This document shows, in pieces, positions 1 to 64,000 of a DNA stretch of 64,000 nt. Numbering within the stretch: the stretch's first letter is position 1; the number at the start of each line of letters is the position of its first letter. The position numbers were made by a program, and so were the translations under genes. The notes below the pieces were generated by a model. That model was not told where the DNA came from. It saw only the letters and a program-made list of their open reading frames with translations, and made no database searches. The stretch is from an uncultured Coriobacteriaceae bacterium. Its GTDB lineage: Bacteria > Actinomycetota > Coriobacteriia > Coriobacteriales > Atopobiaceae. The DNA lies in NCBI GenBank assembly GCA_947426865.1, contig CANEFS010000001.1, forward strand, positions 1 through 64,000. Direction: 5' to 3'.

Positions 1-117
1 TCCTTTAGTCTTTGCTTAGACCTCCTTTAGGTCCAGGCGCTTAAGACAAAGATGCAAAAAGACAGAAGCCAAAAGAAACAAGAAACAGAAAGGATTGGTC
101 GCACCTCATGCAATTCG
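1..117. other. Non-coding start of window, possible end of an upstream unit
   Basis: No gene is visible here. A short inverted repeat, GACCT-cctttA-GGTC (19-33), could be the stem of a terminator or leader from a gene outside the window, but it has no T-run after it. The rest is A-rich and carries no convincing open reading frame. Confidence 0.4.
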
Positions 118-152
118 TTGCACTAGTTGTGACCGCATTGCACTAGATGTGA
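118..152 (+). promoter_or_regulatory. Tandem operator-like repeat upstream of ppdK
   Basis: Two near-identical 15-mers, TTGCACTAGTTGTGA (118-132) and TTGCACTAGATGTGA (138-152), lie in direct orientation with a 20-bp period, about two helical turns. Each contains the inverted half-sites CAC-N5-GTG. This looks like a paired binding site for a dimeric regulator placed 70-100 bp upstream of the probable ppdK promoter. The regulator cannot be named from the window. Confidence 0.55.
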
Positions 153-197
153 AACTTTAGGGCTTTGGGGCGGAATGAAAAAAAGCGGAAAAGTCGC

Positions 198-226
198 GCG
201 CATGAAGGCAGAAAAACTACTATACT
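198..226 (+). promoter_or_regulatory. Possible ppdK promoter
   Basis: A good -10 hexamer TATACT lies at 221-226. At a 17-bp spacing the -35 would be GCGCAT (198-203), a poor match, so the promoter may need an activator bound at the tandem repeat just upstream. The transcript would carry a leader of about 80 nt before the ppdK ATG. Confidence 0.35.
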
Positions 227-312
227 CATAGCTTGTGAACACGGACCCAACGTGGCAAACGCGCCGCTTAAGAAAACAAAAAGCCAAGTCAGAAATCGGA
301 AAGAGGAGAATT

Positions 313-3054
313 ATGGCTGAAAAAGAAAAAGCAGTATATCGGTGGGGAATCGACAAGAACGGCAAGGATATCACCGAAGCCGACGCTTCGATGAACTACG
401 TCGTTGGTGGTAAGGGAGCAAATCTTGCCGAGATGGCAAAGATTGGCCTTCCGGTCCCTCCGGGATTTTCTATCACCTGCCAAACCTGCGTTGCTTATTC
501 TGACAACAATAACACCTGGCCAGAGGGCGTTTATGACGAGATTGACGCCGCTCGCGTGGACCTTGAGGACCGCATGGGCAAAAAGCTCGGCGATGCTAAA
601 GATCCGCTGCTGGTTTCCGTTCGCTCGGGAGCTCCTTTCTCCATGCCGGGCATGATGGATACCGTTTTGAACCTTGGTCTGAATGACGAGTCTGTCCAGG
701 GCATTATCGAGCAAACCAACAACCCTCGCTTTGGCTGGGATTCGTATCGCCGCTTCATCCAGATGTTCTCCAATGTTGTTATGGGCATCGACGGCGACCT
801 TTTCGAAGACGCTATCAACGAGCTTAAGGCCAAGCGCGGCGTGAAAGCTGACACCGACCTTACCGCTGAAGACCTTCAAGAGCTCGTCAAAGAGTTCAAG
901 AAGATTTTCTCGGAAAATGTGGACGCCAAAGCCCATCCCGAGGTCGTCGTCAACGGCACCCCCGTCTTCCCCGAGGACCCCTACCTGCAGCTTCGCCTCG
1001 CCATCGAGGCCGTCTTTGGTTCTTGGAACAACGAGCGCGCCATCCTCTACCGCCAGCAAAACAAGATTCCTGATGACTTGGGAACCGCCGTCAACGTGCA
1101 GATCATGGCCTACGGAAACAAGGGTGATGACTCGGCCACCGGCGTTGCCTTCACGCGCAACCCTGCCAACGGCGACAAGGAATTCTACGGTGACTTCCTG
1201 GTAAATGCCCAGGGTGAAGACGTCGTTGCCGGTATTCGTAACACCGAGCCCATCGCTGAGCTCAAACACACGAAGAATCTGGAAGAGGCAGGCGAAGAAC
1301 TCGAGAAGATCTTCACGCTTCTTGAAGACCACTACCACGATATGATGGACATCGAGTTCACGATTGAAAACGGCAAGCTTTGGATGCTTCAAACGCGTGC
1401 CGGAAAACGTACGGCTCTTGCTGCCCTCAAAATCGCCATCGACATGGAGAAAGAGGGCCACATCACCAAAGAGCAGGCCGTCCAGCGCGTCAATCCGCAG
1501 CAACTCGACCAACTTCTGCACCCTCAAATCGATCCCAATGCAACGCTTAACGTGATTGCTACCGGTCTAAACGCTAGCCCCGGCGCTGCTGTGGGTGAAG
1601 TCGTCTTCTCTTCTGACGACGCCGTTGCCCTGGAGGCTGAGGGCAGAAAGTCCATTCTTGTCCGTTGGGAGACGAACCCCGACGACCTCAAAGGTATGGT
1701 TGCCGCTGAAGGTATTCTGACCTCGCACGGTGGAAAGACCTCCCACGCTGCTGTTATCGCGCGTGGCATGGGCGCCCCTTGCGTCTGCGGTGTTGAGGCA
1801 CTTCAAATTGATGCTGCCAACAAGACCGCTGCTGTCTCTGGCACCGACATCGTTCTCCACGAAGGTGACCTCATCTCCATCGACGGAACCACAGGACAAG
1901 TCATGCTGGGTGCCGTCGAGCTCGTCCAGCCTGAGCTCACGGGCGACCTTGAGACCATCCTGACCTGGGCAGACGAGATTCGCACCGATGCAGCCGATGG
2001 ACGTCCCATGGGCGTTCGCGCCAACGCCGACAACCCAGAAGACGCCAAGCTCTCCCTTGAATTTGGCGCAGAAGGCATCGGCCTTTGCCGTACCGAGCAC
2101 ATGTTCTTGGGCGACAGAAAGCGCATCATCCAGGACTTCATCTTGGCCGACGACGAGGCGACGAAGTCGAAGGCTCTCGCAGAGCTTCTTCAAGCCCAAC
2201 AAGGCGACTTCCTGCAAATCTTCAAGACGATGGCAGGACACCCCGTTATCGTTCGTTTGCTCGATCCGCCTCTCCATGAGTTCCTCGACAATCCTCGCGA
2301 GCTTGCCGTAGAAATTGCCAAGCTTGAGGCCACCGACGCCGACCCCAATGTTATCGCCGAGAAGGTCGATCTTCTCGCACGCATCGACGCTATGGTCGAG
2401 GCCAACCCCATGCTCGGTCTTCGTGGTTGCCGCCTGGGCATTATGTATCCCGAGCTCACCGACATGCAAATCACCGCTATCGCCAACGCGACCGCGCAGC
2501 TGAAAAAAGAAGGAATCGATGCGATGCCTGAAATCATGATTCCTCTCGTCTCCACCGAGGCAGAGCTCGCCGTCCTTCGCGAGCAGGCTGAGCGTGTAAT
2601 CGCAGGCGTTGAAGATCGCGAGAAGGTCGAGCTGGAGATTCCTATCGGTACGATGATTGAGCTTCCCCGCGCTGCCCTCACTGCTGACGAGATTGGTAAG
2701 AAGGCCGACTTCTTCAGCTTTGGTACGAACGACTTGACGCAAACCACGTTTGGCTTCAGCCGCGACGACGTCGAGAGCTCCTTTATCCCCACCTACCTGA
2801 AGAAGAAGCTTCTCCCCACGAACCCCTTCGAGACACTCGACCCCGGCGTTGCTAAGCTCGTTGACGCAGGCGTTAAGGGTGGACACGAGGCCAACCCAAA
2901 CATTACGTGTGGTGTCTGTGGTGAGACCGGAGGCGACCCCGATTCCATCCACACCTACTACAAGCTGGGTCTTGACTACGTTTCCTGCTCACCTTACCGT
3001 GTGCCGATTGCTCGTTTGACCGCTGCTCAAGCAAAGCTCGCCGCCAAAAAATAA
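313..3054 (+). CDS. ppdK: Pyruvate, phosphate dikinase
   Basis: Cytoplasmic enzyme that interconverts pyruvate, ATP and phosphate with phosphoenolpyruvate, AMP and pyrophosphate. It can run toward PEP for gluconeogenesis or toward pyruvate as a PPi-linked glycolytic step. The 913-residue product has the usual family length and order: an N-terminal ATP-grasp domain (begins WGIDKNGKDI, with VVGGKGANLAEM), a swivelling phosphohistidine domain with GGKTSHAA (His478 is the phosphorylated residue), and a C-terminal PEP/pyruvate barrel ending in CGVCGETGGDP, where Cys869 matches the family's catalytic cysteine. The ATG at 313 is chosen because AGAGGAG (302-308) precedes it and the family sequence begins right after; the frame is open further upstream from a GTG at 235 without a ribosome site. 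Monocistronic or followed by the lipoprotein at 3160. Confidence 0.97.
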   Translation: MAEKEKAVYRWGIDKNGKDITEADASMNYVVGGKGANLAEMAKIGLPVPPGFSITCQTCVAYSDNNNTWPEGVYDEIDAARVDLEDRMGKKLGDAKDPLLVSVRSGAPFSMPGMMDTVLNLGLNDESVQGIIEQTNNPRFGWDSYRRFIQMFSNVVMGIDGDLFEDAINELKAKRGVKADTDLTAEDLQELVKEFKKIFSENVDAKAHPEVVVNGTPVFPEDPYLQLRLAIEAVFGSWNNERAILYRQQNKIPDDLGTAVNVQIMAYGNKGDDSATGVAFTRNPANGDKEFYGDFLVNAQGEDVVAGIRNTEPIAELKHTKNLEEAGEELEKIFTLLEDHYHDMMDIEFTIENGKLWMLQTRAGKRTALAALKIAIDMEKEGHITKEQAVQRVNPQQLDQLLHPQIDPNATLNVIATGLNASPGAAVGEVVFSSDDAVALEAEGRKSILVRWETNPDDLKGMVAAEGILTSHGGKTSHAAVIARGMGAPCVCGVEALQIDAANKTAAVSGTDIVLHEGDLISIDGTTGQVMLGAVELVQPELTGDLETILTWADEIRTDAADGRPMGVRANADNPEDAKLSLEFGAEGIGLCRTEHMFLGDRKRIIQDFILADDEATKSKALAELLQAQQGDFLQIFKTMAGHPVIVRLLDPPLHEFLDNPRELAVEIAKLEATDADPNVIAEKVDLLARIDAMVEANPMLGLRGCRLGIMYPELTDMQITAIANATAQLKKEGIDAMPEIMIPLVSTEAELAVLREQAERVIAGVEDREKVELEIPIGTMIELPRAALTADEIGKKADFFSFGTNDLTQTTFGFSRDDVESSFIPTYLKKKLLPTNPFETLDPGVAKLVDAGVKGGHEANPNITCGVCGETGGDPDSIHTYYKLGLDYVSCSPYRVPIARLTAAQAKLAAKK

Positions 3055-3159
3055 GGCGTCTGAGCTGTGCCCGAGCCTTGCAAGGAACGCGCACGACAGC
3101 TTAACGAGCCCAAAGGAGTTTTTCAAAACACCAACGTAGCCCAAAGGAACTACGAAACC

Positions 3160-4137
3160 GTGAAGAAAAACGTGAAGACCTTTTTTAAAAACGTACTAAC
3201 GTATGTGATGTGTGGGGTGCTGGCATTGCTGGCACCCCTCGCTTTAAGTGGTTGTGACCTTTTCACGCCAACTCCCGAGAAGGGCAAAGCGCTTGATGAC
3301 TATAAATTCGAAGAGCTCGCACAAATTTCGCAGCTGATTCAAAAGTCGGACAATCCCTATAAAACTGCAGCAGAATATGGGATTTGCGATGAAAATGGTG
3401 TCATTAACGACCAGATTAAACGCTTCAAGCTAAAAGACGATACGGTCTGCGAGGTCCGCGTTATAGGCATCATGGCAGACACACTCTCGCCAGAAGATGC
3501 GGACGTAGACGCTGCCAGCAGCGCAGACGCTGCGGCCACCAGTGATAGTGCCGCCGATACCGGCAAAAAAGCAGGTCTTACCTTCATGTGCGCAGAGGTT
3601 CCCGCGCAAACTCAGTACAACGTCGAGTCCACGGTAAACGGGGGTTGGGAAGCGTCAAATTTGAGAAGCTATTTGAACACAACGATGATGGATAATCTGC
3701 CGGACTATCTTAAAGAAAAAATCGTATCCGTCTCAAAGCTTTCGAACAATTTTGGCATGACGAAAAATACAGAGAATATTACCGCGACGCAGGACAAACT
3801 CTGGGAGCCCTCCGTTGCAGAAGTCAATGGTGTCATACATTGGAATGAGCAGGAATACTATGGCTCGATGGCACCATACGACACGATGTTGAGTTCAGAA
3901 GGAACGCAGTATCAGTGGTTCAAGCAGCAAATGGATGCAAATGGAACCATTCCAAACGATAAGCTTCAAATGACATTTAAAGGAGCGTCTACCGGCTGGT
4001 GGTATCGTTCCGTCTTTCCGCTCTCAACTATGTATGGCGGACAACCCATGGCGCAATACGTCATGAACTCAGGTTATCCTCAGGGAAGACTTTTTGTGAC
4101 CGACACGACGGGGGTGGCTTTCGGTTTCTGCCTTTAA
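3160..4137 (+). CDS. Lipoprotein, DUF6273-like
   Basis: Predicted surface lipoprotein of 325 residues. It starts with a basic n-region (MKKNVKTFFKN), a hydrophobic core, and the lipobox LALSGC, so Cys27 or a neighbour would be lipidated. After an acidic, Ala/Ser-rich linker the C-terminal half contains W-x-SNLRSYLN, LP-DYLKEKI and a Trp/Tyr-rich end, a pattern seen in DUF6273 domains of gut Firmicutes and Actinobacteria. Function unknown. The GTG at 3160 is chosen because it gives a normal signal peptide and has AAAGGA at 3142-3147; the open frame continues upstream to 3067 without a better start. It lies 105 bp after ppdK and could be read through from it. Confidence 0.75.
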   Translation: MKKNVKTFFKNVLTYVMCGVLALLAPLALSGCDLFTPTPEKGKALDDYKFEELAQISQLIQKSDNPYKTAAEYGICDENGVINDQIKRFKLKDDTVCEVRVIGIMADTLSPEDADVDAASSADAAATSDSAADTGKKAGLTFMCAEVPAQTQYNVESTVNGGWEASNLRSYLNTTMMDNLPDYLKEKIVSVSKLSNNFGMTKNTENITATQDKLWEPSVAEVNGVIHWNEQEYYGSMAPYDTMLSSEGTQYQWFKQQMDANGTIPNDKLQMTFKGASTGWWYRSVFPLSTMYGGQPMAQYVMNSGYPQGRLFVTDTTGVAFGFCL

Positions 4138-4175
4138 TGCTCCAATAACTAAGACCCGCCCTAAAGCACGTTATG

Positions 4176-4241
4176 AAACCCCTCGGCCACCGGAGGGGTT
4201 TTCTTAACCCCCGGGCGGTTGCTTTACTGCCCGAGGGGCTT
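4176..4241 (+). terminator. Tandem intrinsic terminators after the lipoprotein gene
   Basis: Two hairpins follow each other. The first is AAACCCCTC (4176-4185) pairing with GGAGGGGTTTT (4192-4202). The second pairs CCCCGGGCGGT with ACTGCCCGAGGGG (4208-4238) and is followed by CTTTCC. Together they should insulate the ribosomal block from ppdK. Confidence 0.8.
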
Positions 4242-4276
4242 TCCTAATCATCCGGGGCGACAACTCCCCTCAGGGG

Positions 4277-4302
4277 TTTCTCGGCAGCGAAGGATTTCTC
4301 GG
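4277..4302 (+). repeat. Two copies of the TTTCTCGG octamer in intergenic DNA
   Basis: TTTCTCGG occurs at 4277-4284 and again at 4295-4302, 18 bp apart, in the gap between the tandem terminators and the rpmG promoter. The same octamer recurs throughout the window in both orientations, in coding and non-coding DNA (listed under findings). Confidence 0.7.
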
Positions 4303-4319
4303 AAATAATGAGATAAACC

Positions 4320-4348
4320 TTGCATGACGCCGGATTATTTGCTAAATT
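4320..4348 (+). promoter_or_regulatory. Promoter for rpmG-tRNA-secE-nusG unit
   Basis: TTGCAT (4320-4325), a 17-bp spacer, then TAAATT (4343-4348): a good sigma-70-type promoter pointing at rpmG, with a start site expected near 4355. Confidence 0.6.
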
Positions 4349-4354
4349 ATTCAG

Positions 4355-4386
4355 ACACGCTTCGGAAGCCCCGGGCGTGTTTTTTT
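4355..4386 (+). terminator. Terminator-like hairpin at the 5' end of the rpmG transcript
   Basis: ACACGC (4355-4360) pairs with GCGTGT (4375-4380) and runs straight into six more T residues (4381-4386). The loop contains a smaller stem, GCTTCGGAAGC. The structure sits between the promoter and the rpmG start, so it may act as an attenuator rather than as the end of an upstream unit. Confidence 0.5.
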
Positions 4387-4413
4387 ACGACAAAAAAAGA
4401 AAGAGGAAATTCC

Positions 4414-4563
4414 ATGCGTACCCTGGTAACTCTCGAGTGTTCAGAGTGCAAGCGTCGCAATTACACGACGTACAAGAATAAGAATACTCATCCAGATCGT
4501 CTTGAGTTGAAGAAGTACTGTCGCTGGTGCAGAAAGCATACGCTGCACAAAGAGACGCGCTAG
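4414..4563 (+). CDS. rpmG: 50S ribosomal protein L33
   Basis: Small large-subunit ribosomal protein of 49 residues, normal for the family. It has two CxxC pairs (CSEC near residue 9 and CRWC near residue 37), so this is the zinc-binding (C+) form. The ATG at 4414 follows AGAGGAAA (4400-4408), which decides it over upstream in-frame codons. tRNA-Trp follows 7 bp downstream and secE after that, an arrangement common in Actinobacteria. Confidence 0.95.
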
Positions 4564-4570
4564 GAAAAAC

Positions 4571-4647
4571 AGCCCAGTAGCTCCAATTGGTAGAGCAGCG
4601 GTCTCCAAAACCGATGGTTGGAGGTTCGAGTCCTTCCTGGGCTGCCA
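4571..4647 (+). tRNA. trnW: tRNA-Trp (anticodon CCA)
   Basis: A cloverleaf can be folded by eye: acceptor AGCCCAG (4571-4577) with CTGGGCT (4637-4643), D-stem GCTC/GAGC, anticodon loop CTCCAAA with anticodon CCA, and T-arm GGAGG-TTCGAGT-CCTTC. The discriminator is G at 4644 and the 3' CCA (4645-4647) is encoded. It lies in the rpmG-secE gap and is probably co-transcribed with both. Confidence 0.95.
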
Positions 4648-4684
4648 GTAATTAATTGGCTTTTATTGAGAAAGCGAACAATAT

Positions 4685-5506
4685 ATGGCGAACAAGAACA
4701 GACAGAAAAGAGCGGCGAGAAAGGCGCGTCAGGCTCGGCGTCAAGAGGCGCAGGCCACGCAAGAGGCGCAACTTGCTGCAAGCGAGAAGTCTCTTGGCAA
4801 GCTCTTTGGTCTTGGGGGAGGGTGCGACAAGAGCGCCAAAGGTGCCAAGGGCGCTAAAGACGCCAAAGGTGCTAAAGGCGCTAAGGGCGCTGTCAAGGAT
4901 GTAAAGGCAGGCGCCAAGGAGAGCATCAAGGGCGCGGACGGCAAGAGCGCAGAGGCTCCTGAGAAAAAGAGCGTTCTCGATCATCCCCTCACAAAAGAAG
5001 AGAAGAAAGAGGCTAAAAAAGCCGCTGCAAAAGCGAAGAAGCAGGCGAAGATTCAAAAACGCCGCGATAAGAAAATCTCTTTAATCGATAAAAAAATTGC
5101 GGCTGCTCAAAAAGAGGTTCAAAAGACCAAAGTAGAGCAGGAAAAAACCGCGCGCATTCTGCGTGAAGAAAAAGAGAAAGGCACGCCCTCCAAAAAAGCT
5201 GTTAAAGCTGCCGCTATGGCAGAGGTCCAGGCAGATGATGCTTTGGGGCGTCTTGCCAAGCTCGAAGACAAGAAGAAAGAAAAAGCGAAGAACCTAAGCC
5301 TTTGGAGGCGCTTCGTGCGTGTTCTCTCGAACATCAAATCAGAGATGAAGCGCGTCTCGTGGCCCACGCGAAAAGAGCTTCGCAACTACACGATTGCCGT
5401 TATCGTTTTGCTGATCATCTTTGGACTCATTGTTTGGGCAATTGACCTTGGCGTTGTCAAAGGTCTCGTTAAATTCGACGATATTCGAAGCCTCATTGGG
5501 AGCTAG
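4685..5506 (+). CDS. secE: Preprotein translocase subunit SecE with long basic N-terminal extension
   Basis: Membrane subunit of the SecYEG protein-export channel. The last 65 residues are classic single-span SecE: RFVRVLSNIKSEMKRVSWPT, then a transmembrane stretch YTIAVIVLLIIFGLIVWAID. The protein is 273 residues, whereas short-type SecE is usually 60-130. The first 200 residues are rich in Lys and Ala and include a collagen-like run of GAK/DAK triplets (about residues 41-55, DNA 4838-4895) and a predicted helical Lys/Glu region. The ATG at 4685 is the first start after the tRNA; no strong ribosome site is seen there, and a start further in would still leave an extension. The stop is 2 bp before nusG, so the two are translated together. 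Confidence 0.88.
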   Translation: MANKNRQKRAARKARQARRQEAQATQEAQLAASEKSLGKLFGLGGGCDKSAKGAKGAKDAKGAKGAKGAVKDVKAGAKESIKGADGKSAEAPEKKSVLDHPLTKEEKKEAKKAAAKAKKQAKIQKRRDKKISLIDKKIAAAQKEVQKTKVEQEKTARILREEKEKGTPSKKAVKAAAMAEVQADDALGRLAKLEDKKKEKAKNLSLWRRFVRVLSNIKSEMKRVSWPTRKELRNYTIAVIVLLIIFGLIVWAIDLGVVKGLVKFDDIRSLIGS

Positions 5507-5508
5507 GC

Positions 5509-6054
5509 ATGGCAAAGCATTGGTATATCATCCACACCTATTCTGGTTACGAAAAGCGCGTACAAGACGAAATCAAGCGCCGCATCGAGTCGTTTGGTCT
5601 GCAAGACCATGTTTTTGACACGAAGGTTTTCTCGGAAGAGGTAACCGAGGTCAAAGAGGGCGGTAAGCAAATCACGCGCGAGCACAACATCTATCCGGGC
5701 TACGTCCTGGTGCGTATGGAGGTCGACGACAACTCCTGGTCGGTCGTGAGAAACACCCCCGGTGTTACCGGCTTCGTGGGCATCGACGGAAAGCCGGCGC
5801 CTTTGACGCGCGCGCAGTTTGACAAGATGATGCGCCGCGTTGGAGGCGCCACGGGCGGTAAAGGCAAGCCCAAGCGCACCGAGACCGACTTCAAGGAAGG
5901 CCAGTCGATTCGCGTGGTCTCCGGGCCGCTCGCCGACTTCGACGGCACGATTACTGAGGTCGCTCCCGAGAGCGGAAAAGTCAAGGTATCCCTTACTATT
6001 TTTGGTCGAGAGACCCCGGTCGAGCTCAACCTTGACCAGATTGTCTCGGCTTAA
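5509..6054 (+). CDS. nusG: Transcription termination/antitermination protein NusG
   Basis: Elongation factor that binds RNA polymerase and links it to Rho or the ribosome. The 181-residue product has the NGN domain at the N-terminus (begins KHWYIIHTYSGYEKRVQDEI, with YPGYVLVRM and VVRNTPGVTGFVG) and a C-terminal KOW domain (GQSIRVVSGPLADFDGTI). Length and sequence are standard. It starts 2 bp after secE and precedes the L11/L1 genes, the usual order. Confidence 0.97.
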   Translation: MAKHWYIIHTYSGYEKRVQDEIKRRIESFGLQDHVFDTKVFSEEVTEVKEGGKQITREHNIYPGYVLVRMEVDDNSWSVVRNTPGVTGFVGIDGKPAPLTRAQFDKMMRRVGGATGGKGKPKRTETDFKEGQSIRVVSGPLADFDGTITEVAPESGKVKVSLTIFGRETPVELNLDQIVSA

Positions 6055-6060
6055 AGGAAA

Positions 6061-6105
6061 CAATGTGGGAGGGTAGTCATGCCCTGTGACCACGAAAGGA
6101 AAGAA
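6061..6105 (+). promoter_or_regulatory. L1-binding mRNA element, copy 1 (before rplK)
   Basis: The leader folds as GTGG-GA-GGG, a short loop, CCC-TGTGA-CCAC (6065-6092). This matches the L1-stalk site of 23S rRNA, which has GUGGGAGG on one strand and GAAAUACCAC on the other. Ribosomal protein L1 is known to repress its own mRNA through such a mimic. The 45-bp stretch, including the ribosome-binding site AAAGGAAAG, is repeated exactly before rplA (6691-6735). Confidence 0.75.
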
Positions 6106-6107
6106 AA

Positions 6108-6656
6108 ATGGCAGAAAAAAAGCCGGTAAGCATCGTTAAGTTGCAAATTCCTGCAGGACAAGCAACGCCCGCGCCCCCGATTGGACCCATTCTGTCCGGT
6201 GCGCAAGTCAATATCCAGCAGTTTTGCCAGGAATTCAACGCACGCACGCAAGACCAACACGGAGACATCATCCCCGTCGAGATTTCGGTCTACGAGGATC
6301 GCTCCTTCACATTCATCACCAAAACCCCGCCCGCCGCGCAGCTCATTATGAAGGAGCTGAAAATCAAAGGTGGCTCGGGTGTTCCCCAGGCCGAGAAGGT
6401 CGGCGAAATCTCGCAAGCTCAACTTGAGAAGATTGCCGAGATGAAAATGGCCGACTTGAACGCGAACGACGTCGAGCATGCCGCCCGCATTATCGCCGGT
6501 ACCGCGCGCTCCATGGGCGTTGTGGTTGAGGGCATGGAATCCTCTCAGCCACGCAAGGCCGTTAAGAAAGGTGGCAAGAAAGAGGCCTCTCCTGCTGCTC
6601 CTGCCGCTGCTGATAGCACTGAGGCAGAAGGTGGCGAGGAGGAGAAGGCCGAGTAG
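6108..6656 (+). CDS. rplK: 50S ribosomal protein L11 with acidic C-terminal tail
   Basis: L11 of the GTPase-associated centre, the binding platform for elongation factors and the L10/L12 stalk. Residues 1-143 are standard ([17 protein letters not shown], then [12 protein letters not shown]). The family normally ends there; this one continues about 40 residues to 182 with a Lys/Gly patch and then an Ala/Glu-rich acidic tail ending GGEEEKAE. The ATG at 6108 follows the ribosome-binding site inside the L1 element. rplA follows 81 bp later behind its own copy of that element. Confidence 0.96.
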
Positions 6657-6690
6657 GTTCGTCTCGGTACTTGAACAGTCTGGGACTTAT

Positions 6691-6735
6691 CAATGTGGGA
6701 GGGTAGTCATGCCCTGTGACCACGAAAGGAAAGAA
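6691..6735 (+). promoter_or_regulatory. L1-binding mRNA element, copy 2 (before rplA)
   Basis: Exact duplicate of 6061-6105; identity stops abruptly at both ends. It contains the same GTGG-GA-GGG/CCC-TGTGA-CCAC fold and the same ribosome-binding site, so L1 protein could block translation of its own gene separately from rplK. In the well-studied bacterial operons one site before rplK serves both genes. Confidence 0.75.
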
Positions 6736-6737
6736 TA

Positions 6738-7421
6738 ATGACAACGCATGGAAAGCAATACAGAAAAGCCGAAGAGGCCATCCAAGAAACGATTTACTCG
6801 CCACAAGAGGCATTGACCAAGGTCAAGGAGAACGCTCACGCTAAGTTCGACGAGACCGTAGAGGTTTCGGTGCGCTTGGGCGTTGACACGAGAAAAGCGG
6901 ACCAATCCGTCCGTGGCTCCATTGCCCTTCCTCACGGAACCGGAAAGACCGTGCGCGTTGCCGTCTTTGCCGAGGGCGAACAAGCCAAAGAGGCAAAAGA
7001 TGCAGGCGCTGACATCGTGGGCGCTGACGACCTGGTCGAAGAGATTAAAAACGGCAACATCAACTTCGATGCGGCAATCGCCACGCCTCCTATGATGGGC
7101 AAGGTCGGAACCATCGGTAAAATCCTGGGCCCTCGCGGTTTGATGCCTAACCCCAAACTGGGAACGGTTACCCAAGATGTGGCCAAGATGGTAAAAGAGC
7201 TTAAAGGTGGCCGCGTGGAGTACCGCGCCGACCGCTACGGCATTTGCCATGTGCCTCTGGGCAAAGTGTCCTTCTCGGTAGAGGACTTAACCGACAATTA
7301 CAACGCGCTTATCACAGAGATTGTTCGCGTGAAACCGTCGAGCGCTAAAGGTAAATACCTGAAGTCGATTACCGTGTCCTCTACGATGGGACCGGGCGCC
7401 AAGGTCGACACGAATCTTTAG
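6738..7421 (+). CDS. rplA: 50S ribosomal protein L1
   Basis: Large-subunit stalk protein that binds 23S rRNA helices 76-78 and represses its own mRNA. The 227-residue product has standard length and motifs ([50 protein letters not shown]). The ATG follows the duplicated leader element. The rplJ leader begins after its stop. Confidence 0.97.
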
Positions 7422-7483
7422 GCGTTGAACGCAAGCGAGAGCGCAGGGGGAGAGCAAACCGCCCAGGTTTCTCGGCCTCGCGC

Positions 7484-7512
7484 TTGACAGAAGAAAGAAG
7501 TTTATTCACAAT
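7484..7512 (+). promoter_or_regulatory. rplJL promoter
   Basis: TTGACA (7484-7489), 17-bp spacer, CACAAT (7507-7512). It lies between rplA and the L10 leader and gives the rplJ-rplL pair its own start. A TTTCTCGG octamer (7468-7475) lies just upstream of the -35. Confidence 0.6.
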
Positions 7513-7559
7513 AACAACTCGCTTGAACGTGAACGCGCTCAAAACGCCGTGTCCACCGC

Positions 7560-7780
7560 CAAGCGAGCGCTTATAAACAAAAGCATGTTTGCTGCCCAAG
7601 ACAGCCGGCACCACGGTTTTAGCTCGCAAGAAGTGAGCGAAAACACGGTTTAAAGAGAACTCGCAACGAGGCTCGCCTGCCGAGGTGGTCTTCAAAGAAG
7701 CTTGTGTCCGCAAACGATTGACGCCCACAAGCACCGATTGAATTTGAAGCCCCGTCTGCTGCAGCAGCGGGGCTTTTTTA
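7560..7780 (+). promoter_or_regulatory. L10 leader with intrinsic terminator
   Basis: The 420-nt gap before rplJ contains conserved elements of the L10(L12)4-binding leader: CCCAAGACAGCCGGCACC (7595-7612) and, downstream, CCTGCCGAGGTGGTCTTC (7676-7693), which can form the protein-binding stem. It ends in a strong hairpin, AAGCCCCG (7747-7754) with CGGGGCTT (7768-7775), followed by a T-run. Such leaders couple rplJL expression to free L10-L12 complex, here apparently by termination as known in Firmicutes. Confidence 0.7.
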
Positions 7781-7841
7781 CAAAACTCCTTGTAGATTGC
7801 CCCTTTGCGACATGCTCGAGAGGCAAGAAGGAGGTGTTTAG

Positions 7842-8369
7842 ATGCCATCCGTACAAAACAAGGAGATGCTGCAAGAGATTAACGACTCTTTCAAAGCGGC
7901 CGAGGGTGTTTTCATAATCGACTATCGCAGCCTTACCGTGCGCGAAGCTCAAGACCTGCGTCGCAAGCTTCACGAGGCGGGAGCAACGATGAAGGTTTAC
8001 AAAAACAACCTGGTTAAGCTCGCTTTAGAGGAGAACAAACTTCCCAACTTAGACGACCTGCTCGTGGGAACTTGTGCCTACGTCTTCTACGAGTCTGACC
8101 CTGTCGGTCCCGCTAAAGCCATCAAGCAAACTTCGAAAGATCTTGAGAAGCTCGAGATTAAAGGCGGTATTAGCGATGGAGTTTTGGTCAGTTCTGAAGA
8201 GGTCAACGCTATCGCAGATCTTCCCAGCCGAGAAGAACTTCTCGCAAAAGTGGTCGGTTCCCTGGCACAACCGCTCCGCGGTCTTGTGGGGGTCCTCAAC
8301 GGTCCACAGAGAAACCTTCTCACCGTTCTGTCCTCGATTGGAGAGCAGAAAGAGAAAGAGGCTGCTTAA
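7842..8369 (+). CDS. rplJ: 50S ribosomal protein L10
   Basis: Stalk base protein that anchors L12 dimers to the ribosome. 175 residues, normal length, with the typical start MPSVQNKEMLQEINDSFK and FIIDYRSLTVREAQDLRRKL. The ATG at 7842 follows AGGAGGTG (7828-7835). Expression is probably set by the leader upstream. rplL follows after 145 bp. Confidence 0.96.
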   Translation: MPSVQNKEMLQEINDSFKAAEGVFIIDYRSLTVREAQDLRRKLHEAGATMKVYKNNLVKLALEENKLPNLDDLLVGTCAYVFYESDPVGPAKAIKQTSKDLEKLEIKGGISDGVLVSSEEVNAIADLPSREELLAKVVGSLAQPLRGLVGVLNGPQRNLLTVLSSIGEQKEKEAA

Positions 8370-8450
8370 GCTGGCTGCCTAAAAACGTTGCTTTAGCTGC
8401 GTAAAAGAAGCGGCCAGCAACACGTTCTTAAACGAGAACGAACGCAAAAA

Positions 8451-8502
8451 GCCTCCCAAGAGGCGAAACGAAAAGAACAAAACGAAACGAAACTAAAACC
8501 GA
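8451..8502 (+). other. Hairpin and A-rich spacer before rplL
   Basis: A small hairpin GCCTC-ccaa-GAGGC (8451-8465) is followed by an A/C-rich, U-poor stretch with repeated AAACGAAA words up to the rplL ribosome-binding site. Similar unstructured spacers occur in front of several other genes in the window. Confidence 0.4.
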
Positions 8503-8514
8503 AAGGATTTAAAA

Positions 8515-8904
8515 ATGGCAGTTTCAAAAGAAGATATCATCCAAGCATTAAAAGACATGCCCGCCATCGAGCTTTCTGAGCTCGTTAAAGAGCTCGAGGA
8601 GACCTTTGGGGTGTCTGCCGCCGCTCCCGTTGTTATGGCCGGTGGAGCCGCCGCTGGTGCCGCTGCTGGCGCCGAGGGTGGTGCTGAGGAGAAGGATTCC
8701 TACGACGTCGTTATCGAGTCGGCTGGTTCCGAGAAAATCAAGGTCATCAAGGCTGTCCGTGAGATCACGAGCCTTGGCCTGAAAGAGGCGAAGGACCTCG
8801 TCGAGAGCGCTCCTGGTAACGTTCTTGAGGGTGCTAAGAAAGACGCCGCTGAAGAGGCTAAAGCGAAGCTGGAAGAGGCTGGCGCTACCGTTGCCCTTAA
8901 ATAA
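8515..8904 (+). CDS. rplL: 50S ribosomal protein L7/L12
   Basis: Flexible stalk protein that recruits translation factors. 129 residues: N-terminal dimerisation domain ([20 protein letters not shown]), an Ala/Gly-rich hinge, and the conserved C-terminal domain ([20 protein letters not shown]). The ATG follows GAAAGGA (8500-8506). A strong terminator follows. Confidence 0.97.
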
Positions 8905-8944
8905 GCACTGTCGCTTACCACATTTTCTCCACATTTGGAGTTTG

Positions 8945-8973
8945 AAAACCCCTGCCCTGAGCAGGGGTTTTTT
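8945..8973 (+). terminator. Terminator after rplL
   Basis: AAAACCCCTGC (8945-8955) pairs with GCAGGGGTTTT (8961-8971), five-base loop, then more T residues. It separates rplJL from rpoBC. Confidence 0.85.
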
Positions 8974-9065
8974 CTTGAGCGCGAAAGGGGAGGGGGCATA
9001 GTCCAGAAAAAATTCATAAATATTTCACAACTAGGCGAATAATTCGACAAATTAGGCCTTGTACC

Positions 9066-9094
9066 TTGACCTATGCCTTTTCTTTTTAGACAAT
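9066..9094 (+). promoter_or_regulatory. rpoBC promoter
   Basis: TTGACC (9066-9071), 17-bp spacer, GACAAT (9089-9094). It lies between the rplL terminator and rpoB, giving a leader of about 80 nt. Confidence 0.5.
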
Positions 9095-9180
9095 GTTGGG
9101 TCGCTGCAAAAACTGCAGACGAAATAGAAACGTAGCGAAAACGCAAAAAGATTTGTCGTTTTTGAAGGAGGAAATGCCTG

Positions 9181-12100
9181 GTGGCTACCGTAAAATCTTC
9201 AACCAAATCCCCAACAACAAAAACTGAGCGAGTTGATTTTAGCAAAATCGCCCCTGCTATGGAACTCCCCAATCTGATTCGCGTTCAGAAGGAGTCCTAC
9301 AAGCGCTTCATGGAGGAGGGTCTCAAGCAGATCTTCGAAGATGCTTCTCCTATCGAGAATAACACGGGAACTTTGCAGCTCGTTTTTGGTGAGCACGAAT
9401 TCGACGATCCTCCCCACTCGGTAGAGGAGTGCAAGGCAAAGGACATGACCTTCCAAGCGCCTTTGTTCGTCATGGCTCGCCTCATCGACAAAGAAACGGG
9501 TGAAATTCAAGAGCCCGAGTTCACCTTCATGGGAGACGTTCCTCTCATGACCGACTACGGCACGTTCGTCATCAACGGCACCGAGCGCGTGGTCGTATCG
9601 CAGCTCGTGCGCTCACCTGGGGTGTACTTCTCGAAAGAAGTGGACTCTGGCGTGCCCGTGCAAAAAGTGCAATTCATCCCCACACGCGGCGCTTGGCTTG
9701 AGTTCGAAATCGACAAGCACGGACGCCTCGTGGTCTCCATTGATCGCAAGCGTCGCCAAAACGCCACGCTTCTTTTGCGCGCCTTAAACATCGCCACCAC
9801 CGACGATGAGATTAAGGAGCTGCTGGGCGACTCGGCCGTTATCCAAGATACGCTTGAGGCCGACACCGCCACCACACGCGAAGAAGCTCTCATTGAGCTT
9901 TACAAGCGCCAGCGCCCCGGCGAGCCTCCTACCGTCGACGCCTCGCACTCCCTCATCGAGGGCCTCTTTTTTAATCCGCAGCGCTACGATTTAGCGCGGG
10001 TTGGTCGCTACAAGATCAACAAGAAGCTTGGCCTGGATGTGAAAAAAGGTGTCTACACGCTGACGAAAGAGGACATCGTTTCTGCGCTGAAGTACCTGTT
10101 GGCCCTTCGCGACGGCGACCCCAATTGCTTCGTCGACGACATCGACCACTTTGGAAATCGCCGCGTGCGCACCGTCGGTGAGCTCGTGCAAAATCAGTTC
10201 CGCATTGGTATGAGCCGCATGGAGCGCATGGTCCGCGACCGCATGGCCTCCAACGAGCCGGAAGACCTCACCCCGCAAAAACTCATCAACATCCGCCCGA
10301 TTGTAGCCGCCATCAAGGAGTTCTTTGGCTCCTCGCAACTCTCGCAGTTCATGGACCAGGCAAACCCGCTTTCCGGCCTCACCCACAAGCGCCGTCTTTC
10401 TGCTTTGGGACCCGGAGGTTTAGCCGGCCATAAGTCAGGCTCTTCTCGGCGTACGAACGTACCGACTGCCGTGCGCGACGTTCACAACTCACACTATGCA
10501 AGAATGTGCCCGCTTGAGACTCCGGAAGGCCCCAACATCGGCCTCATCGGAACGCTCGCGCTTTTTGCAAATGTCAACGAGTACGGCTTCATCCAGACCC
10601 CTTATCGCAAAGTCGAGAAGGGCGTCGCCACAGACCTTATTGAGTGGATGACGGCAGACGAGGAAGAAAAACACGTTATCGCACCTGCCGATACGCTGAT
10701 TGATCCTAAAACCGGACACCTCCTGGAGGTCTCGCCCGAGACCGGAAAGCTGCGCCGTGCTGAGCGCGTCGTGGCCCGTACCCGCGACTTCGACGGCTCC
10801 TTTGGTGCGCCTGCAGAGTGTTCCGTTAAAGAGATTGACTACATGGATGTCTCGCCCCGCCAGCTTTTAAGTGTGGCCGCGACCCTCATCCCGTTCTTGG
10901 AGCACGATGACGCGAAGCGTACGCTCATGGGCGCCAACATGCAGCGCCAGGCCGTGCCGCTTCTGCGCCCCACCGCTCCTTACGTGGGAACCGGTATGGA
11001 GCGTCGCGCCGCTCTGGACTCCGGCGAGGTCATCACCGCTGAGTATGCAGGAACGGTCAAAGAGGTGGACGCAAACCACATCACCCTCTCCACCAAGAGT
11101 GAAGGCGAGATAACCTACAACTTGCCTAAGTATCAGCGCTCCAATCAGTCGACCTGCATCAACCATCGCCCCATCGTCCACGCCGGACAGAAAGTGAAGA
11201 AGGGCGAGGCGCTTGCCGATTCAACCTCCGTTGACCACACCGAGCTTGCCCTTGGTGCCAACCTGACCGTGGCCTACATGCCTTGGGAAGGCTTCAACTA
11301 CGAAGACGGTATCGTCGTCTCAGAGCGCGTGGTCCAACAAGACCTTCTCACCTCGATTTCCATTTCGCGCCACGAGATTGACGCGCGCGACACGAAGCTT
11401 GACAAAGAAGAGATTACCCGCGAGATTCCCAACCTCTCTGAAGAGGCTCTGGCAGATTTGGACGACAACGGCATTATCCGTATCGGCGCAGAGGTAGGCC
11501 CGGGAGACATTCTCGTCGGAAAAGTGACGCCTAAGACAGAAGTGGCAGAGACGGCAGAAGGACGTCTGCTTCGCGCCATCTTTGGTACGAAGGCAAATGA
11601 CGTTCGCGATACCTCCTTGCGCATGCCGCACGGTGCCTACGGTCGCGTCGTGGACGTTGAATACTTCAGCCGCGAGGAAGGCGACGATTTACAACCCGGC
11701 GTCAACGAGATGGTCCGCGTTTTCGTCGCTCAGCGCAGAAAGATTGCAGAAGGTGACAAAATCGCTGGTCGCCACGGTAACAAGGGTGTTGTCTGCCGCA
11801 TTTTGCCGGTGGAGGATATGCCTTACATGGCCGACGGTACCCCCGTCGATGTTCTTCTCGATCCCTTGGGCGTGCCCTCCCGTATGAATATGGGACAGCT
11901 TCTTGAGTGCCACTTGGGATGGTGTGCAAGCAACGGTTGGGATACGGAAAGCGCTCACTCCAAGCAATACGTTCCCGGCCCGATGCCCGTCTCGACACCC
12001 GTTTTTGACGGCGCCACCGGCAGCGAAGTGGCCGAGTGCCTGCGCCGCACGAACACGAATCTTTTGAACAAAGCGAAGGAAGAGTACGGCTCGAAGATGA

Positions 12101-12876
12101 ACGAGGTGTTCGTCCCGCAGCTGAACGATCTGGGCAAGATGACGCTTTACGATGGGCGCACCGGCGAGCCTTTCCGCGACCCCATCACCGTGGGAACCTC
12201 CTACATCTTGAAGCTTGGCCACATGGTCGACGACAAGATTCACGCCCGCTCCACGGGCCCTTACTCGCTTATCACTCAGCAGCCGTTGGGAGGTAAGGCG
12301 CAGTTTGGTGGTCAGCGTTTTGGAGAGATGGAAGTTTGGGCCCTCTATGCATACGGCGCGGCCAACGTGTTGCAAGAAATCCTCACGATTAAGTCGGACG
12401 ATACCGACGGGCGCGTGAAGACCTACGAGGCCATCGTCAAGGGCGAAAACGTGCCGACTCCTGGCATCCCCGAGGCCTTCAAGGTTCTTGTGAACGAGAT
12501 TCGTTCGCTCGCGCTTGCCATCGAGCCCATCTCCTACAAGAAGAAGACGGAAGTTGACCTTGAGCTTCTGGCCGACGGCTCGCTTGAGATGACTGAGTCA
12601 GAGGGGCTCTCCGTTGAGAACCTGGCCGACGGCTCCGTTGACGAGCTAGCAGATGTCGAGTCCATTCTGGACGCTCCTTCAGCCGAGAAACCCGAGGCAG
12701 AAGTTGCAGGCGTTGACGCGGAGGCCGACGGCGCTGCCGCTGGCGAGGGCGCTGAGGCCGCTGACGCTGACGCAGAGGCCACTCCCGTTGCCGAAGCAAC
12801 GATTGAAACGGAAGATCTTCTCGATATCCCCGAGTTGGAAAACGAGGAGAAAGAGCTGGAAGAGAAGCAGCAGTAA
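9181..12876 (+). CDS. rpoB: DNA-directed RNA polymerase beta subunit
   Basis: Catalytic core subunit of RNA polymerase, 1231 residues. The rifampicin region is intact ([20 protein letters not shown], then [11 protein letters not shown]), as are the later conserved blocks [13 protein letters not shown] and [20 protein letters not shown]. After the usual end ([13 protein letters not shown]) there is an extra tail of nearly 100 residues very rich in Glu, Asp and Ala. The GTG at 9181 is set by AAGGAGGAA (9164-9172); no ATG gives the conserved N-terminus. rpoC follows after 160 bp. Confidence 0.97.
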
Positions 12877-12928
12877 CACTGATATATAAGTAAAGAAGCA
12901 ATAAGCACAAAACGCTCAAACGAACAAA

Positions 12929-13020
12929 GCTGCAAACAGCAGCTAAATCGCAAAGAGCAACAAGGCCGCAAACAGTAGCTAAACCACAAAGAGCAACAAA
13001 GCCGCAAACAGCAGCTAAAC
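12929..13020 (+). repeat. 36-nt tandem repeat between rpoB and rpoC
   Basis: Two full units (12929-12964 and 12965-13000) and one 20-nt partial unit (13001-13020), differing at only a few bases. Each begins with a small stem such as GCTG-CAAA-CAGC and continues with an A/C-rich stretch. It lies in the rpoB-rpoC intercistronic gap just upstream of the rpoC ribosome-binding site. Confidence 0.8.
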
Positions 13021-13036
13021 AATAGAGAGGAAAAAC

Positions 13037-16000
13037 GTGGCAGATTTCAATTCCACCGATTTCGATGCAATTAAGGTTTCCCTGGCAAGCGCCGACCAGA
13101 TTCGCTCATGGTCGCACGGCGAGGTGAAAAAGCCTGAGACCATCAATTACCGCACGCTAAAGCCGGAGAAGGACGGTCTTTTCTGCGAGAAGATTTTTGG
13201 TCCTACGAAGGATTGGGAGTGCGCTTGTACGCCGCCAAAATACAAGGGTATTCGCTTCAAGGGTATCGTCTGCGAGCGCTGCGGCGTCGAAGTCACTACC
13301 TCCAAGGTGCGTCGCGAGCGCATGGGCCACATCGAGTTGGCCGCGCCCGTCTCGCACATTTGGTACTTCAAGAGCCCCAACACCTTCCCGCTCTCGCGTC
13401 TTCTCGATATTAAGTCGAAAGATCTCGAGAAGGTCCTCTACTTCGCTTCCTACATCGTCACCGAGGTCGACGAAGAGGCGCGCGACGCTGACGCCGTTGA
13501 TTTGCAAGAAGAGCTCGCCGCAGACTTAGAAGAGCTTGACGCCGAGTGCGAAGAGCAGATTAGTCGCCTGCGCGAAGAGGCAGAAGCCGCAGAGGAGTTC
13601 GGCGACATTGAGCCGATGACGCCAGAGCAGCTTGAGTCTGAGATTCAAGACCTCCGCGAGGAGTACAAAGAAGAGAAGGAGCTTCGCCGCGAGGCTCACG
13701 ACAAGTTCATGAACCTGAAGGAGCGTGAGCTTATCGCCGACGAATCGCTTTTCCGTGAGATGAAGCGCTACTACTCGATGTATTTCAAGGGTGGCATGGG
13801 CGCTGAAGCCGTGCGCGATCTTCTCAAAAACGTTGACTTGGAAGCCGAATCGAAGAACCTCAGAAAGATTATCTCTTCCGACAAGTCACAGAAGCAAAAG
13901 CGCGAGAAGGCCGTGAAGCGCCTTGAAATTGTCGACGCATTTTTGGAGGGCGGAAACGATCCGGTCAACATGATTTTGGACGTCATCCCCGTCTTGCCTC
14001 CGGAGCTGCGCTCGATGGTGCAGCTGGACGGCGGTCGCTTTGCAAGCTCTGACCTGAACGACCTCTATCGCCGCGTCATCAACCGCAACAACCGCTTGAA
14101 GCGCCTGCTTGATCTTGACTCGCCCGACATCATCGTGAACAACGAGAAGCGCATGCTGCAAGAGGCCGTCGATGCCCTCTTTGATAACGGTCGTCGCGGA
14201 CGTCCCGTCACGGGCCGCGGTGGTCGCCAGCTCAAATCCTTGGCCGAGTCTCTCAAGGGTAAGCAGGGCCGCTTCCGCCAAAACCTTCTGGGTAAACGTG
14301 TTGATTACTCCGGCCGCTCCGTTATCGTTGTCGATCCTAACTTGAAGCTGCACCAGTGCGGACTGCCTAAGACGATGGCGCTTGAGCTCTTCAAGCCCTT
14401 CGTGATGCGCCGCTTGGTCGAGCTTGGCAAAGTCGAGAATATCAAGGGCGCCAAGCGTGCCATCGACCGCGCCAACGCGCTTGTCTGGGATATCTTGGAC
14501 GAGGTCATCAAAGACCGCCTCGTTCTTTTGAACCGCGCACCAACGCTGCACCGCCTCTCCATCCAGGCGTTCGAACCCGTGCTCGTTGAGGGTAAAGCAA
14601 TCCATCTGCATCCGCTCGTTTGTAAGCCGTTTAACGCGGACTTCGACGGCGACCAGATGTCGGTACACCTGCCGCTTTCCACGCAAGCCCAAACAGAGGC
14701 GCGTGTGCTCATGCTCTCCTCGAACAACCTCCGCTCACCTGCCTCCGGTAAGGTTTTGACCGTGCCTTCGCAAGACATGGTCTTTGGTGTCTACTACCTG
14801 ACCTCAGAGCTGGAAGGCGCCAAGGGGGAAGGTCGCATCTTTAATAGCTTCGACGATGCGCTTTCCGCCTACGATGCGCACTCCGGCGACCTTGATCTGC
14901 AAGCGAAGGTCCTCATCCGTTTGGGCGAGGAGACTGCCAACGTCGAAGAGGACGGCAAGAAGATTTTCCGTGTCGTGCAAGAGCCGGCCAAGATTGAGGA
15001 CTACGACGTCACGAAGAAGCCGATTCGTTTCGAGACAACCGTCGGACGCATCATCTTCAATCGTCAATGCCTGCCTGCCGACTACCCCTTTATCAACTAC
15101 AAGATAGTGTCCTCAGACATGAGCCGCCTCATCAACGACTGCACAAACCGCTACAAACTCGCAGATGTTGAGCCTATTTTGGACGCTATTAAATACTCCG
15201 GCTTCCACTATGCGACGCGCGCAGGACTGACCATCTCTCTTTGGGATGCCGCCATTCCAGAGGAGAAAGAGAAGCTCATCGCCGACACGCAGATTAACGT
15301 TGACACCATCAACGAGAACTACCAGATGGGATTCCTGTCAGAGAACGAGCGCCATGCCGAGGTCGTTGAGGCCTGGACGAGCTGCACCGACGAGCTTGCC
15401 CGCATCATGCTTGAGGGTTTCTCGGAAGAAAACCCAATCTACATGTTGGCCGATTCCGGCGCCCGTGGTTCGAAGACGCAGCTTCGCCAGTTGGCCGGTA
15501 TGCGTGGCCTCATGGCCGACATGTCCGGTGACACGATCGACCTGCCTATCAAGGCAAACTTTAGGGAAGGTCTGCGCCCGCTGGAATACTTTATTTCCAC
15601 TTACGGCGCACGCAAGGGTCTCGTCGATACCGCTTCGCACACCTCTGACTCGGGATATTTGACGCGCCGCCTCGTCGACGTTGCCCAAGACGTCATCGTG
15701 CGCGAGGAGGACTGCGGCACTCACGAAGGCGTGACCTACGACCTCGTGCTTCCGGGCACGAGCGACTTGAACCTCGACCTCATTGGCCGTTGCGCGCTTG
15801 ATGACGTGAAGGTTCCCAAGGACGCCAAAGGTTCCGAGAAACCCGGCACCGTGCTGCTGAAAAAAGACGAATACATCAAAGACGCCGACGACCTGCAGCG
15901 CCTGGTTGACGCCGGCCTGAAGCGCGTCGAGCTCCGCGCTCTTCTCACCTGCCGCTCTAAGTACGGCGTGTGCCAGAAGTGCTACGGCTGGGATCTTTCG

Positions 16001-17497
16001 ACGAAGCGCCCGGTCAACATTGGCTCGACCGTCGGCATCATCGCTGCTCAGTCGATTGGTGAGCCGGGAACGCAACTGACGATGCGTACGATTCACTCCG
16101 GCGGTGTTGCAGGTGCTGACGATATTACGCAGGGTCTTCCTACCGTTGGACGTATGTTCGACGTCGTCGGCAACGTGAACGAGAAGATTCTGGGACGCGA
16201 GGCCGACCTTGCCTCTGCCTCCGGTATCTTGCATATCGTTCCCGCGCAAAACAACTACGAGCTTTCCATCGTTGACACCAAGAACAAGAAGAAGGTTCTG
16301 GCTACCAAGACCGTTCCTGCCTCTGTGCGCTTCATGCCGGGCATCGAGGACGGCTGCGAGGTCCGCGCCGGCGACCAAATTACCCGCGGCTTCGTGAACT
16401 TCAGAAACCTTCGTCGCTTGACCGACATCGAGTCGACGATGCACACGTTCGTCAAATCCGTCAAGGACGTCTATACCTCGCAGGGCGTCGACCTCAACGA
16501 CAAGCACATCGAGGTCATCGCGCGCCAGATGCTTCGCCGCGTCCAAATCACGAACCCCGGCGACTCGAAGTATCTTCTCGGGCAGTATGTGGACCGCTAC
16601 GAGTTCGCTGACGAAGTCGAGAAAATCACGCTGGCTGGCGGCATTCCGCCCGAGGCTGAGCCTACGATTCTGGGAACGCTTAAGGTTGCAAGCTCCATCG
16701 ATTCGTGGCTCTCGTCAGCTTCGTTCATCCGTACTGCCGGCGTCCTCACGGAAGCCGCCATTAAGGGTGAGGTGGACAACCTCATGGATCTGAAGTCCAA
16801 CGTCATTGCGGGAAAGAAGATTCCTGCAGGCACCGGTCTTAAAGCCTACGAGGAAGTGGGCCTTACCTACCACGGCGAGCCCATCACCGGTGCTACCTCA
16901 TCTGCGGCCAAGACGATTCCCGATTGGGCCCCCGACGACATCAAGGCGCTTGAAGAGCGGCTGCCCAAAGACCTGCACTGGTCGGAGGAGGAGATGCCGG
17001 GATACTTCTCGCGCAACGGCCGCACGCTTTCCACCGAGGATGCTAAGCTCTACCTCTTTGACGATTTGGGCGTCTCCCAACGCTGGACGAACAAGTTCTC
17101 CGAGGAGGGCATCGAGAGCGTGGGCGACCTCATTGGCAACACTGAGGAGGACCTCTTAAAGATTGACGGCATTGGCGCCAAAGCGATCGAAGAGCTCCGC
17201 GAAGGCCTTGCCGCGCGCGACTTGCTCTTCATTCTGGAGCCCCCGGAGGACGACGACGTTGCCGACGAAGACGATCTCTCAGAGCTTTTGAACATGGTCT
17301 TCTCGCCCGACGCTGAAGACATCATGCTGGGAGCCGCTGCACCTTCTGCCTCTGTGCCTTCAAGCGAGGAGCTTTTGGGCAACCCGGTTTCAAAGGGGAA
17401 CAACGACGAGGAAGTTATCAACGAAGACATAACTTCGCTTGACGATTTGCTCTCACAGGTTTCTCGCCGAGAGGAACTTCTTGAGGATGGAGAATAA
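13037..17497 (+). CDS. rpoC: RNA polymerase beta-prime subunit with alpha-CTD-like C-terminal domain
   Basis: Catalytic subunit of RNA polymerase, 1486 residues. Visible parts: N-terminal zinc ribbon (CAC...CERCG), a Glu-rich coiled-coil insertion (about residues 150-235) of the kind Actinobacteria carry, and the active-site loop NADFDGDQM with Asp535, Asp537 and Asp539. Trigger/bridge regions follow normally. Beyond the usual end, residues 1341-1396 (DNA 17057-17224) align without gaps to the C-terminal domain of the alpha subunit, including counterparts of E. coli Arg265 (Arg1349) and Asn268 (Asn1352), and the helix-hairpin-helix [10 protein letters not shown]. An acidic tail of about 90 residues ends the protein. 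GTG start set by AGAGAGG (13023-13029). Confidence 0.96.
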
Positions 17498-17615
17498 ACC
17501 TTTAAAAGGAATTCCCGACGGCCCTACGCCGGCATCTGCGCTCTTAAGGAGCAATAACGCACGTGGGCGCCGTCGATTTCTTTAAACCGCGCAAAGATCA
17601 TCACCGATGTTTACA

Positions 17616-17647
17616 AAAAGCACCTCGTGGCTTTCCAAGGTGCTTTT
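17616..17647 (+). terminator. Terminator after rpoC
   Basis: AAAAGCACCT (17616-17625) pairs with AGGTGCTTTT (17638-17647) across a 12-nt loop. The trailing T-run is short, so termination may be incomplete. Confidence 0.6.
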
Positions 17648-17658
17648 GCGCGTTTTAA

Positions 17659-17766
17659 GCTTCTGGGCTTGCCTCTTGCGAAACGATCCGTGCACTCGCG
17701 CCCTACGTCGACCTTTTCCTTTTTGACATCAAGCACATGGATACGCCCGGCACCGTGGACAATTGA
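17659..17766 (+). pseudogene. Remnant of a glycyl-radical enzyme activase (PflA family)
   Basis: Translating from 17659 gives about 35 residues up to a TGA at 17764, including LAPYVDLFLFDIKHMDTP. This is a diagnostic stretch of radical-SAM activating enzymes of the pyruvate formate-lyase activase family. A stop lies right before the fragment and no start, CxxxCxxC cluster motif or remaining protein is found in any frame nearby, so it is a decayed scrap. It sits between the rpoC terminator and the rpsL promoter, and the promoter -35 overlaps its last codons. Confidence 0.7.
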
Positions 17767-17791
17767 CAGGCAGCTAGATTGCGTTTAATGT
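17763..17791 (+). promoter_or_regulatory. Promoter for rpsL-rpsG-fusA-rpsJ
   Basis: TTGACA (17763-17768) is a perfect -35. The -10 is either TTTAAT (17784-17789, 15-bp spacing) or TAATGT (17786-17791, 17-bp spacing). It points to the str operon and leaves a leader of about 220 nt. Confidence 0.5.
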
Positions 17792-17813
17792 CTTTTCTCA
17801 CGCTGCGTACGTC

Positions 17814-17858
17814 CTATCTGCACATTATGGGGAAAACCCCAGGCAGATAGAGGGTTTT
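17814..17858 (+). promoter_or_regulatory. Possible rpsL leader switch
   Basis: CTATCTGC (17814-17821) can pair with GCAGATAG (17843-17850), enclosing the palindrome GGGGAAAACCCC (17829-17840). Alternatively AAAACCC (17833-17839) can pair with GGGTTTT (17852-17858). The two folds compete, as in leader regulation, although no clear terminator T-run follows. Confidence 0.35.
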
Positions 17859-18017
17859 CTCGGAAGGAAACGGAAGAGAAAATACGCCAAAAAAGAGCAG
17901 AGGGGCAAGCGAAAAACGCTGCAGATAGAAATTGCATTAAATAATAGTGCAATACATGCAGCAAAACAGCGCAGACAAAAGAGAAATGTAAGGTAAAACC
18001 AGAAAAAGGAGAACAGG

Positions 18018-18386
18018 TTGCCTACTATTAACCAGCTCGTCCGTGAGGGCAGAAAAACCATCAAATCGAAGTCTAAAAACCCAGCTCTGAAGGGTAATCC
18101 GCAAAAGCGCGGCGTTTGCACTCGTGTGTATACGACTACCCCTAAGAAACCAAACTCGGCTATGCGTAAAGTTGCGCGTGTGCGTTTGGTTAACGGTATC
18201 GAGGTAACTGCCTACATTCCTGGCGAAGGGCACAACCTTCAGGAGCACTCCATCGTGCTGATTCGTGGCGGTCGTGTTCGCGACCTTCCTGGTGTCCGTT
18301 ACAAAATCATTCGCGGAGCTTACGACTGCGCCGCTGTCGAGGATAGAAAGCGCTCTCGCTCCCGCTACGGAACGAAGAAGTCGTAG
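18018..18386 (+). CDS. rpsL: 30S ribosomal protein S12
   Basis: Decoding-centre protein of the small subunit, 122 residues, standard length. Conserved blocks: [30 protein letters not shown] (site of streptomycin-resistance changes) and [12 protein letters not shown]. The start is a TTG at 18018, decided by AAAGGAG (18005-18011) and by the invariant N-terminus. First gene of the str operon. Confidence 0.96.
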
Positions 18387-18461
18387 ACGCCTCCAGGCGA
18401 CGAGAAGCGATGAATTAAAACAACCAATTTCAAGAATCCAAAAGAGTAAAGAGGAGAAACA

Positions 18462-18929
18462 ATGCGCAGAGCTGCTGCTCAAAGAAGAGAAATCACCCCT
18501 GATGTGAAATACAACAACCGCCTTGTCACGCAACTCATCAACAAGGTGTTGCTTGACGGTAAAAAGTCTCTGGCCGAGAGAATCGTCTACGGAGCCTTCG
18601 ACGAGGTTGCCCAGAAGTCTGGCCAAGATCCTCTCGAGGTCTTTAAGAAGGCTATGGACAACGTGCGTCCCACGCTCGAGGTTAAGCCCAAGCGTGTTGG
18701 TGGTGCAACCTATCAGGTTCCTATGGAGGTTAACTCTCGCCGCGCAACCACGCTTGCCATTCGCTGGATTGTGGGTTTCTCGCGCGCTCGTAAAGAAAAG
18801 ACGATGACCGAGCGCCTGGCAAACGAGATTTTGGATGCCTCGAACGGCGTTGGCGCTTCCGTTAAGAAACGTGAGGACGTCTTCAGAATGGCCGAGGCCA
18901 ACCGCGCCTTCGCGCATTATCGCTGGTAA
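18462..18929 (+). CDS. rpsG: 30S ribosomal protein S7
   Basis: Small-subunit head assembly protein and known translational repressor of the str operon, 155 residues. Typical sequence: [31 protein letters not shown]-type block here [14 protein letters not shown], and an AFAHYRW end. ATG after AGAGGAG (18450-18456). fusA follows after a 128-bp A/C-rich gap. Confidence 0.96.
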
Positions 18930-18946
18930 AACATGGCGTTTTAACC

Positions 18947-19040
18947 TGACCAAAAGCTAACCAAAAACTGACTAGAACCTAACAAAAAACCAACCAGAAC
19001 CTAACCCACCCGAAACCAACAAACGAAAACAAGACAAGTT
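18947..19040 (+). other. A/C-rich degenerate repeat spacer before fusA
   Basis: The gap between rpsG and fusA consists largely of AACC/CTAAC words (for example AGAACCTAAC twice). It is almost free of T-rich or self-complementary stretches and should stay single-stranded in the mRNA up to the ribosome-binding site AAGGAG. Confidence 0.45.
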
Positions 19041-19057
19041 TCAAGGAGATATAAAAG

Positions 19058-21154
19058 ATGGCTGAGAGCAAATATGCGCTAAAAGACATCAGAAACATCG
19101 GAATCATGGCTCACATTGATGCCGGTAAAACCACCACAACCGAGCGTATTCTTTACTACACCGGAAAGAACCACAAAATCGGTGAGGTCCACGAAGGTGC
19201 GGCCACGATGGACTGGATGGAGCAAGAGCAGGAGCGCGGCGTAACCATTACCTCCGCTGCTACCACGTGCTTTTGGAACGACCACGTCATCCAGATTATC
19301 GACACCCCGGGTCACGTCGACTTTACCTCCGAGGTAGAGCGCTCCCTGCGCGTTCTCGACGGCGCCGTCGCTGTCTTCGACGCGGTCGCAGGCGTCCAAC
19401 CTCAGTCAGAAACCGTTTGGCGCCAAGCCTCCAACTACAACGTCCCGCGCATCGCCTTCATCAACAAGTACGATCGCGTGGGCGCTGACTTCTTAAACGC
19501 CATCGAGACGATGAAAGATCGCTTGGGAGCACCGGCCGTTGCTGCTCAGCTTCCCATGGGTGCCGAGGACAACTTCTGGGGTATCGTCGATCTCGTCACG
19601 ATGGAGGCCTGGGACTTCAAAGAGGATGACAAGGGCATGATTTACCCCGAGAAAATGGATGCCATCCCCGACGAGTTCACGTCCCTTGCAGACGAGAAGC
19701 GCGCAGAGCTCTTGGAAGCTGCCGCCGACGCCTCCGACGAGCTCATGGAACTCGTGCTTGAGGACAAGGACGTCCCCACCGACGTTTTGAAAGAGGCCAT
19801 CCGCAAGGCCACGATTTCAAACACGCTGAACCCCGTTTTCGTCGGTTCCGCTTATAAAAACAAGGGAATCCAGGAGCTTCTCGACGCCGTCGTCGACTAC
19901 CTGCCTTCTCCTTTGGACATTCCGCCCGTTGAGGGCTTCAACCCCAAAAATGACGAGACCGAGACGCGCAAGGCTTCTAACGACGAGCCCTTCTCGGCAC
20001 TTGCCTTCAAAATTATGACCGACCCCTACGTCGGTAAGCTGACCTACATCCGTGTGTATTCAGGTAAAGCCGAGAAAGGCTCCTACGTTTATAACTCGGT
20101 GAAGGGCGACAAAGAGCGCCTGGGCCGCATCCTTGAGATGAACGCGAACGACCGCGTGGACCGCGAGTCCTGCTCGACCGCCGACATCGTTGCGGTGGTT
20201 GGTCTGAAGGACACGACGACCGGTGACACCCTCTGCGACCAGGCACATCCCATCGTTTTGGAAGCCATCGACTTCCCCGATCCTGTTATCGACGTTGCCG
20301 TCGAGCCTAAAGATAAAGCGAACCAGGAGAAGATGAGCGTGGGTCTTGCCAAGCTTGCTGAAGAAGACCCGACCTTCCAAGTCCACACCGACCATGAGAC
20401 CGGCCAGACCATCATCGCCGGCATGGGCGAGCTCCACCTTGAAATCATTGTCGACCGTCTGCGCCGCGAATTCAAAGTTGAGTGCTCCGTAGGTAAACCG
20501 CAGGTTGCTTACCGCGAAACTGCTGGTAAAGCCGTCCAACACGTGGAAGGCAAGTTCATCCGTCAGTCCGGTGGACGCGGTCAGTACGGCCACGCCGTTA
20601 TCGACCTTGAGCCTCGCGAGCCCGGTGAGGGCTACGAGTTCGTCAACAACATCGTCGGCGGTGTTATTCCTAAAGAATACATTCCTTCGGTTGACAAGGG
20701 CATCCAAGAGGCCCTCCAGTCCGGCGTTGTCGCAGGCTACCCCGTCGTTGACGTTAAGGTAACGCTGAACGACGGTTCCTACCACGAAGTCGACTCATCC
20801 GAGGCGGCCTTCAAGATTGCCGGTTCTATGGCGGTCAAAGAGGCCCTTAAGCAGTCGAACCCCGTTCTTCTCGAGCCCATCGAAGACGTCGAAGTCGAGA
20901 CACCCGAAGAGTACATGGGTGATGTTATGGGCAACCTTTCAAGCCGCAGAGGAAAGATTGAGGGCATGGAAGACCGCAGAAATGCCAAGGTCATTCGCGC
21001 GAAAGTGCCTCTGGGTGAGATGTTTGGTTACGCGACCGACCTTCGTTCTCAGACGCAGGGCCGTGCCTCCTACACGATGCAGTTTGGTGAGTATGAGCCG
21101 GTGCCTAAGGCGGTCTCGGAAGAGATTGTTACGAAGGCAGGCGGAAACGCGTAA
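19058..21154 (+). CDS. fusA: Elongation factor G
   Basis: GTPase that drives ribosomal translocation, 698 residues, standard length. GTP-binding motifs [23 protein letters not shown] and NKYDR are present, followed by domains II-V ending with the usual [16 protein letters not shown] after AAGGAGAT (19041-19048). The EF-Tu gene that commonly follows fusA is absent; rpsJ comes next after 121 bp. Confidence 0.97.
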
Positions 21155-21275
21155 GGCTTCGGGTCGAGAAACGCGAGCTCGCGGCCCACGCGCTTTAGAT
21201 GGACGACGAGCTCAAGACAGACCGCACAATATAAACGAAATGAGCATTACAAAATAAGAATTGAAGGGATATAAG

Positions 21276-21584
21276 TTGGCTAGTCAAAAAATTAGAATTC
21301 GTTTAAAGGGATTCGATCACGAAATCGTCGATAAATCCTCTGCGCAAATCGTTGCCACCGCGCAACAGACCGGAGCAAAGGTCTCCGGCCCTATCCCTCT
21401 GCCGACCGAGCGCAATCGCTACTGCGTTATCCGCTCACCGCACAAGGATAAGGATTCTCGCGAGGAGTTCGAGATGCGCACGCACAAGCGCCTTATTGAC
21501 ATCTTGAATCCGTCCTCGACCACGGTCGATCAGCTGATGCATCTGAACCTTCCTGCGGGTGTGGATATTGAAATCAAGCTCTAA
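21276..21584 (+). CDS. rpsJ: 30S ribosomal protein S10
   Basis: Small-subunit protein and NusB partner in antitermination, 102 residues, normal length (begins [16 protein letters not shown]). The TTG at 21276 is preferred over an in-frame TTG at 21261 because GAAGGGAT (21263-21270) lies at the right distance. Normally S10 heads the operon rpsJ-rplC-rplD and so on; here a strong terminator follows and then adhE, so it is separated from those partners. Confidence 0.95.
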
Positions 21585-21702
21585 TCTGCTGTATAACGAG
21601 AAACCAAGGTTTTGCGAAATAAAAGTTTCGAGAAACCTGTTGAAAAAGGAGCGACGTTCCTAAAAGCAGAGGGCAATTTCGGCCCCTTTTTGTAGTACCA
21701 TA

Positions 21703-21751
21703 GTGCCTGCAAGAATTTGGTTTTTTAACCGAACTTGCAGGCACTTTTTTT
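21703..21751 (+). terminator. Strong terminator after rpsJ
   Basis: GTGCCTGCAAG (21703-21713) pairs perfectly with CTTGCAGGCAC (21734-21744), followed by a run of eight T residues. It closes the str operon. Confidence 0.9.
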
Positions 21752-21814
21752 CCTGCAATCTCAGCTCGCCAAATCTTGCGCATAGTATTCATTCGTTTTT
21801 ATGGAGGTTGCCAC

Positions 21815-24589
21815 ATGGCAAAAAAGACCGCAAAGAAAGCGCCTGCTAAAGCAGCAAAAAAGGCCGTTTCTAAGAAAGACGTCAAAAAAGACGCGAAGAA
21901 GGCCAGCGCTAAAAACGTAAGCGCCAATCTCACGAAGACTGCGCCTGCCGCCAAGGCCCCCAAGCTCAAAGAGTTTTCGGACGCTCCCATCAACTCGCTG
22001 GAGAGCTTGAAGACAGCCATCGCAGAGATGCGCAAAGCCGACGCCGAGTTCGCCACCTTTAACCAGGCGCAAGTCGACAAAATCTTCTACGAGGCGGCTA
22101 TGGCTGCCAACAAAGCTCGTATTCCTCTTGCTCAGCAAGCCGTCAAAGAGACGGGCATGGGAATCGTGGAGGACAAGGTTATCAAGAACCACTACGCCTC
22201 CGAATACATCTACAACGCCTACAAAAACACGAAGACCGCAGGTGTTATCGAGGAAGACATCGCCGGTGGCTACAAAGTCGTTGCCGAGCCCGTGGGTGTC
22301 GTTGCAGCCGTTATTCCTACGACCAACCCCACCTCGACCGCCATCTTCAAATGTCTTCTCGCCTTGAAGACGAGAAACGCCATTATCATCTCTCCGCATC
22401 CGCGCGCCAAAGAGTGCACGATTGAGGCGGCTCGTATCGTTCGCGATGCTGCCGAGAAGGCAGGAGCGCCCAAGGGACTTATCCGCTGGATTGACGAGCC
22501 CTCCCTTGAGCTCACAAACGAGCTCATGCGCACCGCCGACATCATTTTGGCAACCGGCGGCCCTGGCATGGTGAAGGCTGCGTATAGCTCGGGAAAGCCG
22601 GCGCTCGGCGTTGGTCCGGGAAACACCCCTGCCATCATCGACTCCACGGCAGACATCAAACTTGCTGTCATGTCTATTCTGCACTCCAAGACGTTCGATA
22701 ACGGCATGATTTGCGCCTCTGAGCAGTCCGTTATCGTGCTCGACGACATTTACGAGAAGGTCAAAGAAGAGTTCAAGCATCGCGGCGCTTACTTCTTGAA
22801 GCCCGGCGAGCTCAACAAGGTGAGAAAGACTATCATCATCAACGGCGCCTTAAATGCCAAGATCGTCGGCCAGTCGGCCCACGACATCGCCGCGATGGCA
22901 GGCGTTAAGGTTCCGGAAAAGACGAAAGTTCTTATCGGCGAGGTCGAAAGCGTCGACCCCAAAGAGGAATTCGCCCATGAGAAGCTGAGCCCCGTTCTTG
23001 CCATGTATCACGCAAAGGATTTTGACGACGCCGTTTCCAAGGCAGAGCGCCTTATCGCCGACGGCGGCTACGGCCACACGAGCTCACTTTACATTGACGC
23101 TAAAAACGAGACGGAGAAACTGGCCAAGCACGCCGCTGCCATGAAGACCGCTCGTATCCTTATCAATACGCCAAGCTCACAAGGTGGTATCGGAGACCTT
23201 TACAACTTCCGTTTGAAACCCTCTCTCACGCTGGGTTGTGGTACCTGGGGTGGAAACTCGGTTTCTGAAAACGTTGGGGTCAAGCACCTCATTAACACGA
23301 AAGTTGTTGCAGAAAGGCAAACGAATATGCTTTGGATGAGACTACCGGAAAAGATTTATTTCAAGCGCGGCTGCATGCCAGGGGCCATTGACGAGCTCAA
23401 AGACATGGGCAAAAAGCGCGTCTTTATCGTGACCGACCAGTTCCTCTACAAAAACGGTTACACCAAGCCCATCGAGGACAAGCTGGATTCTTTGGGGATT
23501 GTCCACTCTGCCTTCTGGGATGTCGCCCCTGATCCTACCCTGCAATGCGCAGAGGAGGGCGTGAAGCAGATTCGCGCTTTCGAGCCTGACTGCATCATCG
23601 CGATGGGTGGCGGCTCTGCGATGGATGCGGCCAAGATCATGTGGGTCATGTACGAGCACCCTGATGTCCAGTTCGAGGACATGGCCATGGACTTCATGGA
23701 CATCAGAAAACGTGTCTACAAGTTCCCCGAGATGGGCAAGAAAGCCTATTTCGTTGCCGTCCCCACCTCTTCGGGAACCGGCTCTGAGGTGACACCTTTC
23801 GCCATCATCACCGATGCCTCCACCGGTGTTAAGTGGCCGCTTGCAGACTACGAATTGCTGCCCAACATGGCCATCGTCGACGTCGACAACATGATGAACC
23901 AGCCCAAGGGCCTCACGAGCGCCTCCGGCGTTGACGTTTTAACGCACGCCCTCGAGTCGCTCGTCTCCATCATGGCCTCCGACTACACGAAGCCCTACTC
24001 GCTCCAAGCCATCAAGCTCGTCTTCGACTACCTGCCCCGCGCCTACAAAAACGGTGCCGAGGACCCCGAGGCTCGAGAGCACATGGCAAACGCCTCTTGC
24101 ATGGCAGGCGTGGCCTTCGCCAATGCTTTTCTCGGCGTGAACCACTCCATGGCCCACAAGCTAGGAGCTTTCCACCACCTGCCCCACGGTGTCGCAAACG
24201 CCATCATCTTGACCCGCATCATGCGCTACAACGCGGTCGATGTGCCGGTGAAGATGGGGACGTTCCCGCAGTACGCCTACCCCGAGGCTAAGGAGCGCTA
24301 CGTTGAGGCCGGCAAATACGTGGGTATTACCGGCAAAAACGACGACGAAATTTTCGAGAAGTTTCTGAAGGCGATTGATAAGCTCAACGCTGAAGTTGGC
24401 ATCAAGCCCACCATCAAGGACTACGACGTGGATGAGAAGTACTTCTTGGATACGCTCGACGAGATGACCGAGCAGGCCTTTAACGACCAGTGCACCGGAG
24501 CCAACCCTCGCTATCCTTTGATGGAAGAGATTAAACAGCTCTACCTGGACGCTTACTACGGTCGTAAGCCTAACGATTACGCGGAGTAG
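21815..24589 (+). CDS. adhE: Bifunctional acetaldehyde-CoA/alcohol dehydrogenase
   Basis: Reduces acetyl-CoA to acetaldehyde and then ethanol using NADH; forms spirosomes in other bacteria. 924 residues. After the extension, residues about 55-480 form the aldehyde dehydrogenase half (PTTNPTSTAIFK; catalytic Cys300 in NGMICASEQS) and the rest is the iron-dependent alcohol dehydrogenase half (GGGSAMDAAKIMW, HSMAHKLGAFHHLPHG). The first 50 residues are an unusual histone-like Lys/Ala extension (AKKTAKKAPAKAAKKA). ATG at 21815 has ATGGAGG (21801-21807) at good spacing. No partner genes; the upstream terminator makes it its own unit. Confidence 0.96.
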   Translation: MAKKTAKKAPAKAAKKAVSKKDVKKDAKKASAKNVSANLTKTAPAAKAPKLKEFSDAPINSLESLKTAIAEMRKADAEFATFNQAQVDKIFYEAAMAANKARIPLAQQAVKETGMGIVEDKVIKNHYASEYIYNAYKNTKTAGVIEEDIAGGYKVVAEPVGVVAAVIPTTNPTSTAIFKCLLALKTRNAIIISPHPRAKECTIEAARIVRDAAEKAGAPKGLIRWIDEPSLELTNELMRTADIILATGGPGMVKAAYSSGKPALGVGPGNTPAIIDSTADIKLAVMSILHSKTFDNGMICASEQSVIVLDDIYEKVKEEFKHRGAYFLKPGELNKVRKTIIINGALNAKIVGQSAHDIAAMAGVKVPEKTKVLIGEVESVDPKEEFAHEKLSPVLAMYHAKDFDDAVSKAERLIADGGYGHTSSLYIDAKNETEKLAKHAAAMKTARILINTPSSQGGIGDLYNFRLKPSLTLGCGTWGGNSVSENVGVKHLINTKVVAERQTNMLWMRLPEKIYFKRGCMPGAIDELKDMGKKRVFIVTDQFLYKNGYTKPIEDKLDSLGIVHSAFWDVAPDPTLQCAEEGVKQIRAFEPDCIIAMGGGSAMDAAKIMWVMYEHPDVQFEDMAMDFMDIRKRVYKFPEMGKKAYFVAVPTSSGTGSEVTPFAIITDASTGVKWPLADYELLPNMAIVDVDNMMNQPKGLTSASGVDVLTHALESLVSIMASDYTKPYSLQAIKLVFDYLPRAYKNGAEDPEAREHMANASCMAGVAFANAFLGVNHSMAHKLGAFHHLPHGVANAIILTRIMRYNAVDVPVKMGTFPQYAYPEAKERYVEAGKYVGITGKNDDEIFEKFLKAIDKLNAEVGIKPTIKDYDVDEKYFLDTLDEMTEQAFNDQCTGANPRYPLMEEIKQLYLDAYYGRKPNDYAE

Positions 24590-24696
24590 AAGCCGGTTTG
24601 GCGAAGCAAGGCTGAACAAGGTTGCCCAATCGCGAAGAACTGGATAGGCAGAGAGCCAAGAAACTCACGAATCCGCGAAAAGATTGAGGAGTAAAC

Positions 24697-25440
24697 ATGG
24701 AGAAAATCCTGGAACGCAAGAACAAAGTCGTTTACAAAGACGGCGACAAAATCATCAAGGTTTTCAATTCGAAGAAGGCCGCCTCGGAGATTTTTAACGA
24801 GGCGTTGAACCTGGCGCGCGCATCAGAGGCTGGCATCAACACGCCTGAGCCCATCTCGGTGGAGAAAAAGGATGGCGCTTGGACTCTTGTCACGAGCTAC
24901 GTGCCGGGCAAAACGATAGAAGAGTTGATGGAAAAGGATCCAAAGAGGCGCGAGAAGTACCTCGACCAGTTCATAGATTTCCAGATTGATATTCACAACC
25001 ACCGTGCGCCCCTTCTGCAGCGCCAAAAGGACAAGTACGCGCGTATGATCAGCTCTCTTACTGAGGATTTGGATGCGACGACGCGCTACGATCTTCAGAT
25101 GCGTCTGAATGGCATGCCCAACAAGCACGATGTATGCCACGGCGATTTCGTTCCTTCCAACGTGATTGTCGGAGACGACGGAAAGCTCTACGCCGTTGAC
25201 TGGGCACATGCCACTCAGGGCTCCGGTAACGGCGATGCTGCCGTTACCTACCTGCAGCTTTCTTTGGAAAACAAAGATCTAGCCAACGAATATATCGAGA
25301 AATATTGCGAGAAGACCGACACCGCCTTGCAGGTTGTGCGTAACTGGACCTCGATCGTGGCCGCAGCTGAACTTGCGCGCCACCACAAAGAGAATCGCAA
25401 ATTCTTGCTTTCCTGGATAGAAATTGCCGATTATCTGTAA
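24697..25440 (+). CDS. Aminoglycoside/choline-kinase-like phosphotransferase
   Basis: Small-molecule kinase of the APH/choline kinase fold, 247 residues. The catalytic loop HGDFVPSN gives His148, Asp150 and Asn155, and the metal-binding Asp168 is in AVDWAHA. The N-lobe has KIIKVF with the likely ATP-binding lysine. The natural substrate is unknown; sugar or choline kinases of LPS/teichoic-acid pathways are closer in character than antibiotic-resistance enzymes. ATG after GAGGAG (24686-24691), 107 bp after adhE. A lipoprotein frame begins within its last codons. Confidence 0.8.
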   Translation: MEKILERKNKVVYKDGDKIIKVFNSKKAASEIFNEALNLARASEAGINTPEPISVEKKDGAWTLVTSYVPGKTIEELMEKDPKRREKYLDQFIDFQIDIHNHRAPLLQRQKDKYARMISSLTEDLDATTRYDLQMRLNGMPNKHDVCHGDFVPSNVIVGDDGKLYAVDWAHATQGSGNGDAAVTYLQLSLENKDLANEYIEKYCEKTDTALQVVRNWTSIVAAAELARHHKENRKFLLSWIEIADYL

Positions 25441-26059
25441 ACAATTGCCGCGGGGTGCTCGGCGCTCTGCAGCTTCGCGCTTTCTCTCTCTCGTCGCGGC
25501 CGCGCTGCTTCTCGTCTGCGGCCTTGGCGCCGCCGCTGCGCTTTCGGCCTGTCAGGCGGACGAGACCACGGTTGTCTCGAAAAAGGTGGAAAGCGCGATT
25601 TCTGCTTTCAAGAATTCTTCCTCTGCTGAGGAAAGCGCGCTTATTGCCGACAATCAAAATCCCTTCCTGGGCTTTGGTGTCTCGGAGCAGGAGGCTGCCT
25701 CTTCGCTTTTGAAGAATTTCAGCTACGAGCTGGGAGATGTTGCGATTGACGGGGACGCGGCGAGCGTGACGGTGCACGCCACCAACGCCGATATCACCTC
25801 CGTCATGCAGAACGTGACGCAGCAGACGCTGGGGGATGCCATCACCACCAAAGCGCAGGAGTCCAATGCGGCCGAGATTCAAAGCATGCTCTCCAAAAAC
25901 ATTTTGGACGCGATGGCCGCAGATGATGCCCAGACGGTCTCCCAAGATATCGTCGTGAATTTCGTGCGCGACGGCGAGAGTTGGGACTTTTCCGACCCCT
26001 CGCAGATTTTGCAAGTCCTTTTTGCAGGACACGGCGAAGCTTTAAATCAAACAAGCTAA
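25424..26059 (+). CDS. Putative lipoprotein
   Basis: 211-residue protein with an Arg-rich start, a hydrophobic segment (LSLVAAALLLVCGLGAAAA) and the lipobox ALSAC, so it is probably anchored outside the membrane. The mature part is acidic and has an alternating helical pattern with ASVTVHATNADI; no family recognised with certainty. The frame starts at a TTG (25424), overlapping the kinase stop by 17 bp with GGATAG before it; a second TTG at 25445 is also possible. nagA starts 14 bp after its stop, so all three may form one unit. Confidence 0.65.
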   Translation: MPIICKQLPRGARRSAASRFLSLVAAALLLVCGLGAAAALSACQADETTVVSKKVESAISAFKNSSSAEESALIADNQNPFLGFGVSEQEAASSLLKNFSYELGDVAIDGDAASVTVHATNADITSVMQNVTQQTLGDAITTKAQESNAAEIQSMLSKNILDAMAADDAQTVSQDIVVNFVRDGESWDFSDPSQILQVLFAGHGEALNQTS

Positions 26060-26073
26060 AAGTGAGGTTTATT

Positions 26074-27273
26074 GTGGGAAAAAGCGCAGAAAAAAGAGCG
26101 ATTAAAGCGAAGAAGTTCCTTTTGCAGGAAGGCTTTCAAGAGGGCGGTTACCTCCTTGTTGAGGACGGCACGTTCCAAGGCTGGAGCCCAGAGGCTCCCC
26201 GTGAAGACTATGAGCTTTTCGCGTTTGAAGACGCAATTATCGCTCCTGGCCTTGTCGATACGCACATTCATGGGCGCGTGGGCTCGGATGTGATGGATGC
26301 GACCCCAGAGGCGCTCGTCGCGATTTGCGCCGACCTGCCTAAGTACGGCGTCACAAGTTGGCTTGCGACCACCCTCACCGAAACCACCGAGGACCTGACG
26401 GAGGCCTGTGCGGCTGTGGCTGCCTATCAAGAAATCCAAGAGGAGAAGGCGGCGGCAGGCGAGCTCAAAGAAGCCCAGATAGAAGGCATTTTCCTGGAAG
26501 GTCCCTTCTTTACCGAGAAACACAAGGGCGCGCAAAACCCCGCGTTTCTTTGCCCGCCGGACTTCTCGAAATTGAAAACGTGGCAGGAGGCTGCCAAGGG
26601 TGCGGTCAAGAAAATCGCCATCGCGCCAGAGTATGAAGAGGCGCCCGCCTTCACGCAAAAAGCTGTGAACGAGGGTGTTGTGGTGGGACTCGCCCACACT
26701 GACGCTACAGCTGAAGAAGCGCTTGCTTGCATTGATGCGGGAGCGAGCGAGTTCATCCACACCTTTAACGGTATGAGTGGTGTGCACCATCGCCGTCCGG
26801 GAGTTGCGGCTGCGGCCCTTCTAACCGCCGACAAAACCTACTCCGAGCTCATCCTGGACGGTAACCACGTGCACCCGCTTGCGGCAGAGATTGTCATGAA
26901 TGCCAAGGGACGCGCCCACTGTGTCCTTATCAGCGACTGCATTCGCGCAGGTGGACTGCCTGATGGCCCCTCTAAGCTGGGAGAGCTCGACCTGATTGTG
27001 AAAAATGGAGAGGCGCGTCTTGTGGAGGGTGGCTCTTTGGCAGGCTCGACGATAGGACTTATCAAAGCCGTGCAAAACGTGGTCGCGTGGGGGATTGCAA
27101 CGCCTGAGGAGGCGCTCAATATGGGAAGCGCAAACGCTGCTTTGGCGAATAACCTCGATACCGTTTGCGGCACCATTGCTCCCGGTCAAAAGGCCAATTT
27201 CCTCGTTTTGAGCGACGATTTAGATCTGGAAAAGACCTTTATTGCCGGCCAGGAGGTGTACTCGAAGAACTAA
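26074..27273 (+). CDS. nagA: N-acetylglucosamine-6-phosphate deacetylase
   Basis: Removes acetate from GlcNAc-6-phosphate during amino-sugar recycling or use, giving GlcN-6-phosphate. 399 residues, amidohydrolase fold: metal ligands in DTHIHGR, EGPFF, LAHTDA and HTFNGM, and the catalytic Asp in ISDCIRAGG. The GTG at 26074 is chosen because GTGAGG (26062-26067) lies just upstream; the frame remains open farther 5'. No nagB or PTS gene is nearby. Confidence 0.93.
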   Translation: MGKSAEKRAIKAKKFLLQEGFQEGGYLLVEDGTFQGWSPEAPREDYELFAFEDAIIAPGLVDTHIHGRVGSDVMDATPEALVAICADLPKYGVTSWLATTLTETTEDLTEACAAVAAYQEIQEEKAAAGELKEAQIEGIFLEGPFFTEKHKGAQNPAFLCPPDFSKLKTWQEAAKGAVKKIAIAPEYEEAPAFTQKAVNEGVVVGLAHTDATAEEALACIDAGASEFIHTFNGMSGVHHRRPGVAAAALLTADKTYSELILDGNHVHPLAAEIVMNAKGRAHCVLISDCIRAGGLPDGPSKLGELDLIVKNGEARLVEGGSLAGSTIGLIKAVQNVVAWGIATPEEALNMGSANAALANNLDTVCGTIAPGQKANFLVLSDDLDLEKTFIAGQEVYSKN

Positions 27274-27411
27274 GCGCAGGGTGCAGCCCTGCAACGGCTT
27301 AGGGGCCCGGGGGGAAATATTTAGCGAACTGCCGAGAATACTGTGTGTTGCTGGGAAGTTTGCCCTGCCGGAAAGCGAAAGAAAACCAAAAACGAAGCAA
27401 AGGGAGAAGTC

Positions 27412-28491
27412 ATGATTAAAGATAAAGGACAGAAAAGACGAGAGAAAAAAGAAGAGGGGAGAGCGATGGAAGAAAGCCCGAAGGGGACGGCAAAAAAATC
27501 GAGGAAAAAAACGTCGAAAACAACAAGAAAAGCTCCAGCGCAATATGACAAGCGCGAATTCCGCGTCCTTTCCGACTTCGATGAGTGCCCGCTCTCTATT
27601 CTCGAGATTGCTCCAAAGGGTGGCTTCGCCCATCCCGACCGCGTGCGCGCCGTCGTGCAGTTCTCGCACGGCATGCAAGAGCACAAAGAACGCTACGAAG
27701 ACTTCATGGTTTTTCTCGCCCAACACGGCATCGCGAGCATCATCAACGACCATAGAGGTCACGGCGAATCGGTCAAGGTTAAGAAGGATCTGGGTTATTT
27801 TTACGACAAGACCGGCCGCGCCATCGTCGAGGACACACGCCAGGTCCAGATTATGGCCGTCTCAAACTACCCCAACAAGCCGCTCATTTTGTTCGGCCAC
27901 TCGATGGGTTCTCTCGTCGTGCGCTCCTTTATCAAGAAGTACGACCGAGCTCTTTCCGGCCTCATCGTCTGTGGCGCGCCGGCTGCCAACCCGTCGGCTG
28001 GTCTCGGCTATTACCTCGCGCTTTCCTTGGGTAAGATCAAAGGCGAGAAGAAATCGTCGAAATTCTTCGAGAATCTCGTCTTCGCAAAAGCGAACGAAGG
28101 GCTGCCCGGAACGCATCCCTTGCGCTGGCTTTCGGCCAACGAGGAAAATGTGAAGGCCTACGACGAGGACGCTCTGTGCGGTTTCGACTTCAGCTACAAC
28201 GGATACGCAAACCTTCTGGCTCTTCTCAAAAATGCGTATAACGTGGAGAATTGGGAGATGGGAAATGAAGACCTGCCCATTCTTTTTATCGCCGGCGAGG
28301 AGGACCCTATCGTTTGCGGACGCAAGAAGTGGGAGGATGCACAGGAGTTTTTGCGAGCGCGCGGCTACAAAAACGTCTCGGGGAAGATGTTTTCCGGCAT
28401 GCGTCATGAAATATTGAACGAAGAGAAAAACGAGGTCGTCTACGAGGATATTCTCGCTTTTATCGAGGACGTCATCAAGACGCAACAATAA
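27412..28491 (+). CDS. Alpha/beta hydrolase, monoacylglycerol lipase/lysophospholipase-like
   Basis: Serine hydrolase of the Hydrolase_4 group, 359 residues. Motifs: oxyanion strand VQFSHGMQEHKERY, HRGHGES, nucleophile Ser164 in GHSMGS, acid in EEDPIV and His in MRHEIL. The likely substrates are monoacylglycerols or lysophospholipids. The first 45 residues are a Lys/Arg-rich extension (KKSRKKTSKTTRK). Two starts have ribosome sites: ATG 27412 (AGGGAG) and ATG 27466 (GGGGAG). It ends 23 bp before hisS. Confidence 0.88.
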   Translation: MIKDKGQKRREKKEEGRAMEESPKGTAKKSRKKTSKTTRKAPAQYDKREFRVLSDFDECPLSILEIAPKGGFAHPDRVRAVVQFSHGMQEHKERYEDFMVFLAQHGIASIINDHRGHGESVKVKKDLGYFYDKTGRAIVEDTRQVQIMAVSNYPNKPLILFGHSMGSLVVRSFIKKYDRALSGLIVCGAPAANPSAGLGYYLALSLGKIKGEKKSSKFFENLVFAKANEGLPGTHPLRWLSANEENVKAYDEDALCGFDFSYNGYANLLALLKNAYNVENWEMGNEDLPILFIAGEEDPIVCGRKKWEDAQEFLRARGYKNVSGKMFSGMRHEILNEEKNEVVYEDILAFIEDVIKTQQ

Positions 28492-28514
28492 AAACTGAAC
28501 AACAGGGCACACAT

Positions 28515-29834
28515 ATGGACTTACACAAACCAAAAGGAACGGAAGATCTTTTCGGTGCTCGCATGCGAGCATGGACGCGCATGCAAGATGTCGCCGCTGA
28601 CCTCTTTTCCCGCTACGGCTTTTCTCAAATCGAGACGCCCGCCTTCGAGCAGATTGACGTTTTCGTCCACGGCATCGGCACTTCAACCGACGTGGTGCGC
28701 AAAGAAATGTTCAGGGTTTTCTCGGGAGCAAACTTCGCAAACGTCCTGGAAAACGGCGGGGAAGAGAAGCTGAAAGCAGCGCACCGCCTGGCCCTTCGCC
28801 CTGAGGGAACAGCAGGCTTTGCGCGCGCGGCTGTTGAAAACACGTTCGTTCCGCAGGGGGGAGCGCCTGCCAAGGTCTACTACGCCGGTCCGATGTTTCG
28901 CGGTGAGGACGTGCAAAAGGGCCGCCTTCGCCAGTTCCACCAGATAGGCGTGGAGGTTTTGGCCTCAGACGAGCCCGCGATGGACGCCGAGGTCATCATC
29001 ATGCTCATGCAGTTCTACCAGGCTCTGGGCCTTACCAAGAAGGACCTCGTCTTGAAAATCAATAGCATGGGAGACGCGGCTTGTCGCCCCGCTTATCGCG
29101 AGAAGATCGCCGACTTCATCCGCGCCCACGCCGACCAAATGTGCCTCGAGTGCCAAAACCGCGCAGAAATGAATCCTCTGCGCGCTTTCGATTGCAAGAA
29201 TAAAACGTGCCAAGCCATCATGAAAGACGCTCCCAAAATCACGGACTATCTTTGCGAGGAGTGCGCCGCTCACTACACCCAGGTTAAAAAATACCTGGAC
29301 GAAGCGGGAATTTCCTACGTCGAAGACCCCGCTCTCGTGCGCGGGCTTGACTACTATTCGCAGACCGTTTTTGAGGTCGAGGCAACCGCCGGCGTTGGCG
29401 CGCAGTCTGCCATTGGGGGAGGCGGGCGCTACGACAGTCTCATGGAGCTCGTGGGTGGAAAGGCGACGCCGGGCATCGGCTTTGCCGTCGGCTTCGAGCG
29501 CATCATGCTTGCATTAGAGGAGGCGGGAGTCGATTTGGCTGGTCCTGCACCTTCCTGCATCTACGTGGCAAAAACGGATGAGTCGCTGCGAAACGACGTC
29601 TTTGAGCTTTGCCTTTTTCTTCGCGAGAAGGGCTTTAGGGTAGAGGCCGACTACCAAGCGCGCTCGCTCAAGTCGCAGTTCAAGCAAGCCGACAAGCTCA
29701 ATGCGAAAGTCGTTTTGGTACTGGGCCCGAACGAAGTGGCCACCCATACCGTTTCTCTCCGCAACATGGAAGAACACACGCAGGAGAACGTGAAGCGCGA
29801 AGATCTTCTCGAGAATTTGGAAAAGCTTTTTTAA
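28515..29834 (+). CDS. hisS: Histidyl-tRNA synthetase
   Basis: Charges tRNA-His. 439 residues, class II synthetase with LHKPKGTEDLFG at the start, RPEGTAGFARA (motif 2 region), LVRGLDYYSQTVFE, and GIGFAVGFERI (motif 3). The C-terminal anticodon-binding domain has VLGPNEVATHTVSLRNM. The ribosome site is weak (ACAGGGCAC), suggesting coupling to the hydrolase upstream. The hydrogenase gene follows after 40 bp. Confidence 0.96.
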   Translation: MDLHKPKGTEDLFGARMRAWTRMQDVAADLFSRYGFSQIETPAFEQIDVFVHGIGTSTDVVRKEMFRVFSGANFANVLENGGEEKLKAAHRLALRPEGTAGFARAAVENTFVPQGGAPAKVYYAGPMFRGEDVQKGRLRQFHQIGVEVLASDEPAMDAEVIIMLMQFYQALGLTKKDLVLKINSMGDAACRPAYREKIADFIRAHADQMCLECQNRAEMNPLRAFDCKNKTCQAIMKDAPKITDYLCEECAAHYTQVKKYLDEAGISYVEDPALVRGLDYYSQTVFEVEATAGVGAQSAIGGGGRYDSLMELVGGKATPGIGFAVGFERIMLALEEAGVDLAGPAPSCIYVAKTDESLRNDVFELCLFLREKGFRVEADYQARSLKSQFKQADKLNAKVVLVLGPNEVATHTVSLRNMEEHTQENVKREDLLENLEKLF

Positions 29835-29874
29835 GAACCACTCAACCCCAACGAACCGAACAAGCGAGGTACAC

Positions 29875-31488
29875 ATGGCTGATACGATGCGCGGTGTCTA
29901 CACGAATCTGACAAAAATTCGCCGACAAGTTTTTGAGGCGGTTGCCGCCGTTGCCTATCTCAACAATCCTTACGCCGCAGACGGTGAAGTTGACCTGGAC
30001 GCGACAAATAGTCCCGTCATGAATCGCGAGGTAGAAGGCTCGGCAACCGAAGACCTTTCCTGGGCAGATAAGCTGCCCTACCAGATTTTGCCGGGCACAA
30101 AGGCGACTTTTCGCGAGTCAATATTTCTGGAACGCGCCATCGTAGGTGAGAGAATCCGCCTTGCTATGGGCCTTAATTTGAACCCGGTCGACCGCCCCTC
30201 CAAAATATCGGACGGCATCAAAGAGGCAGAGCGTCCCGAGACCTACTACGAGCCCCCGCTTATCAACGTCATCAAGTTCGCTTGCCACGCCTGCCCCACG
30301 AACTCCTACATCGTGACCGACCAGTGTCAGGGCTGCCTCGCGCACCCTTGCGTGCAGTCATGTCCCAAAAACGCCATCAGCTTCAAGAACAATCGCGCCT
30401 ACATCGACCAGGACCTTTGCATTAAATGCGGCAAGTGCCAGGCCGTTTGTCCCTACACGGCCATCATCCACCGCCAGCGTCCCTGCGAGTCGGCTTGCGG
30501 CATGCATTGCATCGGCTCGGACGCGGACGGGCGCGCAGATATCGACTACGACAAGTGTGTCTCCTGCGGCCAATGCCTCATCAATTGCCCCTTTGGCGCC
30601 ATCGCCGACAAATCTCAAATCTTCCAAGTCGTCCGCGCCATCCAACATCACGAAAAAGTCTACGCCGCCGTCGCACCCGCCTTTGTCGGCCAGTATGGCG
30701 GCAAGGGTGATGTCGGAAAACTCCGAGAAGCCCTCTCGAAACTAGGCTTCACGGGCGTCGAAGAAGTGGCGCTGGGGGCCGACTTCACCACGCTTCAAGA
30801 GGCGCAAGATTTTCTCGACGAGGTGCCCGAAAAGCTGCCCTTCATGGGAACGAGCTGTTGTCCGGCCTGGGCCTCGATGGCGAAAAAAGAGTTTCCTGAA
30901 CAGGCAAAATGCATCTCGATGGCGCTCACGCCCATGACGCTTACTGCCCGCTTCATCAAGCAGCAACACCCCGACGCCAAGGTCGTTTTTATAGGTCCCT
31001 GCTCTGCGAAGAAGCTGGAGGCCATGCGCACCGATGTCAGAAGCGACATCGATTTCGTGCTGACGTTTGAGGAGGTCGCGGGCATGATGGCGGCCAAGGG
31101 CATCGATTACGTGAACCTTCCCAAACCCGAAGACAACGATTTCAGCAACGCCAGCGCCGACGGCCGCGGCTATGCGGTGGCAGGCGGGGTGGCAAATGCG
31201 GTCGTCCACGCGATTCACAAAGAACACCCGGACAAAGAGGTCAAAGTCCACGCCGAAGACTCGCTGGATTCATGTCGCGCGATGCTCAAGGCGGCGACGA
31301 AGGGCAAATACGACGGCTACCTTTTGGAGGGTATGGCTTGTCCCGGAGGCTGTGTGGCCGGTGCCGGAACGCTTCAGGACATCAGGAAGTCGCAGGTCAT
31401 GGTCGAGGCCTATACCAAACGCTCGCCGATTCAAGACGCCACAGACGACGCTTTCAAAGAAGATCTCGAGAAACTCGTGGACGAGTAG
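29875..31488 (+). CDS. Monomeric [FeFe]-hydrogenase, group-B type
   Basis: Iron-only hydrogenase-like protein of 537 residues, probably cytoplasmic. H-cluster motifs are TSCCPAW (residues 326-332), GPCSAKKLE (Cys376) and EGMACPGGC-VAGAG (Cys489 and Cys493). These match the group-B variants of the usual TSCCPGW/MPCxxK/MACPGGC set. The N-terminal half has several ferredoxin-type cysteine groups (CIKCGKCQAVCP and CVSCGQCLINCP among them), enough for two or more 4Fe-4S clusters. Natural partners are not known for this group; ferredoxin is likely. Maturation genes hydE, hydF and hydG are not in the window. ATG after CGAGGTAC (29864-29871). Confidence 0.9.
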   Translation: MADTMRGVYTNLTKIRRQVFEAVAAVAYLNNPYAADGEVDLDATNSPVMNREVEGSATEDLSWADKLPYQILPGTKATFRESIFLERAIVGERIRLAMGLNLNPVDRPSKISDGIKEAERPETYYEPPLINVIKFACHACPTNSYIVTDQCQGCLAHPCVQSCPKNAISFKNNRAYIDQDLCIKCGKCQAVCPYTAIIHRQRPCESACGMHCIGSDADGRADIDYDKCVSCGQCLINCPFGAIADKSQIFQVVRAIQHHEKVYAAVAPAFVGQYGGKGDVGKLREALSKLGFTGVEEVALGADFTTLQEAQDFLDEVPEKLPFMGTSCCPAWASMAKKEFPEQAKCISMALTPMTLTARFIKQQHPDAKVVFIGPCSAKKLEAMRTDVRSDIDFVLTFEEVAGMMAAKGIDYVNLPKPEDNDFSNASADGRGYAVAGGVANAVVHAIHKEHPDKEVKVHAEDSLDSCRAMLKAATKGKYDGYLLEGMACPGGCVAGAGTLQDIRKSQVMVEAYTKRSPIQDATDDAFKEDLEKLVDE

Positions 31489-31586
31489 CGGCTACGCCAT
31501 CGGCGCCGCTGCAAAAGCGTTTCGCAAAGCACGCTCTTAAGAACGCGCCCCGAAAGGGTATCTCACACGCGAACCACTGGAGTCTC

Positions 31587-32240
31587 TTAGCTTTTGAGTA
31601 TTTTTTTCTGAAGCTCTGCTGCTGAGGTAATGAAATCTTTGCCGCCAGCCGCCTCTAACTCGTCTTTAGTGCGAAATCCCCAGAGCACAAGAAGGTAGGG
31701 AAGACCCGCATTTTGTGCGGTTTTAATATCGGTTTCCGAATCCCCTATGTAGACGGCATCGTGTCCGTCCGCACCTCCTAAATCCTTCAGCGCCAGCTTC
31801 ACCAAGGCGGGGTCGGGTTTCCTCGGAATCTCATCTTTTTGGCCGTAAGCAACGTCAAAAAGACCCTCGAAAACGTCGCGTACAAGTTCTTGCACGGCCA
31901 CATCGGGCTTGTTCGAGACGACAGCTAGCTTCACATGAGCGTCTTTAAGATTGCGTAGAAGTTCCATAATGCCTGGGTAGGGACGTGTATTTTCGTTGCA
32001 GTGGGCCGCGTAGTGCTCCTTGTTGTCCGCCAGGACTTTCTCGAAAAGAGCGGGGGGCGTCTTTTTAGGCACGGCACATTCGACGAGATGCTTCACCCCG
32101 TTTCCCACCATGAGGCGCACCTCGTCAATCGAGCGTGGCGCCAGACCGTTTTTCTCGAGCGCCCAATTGAGCGAATTCGTGACATCAGTGAGGGTGTCGA
32201 GAATCGTTCCATCCATATCGAAAATCGCAGTTGTAGCCAT
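31587..32240 (-). CDS. gph: HAD-family phosphatase, phosphoglycolate-phosphatase-like
   Basis: 217-residue HAD hydrolase: nucleophile motif FDMDGTILDT, Thr/Ser motif II VVSNKPD, Lys in RKPDPALV and acidic motif IGDSETDIKTA. The helical cap between motifs I and II fits phosphoglycolate phosphatase or pyrophosphatase PpaX; the substrate cannot be decided. ATG at 32240 follows AGGAAAAAG on the minus strand. It faces the hydrogenase gene tail to tail and is otherwise alone. Confidence 0.85.
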   Translation of the reverse strand: MATTAIFDMDGTILDTLTDVTNSLNWALEKNGLAPRSIDEVRLMVGNGVKHLVECAVPKKTPPALFEKVLADNKEHYAAHCNENTRPYPGIMELLRNLKDAHVKLAVVSNKPDVAVQELVRDVFEGLFDVAYGQKDEIPRKPDPALVKLALKDLGGADGHDAVYIGDSETDIKTAQNAGLPYLLVLWGFRTKDELEAAGGKDFITSAAELQKKILKS

Positions 32241-32600
32241 CTTTTTCCTTCCGAGAAATGCTTTTACGCTTGACGCGTTTGTTTTCGCTTTTTCTCGCGC
32301 GTTTGCTTTCGCGTCTGCTTAATTGACCGGCATCTTAAGCGATGCTCGTTGTGGCTCTTGGTGTCAAAGGTTAGTCGAACCGTTTTCCTCTTTCAAGAGA
32401 GCGCCCGGAAAGAGGGAGTCTGGATGGTGAGGAGGGGCGAAAAAGGGCAGTGAGAGAAGGGGAAGGGGAAGGGGCTGTTGCTTGCCAAAAGCCTCCAAAC
32501 TTTTTTTAAGACTTTGGCACCGGCAGAAAACTTTGCGGAAAATTAACGTATTTTTGGCCTTGGGACGCTTATTCTTTCTGGGGCCCCTACCTGCTTCGAT
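32241..32600. other. Non-coding gap with purine-rich G-tract
   Basis: No gene is visible in the gap between the phosphatase and aspS. It contains one CCGAGAAA octamer (32251-32258) and a G-tract array, GGGG-AA-GGGG-AA-GGGG (32459-32474) preceded by a GGG at 32445, which could form a quadruplex. A T-box antiterminator was looked for and not found. Confidence 0.45.
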
Positions 32601-32613
32601 ACCGAATTTTTCC

Positions 32614-32619
32614 TATAAT
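32614..32619 (+). promoter_or_regulatory. Probable aspS promoter -10
   Basis: A perfect TATAAT at 32614-32619 lies 112 bp before the aspS start. The -35 at 17-bp spacing is CTGCTT (32591-32596), a weak match. Confidence 0.45.
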
Positions 32620-32730
32620 TTTTAAGGGTGTTTTGATAAAATTGAATAATTCTTCCGCTCACAAAAAGGGATTCTCGGAAATAGGCAAGCAAGCAGGCAT
32701 TTTAGAGAGGCTTTGACGCCAAGGAGTTAA

Positions 32731-34566
32731 ATGAGTTCGAACACCTTTAGTTACCACACGCACACCGCAGGCCAGCTTCGCAAGTCGGACGTGGGCGAGA
32801 AAGTCGTGCTCACGGGGTGGGTTTTTTCCCGCCGAGACCTGGGCGGCCTCATTTTTATCGACCTTCGCGACCGAGACGGCATCACGCAGCTGACTTTTGA
32901 CCCAGACTTTGAAGGCGGCGACGCTTTCCGTACCGCCGAGAAGATCCGCCCGGAGTGGCCGCTGATGGTCTCGGGGACGGTGCGCGAGCGCCCCAACAAC
33001 CAGGCTAACAGGGAGCGCGCCACTGGCGACATCGAGGTTCTGGTCGAGAGCGTTGAGGTGTTGAACACGAGCGAAACCCCGCCTTTTCCGTTAGATGACG
33101 AGGAGCAGATCGCAGAAGACTTGCGCCTTCGCTATCGCTATTTGGACCTGCGTCGCCCTTCGCTGCAGCACAATTTAAAGCTGCGCTCCGATTTCACGTT
33201 CGCTTTGCGCAAAGCCCTTCACGCGCACGATTTCTTTGAAGTCGAGACACCCATTTTGGGCAAGTCGACGCCGGAGGGCGCGCGCGATTTTATTGTTCCT
33301 TCCCGCATGCAGCAAGGAAATTTCTATGCGCTTCCGCAATCTCCGCAGCTCCTTAAGCAGCTTCTTATGGTGGGCGGCATTGAGCGCTACTACCAGGTGG
33401 CACGTTGCTTTCGTGACGAGGATTTGCGCGCCGACCGCCAGCCGGAGTTCACGCAAGTCGACCTTGAGATGAGCTTCGTCACGCAAGACGATGTGCTCGA
33501 CATGATGGAGATTTGCCTGAAGGAGGCGTTTGCCGCCGTGGACGTGGAGTTGCCCGTGCCGCTTCGCCGCATCACTTTTTGGGATGCGATGGATACGTAC
33601 GGCACCGACAAGCCCGACACGCGCTACAGCATGCACCTCATCGACGTAACGCGTATCTTTGACGGCGCCGAGTTCAAGGTTTTCTCGGCAGCGGCCGCCG
33701 CGGAGGGGGAGTGCGTCAAGTGCATTAACGCCAAAGGCGCAGGCGTCTGGTCGCGCGGGCAGATTGACAAGCTTGAGGATGTGGCGAAAAAGTACGGCGC
33801 TAAGGGGCTTGCCTGGATTGCGTTTAAGGAAGACGGCTCGGTGCAGAGCCCTATCGCTAAGTTTTTGAAGGACGAAGAGATTGCTCAGCTGAAGGAGTAT
33901 GCCCAGGTTGAGCCGGGGGACTTGCTTTTATTTGCGGCCTCTGAAAGACGCGTTGCTGACGAGATTTTAGGCGCTCTTCGCTGCCACATGGCTGATGCTT
34001 TGGGCATCACGAAGCAGCTTGCCGAGGGCACCTACGTGCAAGTTGATGGGGCGGTGGCGCCCGCTCACGACTTTTTGTGGGTTGTCGACTTTCCGCTCGT
34101 TAAATACGACGCGGAGGCCGGCCGCTACGCTCCTGAGCACCATCCCTTCACCCAACCTGTCGAAAACGACCTGCCGCTTCTAGAGACCAATCCGCTTAAG
34201 GTGGGCTCTTATACCTACGACTTCGTGATGGACGGCTTTGAGGCCGGCGGCGGTGGCCTTCGTATTCACAACCGAGAATTACAGCTGAGCGTCTTGAAGC
34301 TTTTAGGATACGACCGCGCACAAGCTGAGGCGCAATTTGGCTTTCTGCTTGAAGCGCTTGGCTTTGGTGCGCCTCCGATGGGAGGTTTTGCGCTGGGGTT
34401 GGATAGGGTGTGCATGCTTTTGGCAGGTGCTCCTTCTATCCGCGATGTTATGGCCTTCCCCAAGACGACCTCGGGGTCGGATTTGATGATGCAAGCGCCT
34501 TCTGCCGTTTCGCAAGCCCAGCTTGACGAGGCGGGGCTGAAGGTCGCGCCGCGCGCGCAAAAATAA
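32731..34566 (+). CDS. aspS: Aspartyl-tRNA synthetase
   Basis: Charges tRNA-Asp (possibly also tRNA-Asn if the enzyme is non-discriminating). 611 residues: anticodon-binding OB fold (VVLTGWVFSRRDLGGLIFID), class II core (RYRYLDLRRPSLQ; FRDEDLRADRQPEFTQVDLE), the bacterial GAD insertion, and motif 3 (GGFALGLDRV). ATG after AAGGAGTT (32719-32726). ftsZ follows after 169 bp. Confidence 0.96.
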   Translation: MSSNTFSYHTHTAGQLRKSDVGEKVVLTGWVFSRRDLGGLIFIDLRDRDGITQLTFDPDFEGGDAFRTAEKIRPEWPLMVSGTVRERPNNQANRERATGDIEVLVESVEVLNTSETPPFPLDDEEQIAEDLRLRYRYLDLRRPSLQHNLKLRSDFTFALRKALHAHDFFEVETPILGKSTPEGARDFIVPSRMQQGNFYALPQSPQLLKQLLMVGGIERYYQVARCFRDEDLRADRQPEFTQVDLEMSFVTQDDVLDMMEICLKEAFAAVDVELPVPLRRITFWDAMDTYGTDKPDTRYSMHLIDVTRIFDGAEFKVFSAAAAAEGECVKCINAKGAGVWSRGQIDKLEDVAKKYGAKGLAWIAFKEDGSVQSPIAKFLKDEEIAQLKEYAQVEPGDLLLFAASERRVADEILGALRCHMADALGITKQLAEGTYVQVDGAVAPAHDFLWVVDFPLVKYDAEAGRYAPEHHPFTQPVENDLPLLETNPLKVGSYTYDFVMDGFEAGGGGLRIHNRELQLSVLKLLGYDRAQAEAQFGFLLEALGFGAPPMGGFALGLDRVCMLLAGAPSIRDVMAFPKTTSGSDLMMQAPSAVSQAQLDEAGLKVAPRAQK

Positions 34567-34735
34567 AGAGGTTGCGATTTTTAGCCTTGCGCCGCTTTGC
34601 AAAATATGTCAACATTAAGCGGTTAACCTCGGCAAAGAGATTAAAGTTGAACTTTAAGGTTTTCTCGAAACATTCTATAAACGCTAAAGAGGCTATAAGA
34701 ATAGAACGTCCGATAACGCTTCATAAGGAGGAGCA

Positions 34736-35911
34736 ATGGAAAACGAATCTTCGGTAATCCGTCCTGTTGTCCCAGCTCAGCAGCCCGTTACCCAAAAGCC
34801 TGACCCCGCTAAAAACTATCTAGCTGAGATTAAGGTTGTTGGTGTTGGCGGCGGCGGAACAAACGCTGTCAACCGCATGGTGGCAGAAGGAATCCGCGGC
34901 GTTGAGTTTGTCGCTATTAACACGGATGCGCAAGCGCTCGCCCTGTCCGATGCTGACGAGAAAGTCCACATCGGAACCGACCTGACCAAAGGCCTTGGCG
35001 CGGGAGCCAATCCTGAGGTGGGAAAGCAAGCGGCAGAGGATTCTCACGACGAGATCAAGCAAGCTCTCGCCGGAGCCGACATGGTCTTCATCACCGCAGG
35101 TGAGGGCGGCGGAACCGGTTCGGGTGCAGCTCCTATCGTTGCCAACATTGCTAAAAACGACATCGGAGCCCTGACGGTCGCCATCGTGACTCGCCCCTTC
35201 GGCTTTGAGGGCAAAAAGCGCTCCGAGCAGGCCATCGAAGGCGTCGACAACCTCGCAGAAAACGTCGACACCTTAATCGTTATTCCTAACGATCGCCTCC
35301 TTGAACTTTCCGAGAAAAAAACGACGATGCTCGAGGCCTTCCAAATGGCAGACGATGTTTTGACGCAAGGCGCGCAAGGCATCACCGACCTCATCACCGT
35401 TCCCGGCCTTATCAACCTCGACTTCGCTGACGTCTGCACGATTATGCGCGGCGCCGGCACGGCCATGATGGGAATCGGCATAGGAGCGGGAGACAATCGC
35501 GCTGTTGATGCTGCTAACGAGGCCATTTCCAGTCGCCTTCTTGAGAACTCGATTGACGGGGCAACCCGCGTGCTTCTCTCGATTGCAGGCTCTAAAGAAA
35601 TCGGCATCCAAGAGATTAACGATGCGGCAGAGGTTGTCGCCTCCAACGTTGACGCGGACGCCAACATCATCTTTGGAACCGTTGTCGACGAGACCTTGGG
35701 CGACCAGGTGCGTGTCACGGTTATCGCCACCGGCTTTGGTGACGGTCAAACCGGGAGCACTTCTCGGACGTTTGGCGGATCTGCCAGCCGTTTTGAGAAA
35801 GACCACGGCTCCATGGAGCGCTCGGAGTCGGGTGCGCTCAATCCTCCCAAAGTGGAGATGAGCGACTTTGGCAATCACGAATTCGACGTTCCCGATTTCC
35901 TGAAACACTAA
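34736..35911 (+). CDS. ftsZ: Cell division protein FtsZ
   Basis: Tubulin-like GTPase that forms the division ring. 391 residues: [16 protein letters not shown], tubulin signature GGGTGSG (residues 124-130), synergy loop NLDFADV, and the conserved C-terminal peptide DVPDFLKH that binds SepF or FtsA. ATG after AAGGAGGAG (34724-34732), very strong. The usual upstream division genes (ftsQ, murC) are absent; aspS precedes it and the pst operon follows, with sepF, yggT and divIVA only further on. Confidence 0.97.
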
Positions 35912-36039
35912 ACGCGAAAGAGCAGCGGCGTTTTGCGGCCACACTTCCTCACGAGGTTTCGCAGGAATTTTCGGAGCGTTTTTTGATGCATTGCCGCAGC
36001 GACGCAGTTGACACAGCGAACAGGCACACAGAGCGCGGT

Positions 36040-36939
36040 ATGAAAGCTTTTGCTCAGAAGGGATTTTGCTTTTGTACGGCGCTTTTTTGCTGCCTTCTTG
36101 CCGCTTCGGCCACGCTTTTTACGACCGCCTCTTTAAGCGGGTGCGCACCTCGCGGCGCCGCGCGCCAGATCACGGTGGCAGGCTCTACCACCGTCCTTCC
36201 CATCGCAGAAATCGCTTCCGAGGAAATTCAGGAAGAAGAAGGCATTCACGCCCTGGTAAGCGGGCTTGGCTCGAGCGCCGGTATCGAGGCCGTGATGAAC
36301 GGGACGGCAGATATCGCCACGTCCTCTCGCGACCTTACCGCAGATGAGGAAGCTTCCGGCCTCTTGCAAAAAACGGTTATCGCCCACGACGGCATCGCCG
36401 TTATTGTGAATCCCGACAATCCCGTCTCTCAGCTCTCTCTTGACCAGCTACGTGGCATCTTTGCAGGTCAGATTACGAAGTGGAGCGAGCTGGGCGGACC
36501 GGACGAGACGATTCTGGTGGTCAACCGCGACGAGGCGTCCGGCACGCGCGAGGCCTTCAAGACCATCGTTATGCAAGGCACGCCCTTCGATAAGCGCGCG
36601 GCCATTTTGCCCGGAACGGGCCAGGTGCGAGACGTGGTTTCTCGGACGAAAAACGCTATAGGCTACATCTCCCTTGGATTCGTCGATTCTGAGTTTTCCA
36701 AGGAAAAGGTGAAGGCGCTCGATATCGATGGGGTGACGCCTTCTGAGGAGAGCATCCAGGACAAAACCTATCCCATCGCTCGCGACCTTTTCTTCTTCAC
36801 GCGCGGCGCACCCACAGGAGACGCCGCCGCGTTTGTGAACTTCGTTTTAAGTGACGAGATGGACGCCACGATTCGCGAGGCGGGATATTTGCCCCTCTTT
36901 CCTTTCGAGAAGGAAGCGGAGGAGGTCGGGCTCCTATGA
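36040..36939 (+). CDS. pstS: Phosphate-binding lipoprotein PstS
   Basis: Extracellular phosphate receptor of the Pst ABC importer, 299 residues. Signal peptide with Cys-rich hydrophobic core and lipobox ASLSGC; mature part has the ligand segments AGSTTVLPIAE, GLGSSAGIEAV, SRDLTADE and DEASGTREAF. ATG 36040 gives a normal lipoprotein signal; another ATG at 35986 with GGAG upstream would add 18 residues. Its last codon overlaps the start of the permease gene (ATGA). Confidence 0.92.
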   Translation: MKAFAQKGFCFCTALFCCLLAASATLFTTASLSGCAPRGAARQITVAGSTTVLPIAEIASEEIQEEEGIHALVSGLGSSAGIEAVMNGTADIATSSRDLTADEEASGLLQKTVIAHDGIAVIVNPDNPVSQLSLDQLRGIFAGQITKWSELGGPDETILVVNRDEASGTREAFKTIVMQGTPFDKRAAILPGTGQVRDVVSRTKNAIGYISLGFVDSEFSKEKVKALDIDGVTPSEESIQDKTYPIARDLFFFTRGAPTGDAAAFVNFVLSDEMDATIREAGYLPLFPFEKEAEEVGLL

Positions 36940-39098
36940 CGAAGAAGAAAGCTGCCGAGAAGACCGCGGCGAACGGAAAAGCCGCTCCTAAGAAGGGAAC
37001 CGCAGAGCAGCCGGTAAAGCTGCCAGAAAAGAAGGCCGCGCCCAAGCAGCCAGCAAAGAAGGCCGCTGGGCAGCCGGCGAAAAAAGCTGCCAAAAAGACT
37101 ACCCTTGCAGACACGGTCGCAGAAAAAATTGAGGCCGCCGCTGCGCTCAATCAAAACATCACACCAGCCACGCGCCTTTCAGAAATCGAGCCGATGCCGG
37201 CAGGCGTTCATACCAAAAACTTACAGACACTCTCGAAGAAAACGGTTATTAAAGAACGCGCTCTGGAGTGGGGATTTTTGGCCTGCGCCCTGGTGGCCAT
37301 CGTTGCCGTTTTAGCCATCTTCATCTTCACCTTCGTGCGCGCCCTTCCCGTTCTCACAGATCTTGGCATCGCGCGCTTCTTCGAGCTCGACTGGACCCCC
37401 ACCGAGGGTCACTTCGGCATTACTTCGCTTCTGATAGGCTCGCTCATCGTCACCGCAGGCGCGCTCGTGCTGGGCGTGCCGTTAGCGCTCGGGTGTGCGG
37501 TCTATCTCACAGAAATCGCAAAACCCAAGGTATCGAAGGTAGTATCGACCGCCGTGGATCTTCTCGCAGGCGTGCCCTCAGTCATCTTTGGTTTCTTTGG
37601 CATCGTCATGCTTCGCCCCCTGATAGCACAGCTCACCGGAGGCCTTGGCTTTGGCGCGCTCACCGCTTGGCTCGTGCTTGCCATCATGATTGTGCCGACC
37701 ATCACGACGCTTACGATGGACGCGCTGCGCTCAAGCCCGCTTGGCATTAGAGAGGCAAGCTATGCGATGGGGGCGACGAAATGGCAAACGATTTACAAAG
37801 TCGTCCTGCCCGCTTCGAAGGTAGGTATCGTAAACGCCATCGTTTTGGGCATGGGGCGCGCCATCGGAGAGACGATGGCGGTGCTCATGGTTGTGGGAAA
37901 CGCTCCGGTCATCCCCGACTCGATTGCCTCGCCCATATCTACCTTGACCTCGCAAATCGCGCTTGACATGGGCTATTCGTCTGGGCTTCACCGCTCCGCG
38001 CTTTTTGGCATGGGCGTTGTCCTTTTCATTATTTCGGCGACACTCGTGGGCTCGGTTCGTCTCATTTCTCGCGCCAAAGAAACTCGTGCCGAGAAAAAAC
38101 TGAGCAAAGAAAAAGAAGAGAAACTGGCCTCAGCCAACGAGGTCCAGCTCGCCACCATTGCCCCCGTTGAGACGGGTGCGAAGCTTGAGGCGGCAGAGGA
38201 GGCACAGGAGTCAACGCGCGCTCGCATCAAGAAGGTTTTAAGCGAGGCCAAAGCGCCGCTTATCTCGAAAGATGTGACGAACGAGACGATGCTTGTGGTC
38301 TTTCGCGCAGCGGCCCTCCTGGCAACAGGAGTCCTTCTTCTCATCATCCTCTTCGTGACCGTCAACGGCCTTCCCGCCCTAAGCTTCGATTTTATTTTTG
38401 GCTGGCCGCAAGGCGTAAATGCAGAAGGCGGCATCTGGCCCACGATTGTGAGCTCGCTTTACGTGACCGGTTTGGCGATGCTAATATGTGCGCCTCTGGC
38501 GATTTTAGCCGCTGTTTATCTCACCGAATACGCCAAGCAGGGGCGTCTCGTAAACTACCTGCGCTTTGCAACCGACACCCTCGCCTCCGTTCCCTCTATC
38601 GTCATGGGACTCTTTGGCTTCGCCCTCTTTGTTGAGGTTTTCAGCTTTGGTCTCTCGATGTTATCGGCCGCTCTTGCTTTGGCTCTCATGATGCTTCCTA
38701 TCGTGATGCGCACCACTGAAGAGGCCATTCGCGCCGTTCCGCGCTACGTGCGTTGGGGCTCTTACGGGCTGGGTGCGACGAAATGGCAAACGGTCAGCAA
38801 AGTCGTTTTGCCCTCCGCCTTCCCCAGAATTGCCACAGGAATCGTCCTTGCGATTGGGCGCGCGGTAGGCGAGACCGCCGTTGTCCTCTACACGATGGGG
38901 CAGGCGATAAACCTTCCTTTGACGCCTATGGATTCCGGGCGTCCCATGACTATCCACCTTTATTTGCTTGCCAACGAGGGAGTAAACATGCAGGCAGCAT
39001 ACGGCACAGCGCTCCTTCTCATGATTATGATTTTGGCATTCAATCTCTTTGCCCGTTGGATATCAGCCCGTTCGACAAAAAGGATGACGAGTGACTAA
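36936..39098 (+). CDS. pstCA: Phosphate ABC permease, PstC-PstA fusion
   Basis: Membrane part of the Pst importer. Both permease subunits, normally separate proteins of about 300 residues each, are one chain of 720. The first half (about residues 100-385) is PstC-like with coupling motif [12 protein letters not shown]; the second (about 450-720) is PstA-like with [13 protein letters not shown] charged, hydrophilic linker of 60-70 residues (rich in Lys, Glu and Ala) joins them. Both ends of the linker would lie in the cytoplasm if each half has six spans. The first 65 residues are a Lys/Ala/Pro-rich extension. ATGA overlap with pstS; stop overlaps the pstB start by 8 bp. Confidence 0.93.
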
Positions 39099-39894
39099 GT
39101 ATAGAAAAGCACCGAAAGATACCGGCAAGGGTTTCTCGACAAAAGACTTTAACTTTTGGTACGGGGACTTTCACGCCCTCACCGGCGTTACGATGAACAT
39201 CGCGCAAAACAAGATTACGAGCTTCATTGGCCCCTCGGGCTGCGGCAAGTCGACGTTTTTGCGCTGCATGAACCGCATGAACGACCTGATTGAGGGTACG
39301 CACGAAGAGGGCTTGATGACGCTTGACGAGCAAGATATCTATGCTCCCAGCGTCGACCCGGTGGACCTTCGCCGCCGCGTGGGTATGATTTTTCAGCAGC
39401 CCAACCCCTTCCCCAAATCCATCTACGACAACGTCGCGTTTGGCCCGCGCCTGCAAGGCGTCACGAGTAAATCCGACCTTGACGACATCGTTGAAGAATC
39501 GCTTCGCCGAGCAAACCTTTGGAAAGAGGTCTCCCATCAGCTGGGCAAAAACGGCCTGGCGCTTTCCGGCGGCCAGCAGCAGCGCCTTTGTATCGCGCGC
39601 GTTTTGGCCGTGCAGCCCGACGTCCTTTTGATGGACGAGCCCTGCTCTGCTATCGACCCTACGAGCGTGCAAAAAGTTGAGGATTTGATGGTGGAGCTTG
39701 CACCGGAGATGACCATCATCATCGTCACGCACAACATGCAGCAGGCCGGTCGCGTCTCGGACTACATGGCGTTTTTCCTGCAAGAAAAGGCGGGCGAGCC
39801 GGCGACCCTCATCGAGTATGGCGTGACGAAAGACATTTTTGCAAACCCCAAAGACCAGCGAACAGAGGACTATATCACGGGCCGCTTTGGATAG
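39091..39894 (+). CDS. pstB: Phosphate ABC transporter ATPase PstB
   Basis: Energy-coupling ATPase of the Pst importer, 267 residues. Walker [10 protein letters not shown], signature LSGGQQQR, Walker [14 protein letters not shown] and switch His in [13 protein letters not shown] start at 39091 within the end of pstCA, so translation is coupled. phoU follows after 50 bp. Confidence 0.97.
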
Positions 39895-39944
39895 TTGGCA
39901 GCCAGCAAAACTCCAGGAGACCAAAACCCCAGGAAGGACGCATT

Positions 39945-40802
39945 ATGCGTGAACAATTCACCAAACAACTTACCGAGCTTCGCCAAGAACTTATCGCCAT
40001 CTACACCGAGATTGACCTCAACTTGCATCGCGCGGTCGACTCGCTCGTTGCAGGCGACAAGCAGCAGGCGCGCGCGGTCAAAAAAGCAACGCGCGTTATC
40101 GACAAGCGCTGTGCGGCCTTGGAGGACAGCACTTACCAGCTCATCGCTTTGCAAAATCCGCTTGCAAGCGACCTTCGCCTCCTGCAGTTCATCATCTTTG
40201 TCAACTTCAACCTTGCGCGCATGTCGAACCACGTCCGAAACATTGCCAAGACCACGAAGCGCGCCTCCGAAAAGCAAATTCCCCCGCAGCTCCTCGATCT
40301 TCTGCAGGGACAAGCCAACCTTGTCTACATGGTCCTCTCGGCCACCGTCAAATCGATTGTCGAGAATGACCTTGCCGAAGCCGCCGAACTTCCTGAACTG
40401 GACAAGCCAGTAAACGCGCTCTATAAGAGCTTCTACAAGGTCTTCTCGCAACTTCGCACCGAAGAAGAAATCAGTGCCGCAAGCCGCATTTTGATGGCAA
40501 GCCGCATGCTCGAGCGCATCTCTGACAACGCTGTCGAGGTTGGCGAGCGCGTTGTGTTTTTGCTGACCGGCAACAGGGAGCCGTTGGATACCTTGGCTGA
40601 CCTGGACGAAGAGGAGCTCGAAGACCTCTACGTAGGCCAGAACCCTTCGCTTCATAAGGGAACGAAAAAGATTGAGAAGATGACGAGCAAAATACCGGAA
40701 GTCGCCTACACGCAAGAAGTGGCGGCGCGCGTTCAAGAGGCCCTCAAGCTTGCTCACCAGAAAAATCCGTTTGGGGGAAGCTCGAAGAAGAAAAGCCACT
40801 AA
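39945..40802 (+). CDS. phoU: Phosphate transport regulator PhoU
   Basis: Helical regulator that links Pst activity to the Pho two-component system in other bacteria. 285 residues with two PhoU repeats (each with E/DxxxD metal-binding pattern; VIDKRCAALEDSTYQLIAL and LMASRMLERISDNAVEVGE) plus a C-terminal basic tail of about 60 residues. ATG after AGGAAGGA (39930-39937). No phoB/phoR pair follows, so the sensor genes must be elsewhere. Confidence 0.93.
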   Translation: MREQFTKQLTELRQELIAIYTEIDLNLHRAVDSLVAGDKQQARAVKKATRVIDKRCAALEDSTYQLIALQNPLASDLRLLQFIIFVNFNLARMSNHVRNIAKTTKRASEKQIPPQLLDLLQGQANLVYMVLSATVKSIVENDLAEAAELPELDKPVNALYKSFYKVFSQLRTEEEISAASRILMASRMLERISDNAVEVGERVVFLLTGNREPLDTLADLDEEELEDLYVGQNPSLHKGTKKIEKMTSKIPEVAYTQEVAARVQEALKLAHQKNPFGGSSKKKSH

Positions 40803-40986
40803 GATAAGACCACCACAAAAAGGGAAAAGACGCGAACTGTATGTCGCGAGGTTTATCCCAAGGGTGCAACCAAAGAGCCGCACACCAAGCAAATTTTGCC
40901 GAGGACAGCAAGCCACGGGCAGCAAGCGCTCAATTTGTGCGAAAATAGAAACCTAAGAAGGGTTTTTCGGAAAAAAGGGGAGAAAA

Positions 40987-41814
40987 ATGGGTCTTTTTGA
41001 CAACGTGAAGGATCGCATTTTGGGCATGGCGGACAAGATTCGCCCGAACGAGCCCGACCAGCGCTACTTCGACGAGTACGAAGGCGCTTATGAGCAAGAT
41101 TACGACCAGATGCCGGCCGACGGCTACGGTCAGCAAGGCTTCGAGAATAACGCGGTTGGCCTTCAGCCGGCCTTCGGCGCGCGTCCCCCTCAGGAATCCG
41201 TTTCGGTGTACACGCGCTCCGGGCGCCCGGTGGCCGATTCGACGATTCCCTCGGAAGGTGCGCTTTCGACGGCTCAAACTTTCGAGAAGGAAATGAGCCC
41301 TGTGCCACCTTCGGTCGAGACAGACGGTTACGAAGCCGCCGGTTATGAAGCGGGCGCTGCCGGAGCCGCGAGTTACGGCAGCGACACGTATGGGGGAGGG
41401 TCCCCCTCCAGCGTTTCTGGCGTTGGCGTTCACGCTGCCTCTTCGCTTCCCTCTGACACCTACACTTCCCCTGCCGTCTCTACGCCTCCCAGCGTTTATT
41501 CCGCTCCCGGCCTCCAGGCGGTTCCGCGGCCCTCTTCCGGAAAACTTCCTCCTTACACCATCAAACCGACGAGCTACGAGGATGCGCAACTGGTCGCGCG
41601 CCGTGTGCAAACGAACCAGCCCGTCGTCGTTCTTTTCCGAAACACCCCCATCGACGCGGCCCGCCGCATGCTCGATTTTTGCTTCGGCTTTGCCTACGGC
41701 ATTAACGGTTCGGTGAAAGAAATCGCTTCTCGGACGTTTGTCGTGCTTCCGGCTGGCTTTGAGCTTTCTCAAGAAGAAGTCGAGAAAATCAAACGCGAAA
41801 ATAATTTGAACTAA
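40987..41814 (+). CDS. sepF: Cell division protein SepF
   Basis: Membrane-bound anchor for FtsZ in Actinobacteria and Firmicutes. 275 residues: a short amphipathic N-terminal helix (GLFDNVKDRILGMADKI), a long disordered Ser/Pro/Tyr/Gly-rich linker, and a C-terminal DUF552 domain (IKPTSYEDAQLVARRVQTNQ, VVVLF, RRMLDFCFGFAYGINGSV). ATG after GGGGAG (40977-40982). It starts the sepF-proC-yggT-divIVA group, separated from ftsZ by pst. Confidence 0.94.
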   Translation: MGLFDNVKDRILGMADKIRPNEPDQRYFDEYEGAYEQDYDQMPADGYGQQGFENNAVGLQPAFGARPPQESVSVYTRSGRPVADSTIPSEGALSTAQTFEKEMSPVPPSVETDGYEAAGYEAGAAGAASYGSDTYGGGSPSSVSGVGVHAASSLPSDTYTSPAVSTPPSVYSAPGLQAVPRPSSGKLPPYTIKPTSYEDAQLVARRVQTNQPVVVLFRNTPIDAARRMLDFCFGFAYGINGSVKEIASRTFVVLPAGFELSQEEVEKIKRENNLN

Positions 41815-41884
41815 GCGCCCGAACCAAACGCGCAAACCAAACGCGTAAAACACACGCAAACTAAAGACCAAAAAGAAGGATAAG

Positions 41885-42769
41885 ATGGCAGACGCAAAAG
41901 ACATCCAAACAAAAGCAACTCCTCACGCAGCTCCCCACATCATGGCCAAAAACGCAACGATTGCCGTGATTGGCTCGGGCGGCATGGGGCGCGCTATCAT
42001 CAACGGCCTCATCAAGTCAAAGTGCTGCTACCACAATCAATTTATCGTGGCTGACCACAACCAATATAAGCTCGACCACATCAAGCGCGACACCCGAGTC
42101 CGCACCACGACCTCAGCCAAAGAGGCCCTCTCAGAAAAACCGGATGTTGTCTTCATTTGCGTCAAACCCCAATCCGTCTCCGACCTTATCGGCGAGATTG
42201 GCGACGATATCGCAAACGCCCTCATCATCTCCATCGCCGTCGGCATTTCGCTGGGCGAGCTTGAAGAAGGTTTCGGCGAAGGCACGCGCATCGTTCGCGC
42301 CATGCCCACCGTTTGCGCGAAAGTTTGCAAGAGCGCAACCGCTGTTGTGGGCGGCATGTGGGCAACAGAGACCGATCTTGCCCTGGTAGAAGAGTTGTTT
42401 AGCTCTCTGGGCGTCGTTCGTTTCGCTACCGAGAAGCAACTTGAGGCGGTAGGTGCCGTTATCGGGGCGGCTCCCGCTTACTTCGCCCTTTTCGAAGATG
42501 CTCTCACGCGCGCCGGCATTTTGCACGGTCTTAACGCGCCGGGCTCTCGCGAAATGGTTAACATCACGATGGAGGGAATCGCCGCGATTCTCTCGCAATC
42601 AGGCGAGCATCCTCGCGCCTTCATCGAGCACGTTTGCTCTCCCGGAGGCACGACTGCCTACGCCCTGAAAGAGATGGAGCCCTACCTGGAAAAGGCCGCC
42701 TACGAGGGAGTTCAAAAAGCGCTCGACCGCACGGACGTCCTTTTGCGGGGCGCTCAAGAGGCAGAGTAG
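41885..42769 (+). CDS. proC: Pyrroline-5-carboxylate reductase
   Basis: Last step of proline synthesis, NAD(P)H-dependent. 294 residues: Rossmann motif IAVIGSGGMGRAI and the C-terminal signature (LREMVTSPGGTT-type, here IEHVCSPGGTTAYALKEME). About 20 extra residues precede the usual start. ATG after AAGAAGGA (41873-41880). proC commonly sits between sepF and yggT in Gram-positive bacteria. Confidence 0.93.
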   Translation: MADAKDIQTKATPHAAPHIMAKNATIAVIGSGGMGRAIINGLIKSKCCYHNQFIVADHNQYKLDHIKRDTRVRTTTSAKEALSEKPDVVFICVKPQSVSDLIGEIGDDIANALIISIAVGISLGELEEGFGEGTRIVRAMPTVCAKVCKSATAVVGGMWATETDLALVEELFSSLGVVRFATEKQLEAVGAVIGAAPAYFALFEDALTRAGILHGLNAPGSREMVNITMEGIAAILSQSGEHPRAFIEHVCSPGGTTAYALKEMEPYLEKAAYEGVQKALDRTDVLLRGAQEAE

Positions 42770-42856
42770 CGTGTTGCCTGAAAGCGACCTAAAGCACGAG
42801 AACTTCAAGCGACTTTCAAGAGATTTGTAGGTTACGGAAGCAAGAAAGCAACATCT

Positions 42857-43129
42857 ATGCACACCGTCATTTCCGTCATCAATACGCTTTTCCAAATCTA
42901 CGACTTCCTCATCATCATCTACTGCATCGCCACTTGGATTCCTCCGAAAAAACAAGGCTGGTGGGCTGACTTCTGCACGGTTTTGCAAAAGATTGTGGGG
43001 CCGTATCTGAACTTGTTTAGACGCTTCATTCCGGCTGCAGGAGGGATTGATTTTTCGCCCATTATCGCCATCGCTGCACTTAACCTTATTCAGGTGCTTC
43101 TCGTGAACGCCCTTCTCTATCTGTGCTAA
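42857..43129 (+). CDS. YggT family membrane protein
   Basis: 90-residue protein with two hydrophobic helices (YDFLIIIYCIATWIPP; FSPIIAIAALNLIQVLLV) and the family's PYLNLFRRFIPAAGGIDFSP. Role is unclear; the family is tied by gene order to SepF and DivIVA and to the division/cell-wall machinery. The ribosome site is weak. Confidence 0.87.
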   Translation: MHTVISVINTLFQIYDFLIIIYCIATWIPPKKQGWWADFCTVLQKIVGPYLNLFRRFIPAAGGIDFSPIIAIAALNLIQVLLVNALLYLC

Positions 43130-43226
43130 AGTTATATAGGTTTTGCAGCAAACGCCCGTAAAACCGTAATAAAAAAACACGAATCCAAACTGAAAACATT
43201 TCATTTATTTGAAAGGGATTTTGGAC

Positions 43227-43874
43227 ATGGCAATTACACCACAAGACATTGAAAATCTCGCCTTTACCCCGTCGAAAAAAGGCTACGAGACGGAAGAGGT
43301 CGACAGATTCTTAGAAGAGCTCGTCGGCGAAGTTGACGCCATGCTCCAAAAAATTGCGGATCTGAAAAGCCGTCTGACCGCCTCCAACCAGGAGCTCGAG
43401 GCTGCCAACGCCCGCGTGGTCGAACTTGAGGCTCAGATTGCCGCCCAAGCTGAAGGGGAGGAAAAACCTGCTGCCGACGGAGAGTCGGTTGCCGCTACCG
43501 AGCACCAGATCAGCCAAGCCCTCATCGTGGCCCAGCAATCCTCCGACCGCCTCATCGCAGAGGCCCGCGAGAACGCCGAAAAGATTCGCAACGAGGCCGA
43601 CCAAAAAGCGCGCGAGGTTATCCGCCAGGCTCTGGCCGAGAAACAAAACGAGCTTGATGAGATTGACCGCTTGGAAAAATCCCGCGAGGCATTCCGCGAG
43701 GAGTACAAAAGCCTTCTCCAACACTTCATGGATGATGCTGAGACCGTTATGCCAGGAGCCCTCACCATTGAGACGCCCTCTGCCACCACCGAGGAAGCCG
43801 TCATGGACGCTGACGCGACAGTTCTCGTTTCAAGCGACGAGTTTGAGGTTGACGACCTGGACGACCTGGACTAA
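43227..43874 (+). CDS. divIVA: DivIVA domain protein
   Basis: Coiled-coil protein that marks curved membrane at poles and septa; directs tip growth or division in Actinobacteria. 215 residues with the N-terminal lipid-binding segment (ITPQDIENLAFTPSKKGYET, EEVDRFLEEL) followed by long coiled coils and an acidic tail ending DDLDDLD. ATG 43227 chosen over the in-frame TTG 43209 because AAAGGGAT lies between them at the right distance. A terminator follows. Confidence 0.94.
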   Translation: MAITPQDIENLAFTPSKKGYETEEVDRFLEELVGEVDAMLQKIADLKSRLTASNQELEAANARVVELEAQIAAQAEGEEKPAADGESVAATEHQISQALIVAQQSSDRLIAEARENAEKIRNEADQKAREVIRQALAEKQNELDEIDRLEKSREAFREEYKSLLQHFMDDAETVMPGALTIETPSATTEEAVMDADATVLVSSDEFEVDDLDDLD

Positions 43875-43971
43875 GAAGCTGCTTGCCCAACGCTCCCTAA
43901 CGTTCTAAGACGCGCTTGACCACACGGCGCTATGCCTAAGTACCAGCTTCAAAACCTTTATTGATATGTGG

Positions 43972-44004
43972 ATCGGCCGGACCTTGCGCCCGGTCGATTT
44001 TTTT
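43972..44004 (+). terminator. Terminator after divIVA
   Basis: ATCGGCCGG (43972-43980) pairs with CCGGTCGAT (43990-43998, one G-T pair), followed by T residues to 44004. Confidence 0.85.
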
Positions 44005-44035
44005 CACCGTTCCCACCACAACCAAAGGGGCTCCC

Positions 44036-45175
44036 ATGTCTGAAAAACCCATTTCCATCGCCGTTATCGGAACCTCGATGATTTCAAACACCTTCATTGA
44101 GTCGATTGAACAAACTGACCTTGCCCAGGTTGCCGGCGTCTTTTCTCGCCATGTCGAAAAGGTCGAGGCTTACAAAGAAGCCCATCCCGCCTACAAAGTC
44201 TGGCCTACGATTGAAGACCTGGCGGCCGACGAGACGGTTGATGCTGTCTACATCGCAAGCCCCAACGCCTTTCATGCCGTACAGGCCACCCAGCTGATGG
44301 ATGCGGGCAAGCATGTTCTTCTCGAGAAACCCATGGCGCCCACGATTGGCCAGGTAAAAGAGCTGATTCCATGCGCCGCGAAGAACAATGTTGTTTTGCA
44401 AGAAGCGATGCTTTTCTACTACGACCCGGCAGCTGCGGCAGTGAAAGAGGCGCTGGCAAAGATTGGGACGGTGCGCTCGGCCTCGTTTGCGTTTGGGCGA
44501 AAATCCAGCCGCTACGACGAGCTTTTGGCCGGCAAGGTCACGAATGTTTTCTGTCCTCGCATGGCAGGAGGCGCCCTCATGGACATTGGCGTCTATCCCA
44601 TCAGCGCGATGGTGGCGCTCTTTGGCGAGCCGGCCGACGTGGATTCTTTTTCTGTGACCGTTAACAATGCCGAGCTTGTCGAGAAGGCCGGAGGTGACCC
44701 CGCGAGCTGCTCAATCGAGGGCGGCGCGGTGCCTCCCATCATCGACATTTGCGGGCGCGCTCTTTTCACCTACGAGGACAAAGTCGTCAGTTGTGCCTGG
44801 ACGAAGTGCACCGATGGTTACTCGGACAAGTTTGGCGGTGCGACGGTCGAAGGCGAGAAAGGCACGCTGACCTGGTCGAGAATCTCCGAGCCCAAAGACG
44901 CGGTTATCTACTATCACAACGGGGGAGTGGAGGAACTGAAAGACAACTACCACTTCACGCCGGCGCCAGCTTCGAAGGCAAGCAAGGGCGACGTCAACAA
45001 CATGAAATTTGAAATCGACGCTTTTGCGCGGCGTGTGATTGAGGCGCAAAAAACGGGGAAGGTTCCTTCTGTTCCGGAAAATAAAATCACCGAAATCGTC
45101 GCTGGCATTATCGAAAATATCCGCCTGAACTCAGCCGTCGTTTTCCCGTGCGACTTGCAGTCAATGGACGTGTAG
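44036..45175 (+). CDS. Gfo/Idh/MocA family oxidoreductase
   Basis: NAD(P)-dependent dehydrogenase of the sugar oxidoreductase family, 379 residues. N-terminal Rossmann fold (ISIAVIGTSMISNTF), EKPMAPT motif with the conserved Lys, and the C-terminal alpha/beta domain (GGALMDIGVYPISAM). The substrate is unknown; a sugar or inositol is typical. ATG 44036 after AAAGGGG (44023-44029). No pathway partner is next to it. Confidence 0.88.
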   Translation: MSEKPISIAVIGTSMISNTFIESIEQTDLAQVAGVFSRHVEKVEAYKEAHPAYKVWPTIEDLAADETVDAVYIASPNAFHAVQATQLMDAGKHVLLEKPMAPTIGQVKELIPCAAKNNVVLQEAMLFYYDPAAAAVKEALAKIGTVRSASFAFGRKSSRYDELLAGKVTNVFCPRMAGGALMDIGVYPISAMVALFGEPADVDSFSVTVNNAELVEKAGGDPASCSIEGGAVPPIIDICGRALFTYEDKVVSCAWTKCTDGYSDKFGGATVEGEKGTLTWSRISEPKDAVIYYHNGGVEELKDNYHFTPAPASKASKGDVNNMKFEIDAFARRVIEAQKTGKVPSVPENKITEIVAGIIENIRLNSAVVFPCDLQSMDV

Positions 45176-45255
45176 GTCTTTAGATATTGCTGCAAAAGAA
45201 GAGCTCCAAAAGAGTTTCGAAAAGGCTTCGACAACTTTTAACGAGAGGAAAAAGA

Positions 45256-46326
45256 ATGTTCAAAAAGAGGGCGCAAGATTCAAGCGCTATGCAAAAAACG
45301 AAAAACACACGCGTAAGTTCGTACCGTATTTTTAAGGGACTCGCCGTGGGGTTTCTCGGGATAATCAGTGCTTTGACCTTGAGCTTTTCTCTTGCTGGCT
45401 GCTCTAAACACGACGCTCGTGAAAACGCGAACTACACGACGCGCGTGGCTTCGCTGAAGGGGCCAACCTCGGTGGGGCTTCTCAGCATGATGGAGAAGGC
45501 CGACAACAACGAGTTTCCCGAGAAGTACGAATTTTCGATTGAAGCCACAGCCGACGTGATTTCGCAAAAGATTCTTGCGGGCGAGGTTGACGTGGCGCTT
45601 ATTCCTACTAACGTGGCCGCGAACCTTTACAACAAGTCCGACGGGCAGGTGCGCGCTTTGGATATTTCTGCGGACTCGGTGCTGGACATTGTGGCGCTCG
45701 CAGGCACCGTTTCCAGCTTTTCCGACCTCGCTGGAAAGACGCTTTACACGATGGGGAAGGGCACAAGCCCCGAGTACGTCTTGAACTACCTGCTGCAAAA
45801 AGCTGGCATCGCAGACCAAGTGAACGTGCAATATAAGCAAGAGGCCGCAGAAGTCATCCAGGCTCTCACGGAGGATCGTGCTGCTGTGGCGCTGCTTCCG
45901 CAACCGTTTGCCACCGTGGCTCCCTCCAAAGTTCCCGGAACAGAGATCGCTTTAGACATGGAAAGTGCCTGGAAAGAGTATGCGCCAGAGGACTCCAGTC
46001 TTGTCTGCGGCGTAACCGTTTTGTGCCAAGACTACCTCAACGAGCACGAGAAACTCGCTGAAGAGTTCGTGCGTCACCAGGACGATTCGGTCAAAAAAGC
46101 GACGAACAACATTGGCGATACGGCTCGTCTCATGGTCAAGTACGGCATTTTGGAGAACGAGGACCTGGCGAAAAAAGCTATCCCTTACTGCGGTCTTTGC
46201 TGCACGCGCAACGATGGAATGAGAAAGGCTCTCGGCGGTTACCTAGCCGTTCTGGAGCAAGAGGATCTGGCCTCCATTGGGGGCAAAGTGCCAGACGACC
46301 ACTTTTATATTTCTGAAACGATTTAG
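45256..46326 (+). CDS. ABC transporter substrate-binding lipoprotein (NMT1/SsuA-like)
   Basis: Extracellular receptor of a nitrate/sulfonate/thiamine-precursor-type ABC importer, 356 residues. Signal sequence with lipobox SLAGC, then a two-lobed type II fold (KILAGEVDVALIPTN, LAGKTLYTMGKGTSPEYVLNYLLQKAG). The ligand cannot be predicted. ATG 45256 after GAGAGGAA (45243-45250). The likely transporter partner lies tail to tail on the other strand (46434-47876). Confidence 0.88.
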   Translation: MFKKRAQDSSAMQKTKNTRVSSYRIFKGLAVGFLGIISALTLSFSLAGCSKHDARENANYTTRVASLKGPTSVGLLSMMEKADNNEFPEKYEFSIEATADVISQKILAGEVDVALIPTNVAANLYNKSDGQVRALDISADSVLDIVALAGTVSSFSDLAGKTLYTMGKGTSPEYVLNYLLQKAGIADQVNVQYKQEAAEVIQALTEDRAAVALLPQPFATVAPSKVPGTEIALDMESAWKEYAPEDSSLVCGVTVLCQDYLNEHEKLAEEFVRHQDDSVKKATNNIGDTARLMVKYGILENEDLAKKAIPYCGLCCTRNDGMRKALGGYLAVLEQEDLASIGGKVPDDHFYISETI

Positions 46327-46433
46327 TTTTTTTAGTTTAACGAGAAAAGCCTGCGGGTTTGGAAGGCTGAGTGTAGCGGCTGCAGCTGTGGGAGACACTC
46401 GCTGCTGCTTGCACGGGCCGCCCTGCGCTCGCT

Positions 46434-47876
46434 CTAAAGCGCGAGCGTTTTCAGGCCGAGCGCCTTGGCATCAGTTTTTTCATGGCTTACAAGAATCATG
46501 GGGCGCGTCTGCTTAGTCTGTCTCTTTTGGATGAGCGCGATGGCTTTCTCTTTGCTCTTCTCGTCGAGGCCCACAAACGGCTCATCTAATACCAGCGCTT
46601 CTGTTGCGGAGAAAAGTGCACGCACGATACTGACGCGGCGCGCCTGACCTCCCGAAAGCGTTCGCGCCATCTGGTTCGCATCGATATCGGGACCAATTTC
46701 TTCCAAAGCTGAAAGCGCCTTTTCGCGCTGCTCACGCGGACAAACAAGGTCCAGATTTTGTTTGACAGAAAGCGACGGAATAAGGGTGGGCTGCTGAAAC
46801 ACAACCCCTATCTTTTTGGGATGTTTGACCTCTCCGGAGTCAGGTGCGAGAAGTCCCAACACCACATTGCAAAGAGTTGTCTTTCCAACGCCCGACTTTC
46901 CCCTCACGAAAAGAGACGGGGGCACGCTGAAGGAGAGGTCTTGCAGGACCTTTTTTCCATCGAAGGAAACGCAGACGCCTTGTGCAACAAAACCATCCGC
47001 ACCGCCATCGGCTTCCGGATTTTTCACTCCTCCAAATGCAAGCGCTGCTGCCACAAAGATTTTCTCGGAAGCATCTAACAGAAGCATCCAGAGTTTCTCG
47101 GAAATAAACGCGCACAAGACGATAACAGCGCTCAGGGCAAAAAGCGTGGGCGCCTCGATGAGGGTTTTTGCCTGGTAGATGCGCTCGCCGAGCGTCCCCA
47201 AAGCAAGACCTATGAGCTGCGCGGCGACGCCTGCTTTCCACGCCATGCCAACGACCGACGAACTCGTCGCCTTCAGAAAGGGGAGAAGGTAGCTCCAGCC
47301 CTCGCTCAGAAAACGGCGCGGGGCGCTGACACCCATGAGACGAAGCGCCTCGGCGCGCTGGGCGTCCTTCTCGTCGGCGGCGGTCAGAATCGAAAAATAG
47401 TAGGTGGGAAGCACCATGAGGCTCACGACCGTGGGTACCGTTTCTGCGCTATTCATCCAGAGCAGCAAAATAACGATGATGCAAACAACCGGCACGCTCT
47501 TCAAAAAATTCATGGCCGGGCGCAGAAACACTCGTATTAGTTTGCTTTTCAGGCCGAGAAGAGCCAGGCCTAAAGCAAGCAAAAAGGCGACGAAAAAGCC
47601 GCCGAGAATTTGGGCGATTGAGACGCCTATTGCTACCCAAAATTGTTGGGTGGGCAGAAGGGCGCAAAATGCCTGAAACGTCCTAAAGGGTCCCGCAAAA
47701 ATGAGGGGCTTTTTAATAAACCAGGCGAGAAGGGTCCAGATGAGAATCCAGACCAGAACGGCCAGAATGCGCGTAAAAATGGTGCGCGTGCGTGTGTTTG
47801 TGTGGGTGCGCGCCCGGTCGCGTTCGTTGCGTTCCCCGCGCTTGCCCCGCTCGCTGCTGCATGCGTCTTTACTCAT
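46434..47876 (-). CDS. ABC transporter permease-ATPase fusion
   Basis: One 480-residue chain carries both a membrane permease and its ATPase. Residues about 30-270 have several membrane spans and an SsuC/TauC-like coupling loop (EALRLMGVSAPRRFLSEG); the C-terminal half is an ABC ATPase with Walker A GKSGVGKTT, signature LSGGQARR, Walker B ALVLDEPF and SHEKTDA. Such permease-ATPase fusions are rare among importers, where the two are normally separate. The start ATG (47874-47876) overlaps the pta stop as ATGAGTAA, so it is translated with pta. It most likely serves the convergent binding protein. Confidence 0.85.
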   Translation of the reverse strand: MSKDACSSERGKRGERNERDRARTHTNTRTRTIFTRILAVLVWILIWTLLAWFIKKPLIFAGPFRTFQAFCALLPTQQFWVAIGVSIAQILGGFFVAFLLALGLALLGLKSKLIRVFLRPAMNFLKSVPVVCIIVILLLWMNSAETVPTVVSLMVLPTYYFSILTAADEKDAQRAEALRLMGVSAPRRFLSEGWSYLLPFLKATSSSVVGMAWKAGVAAQLIGLALGTLGERIYQAKTLIEAPTLFALSAVIVLCAFISEKLWMLLLDASEKIFVAAALAFGGVKNPEADGGADGFVAQGVCVSFDGKKVLQDLSFSVPPSLFVRGKSGVGKTTLCNVVLGLLAPDSGEVKHPKKIGVVFQQPTLIPSLSVKQNLDLVCPREQREKALSALEEIGPDIDANQMARTLSGGQARRVSIVRALFSATEALVLDEPFVGLDEKSKEKAIALIQKRQTKQTRPMILVSHEKTDAKALGLKTLAL

Positions 47877-48846
47877 CCAGCGCCGCTTGCACCGCCGTGA
47901 TGGCAACAACGGCCTCGATGTCTTTGGCCGAGCATCCGCGCGACAAGTCGTTTACCGGCTTCGCAATGCCCTGCAAAAGAGGCCCGTAAGCCTGCGCCTT
48001 GCCCAAGCGCTGCACGAGCTTGTAGCCGATATTTCCCGCGTCCAAATTGGGGAAGATGAGCACGTTCGCCTTGCCACCCACCGAAGAGGTCGGCGCCTTA
48101 ATCTGGCAGACAACCTCGTCAAGGGCAGCGTCTAGCTGCAGGTCGCCGTCGCAGTTAAGCTCGGGCGCGCGCTCCTGCACGTATTCGAAAGCACGTGTGA
48201 CCTTCTCGACATGTTCTGACTTGGCAGAACCGTGCGTGGAATAGGAAAGCATCGCGATGTAGGGCTCGGTCTGCATCAGCGCCTGCCAGGAATGGGCAGA
48301 AGAAATTGCAATCTCTGCGAGCTGTTCGGAGTCGGGGTATTCGTTTAAGCCCACGTCGGCGAAGATGAAGGTGCCGGCCTGACCGTAGTCGCAATCAGGC
48401 ACGCACATCACCATAAATCCCGAGACAATCTTGGTCTCCGGCTTCGTTTTGAGAATCTGCAACGCCGGGCGAAGCGTGTTGGCGGTCGAGTGGCAAGCGC
48501 CCGACACAAGCCCGTCGGCATCTCCCATCTTCACCATCATCGTGCCAAAGTAGGTGGCGTCATCCATCAGCTCCTTGGCCTCGGGAAGCGTCATGCCTTT
48601 GCGAGAACGAAGACGCGCCAGCTCCTCTGCGTAGGCGTCGTGTTTCTCGGCCTGAGCCGGGTTAATTACGGTGGCACCCGGAATAGAAATCTCTTCCGGA
48701 TTGCCTAAAATCACGAGTTCGGCGGTACCGTCTGCGATAATTGCCTTGGCCGCCTCAATCGTGCGAGTATCCTCGCCCTCAGGCAGCACAATCGTCTTTT
48801 TGTTGGCTCTTGCCAAGTCCTTCATTTTCTCGAGAAAATCAGCCAT
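47869..48846 (-). CDS. pta: Phosphate acetyltransferase
   Basis: Converts acetyl-CoA and phosphate to acetyl phosphate, the first step of acetate fermentation. 325 residues, the short catalytic form, with VLPEGEDTRTIEAAKAI at the start, GACHSTANTLRPALQILKT, and ANVLIFPNLDAGNIGYKL. ATG at 48846 after AAGGAGTG on the minus strand. The usual partner ackA is not adjacent; an ABC transporter fusion overlaps the stop instead. Confidence 0.95.
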   Translation of the reverse strand: MADFLEKMKDLARANKKTIVLPEGEDTRTIEAAKAIIADGTAELVILGNPEEISIPGATVINPAQAEKHDAYAEELARLRSRKGMTLPEAKELMDDATYFGTMMVKMGDADGLVSGACHSTANTLRPALQILKTKPETKIVSGFMVMCVPDCDYGQAGTFIFADVGLNEYPDSEQLAEIAISSAHSWQALMQTEPYIAMLSYSTHGSAKSEHVEKVTRAFEYVQERAPELNCDGDLQLDAALDEVVCQIKAPTSSVGGKANVLIFPNLDAGNIGYKLVQRLGKAQAYGPLLQGIAKPVNDLSRGCSAKDIEAVVAITAVQAALDE

Positions 48847-48873
48847 GTCACTCCTTTGTTTCGACCTGCAAAG

Positions 48874-48879
48874 TATAAT
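48874..48879 (+). promoter_or_regulatory. glf promoter -10
   Basis: A perfect TATAAT (48874-48879) lies in the 67-bp gap between divergent pta and glf, 35 bp before the glf ATG. No good -35 is seen at normal spacing. Confidence 0.4.
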
Positions 48880-48913
48880 GCATAACGAAGCCAAAACCAC
48901 CTGGGAGGAACGC

Positions 48914-50122
48914 ATGGCTCTTTTTCAAAAACTTCCCGAAAACTTCAACCCGCAAGACTACGACATGCTCGTGGTGGGCGCGGGCTATGCCGGAAGCGTC
49001 GTCGCGCGCCGCATGGCAGAGGAGGCCGGCTGGCGCGTCGCCATCTTCGAGTCGCGTCCCCATATCGCCGGCAACGCCTACGACGAAAAAGACGAGGCAG
49101 GCATTCTCGTCCACGTCTACGGCCCCCACATCTACCACACAACAAAAGCAAACGTGAACGATTTTCTCAGCCGTTTTACGGAATGGACGGACTACCAGCA
49201 TCGCGTGCTGGGCGAGGTCCACGGCACCCTCATGCCCGTCCCGTTCAATCACGCCTCGATGAAACTTGCCTTTGGCGACGAGCGCGGCGAGGCTCTCTAC
49301 CAAAAGCTTATCGAGCGCTTCGGCGAAAACGTGAAGGTGCCCTTAATGGATTTGTGCGCCACCGACGATGCGGACTTCGAGGAGATTGCCGACTACGTCT
49401 ACGAAAACATCTTCCTCTACTACACTCAGAAGCAGTGGGGCAAAACGCCCGACGAGATTGACCCCTCCATCACAGCCCGCGTTCCCGTTTTCATTGGCGA
49501 TGACGACCGCTATTTCCCGGGGGCGACCTTTCAGGGCATGCCCGCGCAAGGCTACACCAAACTTTTCGAGAAACTCTTAGATTATGAGCTCATCGACGTC
49601 TTCCTCAACACCGATGCGCGCAAAATTTTGCGCGTGGAGGGAGACCAAGTCATCGCGGACGGCAAGCCTTACGAGGGAACCGTCATCTACACCGGTCCTC
49701 TCGACGAGCTCTTTGGCTGCGACTTGGGCGAGCTTCCTTACCGCAGCTTAGACATGCAATTTGAGACGCTTCCTATGGAGCGCTTCCAGCCCGTGGGGAC
49801 GGTGAATTATCCCACGAGCGAGGACTTCACCCGCATCACCGAGTTCAAAAACATGACGGGGCAGGTCAAAGAGGGTGTCACCACCATCATGCGCGAGTAC
49901 CCCATGCCCTACGTCCGCGGGGAGGGGATGACGCCTTACTACGCCATCCTTGAGCCGGAAAATCAGGCTCTCTATCAGAAGTATGCTGAGCGCGTCGGCC
50001 AGGTGGCGAATTTTTATCCGTGTGGTAGACTGGCAGAATACCGCTACTACGATATGGATGCCGTCGTGGATTCGGCGTTACAACTCGCAGAAGAACTTCT
50101 CGAGAAAACCTCAGCCAAATAA
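48914..50122 (+). CDS. glf: UDP-galactopyranose mutase
   Basis: FAD enzyme that converts UDP-galactopyranose to UDP-galactofuranose, precursor of galactofuran surface polymers. 402 residues: FAD motif LVVGAGYAGSVVARR, ESRPHIAGNAYDE, YGPHIYHT, and YPMPYVRG. ATG 48914 follows GGGAGGAA (48903-48910); an upstream ATG (48878) coincides with the promoter -10 and is less likely. Followed by a family 2 glycosyltransferase. Confidence 0.95.
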   Translation: MALFQKLPENFNPQDYDMLVVGAGYAGSVVARRMAEEAGWRVAIFESRPHIAGNAYDEKDEAGILVHVYGPHIYHTTKANVNDFLSRFTEWTDYQHRVLGEVHGTLMPVPFNHASMKLAFGDERGEALYQKLIERFGENVKVPLMDLCATDDADFEEIADYVYENIFLYYTQKQWGKTPDEIDPSITARVPVFIGDDDRYFPGATFQGMPAQGYTKLFEKLLDYELIDVFLNTDARKILRVEGDQVIADGKPYEGTVIYTGPLDELFGCDLGELPYRSLDMQFETLPMERFQPVGTVNYPTSEDFTRITEFKNMTGQVKEGVTTIMREYPMPYVRGEGMTPYYAILEPENQALYQKYAERVGQVANFYPCGRLAEYRYYDMDAVVDSALQLAEELLEKTSAK

Positions 50123-50276
50123 CTCTTCTTGAAGGCAGCTCGGCTGGGTATAACGAAAAGCGGCTGGAAGCAAAGGCCCCGGCTCAAAACGCACTTGATA
50201 GCAGAAGGGCCGCGGGCATAAACAAGAAAAACAAAGAGCCTCAGAACTTAGCTCAGAGACACGGATAGGACAGAAA

Positions 50277-51533
50277 GTGGAGAAAAGCGCAGATAGCAAG
50301 CGCAAACGCGAAGAACGTCGTGCTAAAGCGATGGCAAAGGCAAACGGCCTCTCCCTTCGCGAGCAAGCCCAAAACAAACAAAACGCAACCGCTCACGGCG
50401 AAGAGATTCCCGCCAGCCAACGCGACAAAGCGAAGGGCGTGTTCGTATCAGCCAAGAAGAAGGCCGCAAAGGCTGCCCTTAAAGCCTCCAAGCCCTTAAC
50501 CGGCAAAACGCTTACTGTGGGCATTCCCTGCTACAACTCGGCCGAGTATATGGATCATGCCATCTCTTCGCTTCTGGAAGGCTCAAACTTTGCCGAGGAT
50601 CTTGAAATCATTATCGTCGATGACGGATCCACGAAAGACAATACCTGGGAAAAAGCGCAAGAGTGGCAAGAGCGCTATCCTCACATCGTCCGCGCCATCC
50701 ATCAGGAAAACGGCGGCCACGGCGTTGCAGTCAATACTGCGTTGGAAAATGCAAACGGTGTCTACCTCAAGATTTGCGATTCCGACGATTGGTACGATGG
50801 CCAGGCTCTCCTGGAGCTTCTCGGCACACTTCGTAATTTTTTAGAGTGCAACGTGCGCGTTGATCTCGTTGTCACCAACTATGTGTACGAGAACGAGACA
50901 TACGGCTCGCAAAAGGTGGTCGATTTCAACTTCGCCATCAAAAAGAACAAGATTATCGGTTGGGACCAGCTGGGCCATTTTGGCTACACGCAAAACCTGC
51001 TCATGCACTCGCTCTGCTACCGCGTCGACGTCCTCCGAGCAGACGGCGGCCTCCCGATGCCTCCCCACACCTTCTACGTTGACAACATCTACGCCTACGT
51101 TCCGCTGCCCCGCGTTAAAACGCTCTACTACCTCGACGTTGACCTCTATCGCTATTTCATTGGCCGAGAAGATCAGTCCGTGAACGAGTCCGTGATGATT
51201 TCTCGGCTGGACCAGCAGTTCCGCGTCACCGATATCATGATCAAGTCGCACCACCTCTACGACGTTGAGTCGAAGGAACTACGCGCTTACATGCTGGGTT
51301 ATATCACGCTCATGATGGCCATCTGTACCGTTTTCACGAAGCTTTCCGAGAAACCCGAAAACTACGTGAAGCTTAAGGAAACCTGGGCCGAGCTAAAAAG
51401 CTTCGACGCGAAGATGTACCATCATGCGCGTTGGTCGCTTCTGGGAATTCTTGGAAACATTCCGTCGAAGTTTGGCGATGTGTTGACGAGAAATATCTAC
51501 AAGGCCGTCTCGAAGGTCGTCAAGTTCAACTAA
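50277..51533 (+). CDS. Family 2 glycosyltransferase
   Basis: GT-A fold sugar transferase, 418 residues. A Lys/Ala-rich basic region of about 80 residues precedes the catalytic domain: TVGIPCYNSAEY, IIIVDDGSTKD, and metal-binding DSDDWYD. Its position next to glf suggests it adds galactofuranose or a linked sugar to a surface glycan, but the donor is not proven by sequence. The start is a GTG (50277) with only a weak ribosome site (AGGACAG). Ends at a bidirectional terminator. Confidence 0.88.
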   Translation: MEKSADSKRKREERRAKAMAKANGLSLREQAQNKQNATAHGEEIPASQRDKAKGVFVSAKKKAAKAALKASKPLTGKTLTVGIPCYNSAEYMDHAISSLLEGSNFAEDLEIIIVDDGSTKDNTWEKAQEWQERYPHIVRAIHQENGGHGVAVNTALENANGVYLKICDSDDWYDGQALLELLGTLRNFLECNVRVDLVVTNYVYENETYGSQKVVDFNFAIKKNKIIGWDQLGHFGYTQNLLMHSLCYRVDVLRADGGLPMPPHTFYVDNIYAYVPLPRVKTLYYLDVDLYRYFIGREDQSVNESVMISRLDQQFRVTDIMIKSHHLYDVESKELRAYMLGYITLMMAICTVFTKLSEKPENYVKLKETWAELKSFDAKMYHHARWSLLGILGNIPSKFGDVLTRNIYKAVSKVVKFN

Positions 51534-51562
51534 AAAGGCGCCCTCAAAAGAGCGCCTTTTCA
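51533..51562. terminator. Bidirectional terminator
   Basis: AAAAGGCGC (51533-51541) pairs with GCGCCTTTT (51552-51560). The flanking A-run and T-run allow it to serve both the glycosyltransferase (plus) and the DJ-1 gene (minus). Confidence 0.8.
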
Positions 51563-51645
51563 ATAAGTTCTAGGTGGCTTAGCCCGAGCTTATAAGAAAA
51601 GCATCGCTTCCGCTATTTTTTGCGGATTCCTTTTTTAATCGATGC

Positions 51646-52197
51646 CTATGCCAGCATCCCTTCTGCTAATGATTTTGCTGTTTCTTCTCCGAGGACCGCT
51701 TTGGCAATCTCGAATCCAAAGGGGAGAGCGAAGGCAGGGCCAGAGGCGGTAATTAAATTTCCATCCGTGTAGACACCGTTTTCTTTGGGACGCACGCCGT
51801 CAGGGAAATCTGTGTCGCAGCCGGGATAGACCGTGGCCTTGCGATTTTCCAAAAGGTCGAGTTCTGCGAGAAGCATAGGGCCTGCGCAGATGGCACAGGT
51901 GAGCTCATCATTTTCCATGCGGCGCTCTAATTCTTCTTTGACGCCTGCTGTTTTCCTGAGATTGTTCACACCTTCCATTCCTCCAGGGATAATGAGGCAG
52001 TCCACGTCTTCCAAGTTGATATCGCTCAGTTGGGTGTCGCAAACGACAGGGATTCCTTGCGCTGAAAGGACCGTTTTGTCCTCCATGCAAGAAACACGGA
52101 CAACGTCTGCTTCTCCTCGCGTTAAAACATCTATGGGCGCTAAGGCCTCAATCGTTTCAAATCCATCTGCTAAAAGAATTGCTACTGTTGTTGCCAT
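51646..52197 (-). CDS. DJ-1/PfpI family protein
   Basis: 183-residue member of the DJ-1/ThiJ/YajL group, with ADGFETIEALAPIDVLTRG at the N-terminus and the nucleophile elbow CAICAGPMLLAE. Family members act as stress-protective chaperones, glyoxalases or deglycases; which applies here is unknown. ATG at 52197 chosen because it matches the family start; an in-frame start upstream (52248) would add a Lys/Arg-rich stretch. Confidence 0.86.
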   Translation of the reverse strand: MATTVAILLADGFETIEALAPIDVLTRGEADVVRVSCMEDKTVLSAQGIPVVCDTQLSDINLEDVDCLIIPGGMEGVNNLRKTAGVKEELERRMENDELTCAICAGPMLLAELDLLENRKATVYPGCDTDFPDGVRPKENGVYTDGNLITASGPAFALPFGFEIAKAVLGEETAKSLAEGMLA

Positions 52198-52399
52198 TTT
52201 CTTCGCCGTTCCTTTCTTTCTTCTTTTTCTTTCCCTTTTTCTTCTCATTGATTTTTCCTGTTTTTATAAGTACCCTTCTTGCGTGCGTTTTCAACATCCT
52301 CATTTCCGGTCATGCACACCCGCCGCTTCAGCCCCTTCTCTATTTAAGAAAAAAGGTTTCCAGGGTTGAGAGAGTGAGTGAGAGAGGGGGGGTCAGATC

Positions 52400-53740
52400 T
52401 TAAGAATTTCTCGAAAAGAAAGCGATTGTTTCTGCGTGGTAAGTCTGTGCAAACATCTCAAAGGGGTGGACAGAAGTCGGTCGATACGCGTTAATTTCTG
52501 CAAGACGCGCCATGTCGCGCGCAAGGGTTTGGGGATTGCAGCTAATATAGGTAAAGGTAGAGGCTCCAGAATCAGAAATTTTTTCGATGAGGTTTTGCGT
52601 GAGCCCCGAGCGAGGAGGGTCGACGAGGATGCAGTCGGGTGCGGCGAGATCGGGAAATTCTTTCGTCGCGTCGCCTCCGGTGATGAAGACGTTTTCTACC
52701 CCGTTTATCTTGGTGTTTCGCCTAAGATCGCGCACGGCATAGCTGGATGACTCGACGGCTTCGACTTCTTCGAAGGTTGCCGCCAGGGGAAAGGAAAACG
52801 TCCCGGCCCCTGCGTAGAGGTCGAAGGCGGTGCCGTTTGGGGGGACTTCTTCGCTTGAAGGTGCGCCGGCGAGCGTGTGGGTGAGCGTCTGGATGAGTTT
52901 CTCGGCGCCCTCGGTGTTGGCTTGGGCAAAAGAAGGTGCCGAGAAGCGCATACGATACGGACCAAAAGCCTCTTCCCAAAAGCCTTTGCCTGCCAAGACT
53001 TCGAGCTTGGAAACGAGGCGCTTTTTGTCGGTGCCTTTGGTGAGGCAACGGACGATGGAGGTGGCAGAAGTTGCGTCGGCTAGAGTCTGGGCGACGCGGT
53101 TTCGGTTGAGGGGGGAGGGCGGGCCCCAAAGAGAGATCTCAACGTTGTTCGTGCGGGCAGAAGCTCTGATACCTATGCGGTGGAAGGGGCGCTCTTCTGC
53201 TCCTAAGGCGTAAGCGAGAGCGCCTCTGATTTTGTGTGGCAGGTCTTGATAGGGCTTGGGGAGAAGAGGGCACTGGGGAACCTCGACAAAGTTTTGAGGC
53301 GGGAGGGTATGCATGCCAAGCTGGAGTTTTTTCGCTCCGCGGTTGAAAGTAAGCTCAATCTTGTTGCGGTAGCCCCAAGGGTCTTTGCTTGCTGTGATGG
53401 GGGCGACGAGCTCATCTACCACAGCAGGATCAAGGTGCGCGTTTTTAATGAGAGCATCTTTTACGTTTTGCTCTTTTGTTTGGAGCTGCATCTCGTGCAC
53501 GACGTTTCCCCAGGGGCAACCTCCGCAGATGTCCACAAGGGGGCAAGGGGCTGAAACGTGATGGGGACCCTTTTCGAGAATCTCTTTGACAGAGGCAAAA
53601 GCGCAGCGCTTTTCCTCTTTGTAGATTTCTGCTTCAACCGTGTCATCCGGGACAGCTCCGTCAACGAAGATAACGCGCCCACTTTCGTCATGCGCGATGG
53701 CAGCGGGACCAAAAGAGAGTTTTTCGATGGTGAGTTTCAT
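52400..53740 (-). CDS. rlmD: 23S rRNA (uracil-5-)-methyltransferase, RumA/RlmD family
   Basis: SAM-dependent enzyme that methylates uridine in 23S rRNA (or tRNA in some members). N-terminal TRAM domain (MKLTIEKLSFGPAAIAHDES), an iron-sulphur cysteine cluster CPLVDICGGCPWG, SAM motif FDLYAGAGTFSFPLA, DPPRSGLTQN and the catalytic Cys in SCNPQTLARD. The ATG at 53740 begins at the family start; an upstream TTG (53803) would add 21 residues and has no ribosome site. 446 residues from the ATG. Lies 3' of ppk1 on the same strand. Confidence 0.92.
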   Translation of the reverse strand: MKLTIEKLSFGPAAIAHDESGRVIFVDGAVPDDTVEAEIYKEEKRCAFASVKEILEKGPHHVSAPCPLVDICGGCPWGNVVHEMQLQTKEQNVKDALIKNAHLDPAVVDELVAPITASKDPWGYRNKIELTFNRGAKKLQLGMHTLPPQNFVEVPQCPLLPKPYQDLPHKIRGALAYALGAEERPFHRIGIRASARTNNVEISLWGPPSPLNRNRVAQTLADATSATSIVRCLTKGTDKKRLVSKLEVLAGKGFWEEAFGPYRMRFSAPSFAQANTEGAEKLIQTLTHTLAGAPSSEEVPPNGTAFDLYAGAGTFSFPLAATFEEVEAVESSSYAVRDLRRNTKINGVENVFITGGDATKEFPDLAAPDCILVDPPRSGLTQNLIEKISDSGASTFTYISCNPQTLARDMARLAEINAYRPTSVHPFEMFAQTYHAETIAFFSRNS

Positions 53741-53868
53741 GGGCGGTTTTATTTCAGAGGGGGCATCGTTGTTTGTCGCTTTGATTGCTTTTGTTGAGGT
53801 CAACGGGCTTTATTTGGGTGAGCGGGACTTTCGTGAGCTTAAAGGTCTTTCTTAAAAAATATCTGGGT

Positions 53869-56577
53869 TTAGCGAAAAAGGGTTTTGAAGGCTTCCTTGA
53901 AAAGCGAGAAGGCCTCAGATACCTTTCCTTTATCGGCCGGCTTATAATTCGCTTCGATGCGCTTCTTTGAGGAGGCATTTTCAAGGGAGCCTTTCTTATC
54001 CTTTTCCTGTTCTTTACCGGTCTGCTTGCTTTTGCTTTTAAGGGCTGTGTCAATGTCGGTGACAGACCAGAGGCGCCCGGTTGTCTCGGAGTTGGCGATG
54101 ACGGGTTTCTCGGCATTTTCAAGAGGCACTTCGCCTTCAACCGTATCTTCTGCAATTTGGACATCTTTGGGGATGAAGGGGAGAGGCTCGTCAATTTCGT
54201 CCTCATGAGACTTCCTTGTTTTTGCCCTATCCGCTTTCGTTTTGTGTTTGGGATAGGCGTCGGTTGAAAGAGGAGGATTGGCAGCGTCTGAAAGCGCTGT
54301 CACCTCATCGATTTGAAGCTGCGAGCCGCTCGTCTTCCCTTTGTATTTCGTGTTCAGTTTTATAAGGCGCTTCAAAACGGCCTCGGGCAAATCTTCCAGA
54401 TAGGGAGCCTTGCGCAGCTTGGATTTCTCGGGATGGGGCTGGACGGAAAGGTAGGCAATCGCAAGCATGATTTCTTGCGAGTTAATGAGGGACTTATCGG
54501 GCTTAACGCGAATCTTTTCCCAGGTACCAACGCTGGTGAGCTCGCGGCCTTTGACGTTATCTTTTTTCTGAAGGCGGATGTATTCCACCACGATTTTCTT
54601 GCACGTCTCGTCGAGGATGGGGTAGGCAATCTCCACGCGACGCTCGGTGTTTCTCGTCATCATGTCGGCGCTTGATAGGTAGATGATGTCGTATTTGGTG
54701 CCAAACGCATAGATGCGCGAATGCTCCAGGAAGCGGCCAACGATTTGGTGTACCTCAATGTTTTTCGTTTTGCCCTTGACGCCGGGCAGGATGCAGCAGA
54801 TGCCGCGCACGACCATGATGACTTCCACGCCTGCCTCGGAGGCTTCGCGCAGTTTGTCGATAACGTCGCGGTCGGTGAGCGAGTTCATCTTGAGAAAGAC
54901 GCGGGCGCCCTTTCCTTTGTTGGCGCGTGCTATCTCTCTGTCGATGCCCTCCATCACGAGTGGTTTCAGACCCACAGGCGCCACGCCAAGGTAGTCGTAG
55001 TGGCCGGTGAGTTTTCCGGTCATGAGATTTTTGAAGAAACGCACACCGTCTTTGCCAATGCCTTTGTGAGCGGTAAGAAGCATAAAGTCGGAGTAGAGGC
55101 GGGCGGTTTTCTCGTTAAAGTTTCCCGTCCCAAGGCAGGTAATGTATTCAAGTTTTCCCTGGTCATGATAGGTAATCTGACAAATCTTCGAGTGACACTT
55201 GAATCCTTCAAAGCCATAAATCACAGTGCACCCCGCCTCTTCCAGGCGCTCTGCCCACTCAATGTTGTTCTCTTCATCGAAGCGCGCGCGAAGTTCCATC
55301 AAGACAGTCACATCTTTGCCCGCCTCAGCAGCGGCGATAAGGCTCTCGCAGAGGCGCGATTCTTTCGCCACGCGATAGAGCGTAATGCGAATGGAGATGC
55401 AATTTTTGTCGTGGACGGCGTCTCTTAAGAGATTGAGAAGAGGGCGCATCGATTCGTAGGGGTAGCTGAGTAGAACATCGTGGTCGAGAACCTGCTCTTT
55501 AACGGGCAAGGAGGGGTCAATCATGGGTGTTTCTTGTGGCTGAAAGGGCTTGAAGAGCATTTTTGCCTTTTGCGCCGCGCTCATGTGGCGCTCCAGACCG
55601 TAAACGTAGGAAAGTTCTAAGGGCATCTCGATATGTTGGATGCGCTCAGGGGTGAGGCGCAGTTCTTCTGCAATCATTTCCTCGAAGCGCTTGCCCAAAA
55701 AGCCCTGGAAGACAGCGCGCACCGGCTCAAGACGCATGCGTTTTTTGAGCACTTTAATCATGTGGAGGCGATAGTCCTCTTCCTCTGCCACGCCCTCGCC
55801 GTCAGGATCAAGATCGGCGTTTCTCGTGACACGCACGATGCTCGTGGCAAGGGGGGTGTAGTTGCCAAACGAGGCGTCGATGTTTTGCGCGATGACATCT
55901 TCGACGAGCGCAAAACGGAAGTTTTCGTTGGTAAGCTCGGTGCTCTTTTTCTTTTTCGATTCAGCAGAAGAGCTTTTATGTGAAGGGAGCGCCACCACGC
56001 GCTCTAAAATGCGAGGAATTTCCACGATTCCCAAGACGTGCTCACCCTCCTTTGAGCGCAACTCACAAGCAACGTAGAGAAGGCCATTGCGCAAGTTAGG
56101 GAAGGGATGGCGCGGGTCTATTACGAGGGGAGAGAGGATAGGCGCCAATTGTTTCTCGAAATAATCTTTGGCAGCTTGGGTGTCGGAGGTGTCGAAATCC
56201 TCAGGTGAGACGCGGATGAGGCCCTCTTTCTTTAGCGCCTTTTCCGTCTTGAAAAACGCATCTTCGTGCATCGCGAGAAGGTCGGGCACGGTGTTGAAAA
56301 TCGTCTCGAGCTGTTGGCTGGGTGTCATGCCGGACTTGTTGTCGGTCGGTTCCTTTTTGAGAGAGGCAAGCGAGGAGAGGCCACCCACGCGAATCATGAA
56401 CCACTCGTCCAAGTTCGACTGGAAGATGGCGCAAAACTTCATGCGTTCAAAGAGAGGGACAGTTGGATCGAATGCCTCCTCCAAAACGCGCTTATTAAAG
56501 CGTAGCCAGCTGACCTCGCGGTTTTGCGTGTAGGAGTAGTCGCGCTTCTTCTCTTTTTCTTTTGTTTCCCTGGGCAT
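53869..56577 (-). CDS. ppk1: Polyphosphate kinase 1 with C-terminal extension
   Basis: Makes inorganic polyphosphate from ATP. The PPK1 core covers about residues 15-710: REVSWLRFNKRVLEEA, LYRVAKESRL, phosphohistidine His462 in FKCHSKI, second His619 in FLEHSRIYAF, and NLMTGKLTGHY. About 190 residues follow that are not part of the usual enzyme, rich in Lys, Glu, Ser and Asp and probably disordered. Total 902 residues against about 690-730 for typical forms. ATG at 56577. With the pst operon upstream in the window it completes a phosphate import-and-storage set. Confidence 0.95.
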   Translation of the reverse strand: MPRETKEKEKKRDYSYTQNREVSWLRFNKRVLEEAFDPTVPLFERMKFCAIFQSNLDEWFMIRVGGLSSLASLKKEPTDNKSGMTPSQQLETIFNTVPDLLAMHEDAFFKTEKALKKEGLIRVSPEDFDTSDTQAAKDYFEKQLAPILSPLVIDPRHPFPNLRNGLLYVACELRSKEGEHVLGIVEIPRILERVVALPSHKSSSAESKKKKSTELTNENFRFALVEDVIAQNIDASFGNYTPLATSIVRVTRNADLDPDGEGVAEEEDYRLHMIKVLKKRMRLEPVRAVFQGFLGKRFEEMIAEELRLTPERIQHIEMPLELSYVYGLERHMSAAQKAKMLFKPFQPQETPMIDPSLPVKEQVLDHDVLLSYPYESMRPLLNLLRDAVHDKNCISIRITLYRVAKESRLCESLIAAAEAGKDVTVLMELRARFDEENNIEWAERLEEAGCTVIYGFEGFKCHSKICQITYHDQGKLEYITCLGTGNFNEKTARLYSDFMLLTAHKGIGKDGVRFFKNLMTGKLTGHYDYLGVAPVGLKPLVMEGIDREIARANKGKGARVFLKMNSLTDRDVIDKLREASEAGVEVIMVVRGICCILPGVKGKTKNIEVHQIVGRFLEHSRIYAFGTKYDIIYLSSADMMTRNTERRVEIAYPILDETCKKIVVEYIRLQKKDNVKGRELTSVGTWEKIRVKPDKSLINSQEIMLAIAYLSVQPHPEKSKLRKAPYLEDLPEAVLKRLIKLNTKYKGKTSGSQLQIDEVTALSDAANPPLSTDAYPKHKTKADRAKTRKSHEDEIDEPLPFIPKDVQIAEDTVEGEVPLENAEKPVIANSETTGRLWSVTDIDTALKSKSKQTGKEQEKDKKGSLENASSKKRIEANYKPADKGKVSEAFSLFKEAFKTLFR

Positions 56578-56850
56578 GGACGCCTCTTTCTTTCTAAAAA
56601 CTCCAGCGAAGCGTTTCTTTCGTTTCTTCTTTTTTTTCTGAAGCTTGTGTGAAACTTCCCGCGCCTTTTAGCTTACTCCATTTAGGGGCGCACGGGCGCT
56701 TTTAATTGTTTACCCCCTGCTGTTCGAAAAAGCCTTCCTCGGCTGGAGAAAACCGCTTCTGCACCCTGGCTGGCGGGAGCGTATCAAGCGTGGAGCGCGC
56801 ACCAAAAGCGAAAAACTCACAATTCTCGAGGCTAAAAGAAACCCCTTCGC
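56578..56850. other. Divergent intergenic region between ppk1 and arcA
   Basis: No gene is supported here. The left part is pyrimidine-rich on the plus strand (purine-rich toward ppk1) and probably holds the ppk1 promoter, which cannot be pinned down. No match to an arginine-repressor box was recognised. Confidence 0.35.
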
Positions 56851-56856
56851 TATAAT
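56851..56856 (+). promoter_or_regulatory. arcA promoter -10
   Basis: Perfect TATAAT at 56851-56856, 79 bp before the arcA ATG, without a clear -35 at normal spacing. Confidence 0.45.
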
Positions 56857-56934
56857 GAAGCGGAGCTGCTTGCCGAACCTCAATCGCATCATCGTGCACT
56901 CAATTCCATTCGCCCCTACAGAAAGTGGCTTTTC

Positions 56935-58215
56935 ATGGATGATGATAAAATTTTGTCCAACGAAACCTCCCCCCTCCACGTCACCTCCGAGATTGGCAAT
57001 CTTAAAAGCGTGCTGCTTCACCGCCCCGGAGATGAGCTTTTGAATCTGCCTCCCAACGATTTGGAGCGCCTCCTTTTCGATGACGTTCCCTTCCTTGACG
57101 TCGCCCAACAAGAGCACGATACCTTTGCAGAAATTCTTCGTGAACAGGGCGTCGAAGTTCTCTATGTCGAGAAACTCATGGCTGAAGCGCTGGATACCTC
57201 TGACGAGGTGCGCGAGAAGTTCGTCGAACAATGGCTGAATGAGTCGGGGCTTCTCGGTGATTTTGCGAGAAGATACGTGCACGAGTACTTGGAATCGATT
57301 ACCGACAACCTTGAGCTCGTCAAAAAAACAATGGCGGGCATCACGCGAAACGATTGCCAAATTCCGGTTACGGCGTCCCATACGCTGCAAGGCATCGTGA
57401 GTGCCAATCAAGACAGTGAGTCCGAGCTCGTCATTGACCCCATGCCCAACCTTTACTTTACGCGTGATCCGTTTGCGGTCGTGGGTGGCGGCGTCAACAT
57501 CAACCGCATGTTGACCGAGACGCGAAACCGCGAGACGATTTACGGGCAATTCATCTTCAATCACCATCCAAAATTTGCGGGCACGCCTTTTTGGTACAAG
57601 AGGAAGTCGGCTTTTCACACGGAGGGCGGTGACGTCTTGAATTTGAATAGCCACGCCTTGGCCGTGGGAATCTCGCAGCGCACCGAAGCTGCTGCTATCG
57701 ACCTTATGGCCCACCACATGTTCTGGGGCGAGAAGGGTTGCAGGATTAAAGAAATCTATGCCTTTAACATTCCGGTCTCCCGGGCCTTTATGCACCTTGA
57801 TACGGTCTTCACCCAAATCGACGTAGACAAATTCACAGTCCATCCCGGCATTCTCTCCTCGCTGCAGGTGTTCAAGTTGACGCCGGGAACGAAAAAGAAC
57901 GAAGTCAACATCACCGAGATGTACGGCAAGCTCGAAGAGATTCTCGCCAATATTTTGGACCTTGACCAGATTACCCTTATCCCTTGTGGGGCAGGAGACC
58001 CAATCGCCGCTGCACGCGAGCAGTGGAACGATGGATCGAACACGCTTTGCGTGCGCCCCGGCACCGTCTGCGTCTACCAGCGCAATAATGTCACGAACGC
58101 AGCTCTTGAAAAGGCTGGGCTTAACTTGTTGGTTGTCCCATCCGCCGAGCTCTCTCGTGGCCGCGGGGGTCCCCGCTGCATGAGCATGCCCTTCGTCCGT
58201 GAAGACGTGGATTAA
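56935..58215 (+). CDS. arcA: Arginine deiminase
   Basis: Hydrolyses arginine to citrulline and ammonia, the first step of the ATP-yielding arginine deiminase pathway. 426 residues, usual length: SEIGNLKSVLLHRPGDEL, FTRDPFAVVGGG, FHTEGGDVLNL, and C-terminal GGPRCMSMP with nucleophile Cys415. ATG 56935; the ribosome site is weak. First gene of arcA-arcB-arcD. Confidence 0.96.
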   Translation: MDDDKILSNETSPLHVTSEIGNLKSVLLHRPGDELLNLPPNDLERLLFDDVPFLDVAQQEHDTFAEILREQGVEVLYVEKLMAEALDTSDEVREKFVEQWLNESGLLGDFARRYVHEYLESITDNLELVKKTMAGITRNDCQIPVTASHTLQGIVSANQDSESELVIDPMPNLYFTRDPFAVVGGGVNINRMLTETRNRETIYGQFIFNHHPKFAGTPFWYKRKSAFHTEGGDVLNLNSHALAVGISQRTEAAAIDLMAHHMFWGEKGCRIKEIYAFNIPVSRAFMHLDTVFTQIDVDKFTVHPGILSSLQVFKLTPGTKKNEVNITEMYGKLEEILANILDLDQITLIPCGAGDPIAAAREQWNDGSNTLCVRPGTVCVYQRNNVTNAALEKAGLNLLVVPSAELSRGRGGPRCMSMPFVREDVD

Positions 58216-58239
58216 AAGTCCAGATAAGAAAGGACTTTT
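58214..58239 (+). promoter_or_regulatory. Intercistronic hairpin between arcA and arcB
   Basis: AAAAGTCC (58214-58221) pairs with GGACTTTT (58232-58239) immediately after the arcA stop. With only a short T-run it is more likely a partial terminator or an mRNA-stabilising stem than a full stop, allowing read-through to arcB. Confidence 0.55.
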
Positions 58240-58337
58240 CCAAACAGGTAGCGAACGCTATCTCAAGGGAAGAAAGTAACCCAAAACAGAAAGAAACAGA
58301 CCCAAACAGAGTAAATATCCTGATAGGAAGGAAAAAA

Positions 58338-59333
58338 ATGGGAGTAAACATTGCAGGAAGAAGCTTTTTGAAGCTTTTGGACTTCACCACAGAAGAGATT
58401 GAGTACCTCATTCAACTCTCGCAAGATTTTAAGAATCTAAAGCGAACAGGCACCCCTCACCGCTACCTTGAGGGCAAAAATATCGTGCTTCTTTTCGAGA
58501 AAACCTCCACGCGCACGCGCTGTTCTTTTGAGGTCGGCGCCTACGATTTAGGGATGGGTGTCACCTACCTTGAGCCGGGCACTTCACAGATGGGCTCAAA
58601 GGAATCGATTGAGGACACCGCGCGCGTTTTGGGGCGCTTCTACGACGGCATCGAGTATCGCGGCTTTGCGCAAGAAACCGTCGAAGAGCTCGCCGAAAAG
58701 GCTAAGGTTCCGGTTTGGAACGGCCTTACTGACGATTTCCACCCCACGCAAATGATTGCCGACATGCTCACCATAAAGGAAAATTTCCCGCAAGGTTTTC
58801 ACGGCTTAAAGTTCGTTTTCATGGGGGACGCCGGAAACAACGTCGGCAACTCGCTCATGGTGGTCTGCGCCAAGCTGGGAATAAACTTCGTCGCCTGCGG
58901 CCCCAAAGAGCAGATGCCTAAAGCTGAACTTGTCGAGAAGGCCGAGGCAATTGCTGCTGAGAGGGGCTCGACTGTGACGCTCACAGAAGATGTGGATGAG
59001 GGCGTCAGAGACGCCAACGTTATCTACACTGACATCTGGGTTTCGATGGGTGAACCCAAGGAACTTTGGAACACGCGCATCAAACTTCTAAAGCCCTACC
59101 AGGTAAACGCAGAGATCATGAAAAAGGCGGCAAAGGATGCCATTTTCATGCACTGCTTGCCCTCTTACCACGACAACAAGACCGAGGTCGGCGCTTCTGT
59201 CGAGAAAGAATTTGGCTTAAGCGAGCTTGAGGTTACCGACGAGGTTTTTGAGTCGCGCCAATCCGTTGTCTTTGATGAGGCAGAAAATCGCATGCACTCC
59301 ATCAAGGCTATCATGTACGCAACACTGAAATAG
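58338..59333 (+). CDS. arcB: Ornithine carbamoyltransferase (catabolic)
   Basis: Converts citrulline and phosphate to ornithine and carbamoyl phosphate in the arginine deiminase pathway. 331 residues: carbamoyl-phosphate motif STRTR (residues 57-61), HPTQ (from His135) and HCLP (Cys273). The catabolic assignment rests on its place between arcA and arcD. ATG after AGGAAGGA (58326-58333). Confidence 0.94.
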   Translation: MGVNIAGRSFLKLLDFTTEEIEYLIQLSQDFKNLKRTGTPHRYLEGKNIVLLFEKTSTRTRCSFEVGAYDLGMGVTYLEPGTSQMGSKESIEDTARVLGRFYDGIEYRGFAQETVEELAEKAKVPVWNGLTDDFHPTQMIADMLTIKENFPQGFHGLKFVFMGDAGNNVGNSLMVVCAKLGINFVACGPKEQMPKAELVEKAEAIAAERGSTVTLTEDVDEGVRDANVIYTDIWVSMGEPKELWNTRIKLLKPYQVNAEIMKKAAKDAIFMHCLPSYHDNKTEVGASVEKEFGLSELEVTDEVFESRQSVVFDEAENRMHSIKAIMYATLK

Positions 59334-59403
59334 TGCTTTAATAGAGTTGAAAGTTTGCTCAAGATAAAGACGTTTGAAGAAAATGCGAAAGGATGAAATC
59401 ACA

Positions 59404-61032
59404 ATGGCTGAAAAAGCAGTTTCACAAAAGAAAAAGGAAGGTAAGAAAAAAGCGAGAAAGCTTATAAGCGTCTATACTATCCTCCTCTTGTTGCTGGTGG
59501 TTGTTGCGGTTATCTCCTGGATTCTCTCGGTGTTAAAACCAGGCGTTATAACACCTGCAACCTTTTCCGACGTCGTGATGGCCCCTATGATTGGTTTTAA
59601 AGAGGCGCTTGATATTATTATCTACCTTATCGTCATCGGAGGGTTTCTTGCCCTCGTCGAGAAAACCGGCGCACTTCGAGCAGGAATTGCTGCCCTCGTG
59701 AAGGCGCTTAATGGCAGAGAGCTTGTTCTCATTCCTATTTTGATGATTCTCTTTTCGGTTCTTGGATCAGCTTACGGCTTTTGCGAGGAATCCCTTGGTT
59801 TTATCGGCATTCTAGCTGCGACGATGCTCGCCGCAGGTTTCGATACGCTCGTGGCAGTTATGGTCGTTTTGCTGGGCGCCGGCGTGGGTTGCATGTGCTG
59901 TACGGTGAACCCCTTCGCTGTTGGTGTTGCAACGTCTACGCTAAACGACACGTTTGTCGGTTTGGGAATTTCTGCAACGGTAAGCCAGGTTCAAGTTATC
60001 GGTATTGGTCTTTTGCTTCTCGTCGTAAGTGATGCCATAGTGATTCCTTTCGTCTATCACTACGCCAAGAAAGTAAAGTTTGCGAAAGGCTCGATTCTTT
60101 CGCCCCAGGAAATGGCTGCTGCCGAGAGAGACTTTGGAAAGGTAGCGAAGTTCGCCTCTCAGGAAGAAGCTAAAGGCGTTCAGTTTGAACCTGTTGCCGA
60201 CATTGAAAACGCCGCCGGCGGAATCCCGGCTGTCGATTCAGTTGAAAAACAAGAGATTAAAAATGTCGAGAGAGCTATTTCGAAGGAGAAGGTAACGAAG
60301 AAAGAAGTGGCTGCCGCCTTGACAATTACCGTCAGTCAGATTGCGGTCCTTATAACATTTGCGTTTGCCTTCATCGTTATGATTATTGCGTTTGTCCCCT
60401 GGAGCGAGCTGGGAATTGACGTATTTAATGGCTGGTCCGCCGGCATTGTTGGCATGCCTTTGGGTGAATGGTCTTTTTTGGAGGCTGCTTCCTGGTTCTT
60501 CCTCATGTCGCTTGTGGTTATTTTTCTCTCTGGAATGTCTGAAAAAGAAGGCGTTGAAGGGTTTGTTGAAGGTGCAGCCGACATGATGGGCGTTGCTATC
60601 ATTATCGCTTTGGCCCGCGCAATCTCGGTTTTGATGTCCTCAACAGGCATCGCCGACTGGTTCTTGACGGCCGCCTCAAACAGGCTTGCTGGCACGAGTC
60701 CCTTCCTCTTTGCTCCTTTAAGTTGGTTGGTTATGGACGGCTTGTCATTCCTTATTCCGTCAAGTTCCGGCCTTGCTACGATGAGCATGCCTATCATGGG
60801 ACCACTCGCCCACAATTTGGGTTTCTCGACAGCTGTGATTATTCAGATTTACTCTTCGGCAAACGGCTTCATGAACCTCTTTGTCCCCACAGCGGTGGCC
60901 ATTATGGGTGGCCTCGCCATCGCGCACGTGGAGTATTCCACCTGGCTGAAGCACGTTATGAAAGTCGTGGCTGTTCTGGCCGTGGTCGTTTTGGTGATTC
61001 TTACGGCTTCTCTCTACCTCTTGCCGGCCTAG
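59404..61032 (+). CDS. arcD: Arginine/ornithine antiporter, YfcC/ArcD family
   Basis: Membrane exchanger expected to swap arginine for ornithine. 542 residues with about 12 hydrophobic spans, a large hydrophilic central loop (about residues 220-305), and family motifs GSAYGFCEESLGF and SSSGLATMSMPIMGPLA. It belongs to the YfcC/DcuC-type group, not to the APC-type ArcD. The N-terminus is Lys-rich. ATG 59404 preferred over TTG 59374. A bidirectional terminator follows; no arcC gene is present. Confidence 0.9.
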   Translation: MAEKAVSQKKKEGKKKARKLISVYTILLLLLVVVAVISWILSVLKPGVITPATFSDVVMAPMIGFKEALDIIIYLIVIGGFLALVEKTGALRAGIAALVKALNGRELVLIPILMILFSVLGSAYGFCEESLGFIGILAATMLAAGFDTLVAVMVVLLGAGVGCMCCTVNPFAVGVATSTLNDTFVGLGISATVSQVQVIGIGLLLLVVSDAIVIPFVYHYAKKVKFAKGSILSPQEMAAAERDFGKVAKFASQEEAKGVQFEPVADIENAAGGIPAVDSVEKQEIKNVERAISKEKVTKKEVAAALTITVSQIAVLITFAFAFIVMIIAFVPWSELGIDVFNGWSAGIVGMPLGEWSFLEAASWFFLMSLVVIFLSGMSEKEGVEGFVEGAADMMGVAIIIALARAISVLMSSTGIADWFLTAASNRLAGTSPFLFAPLSWLVMDGLSFLIPSSSGLATMSMPIMGPLAHNLGFSTAVIIQIYSSANGFMNLFVPTAVAIMGGLAIAHVEYSTWLKHVMKVVAVLAVVVLVILTASLYLLPA

Positions 61033-61159
61033 CTTTCGGTTTGGCCGAGAAAGACTTTTGAGAAAAACTGTGCAAGAGTGGCTATTGAGAAAAGCTGTAT
61101 GAGGGGTGCGCGCACGAAGAGTTGTAGCAAAAGCGCGTCTGATTGGCGCATTGAAAATT

Positions 61160-61197
61160 AAACTCCCGTTGGCAAGCGTGCCAGCTGGAGTTTTTTT
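61160..61197. terminator. Bidirectional terminator between arcD and trpS
   Basis: AAACTCC (61160-61166) pairs with GGAGTTT (61188-61194), with an inner stem TTGGC/GCCAG and a T-run. A-rich and T-rich flanks suit both converging genes. Confidence 0.8.
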
Positions 61198-61274
61198 CAA
61201 TTTAATTTTGATATCCCGCAGTGCAGATTTATGCAGCTTTTAATACCTCGTTTTCTAGGCTTATGCGGGCTTGT

Positions 61275-62324
61275 TTAATACTGCATCCGCATGGCCGAGC
61301 GCACCTCTGCAAGCGTTTCGTTTGCAATTTCGTTAGCCTTTGCATTTCCGCGTTCAAGAATCTCGTGAGCAAGACCCTTCTCTTTCGCAAGCTCTTCTCG
61401 GCGTTGGCGAAGAGGACGCAAATAATCGTTTACGACCTCTGTCACGTAGGCTTTCAGAGCGCCTGCGCCCTGCTCGCCAATGGAGTTGGCAATGGCGTCA
61501 GGGGCCTGGCCTGTCATGAGGGCCGCAGTCGTTATGAGCGCTGAGACACCCGGGCGGTTTTCAGGGTCAAAGGTGATATTTCTGTCCGAGTCGGTGCGCG
61601 CCTTCTTGATGAGCTTGGCGGTCTCGTCCTCGGTCATTGAAAGCGCGATGGCGTTTCCGTAGCTCTTGCTCATCTTGCGTCCGTCCAGCCCCAGAAGTTC
61701 AGGCGTCTCGGAGAGAAGGGGAGCGGGCTCGGGAAAGACGGGAGCGAAGCGGTCGTTGAAGCGCCGCGCGATGTTTCGCGTCAGCTCGAGGTGGGGGAGC
61801 TGGTCTTTTCCAACCGGCACGACGTTTGCTTTGCAAAAGAGGATGTCGCAAGCCTGGTGCACGGGATAGGTGAGAAGGAGTCCTGTAAGGGCATGCTGAG
61901 AGACTTCCTTCTCCGCCTTAACGGTGGGGTTTCTCTTTAGTTCAGATTCCGAAACAAGACTCAAGAAAGGAAGCATGAGCTGATTTAAGGCGGGCACAGC
62001 AGAGTGCGTGAAAATCATGGTTTTCACGGGGTCAATTCCTACGGCCAGATAGTCGAGAACCATGTCGTGGGTGTTTTGCTGAATGTGCTCGGTGGTGTCT
62101 CGGTCGGTAATGACCTGGTAGTCAGCGATGAGGATGTTCGTGTTGACGCCCTTGTTTTGAAGGTCGACGCGCTCTTTTAGCGTTCCAAACCAATGTCCCA
62201 GGTGGAGGTGTCCTGTGGGACGGTCGCCCGAAAGCATCTTGAAAGAGGAGGGATTTTCTTCCAACTTCTTCCAGGTCTCATCCGATCTGCGGAGCGCTTC
62301 TGTATAACTTCCTTCGTTTGGCAT
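61275..62324 (-). CDS. trpS: Tryptophanyl-tRNA synthetase
   Basis: Charges tRNA-Trp (whose gene is at 4571). 349 residues, class I: nucleotide-binding GHLHLGHWFG (HxGH), KMSKSYGN, and the TrpRS region DRDTTEHIQ. ATG at 62324 with AAGGATAG upstream on the minus strand. Alone on its strand. Confidence 0.96.
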   Translation of the reverse strand: MPNEGSYTEALRRSDETWKKLEENPSSFKMLSGDRPTGHLHLGHWFGTLKERVDLQNKGVNTNILIADYQVITDRDTTEHIQQNTHDMVLDYLAVGIDPVKTMIFTHSAVPALNQLMLPFLSLVSESELKRNPTVKAEKEVSQHALTGLLLTYPVHQACDILFCKANVVPVGKDQLPHLELTRNIARRFNDRFAPVFPEPAPLLSETPELLGLDGRKMSKSYGNAIALSMTEDETAKLIKKARTDSDRNITFDPENRPGVSALITTAALMTGQAPDAIANSIGEQGAGALKAYVTEVVNDYLRPLRQRREELAKEKGLAHEILERGNAKANEIANETLAEVRSAMRMQY

Positions 62325-62880
62325 TTTCTATCCTTCAGTCTTACACCCTTTGTTTTGTGGGGCTTTATAGCTGTCTTGTCTATACTTTGTTTTATTCTCT
62401 GGCCTTGTAGCCTTTTCTTCTTGTCTGTCTTGTAGCCTTTTCTCGTTTTCTGCCTTGAAGTTTTGTCCTCTCGTTTGCTCTTGCTTTGTTTATTTTTTCT
62501 TTATTTTATAGGTTTTTGACGGGGCCGGAAGAATTTTTAGCTGCTTTTAAGAGAGCCCCCCACGGGTATCGATTCTTAGACCTTCTCTTTCGCCGATTCC
62601 TGTGTGCTCCTTCGAATTGTGTTGAGAATGAGGGGGAATTGTGAAGATAGCTGATAGGAGCGGGGTTGCTTGAGACGAGATGAATGTTGTCTCTCCACAT
62701 TTTTTTAAGCCTGCTCTTTTCACGCTTCAAAGCACCAGCTATTTCCCTTGCCTCAAGTTCAACTTTAATCTTGTGATTCAGCTAAAAAAGCTTCCAAAAA
62801 CAACTTTTAAGGCCCTCTTGAGACGCACGCGTGGCCTGCTCTTTTAACATTTCTCAGAGAAATTTTTGAAGAAATTTTGG
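62325..62880. other. Long non-coding region between trpS and nrdD
   Basis: About 800 bp separate the two divergent genes. The left part is T-rich on the plus strand (A-rich toward trpS) with a direct repeat CTTGTAGCCTTTTCT at 62404-62418 and 62429-62443. A palindrome TTTCTCAGAGAAA lies at 62850-62862. A 74-codon minus-strand frame (62506-62730) has no recognisable family and no clear start signal. No T-box or known RNA was recognised, but a small RNA cannot be excluded. Confidence 0.4.
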
Positions 62881-62888
62881 AAATGGGT

Positions 62889-62935
62889 ACAACATCTAGT
62901 AATTTTGGGTTGCAAAACCACCATACCTTGTTACT
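62889..62935 (+). promoter_or_regulatory. Possible NrdR boxes upstream of nrdD
   Basis: Two related 16-mers, ACAACATCTAGTAATT (62889-62904) and ACCATACCTTGTTACT (62920-62935), lie 31 bp apart, the spacing known for paired NrdR sites before ribonucleotide reductase genes. The first resembles the actinobacterial type (core ACATCTAGT); the second is a weak match. Confidence 0.35.
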
Positions 62936-63128
62936 ATTAATGACGGCCAAAGAACTTTTCCAGGTTAAAAAACGCAGGAAAAACGAGGAAAATACGTGGA
63001 TTTTATAACTCAGATAATTTCTAATTTTATGAACAAACCTTTTATTCCTCTTGACAATACGGCCGTCTAACTGCGGCTTTAACTGATAAACGCACCAAAA
63101 ATGAAGCAGCTTACTTTAGGAGAGAAAA

Positions 63129-64000
63129 ATGAAAATTATTAAACGTAACGGCGCAGAAGTAACGTTCAACCCTCAAAAGATTATCGACGCTATCAAAAAA
63201 GCCAACGTCACGGTCGCAAAAAGCCTGCGTCTCACCGACGATCAAATCGAAGACGCCACCGCTGTCGTCGCCGCCGAGTGCGAAACGTGCGGCCACACCG
63301 TCACGGTTGAAGAAGTCCAGGACATGGTCGAAGATCAGATCATGTCTAAAGGGGCCTTCTCGGTAGCCCGAAACTATATTACGTATCGCTACGTCCAAAA
63401 TCTCAAGCGTCAGACGAACACGACTGACGACCGCATCCTCTCTCTTATTGAGTGCAATAACGAAGACGTTAAGCAGGAAAACTCCAACAAAAACCCCACC
63501 ATCAATTCGGTCCAGCGCGACTACATGGCAGGTGAGGTCTCAAAAGATCTGGCTAATCGCATTCTCTTGCCACAAGAGATTGTCGATGCCAACAAAGAGG
63601 GCCTCATCCACTTCCACGATGCTGACTATTACGCTCAACATATGCACAACTGCGACCTCGTGAATCTGGAAGACATGTTGCAAAATGGCACGGTTATCTC
63701 GGATACGTTAATTGAGAAACCCCACTCTTTCCCCACCGCCTGCAACATCGCCACTCAAATCATCGCCCAAGTCGCAAGCTCGCAATACGGTGGCCAATCT
63801 ATCTCTTTGACGCACCTTGCACCTTTCGTTGACGTTTCTCGCAAAAAAATTAAGAAGCAGTTCGTCGAAGAAATGGCCGAGCTCAACCTTGAGATGGACG
63901 AGGAAGCCGTCGACAAGATGGTGGAAAAGCGCCTGCTGGAAGAGATTCGTCGCGGCGTTCAAACGATTCAATATCAGGTCGTTACCCTCATGACGACGAA
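63129..64000 (+). CDS. nrdD: Anaerobic ribonucleoside-triphosphate reductase (partial, 3' end outside window)
   Basis: Class III, oxygen-sensitive glycyl-radical enzyme that makes deoxynucleotides. The reading frame is open from the ATG at 63129 to the window edge, 290 codons. Residues 1-90 are an ATP-cone regulatory domain (IIKRNGAEVTFNPQKIIDAI), followed by the NrdD core (QRDYMAGEVSKDLA, FHDADYYAQHMHNCDL, IATQIIAQVASSQYGGQS). ATG after AGGAGAG (63118-63124). The glycyl-radical end and nrdG activase would lie to the right. Confidence 0.95.
   Translation, partial: MKIIKRNGAEVTFNPQKIIDAIKKANVTVAKSLRLTDDQIEDATAVVAAECETCGHTVTVEEVQDMVEDQIMSKGAFSVARNYITYRYVQNLKRQTNTTDDRILSLIECNNEDVKQENSNKNPTINSVQRDYMAGEVSKDLANRILLPQEIVDANKEGLIHFHDADYYAQHMHNCDLVNLEDMLQNGTVISDTLIEKPHSFPTACNIATQIIAQVASSQYGGQSISLTHLAPFVDVSRKKIKKQFVEEMAELNLEMDEEAVDKMVEKRLLEEIRRGVQTIQYQVVTLMTT

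Follow-up and report, generated by a model that had tools for sequence, protein, structure and literature searches.

The SecE protein encoded in the window (the whole stretch of 64,000 nucleotides analysed here, from an uncultured Coriobacteriaceae bacterium) has 207 residues ahead of its conserved core, and is an extreme version of the short arm known in its relatives. The explanation we tentatively prefer, at somewhat less than even confidence, is that the protein is a true SecE, with a cytosolic N-terminal arm that was lengthened approximately 2.5-fold on this lineage and acts as an electrostatic tether. The usual view of SecE is of a minimal clamp on SecY; here the arm is about three times the length of the core, and ribosomal proteins of the same genome carry tails too, which adds to the interest of the arm. 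Should the arm prove to bind ribosomes, SecE would serve both as a clamp and as a docking factor, and the lineage would be a natural test of the function of translation-machinery tails, a question left open by the work on Mycoplasma.

The secE open reading frame spans positions 4685–5506 of the plus strand including the stop codon (coding codons 4685–5503), with a translation of 273 amino acids as in the preliminary description. Both SecE profiles match well above their cut-offs and near the C-terminus, PF00584 at residues 214–261 only (65.7 bits, cut-off 22.7) and TIGR00964 at residues 215–261 (57.5 bits, cut-off 27.55), and this is the single SecE match in the whole genome, which also encodes SecY. 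Profiles and structural model together place the core at residues 208–273 (5306–5503, plus strand), with predicted helices ending at 223 and spanning 229–272 and a conserved Trp-Pro, as expected for an amphipathic helix, a hinge and a single membrane span. The conserved part is thus the last 65 or so of 273 residues, as had been claimed, while the extension, previously placed at 4838–5300, is present but longer, running from 4685 to 5305. The gene order is rpmG, tRNA-Trp, secE, nusG, rplK, with rpmG (L33) at 4414–4563 (an open reading frame with orthologues in relatives), tRNA-Trp at 4571–4647 (ARAGORN) and nusG, directly adjoining secE, at 5509–6054 (PF02357), all on the plus strand. Upstream, between rpmG and a gene at 235–3054, lies an open reading frame (3067–4137) that matches DUF6273 and begins with a lipoprotein-like N-terminus. 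The genome assembly is 1.04 Mb in 29 contigs, is approximately 94% complete by estimate, and is the sole representative of its genus among those compared.

Because the interpretation depends on where translation begins, the start codon deserves attention. In the Atopobiaceae, 119 of 140 genomes gave a match, 118 of them above the SecE cut-off, and 69 loci were read after L050 (not a SecE) and L001 (a duplicate) had been left out. An Arg-rich N-terminal pattern fits 64 of these 69 proteins, that of the window included; several positions of the motif are fixed by the search pattern itself, whereas Arg19 is left free by it and still occurs in all 64. Over roughly the first 20 residues the proteins are much more similar across the family than in the linker that follows. 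The conserved family motif at the N-terminus places the start at 4685. Within the arm, pairwise comparison of the five full triplets of its repeat (30 codon pairs) gives 0, 4 and 18 differences at codon positions 1, 2 and 3 respectively, and the codon usage score of the 207-residue arm (0.593) is higher than in any of 500 random synonymous recodings (maximum 0.563). Both the codon usage and the variation at third positions indicate that the arm region is translated, in agreement with the start at 4685. The Shine-Dalgarno-like stretch before 4685 is weak and, judged by eye, stronger in most of the relatives listed, which would favour translation from near 5216–5290 with the arm as an untranslated open frame; given the family motif and the coding-type signature of the arm, we regard this as very improbable, and a start near 5290, which the preliminary description had named as the finding that would overturn it, is not supported. 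An assembly artefact or chimera in this metagenome-type assembly seems more improbable still: there are 29 contigs and a single genome in the genus, but the gene is a single open frame whose tip and core both match the family type, its neighbours stand in the usual order, and other tails occur at separate places on the same contig.

The arm is composed of several distinct parts. The Arg-rich tip with the family start motif occupies residues 1–42 (4685–4810, plus strand) and is modelled as a helix at 2–40. It is followed by a low-complexity linker at residues 43–103 (4811–4993, plus strand), mostly predicted to be disordered (pLDDT below 50 over most of 44–94), within which tandem-repeat arrays lie at 4824–4891 and a GAK/DAK triplet run, GAK-GAK-DAK-GAK-GAK-GA, at residues 53–69 (4841–4891, plus strand). 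Residues 104–207 (4994–5305, plus strand) form a predicted basic helical hairpin, with helix 104–163, a turn at 164–169 and a second helix from 170. The net charge of residues 1–204 is +31, compared to +8 to +16 in eleven relatives, and the cytosolic side of the arm follows from the general topology of SecE. Amphipathic periodicity as strong as that of helix 104–163 was reached by 10 of 300 shuffles, and that of helix 170–223 by 9 of 300. The proposed likeness of the triplet run to collagen does not hold, as there are only five full triplets, one of which starts with Asp, with no Pro and predicted disorder; a collagen-like repeat protein, with a long run of Gly at every third position and many Pro, was accordingly rejected.

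An AlphaFold2 model, computed from the window SecE with 14 relatives (mean pLDDT 76.9, pTM 0.33), contains helices at 2–40, 104–163, 170–223 and 229–272, and the hairpin formed by 104–163 and 170–223 runs into the SecE amphipathic helix. In the model of a relative (L102) there are helices at 2–28, 65–82 and 88–127 with disorder at 33–57 and no hairpin, and comparison of the two suggests that the longer tether and the basic hairpin are the added parts. Foldseek returned no match in the PDB at an E-value of 0.001 or better; VIA-align gave a single row (Z 3.8, residues 128–199), which reflects only the fold-back of the hairpin in the model. Acquisition of a foreign domain was considered and rejected, with nothing below E 7.7 in NCBIfam for residues 96–205 and a best E-value of 0.58 among PDB sequences.

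Basic arms are common on the SecE proteins of Actinomycetota, and that of the window is the longest verified. The distance from the start to the core Trp-Pro is 72–96 residues (median 79) in the family rows measured, a range that excludes two of the 69 rows (L010 and L038) in which the pattern recognised no start, but 225 residues in the window. The next longest among 99 family and order loci is 131 (L087), and inspection by eye of 80 named loci from Coriobacteriia, other Actinomycetota, Bacillota and Chloroflexota revealed no comparable arm. The length comparison across Coriobacteriia that had been proposed as a check therefore bears out the unusual length, and the observation itself, of a SecE with a Lys-rich, GAK-containing extension of about 200 residues, is real, with 207 residues backed by coding evidence and the family motif. 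The implied picture of a SecE that is otherwise armless fares less well, as Lys/Ala-rich basic arms of roughly 50–110 residues, a few reaching about 157, occur in relatives of the same family, order and phylum. What stands of the earlier interpretation is the long, positively charged and presumably cytosolic extension; the suggested contact with ribosomal RNA is possible, and the armless comparison and the collagen analogy do not stand.

Searches of the order gave matches in 282 of 297 genomes, with lengths known for the matches listed, and those of a phylum sample in 144 of 149, from which ten loci with long open frames were read. In two genomes of one Actinomycetota genus, G456 (L217) and G438 (L219), the domain is preceded by Lys/Ala/Pro-rich arms, 157 residues long in the first and 138 in the second, compared to 213 in the window; they represent an independent parallel in another genus of the phylum. 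Three others (G470, G403 and G453) have open frames longer than that of the window, which from position and composition we read as upstream non-coding sequence, and in G248 and the open frames read from family f5 the length derives from C-terminal tails or upstream sequence, with no comparable arm; the rows for L077 and L078 were excluded from this reading. A contig search with the window SecE as query found no relative. In several SecE proteins (L073, L081, L082, L083 and L084 of family f5, L085 of f2, and L114) tails are situated C-terminal of the membrane span; they are long (short in L084), rich in Asp, Thr, Ala or Pro, expected to be extracellular, and form a mirror image of the N-terminal arm in the window.

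The phylogenetic position of the window is informative as to when the arm grew. In the NusG tree its sequence has an end branch of 0.6, longer than any other (median 0.056), and clusters with G022, G018, G028 and G029 at a support of 87, although the placement of so long a branch is unsure. All four of these neighbours have short SecE arms, so it is most likely that the arm lengthened on the fast-evolving, reduced-genome branch leading to the window.

SecE is not the only protein affected. In the rpmG-secE-rpoBC-str and S10-spc-alpha regions we set 43 genes against those of six relatives (eight or nine reference rows for a few genes), and found net gains of at least 20 residues in eight of them, including 6 of 33 ribosomal proteins: SecE +141, L17 +120, L22 +99, S5 +99, RpoB +51, L11 +39, L29 +37 and L15 +28. 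RpoA shows a net loss of 37, probably from start choice. With every genome serving once as the subject, and with gains at the N-terminus set aside, 7 of 40 genes have Lys/Ala-rich gains here, compared to one each in G021 (L11) and G059 (L16) and none in G022, G018, G003 and G028; gains that are not Lys/Ala-rich also occur in the relatives (S17, L6, L10, L2, Adk) and are probably start artefacts. A scan for tails gave 13 hits against 2, in 216 and 202 reading frames respectively, from gene sets that differ between the two, and is given no weight here. Within the window, L11 (rplK, 6108–6656, plus strand) has a C-terminal tail of 40 residues at 6534–6653, giving 182 amino acids compared to about 142 in nearly all relatives, and RpoB (9181–12876, plus strand) has an acidic low-complexity tail within its C-terminal stretch at 12541–12873. 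In a second region of the genome (L182, G000:C1:211700-231000) five ribosomal proteins, L22 (from about 3319), L29 (5154), S5 (9047), L15 (10098) and L17 (16756), carry Lys/Ala/Glu/Pro-rich tails and exceed their counterparts in relatives by 28 to 120 residues; the S5 tail contains KGAx repeats reminiscent of the GAK run in SecE. The additions to SecE, L22 (+13), S5, L29 (+4) and L15 are basic, that to L11 is near neutral, and those to L17 (−12) and RpoB are acidic. Among the sampled proteins that we take to line the exit rim, three of five are extended (L17, L22 and L29, not L23 or L24), compared to 3 of 28 others, a post hoc comparison with Fisher p = 0.03.

There is no DNA similarity between any of the eight tails, so their origins are separate, and a copied or mobile element behind them all was rejected. 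General slippage was rejected likewise, as tandem arrays number 45 in 231,001 bases compared to 39 in 232,602 bases of a relative, with no clear excess. SecY is unchanged in length (net −1) and YidC, at 257 amino acids, has no long open frame, so that YidC following the same route as SecE was rejected and nothing suggests that the partners of SecE in the channel changed to match. Lys/Ala/Glu-rich N-terminal stretches, which may be normal in relatives, are also seen in IF-2 (L198:4229-7306), a sigma-70 factor (L198:13328-15271) and Rho (L201:11632-13188) of this genome. Elsewhere, a long Ala/Lys/Glu tail is present on the ribosomal protein L31 of G022, a neighbour of the window by NusG (L204:15955-16428), and C-terminal extensions of L11 are common in other families of the order, with 160–197 instead of 142 amino acids (L093, L091, L106, L082, L077).

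Among known systems, the window protein shares with the single-span SecE of Bacillus and Streptomyces (PF00584, TIGR00964) the core domain, adjacency to nusG, one predicted span and a cytosolic N-terminus, but differs in having 207 residues before the core. The solved SecE chains matched are 56–140 residues long and align only with residues 207–264 (a row for the ribosomal protein eL31 was left out), and the 94-residue SecE of S. coelicolor has been shown to be a membrane protein anchored by a C-terminal span (PMC3087755). With other SecE proteins of Atopobiaceae and Actinomycetota it shares the Arg-rich start motif and Ala/Lys linker, although its arm is about 2.5 times longer and has a predicted hairpin absent from the modelled relative. 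We found nothing in the literature on SecE in Coriobacteriia or on lysine-rich SecE in Actinobacteria, and the available part of PMC8082313 makes no statement on N-terminal SecE arms. Ribosome binding has been described for the basic tails of Oxa1, YidC and Alb3, and Alb3 binds the acidic tail of uL4c in chloroplasts (PMC8733628). The SecE arm resembles these tails in its positive charge (+31 over residues 1–204), its ribosome side as taken from general SecE topology, and its place on a membrane-insertion component. Those tails are C-terminal and belong to a different protein family, whereas the SecE arm is N-terminal; the likeness is taken as an analogy, and ribosome binding here is putative. 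The protein has a SecE domain only, with no 60KD_IMP match, and YidC is encoded by a separate gene.

In the model that we favour, the starting point is the sequence itself, which retains the family design (a tip rich in Arg, an Ala/Lys linker that varies, and the SecE core) and has some 140 extra residues between tip and core; the added part is predicted to comprise a disordered tether that contains the GAK run, together with a basic hairpin that stacks against the amphipathic helix. The arm probably acts as an electrostatic tether at the ribosome-translocon interface, a function we infer from its composition and position: a family-constant Arg-rich tip on a variable tether beside the translocon mouth suggests electrostatic contact. 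Next to the translocon, the tip and the Lys-rich helices would touch rRNA, the tails of ribosomal proteins or anionic lipid, and a longer tether would give a greater reach. Consistent with this are the start motif (64 of 69, Arg19 in all 64) ahead of a freely varying linker, the start-to-Trp-Pro distance of 225 compared to 72–96, the codon-level constraint in the arm, the new hairpin with amphipathic helices, the charge of +31 compared to +8 to +16, gains in 8 of 43 orthologues with at most one Lys/Ala-rich gain per relative, and ribosome binding by the basic tails of Oxa1, YidC and Alb3 (PMC8733628). The ribosomal-protein tails of the same genome suggest that the whole surface of the translation machinery has been remodelled. 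Against the tether stand the single genome in the genus as a basis for constraint on the added part, the lack of a matched change in SecY or YidC, a model pTM of only 0.33, and the presence of low-complexity tails on several proteins, some of them acidic (L17, RpoB), which would also fit unspecific growth.

That last point leads to a serious rival, which explains the breadth of the tail pattern nearly as well and which we consider a substantial possibility: the arm is translated but its added part has no specific job, a reduced and fast-evolving genome having tolerated the growth of Lys/Ala/Glu tails on the free termini of abundant proteins. Similar tails on L11, L15, L17, L22, L29, S5 and RpoB, their differing charge signs, their separate origins and the long NusG branch all agree with such drift. 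However, there is no excess of tandem arrays compared to a relative, the helices of the hairpin are not featureless but amphipathic, and a genome undergoing reduction is usually expected to have its proteins become shorter, not longer. It is unlikely that the arm instead acts on membranes or nucleic acids generally (anionic lipids, the nucleoid, mRNA) and not on the ribosome; a helix rich in Arg and Lys, lying beside one at the membrane surface, can bind any polyanion, anionic lipid included, and the sequence does not discriminate, but the extended set is mostly ribosomal and includes three of the five sampled proteins of the presumed exit rim. A bolder reading, to which we give a slightly better but still low chance, is a coordinated, lineage-specific rebuild, in which the +31 arm would dock on the new exit-side tails (basic on L22 and L29, acidic on L17) and strengthen or replace part of the usual docking in a reduced genome, with the L17 tail as partner of the SecE arm, much as the uL4c tail is for Alb3.

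The nearest precedent for the tails is Mycoplasma pneumoniae, where 11 of 52 ribosomal proteins are extended, the L22 and L29 extensions being structured and function largely unknown (PMC9534751). In the genome described here 6 of 33 ribosomal proteins are longer by more than 20 residues, L22 and L29 likewise among them, although the Mycoplasma extensions were measured against E. coli and ours against family relatives, and here SecE is affected as well.
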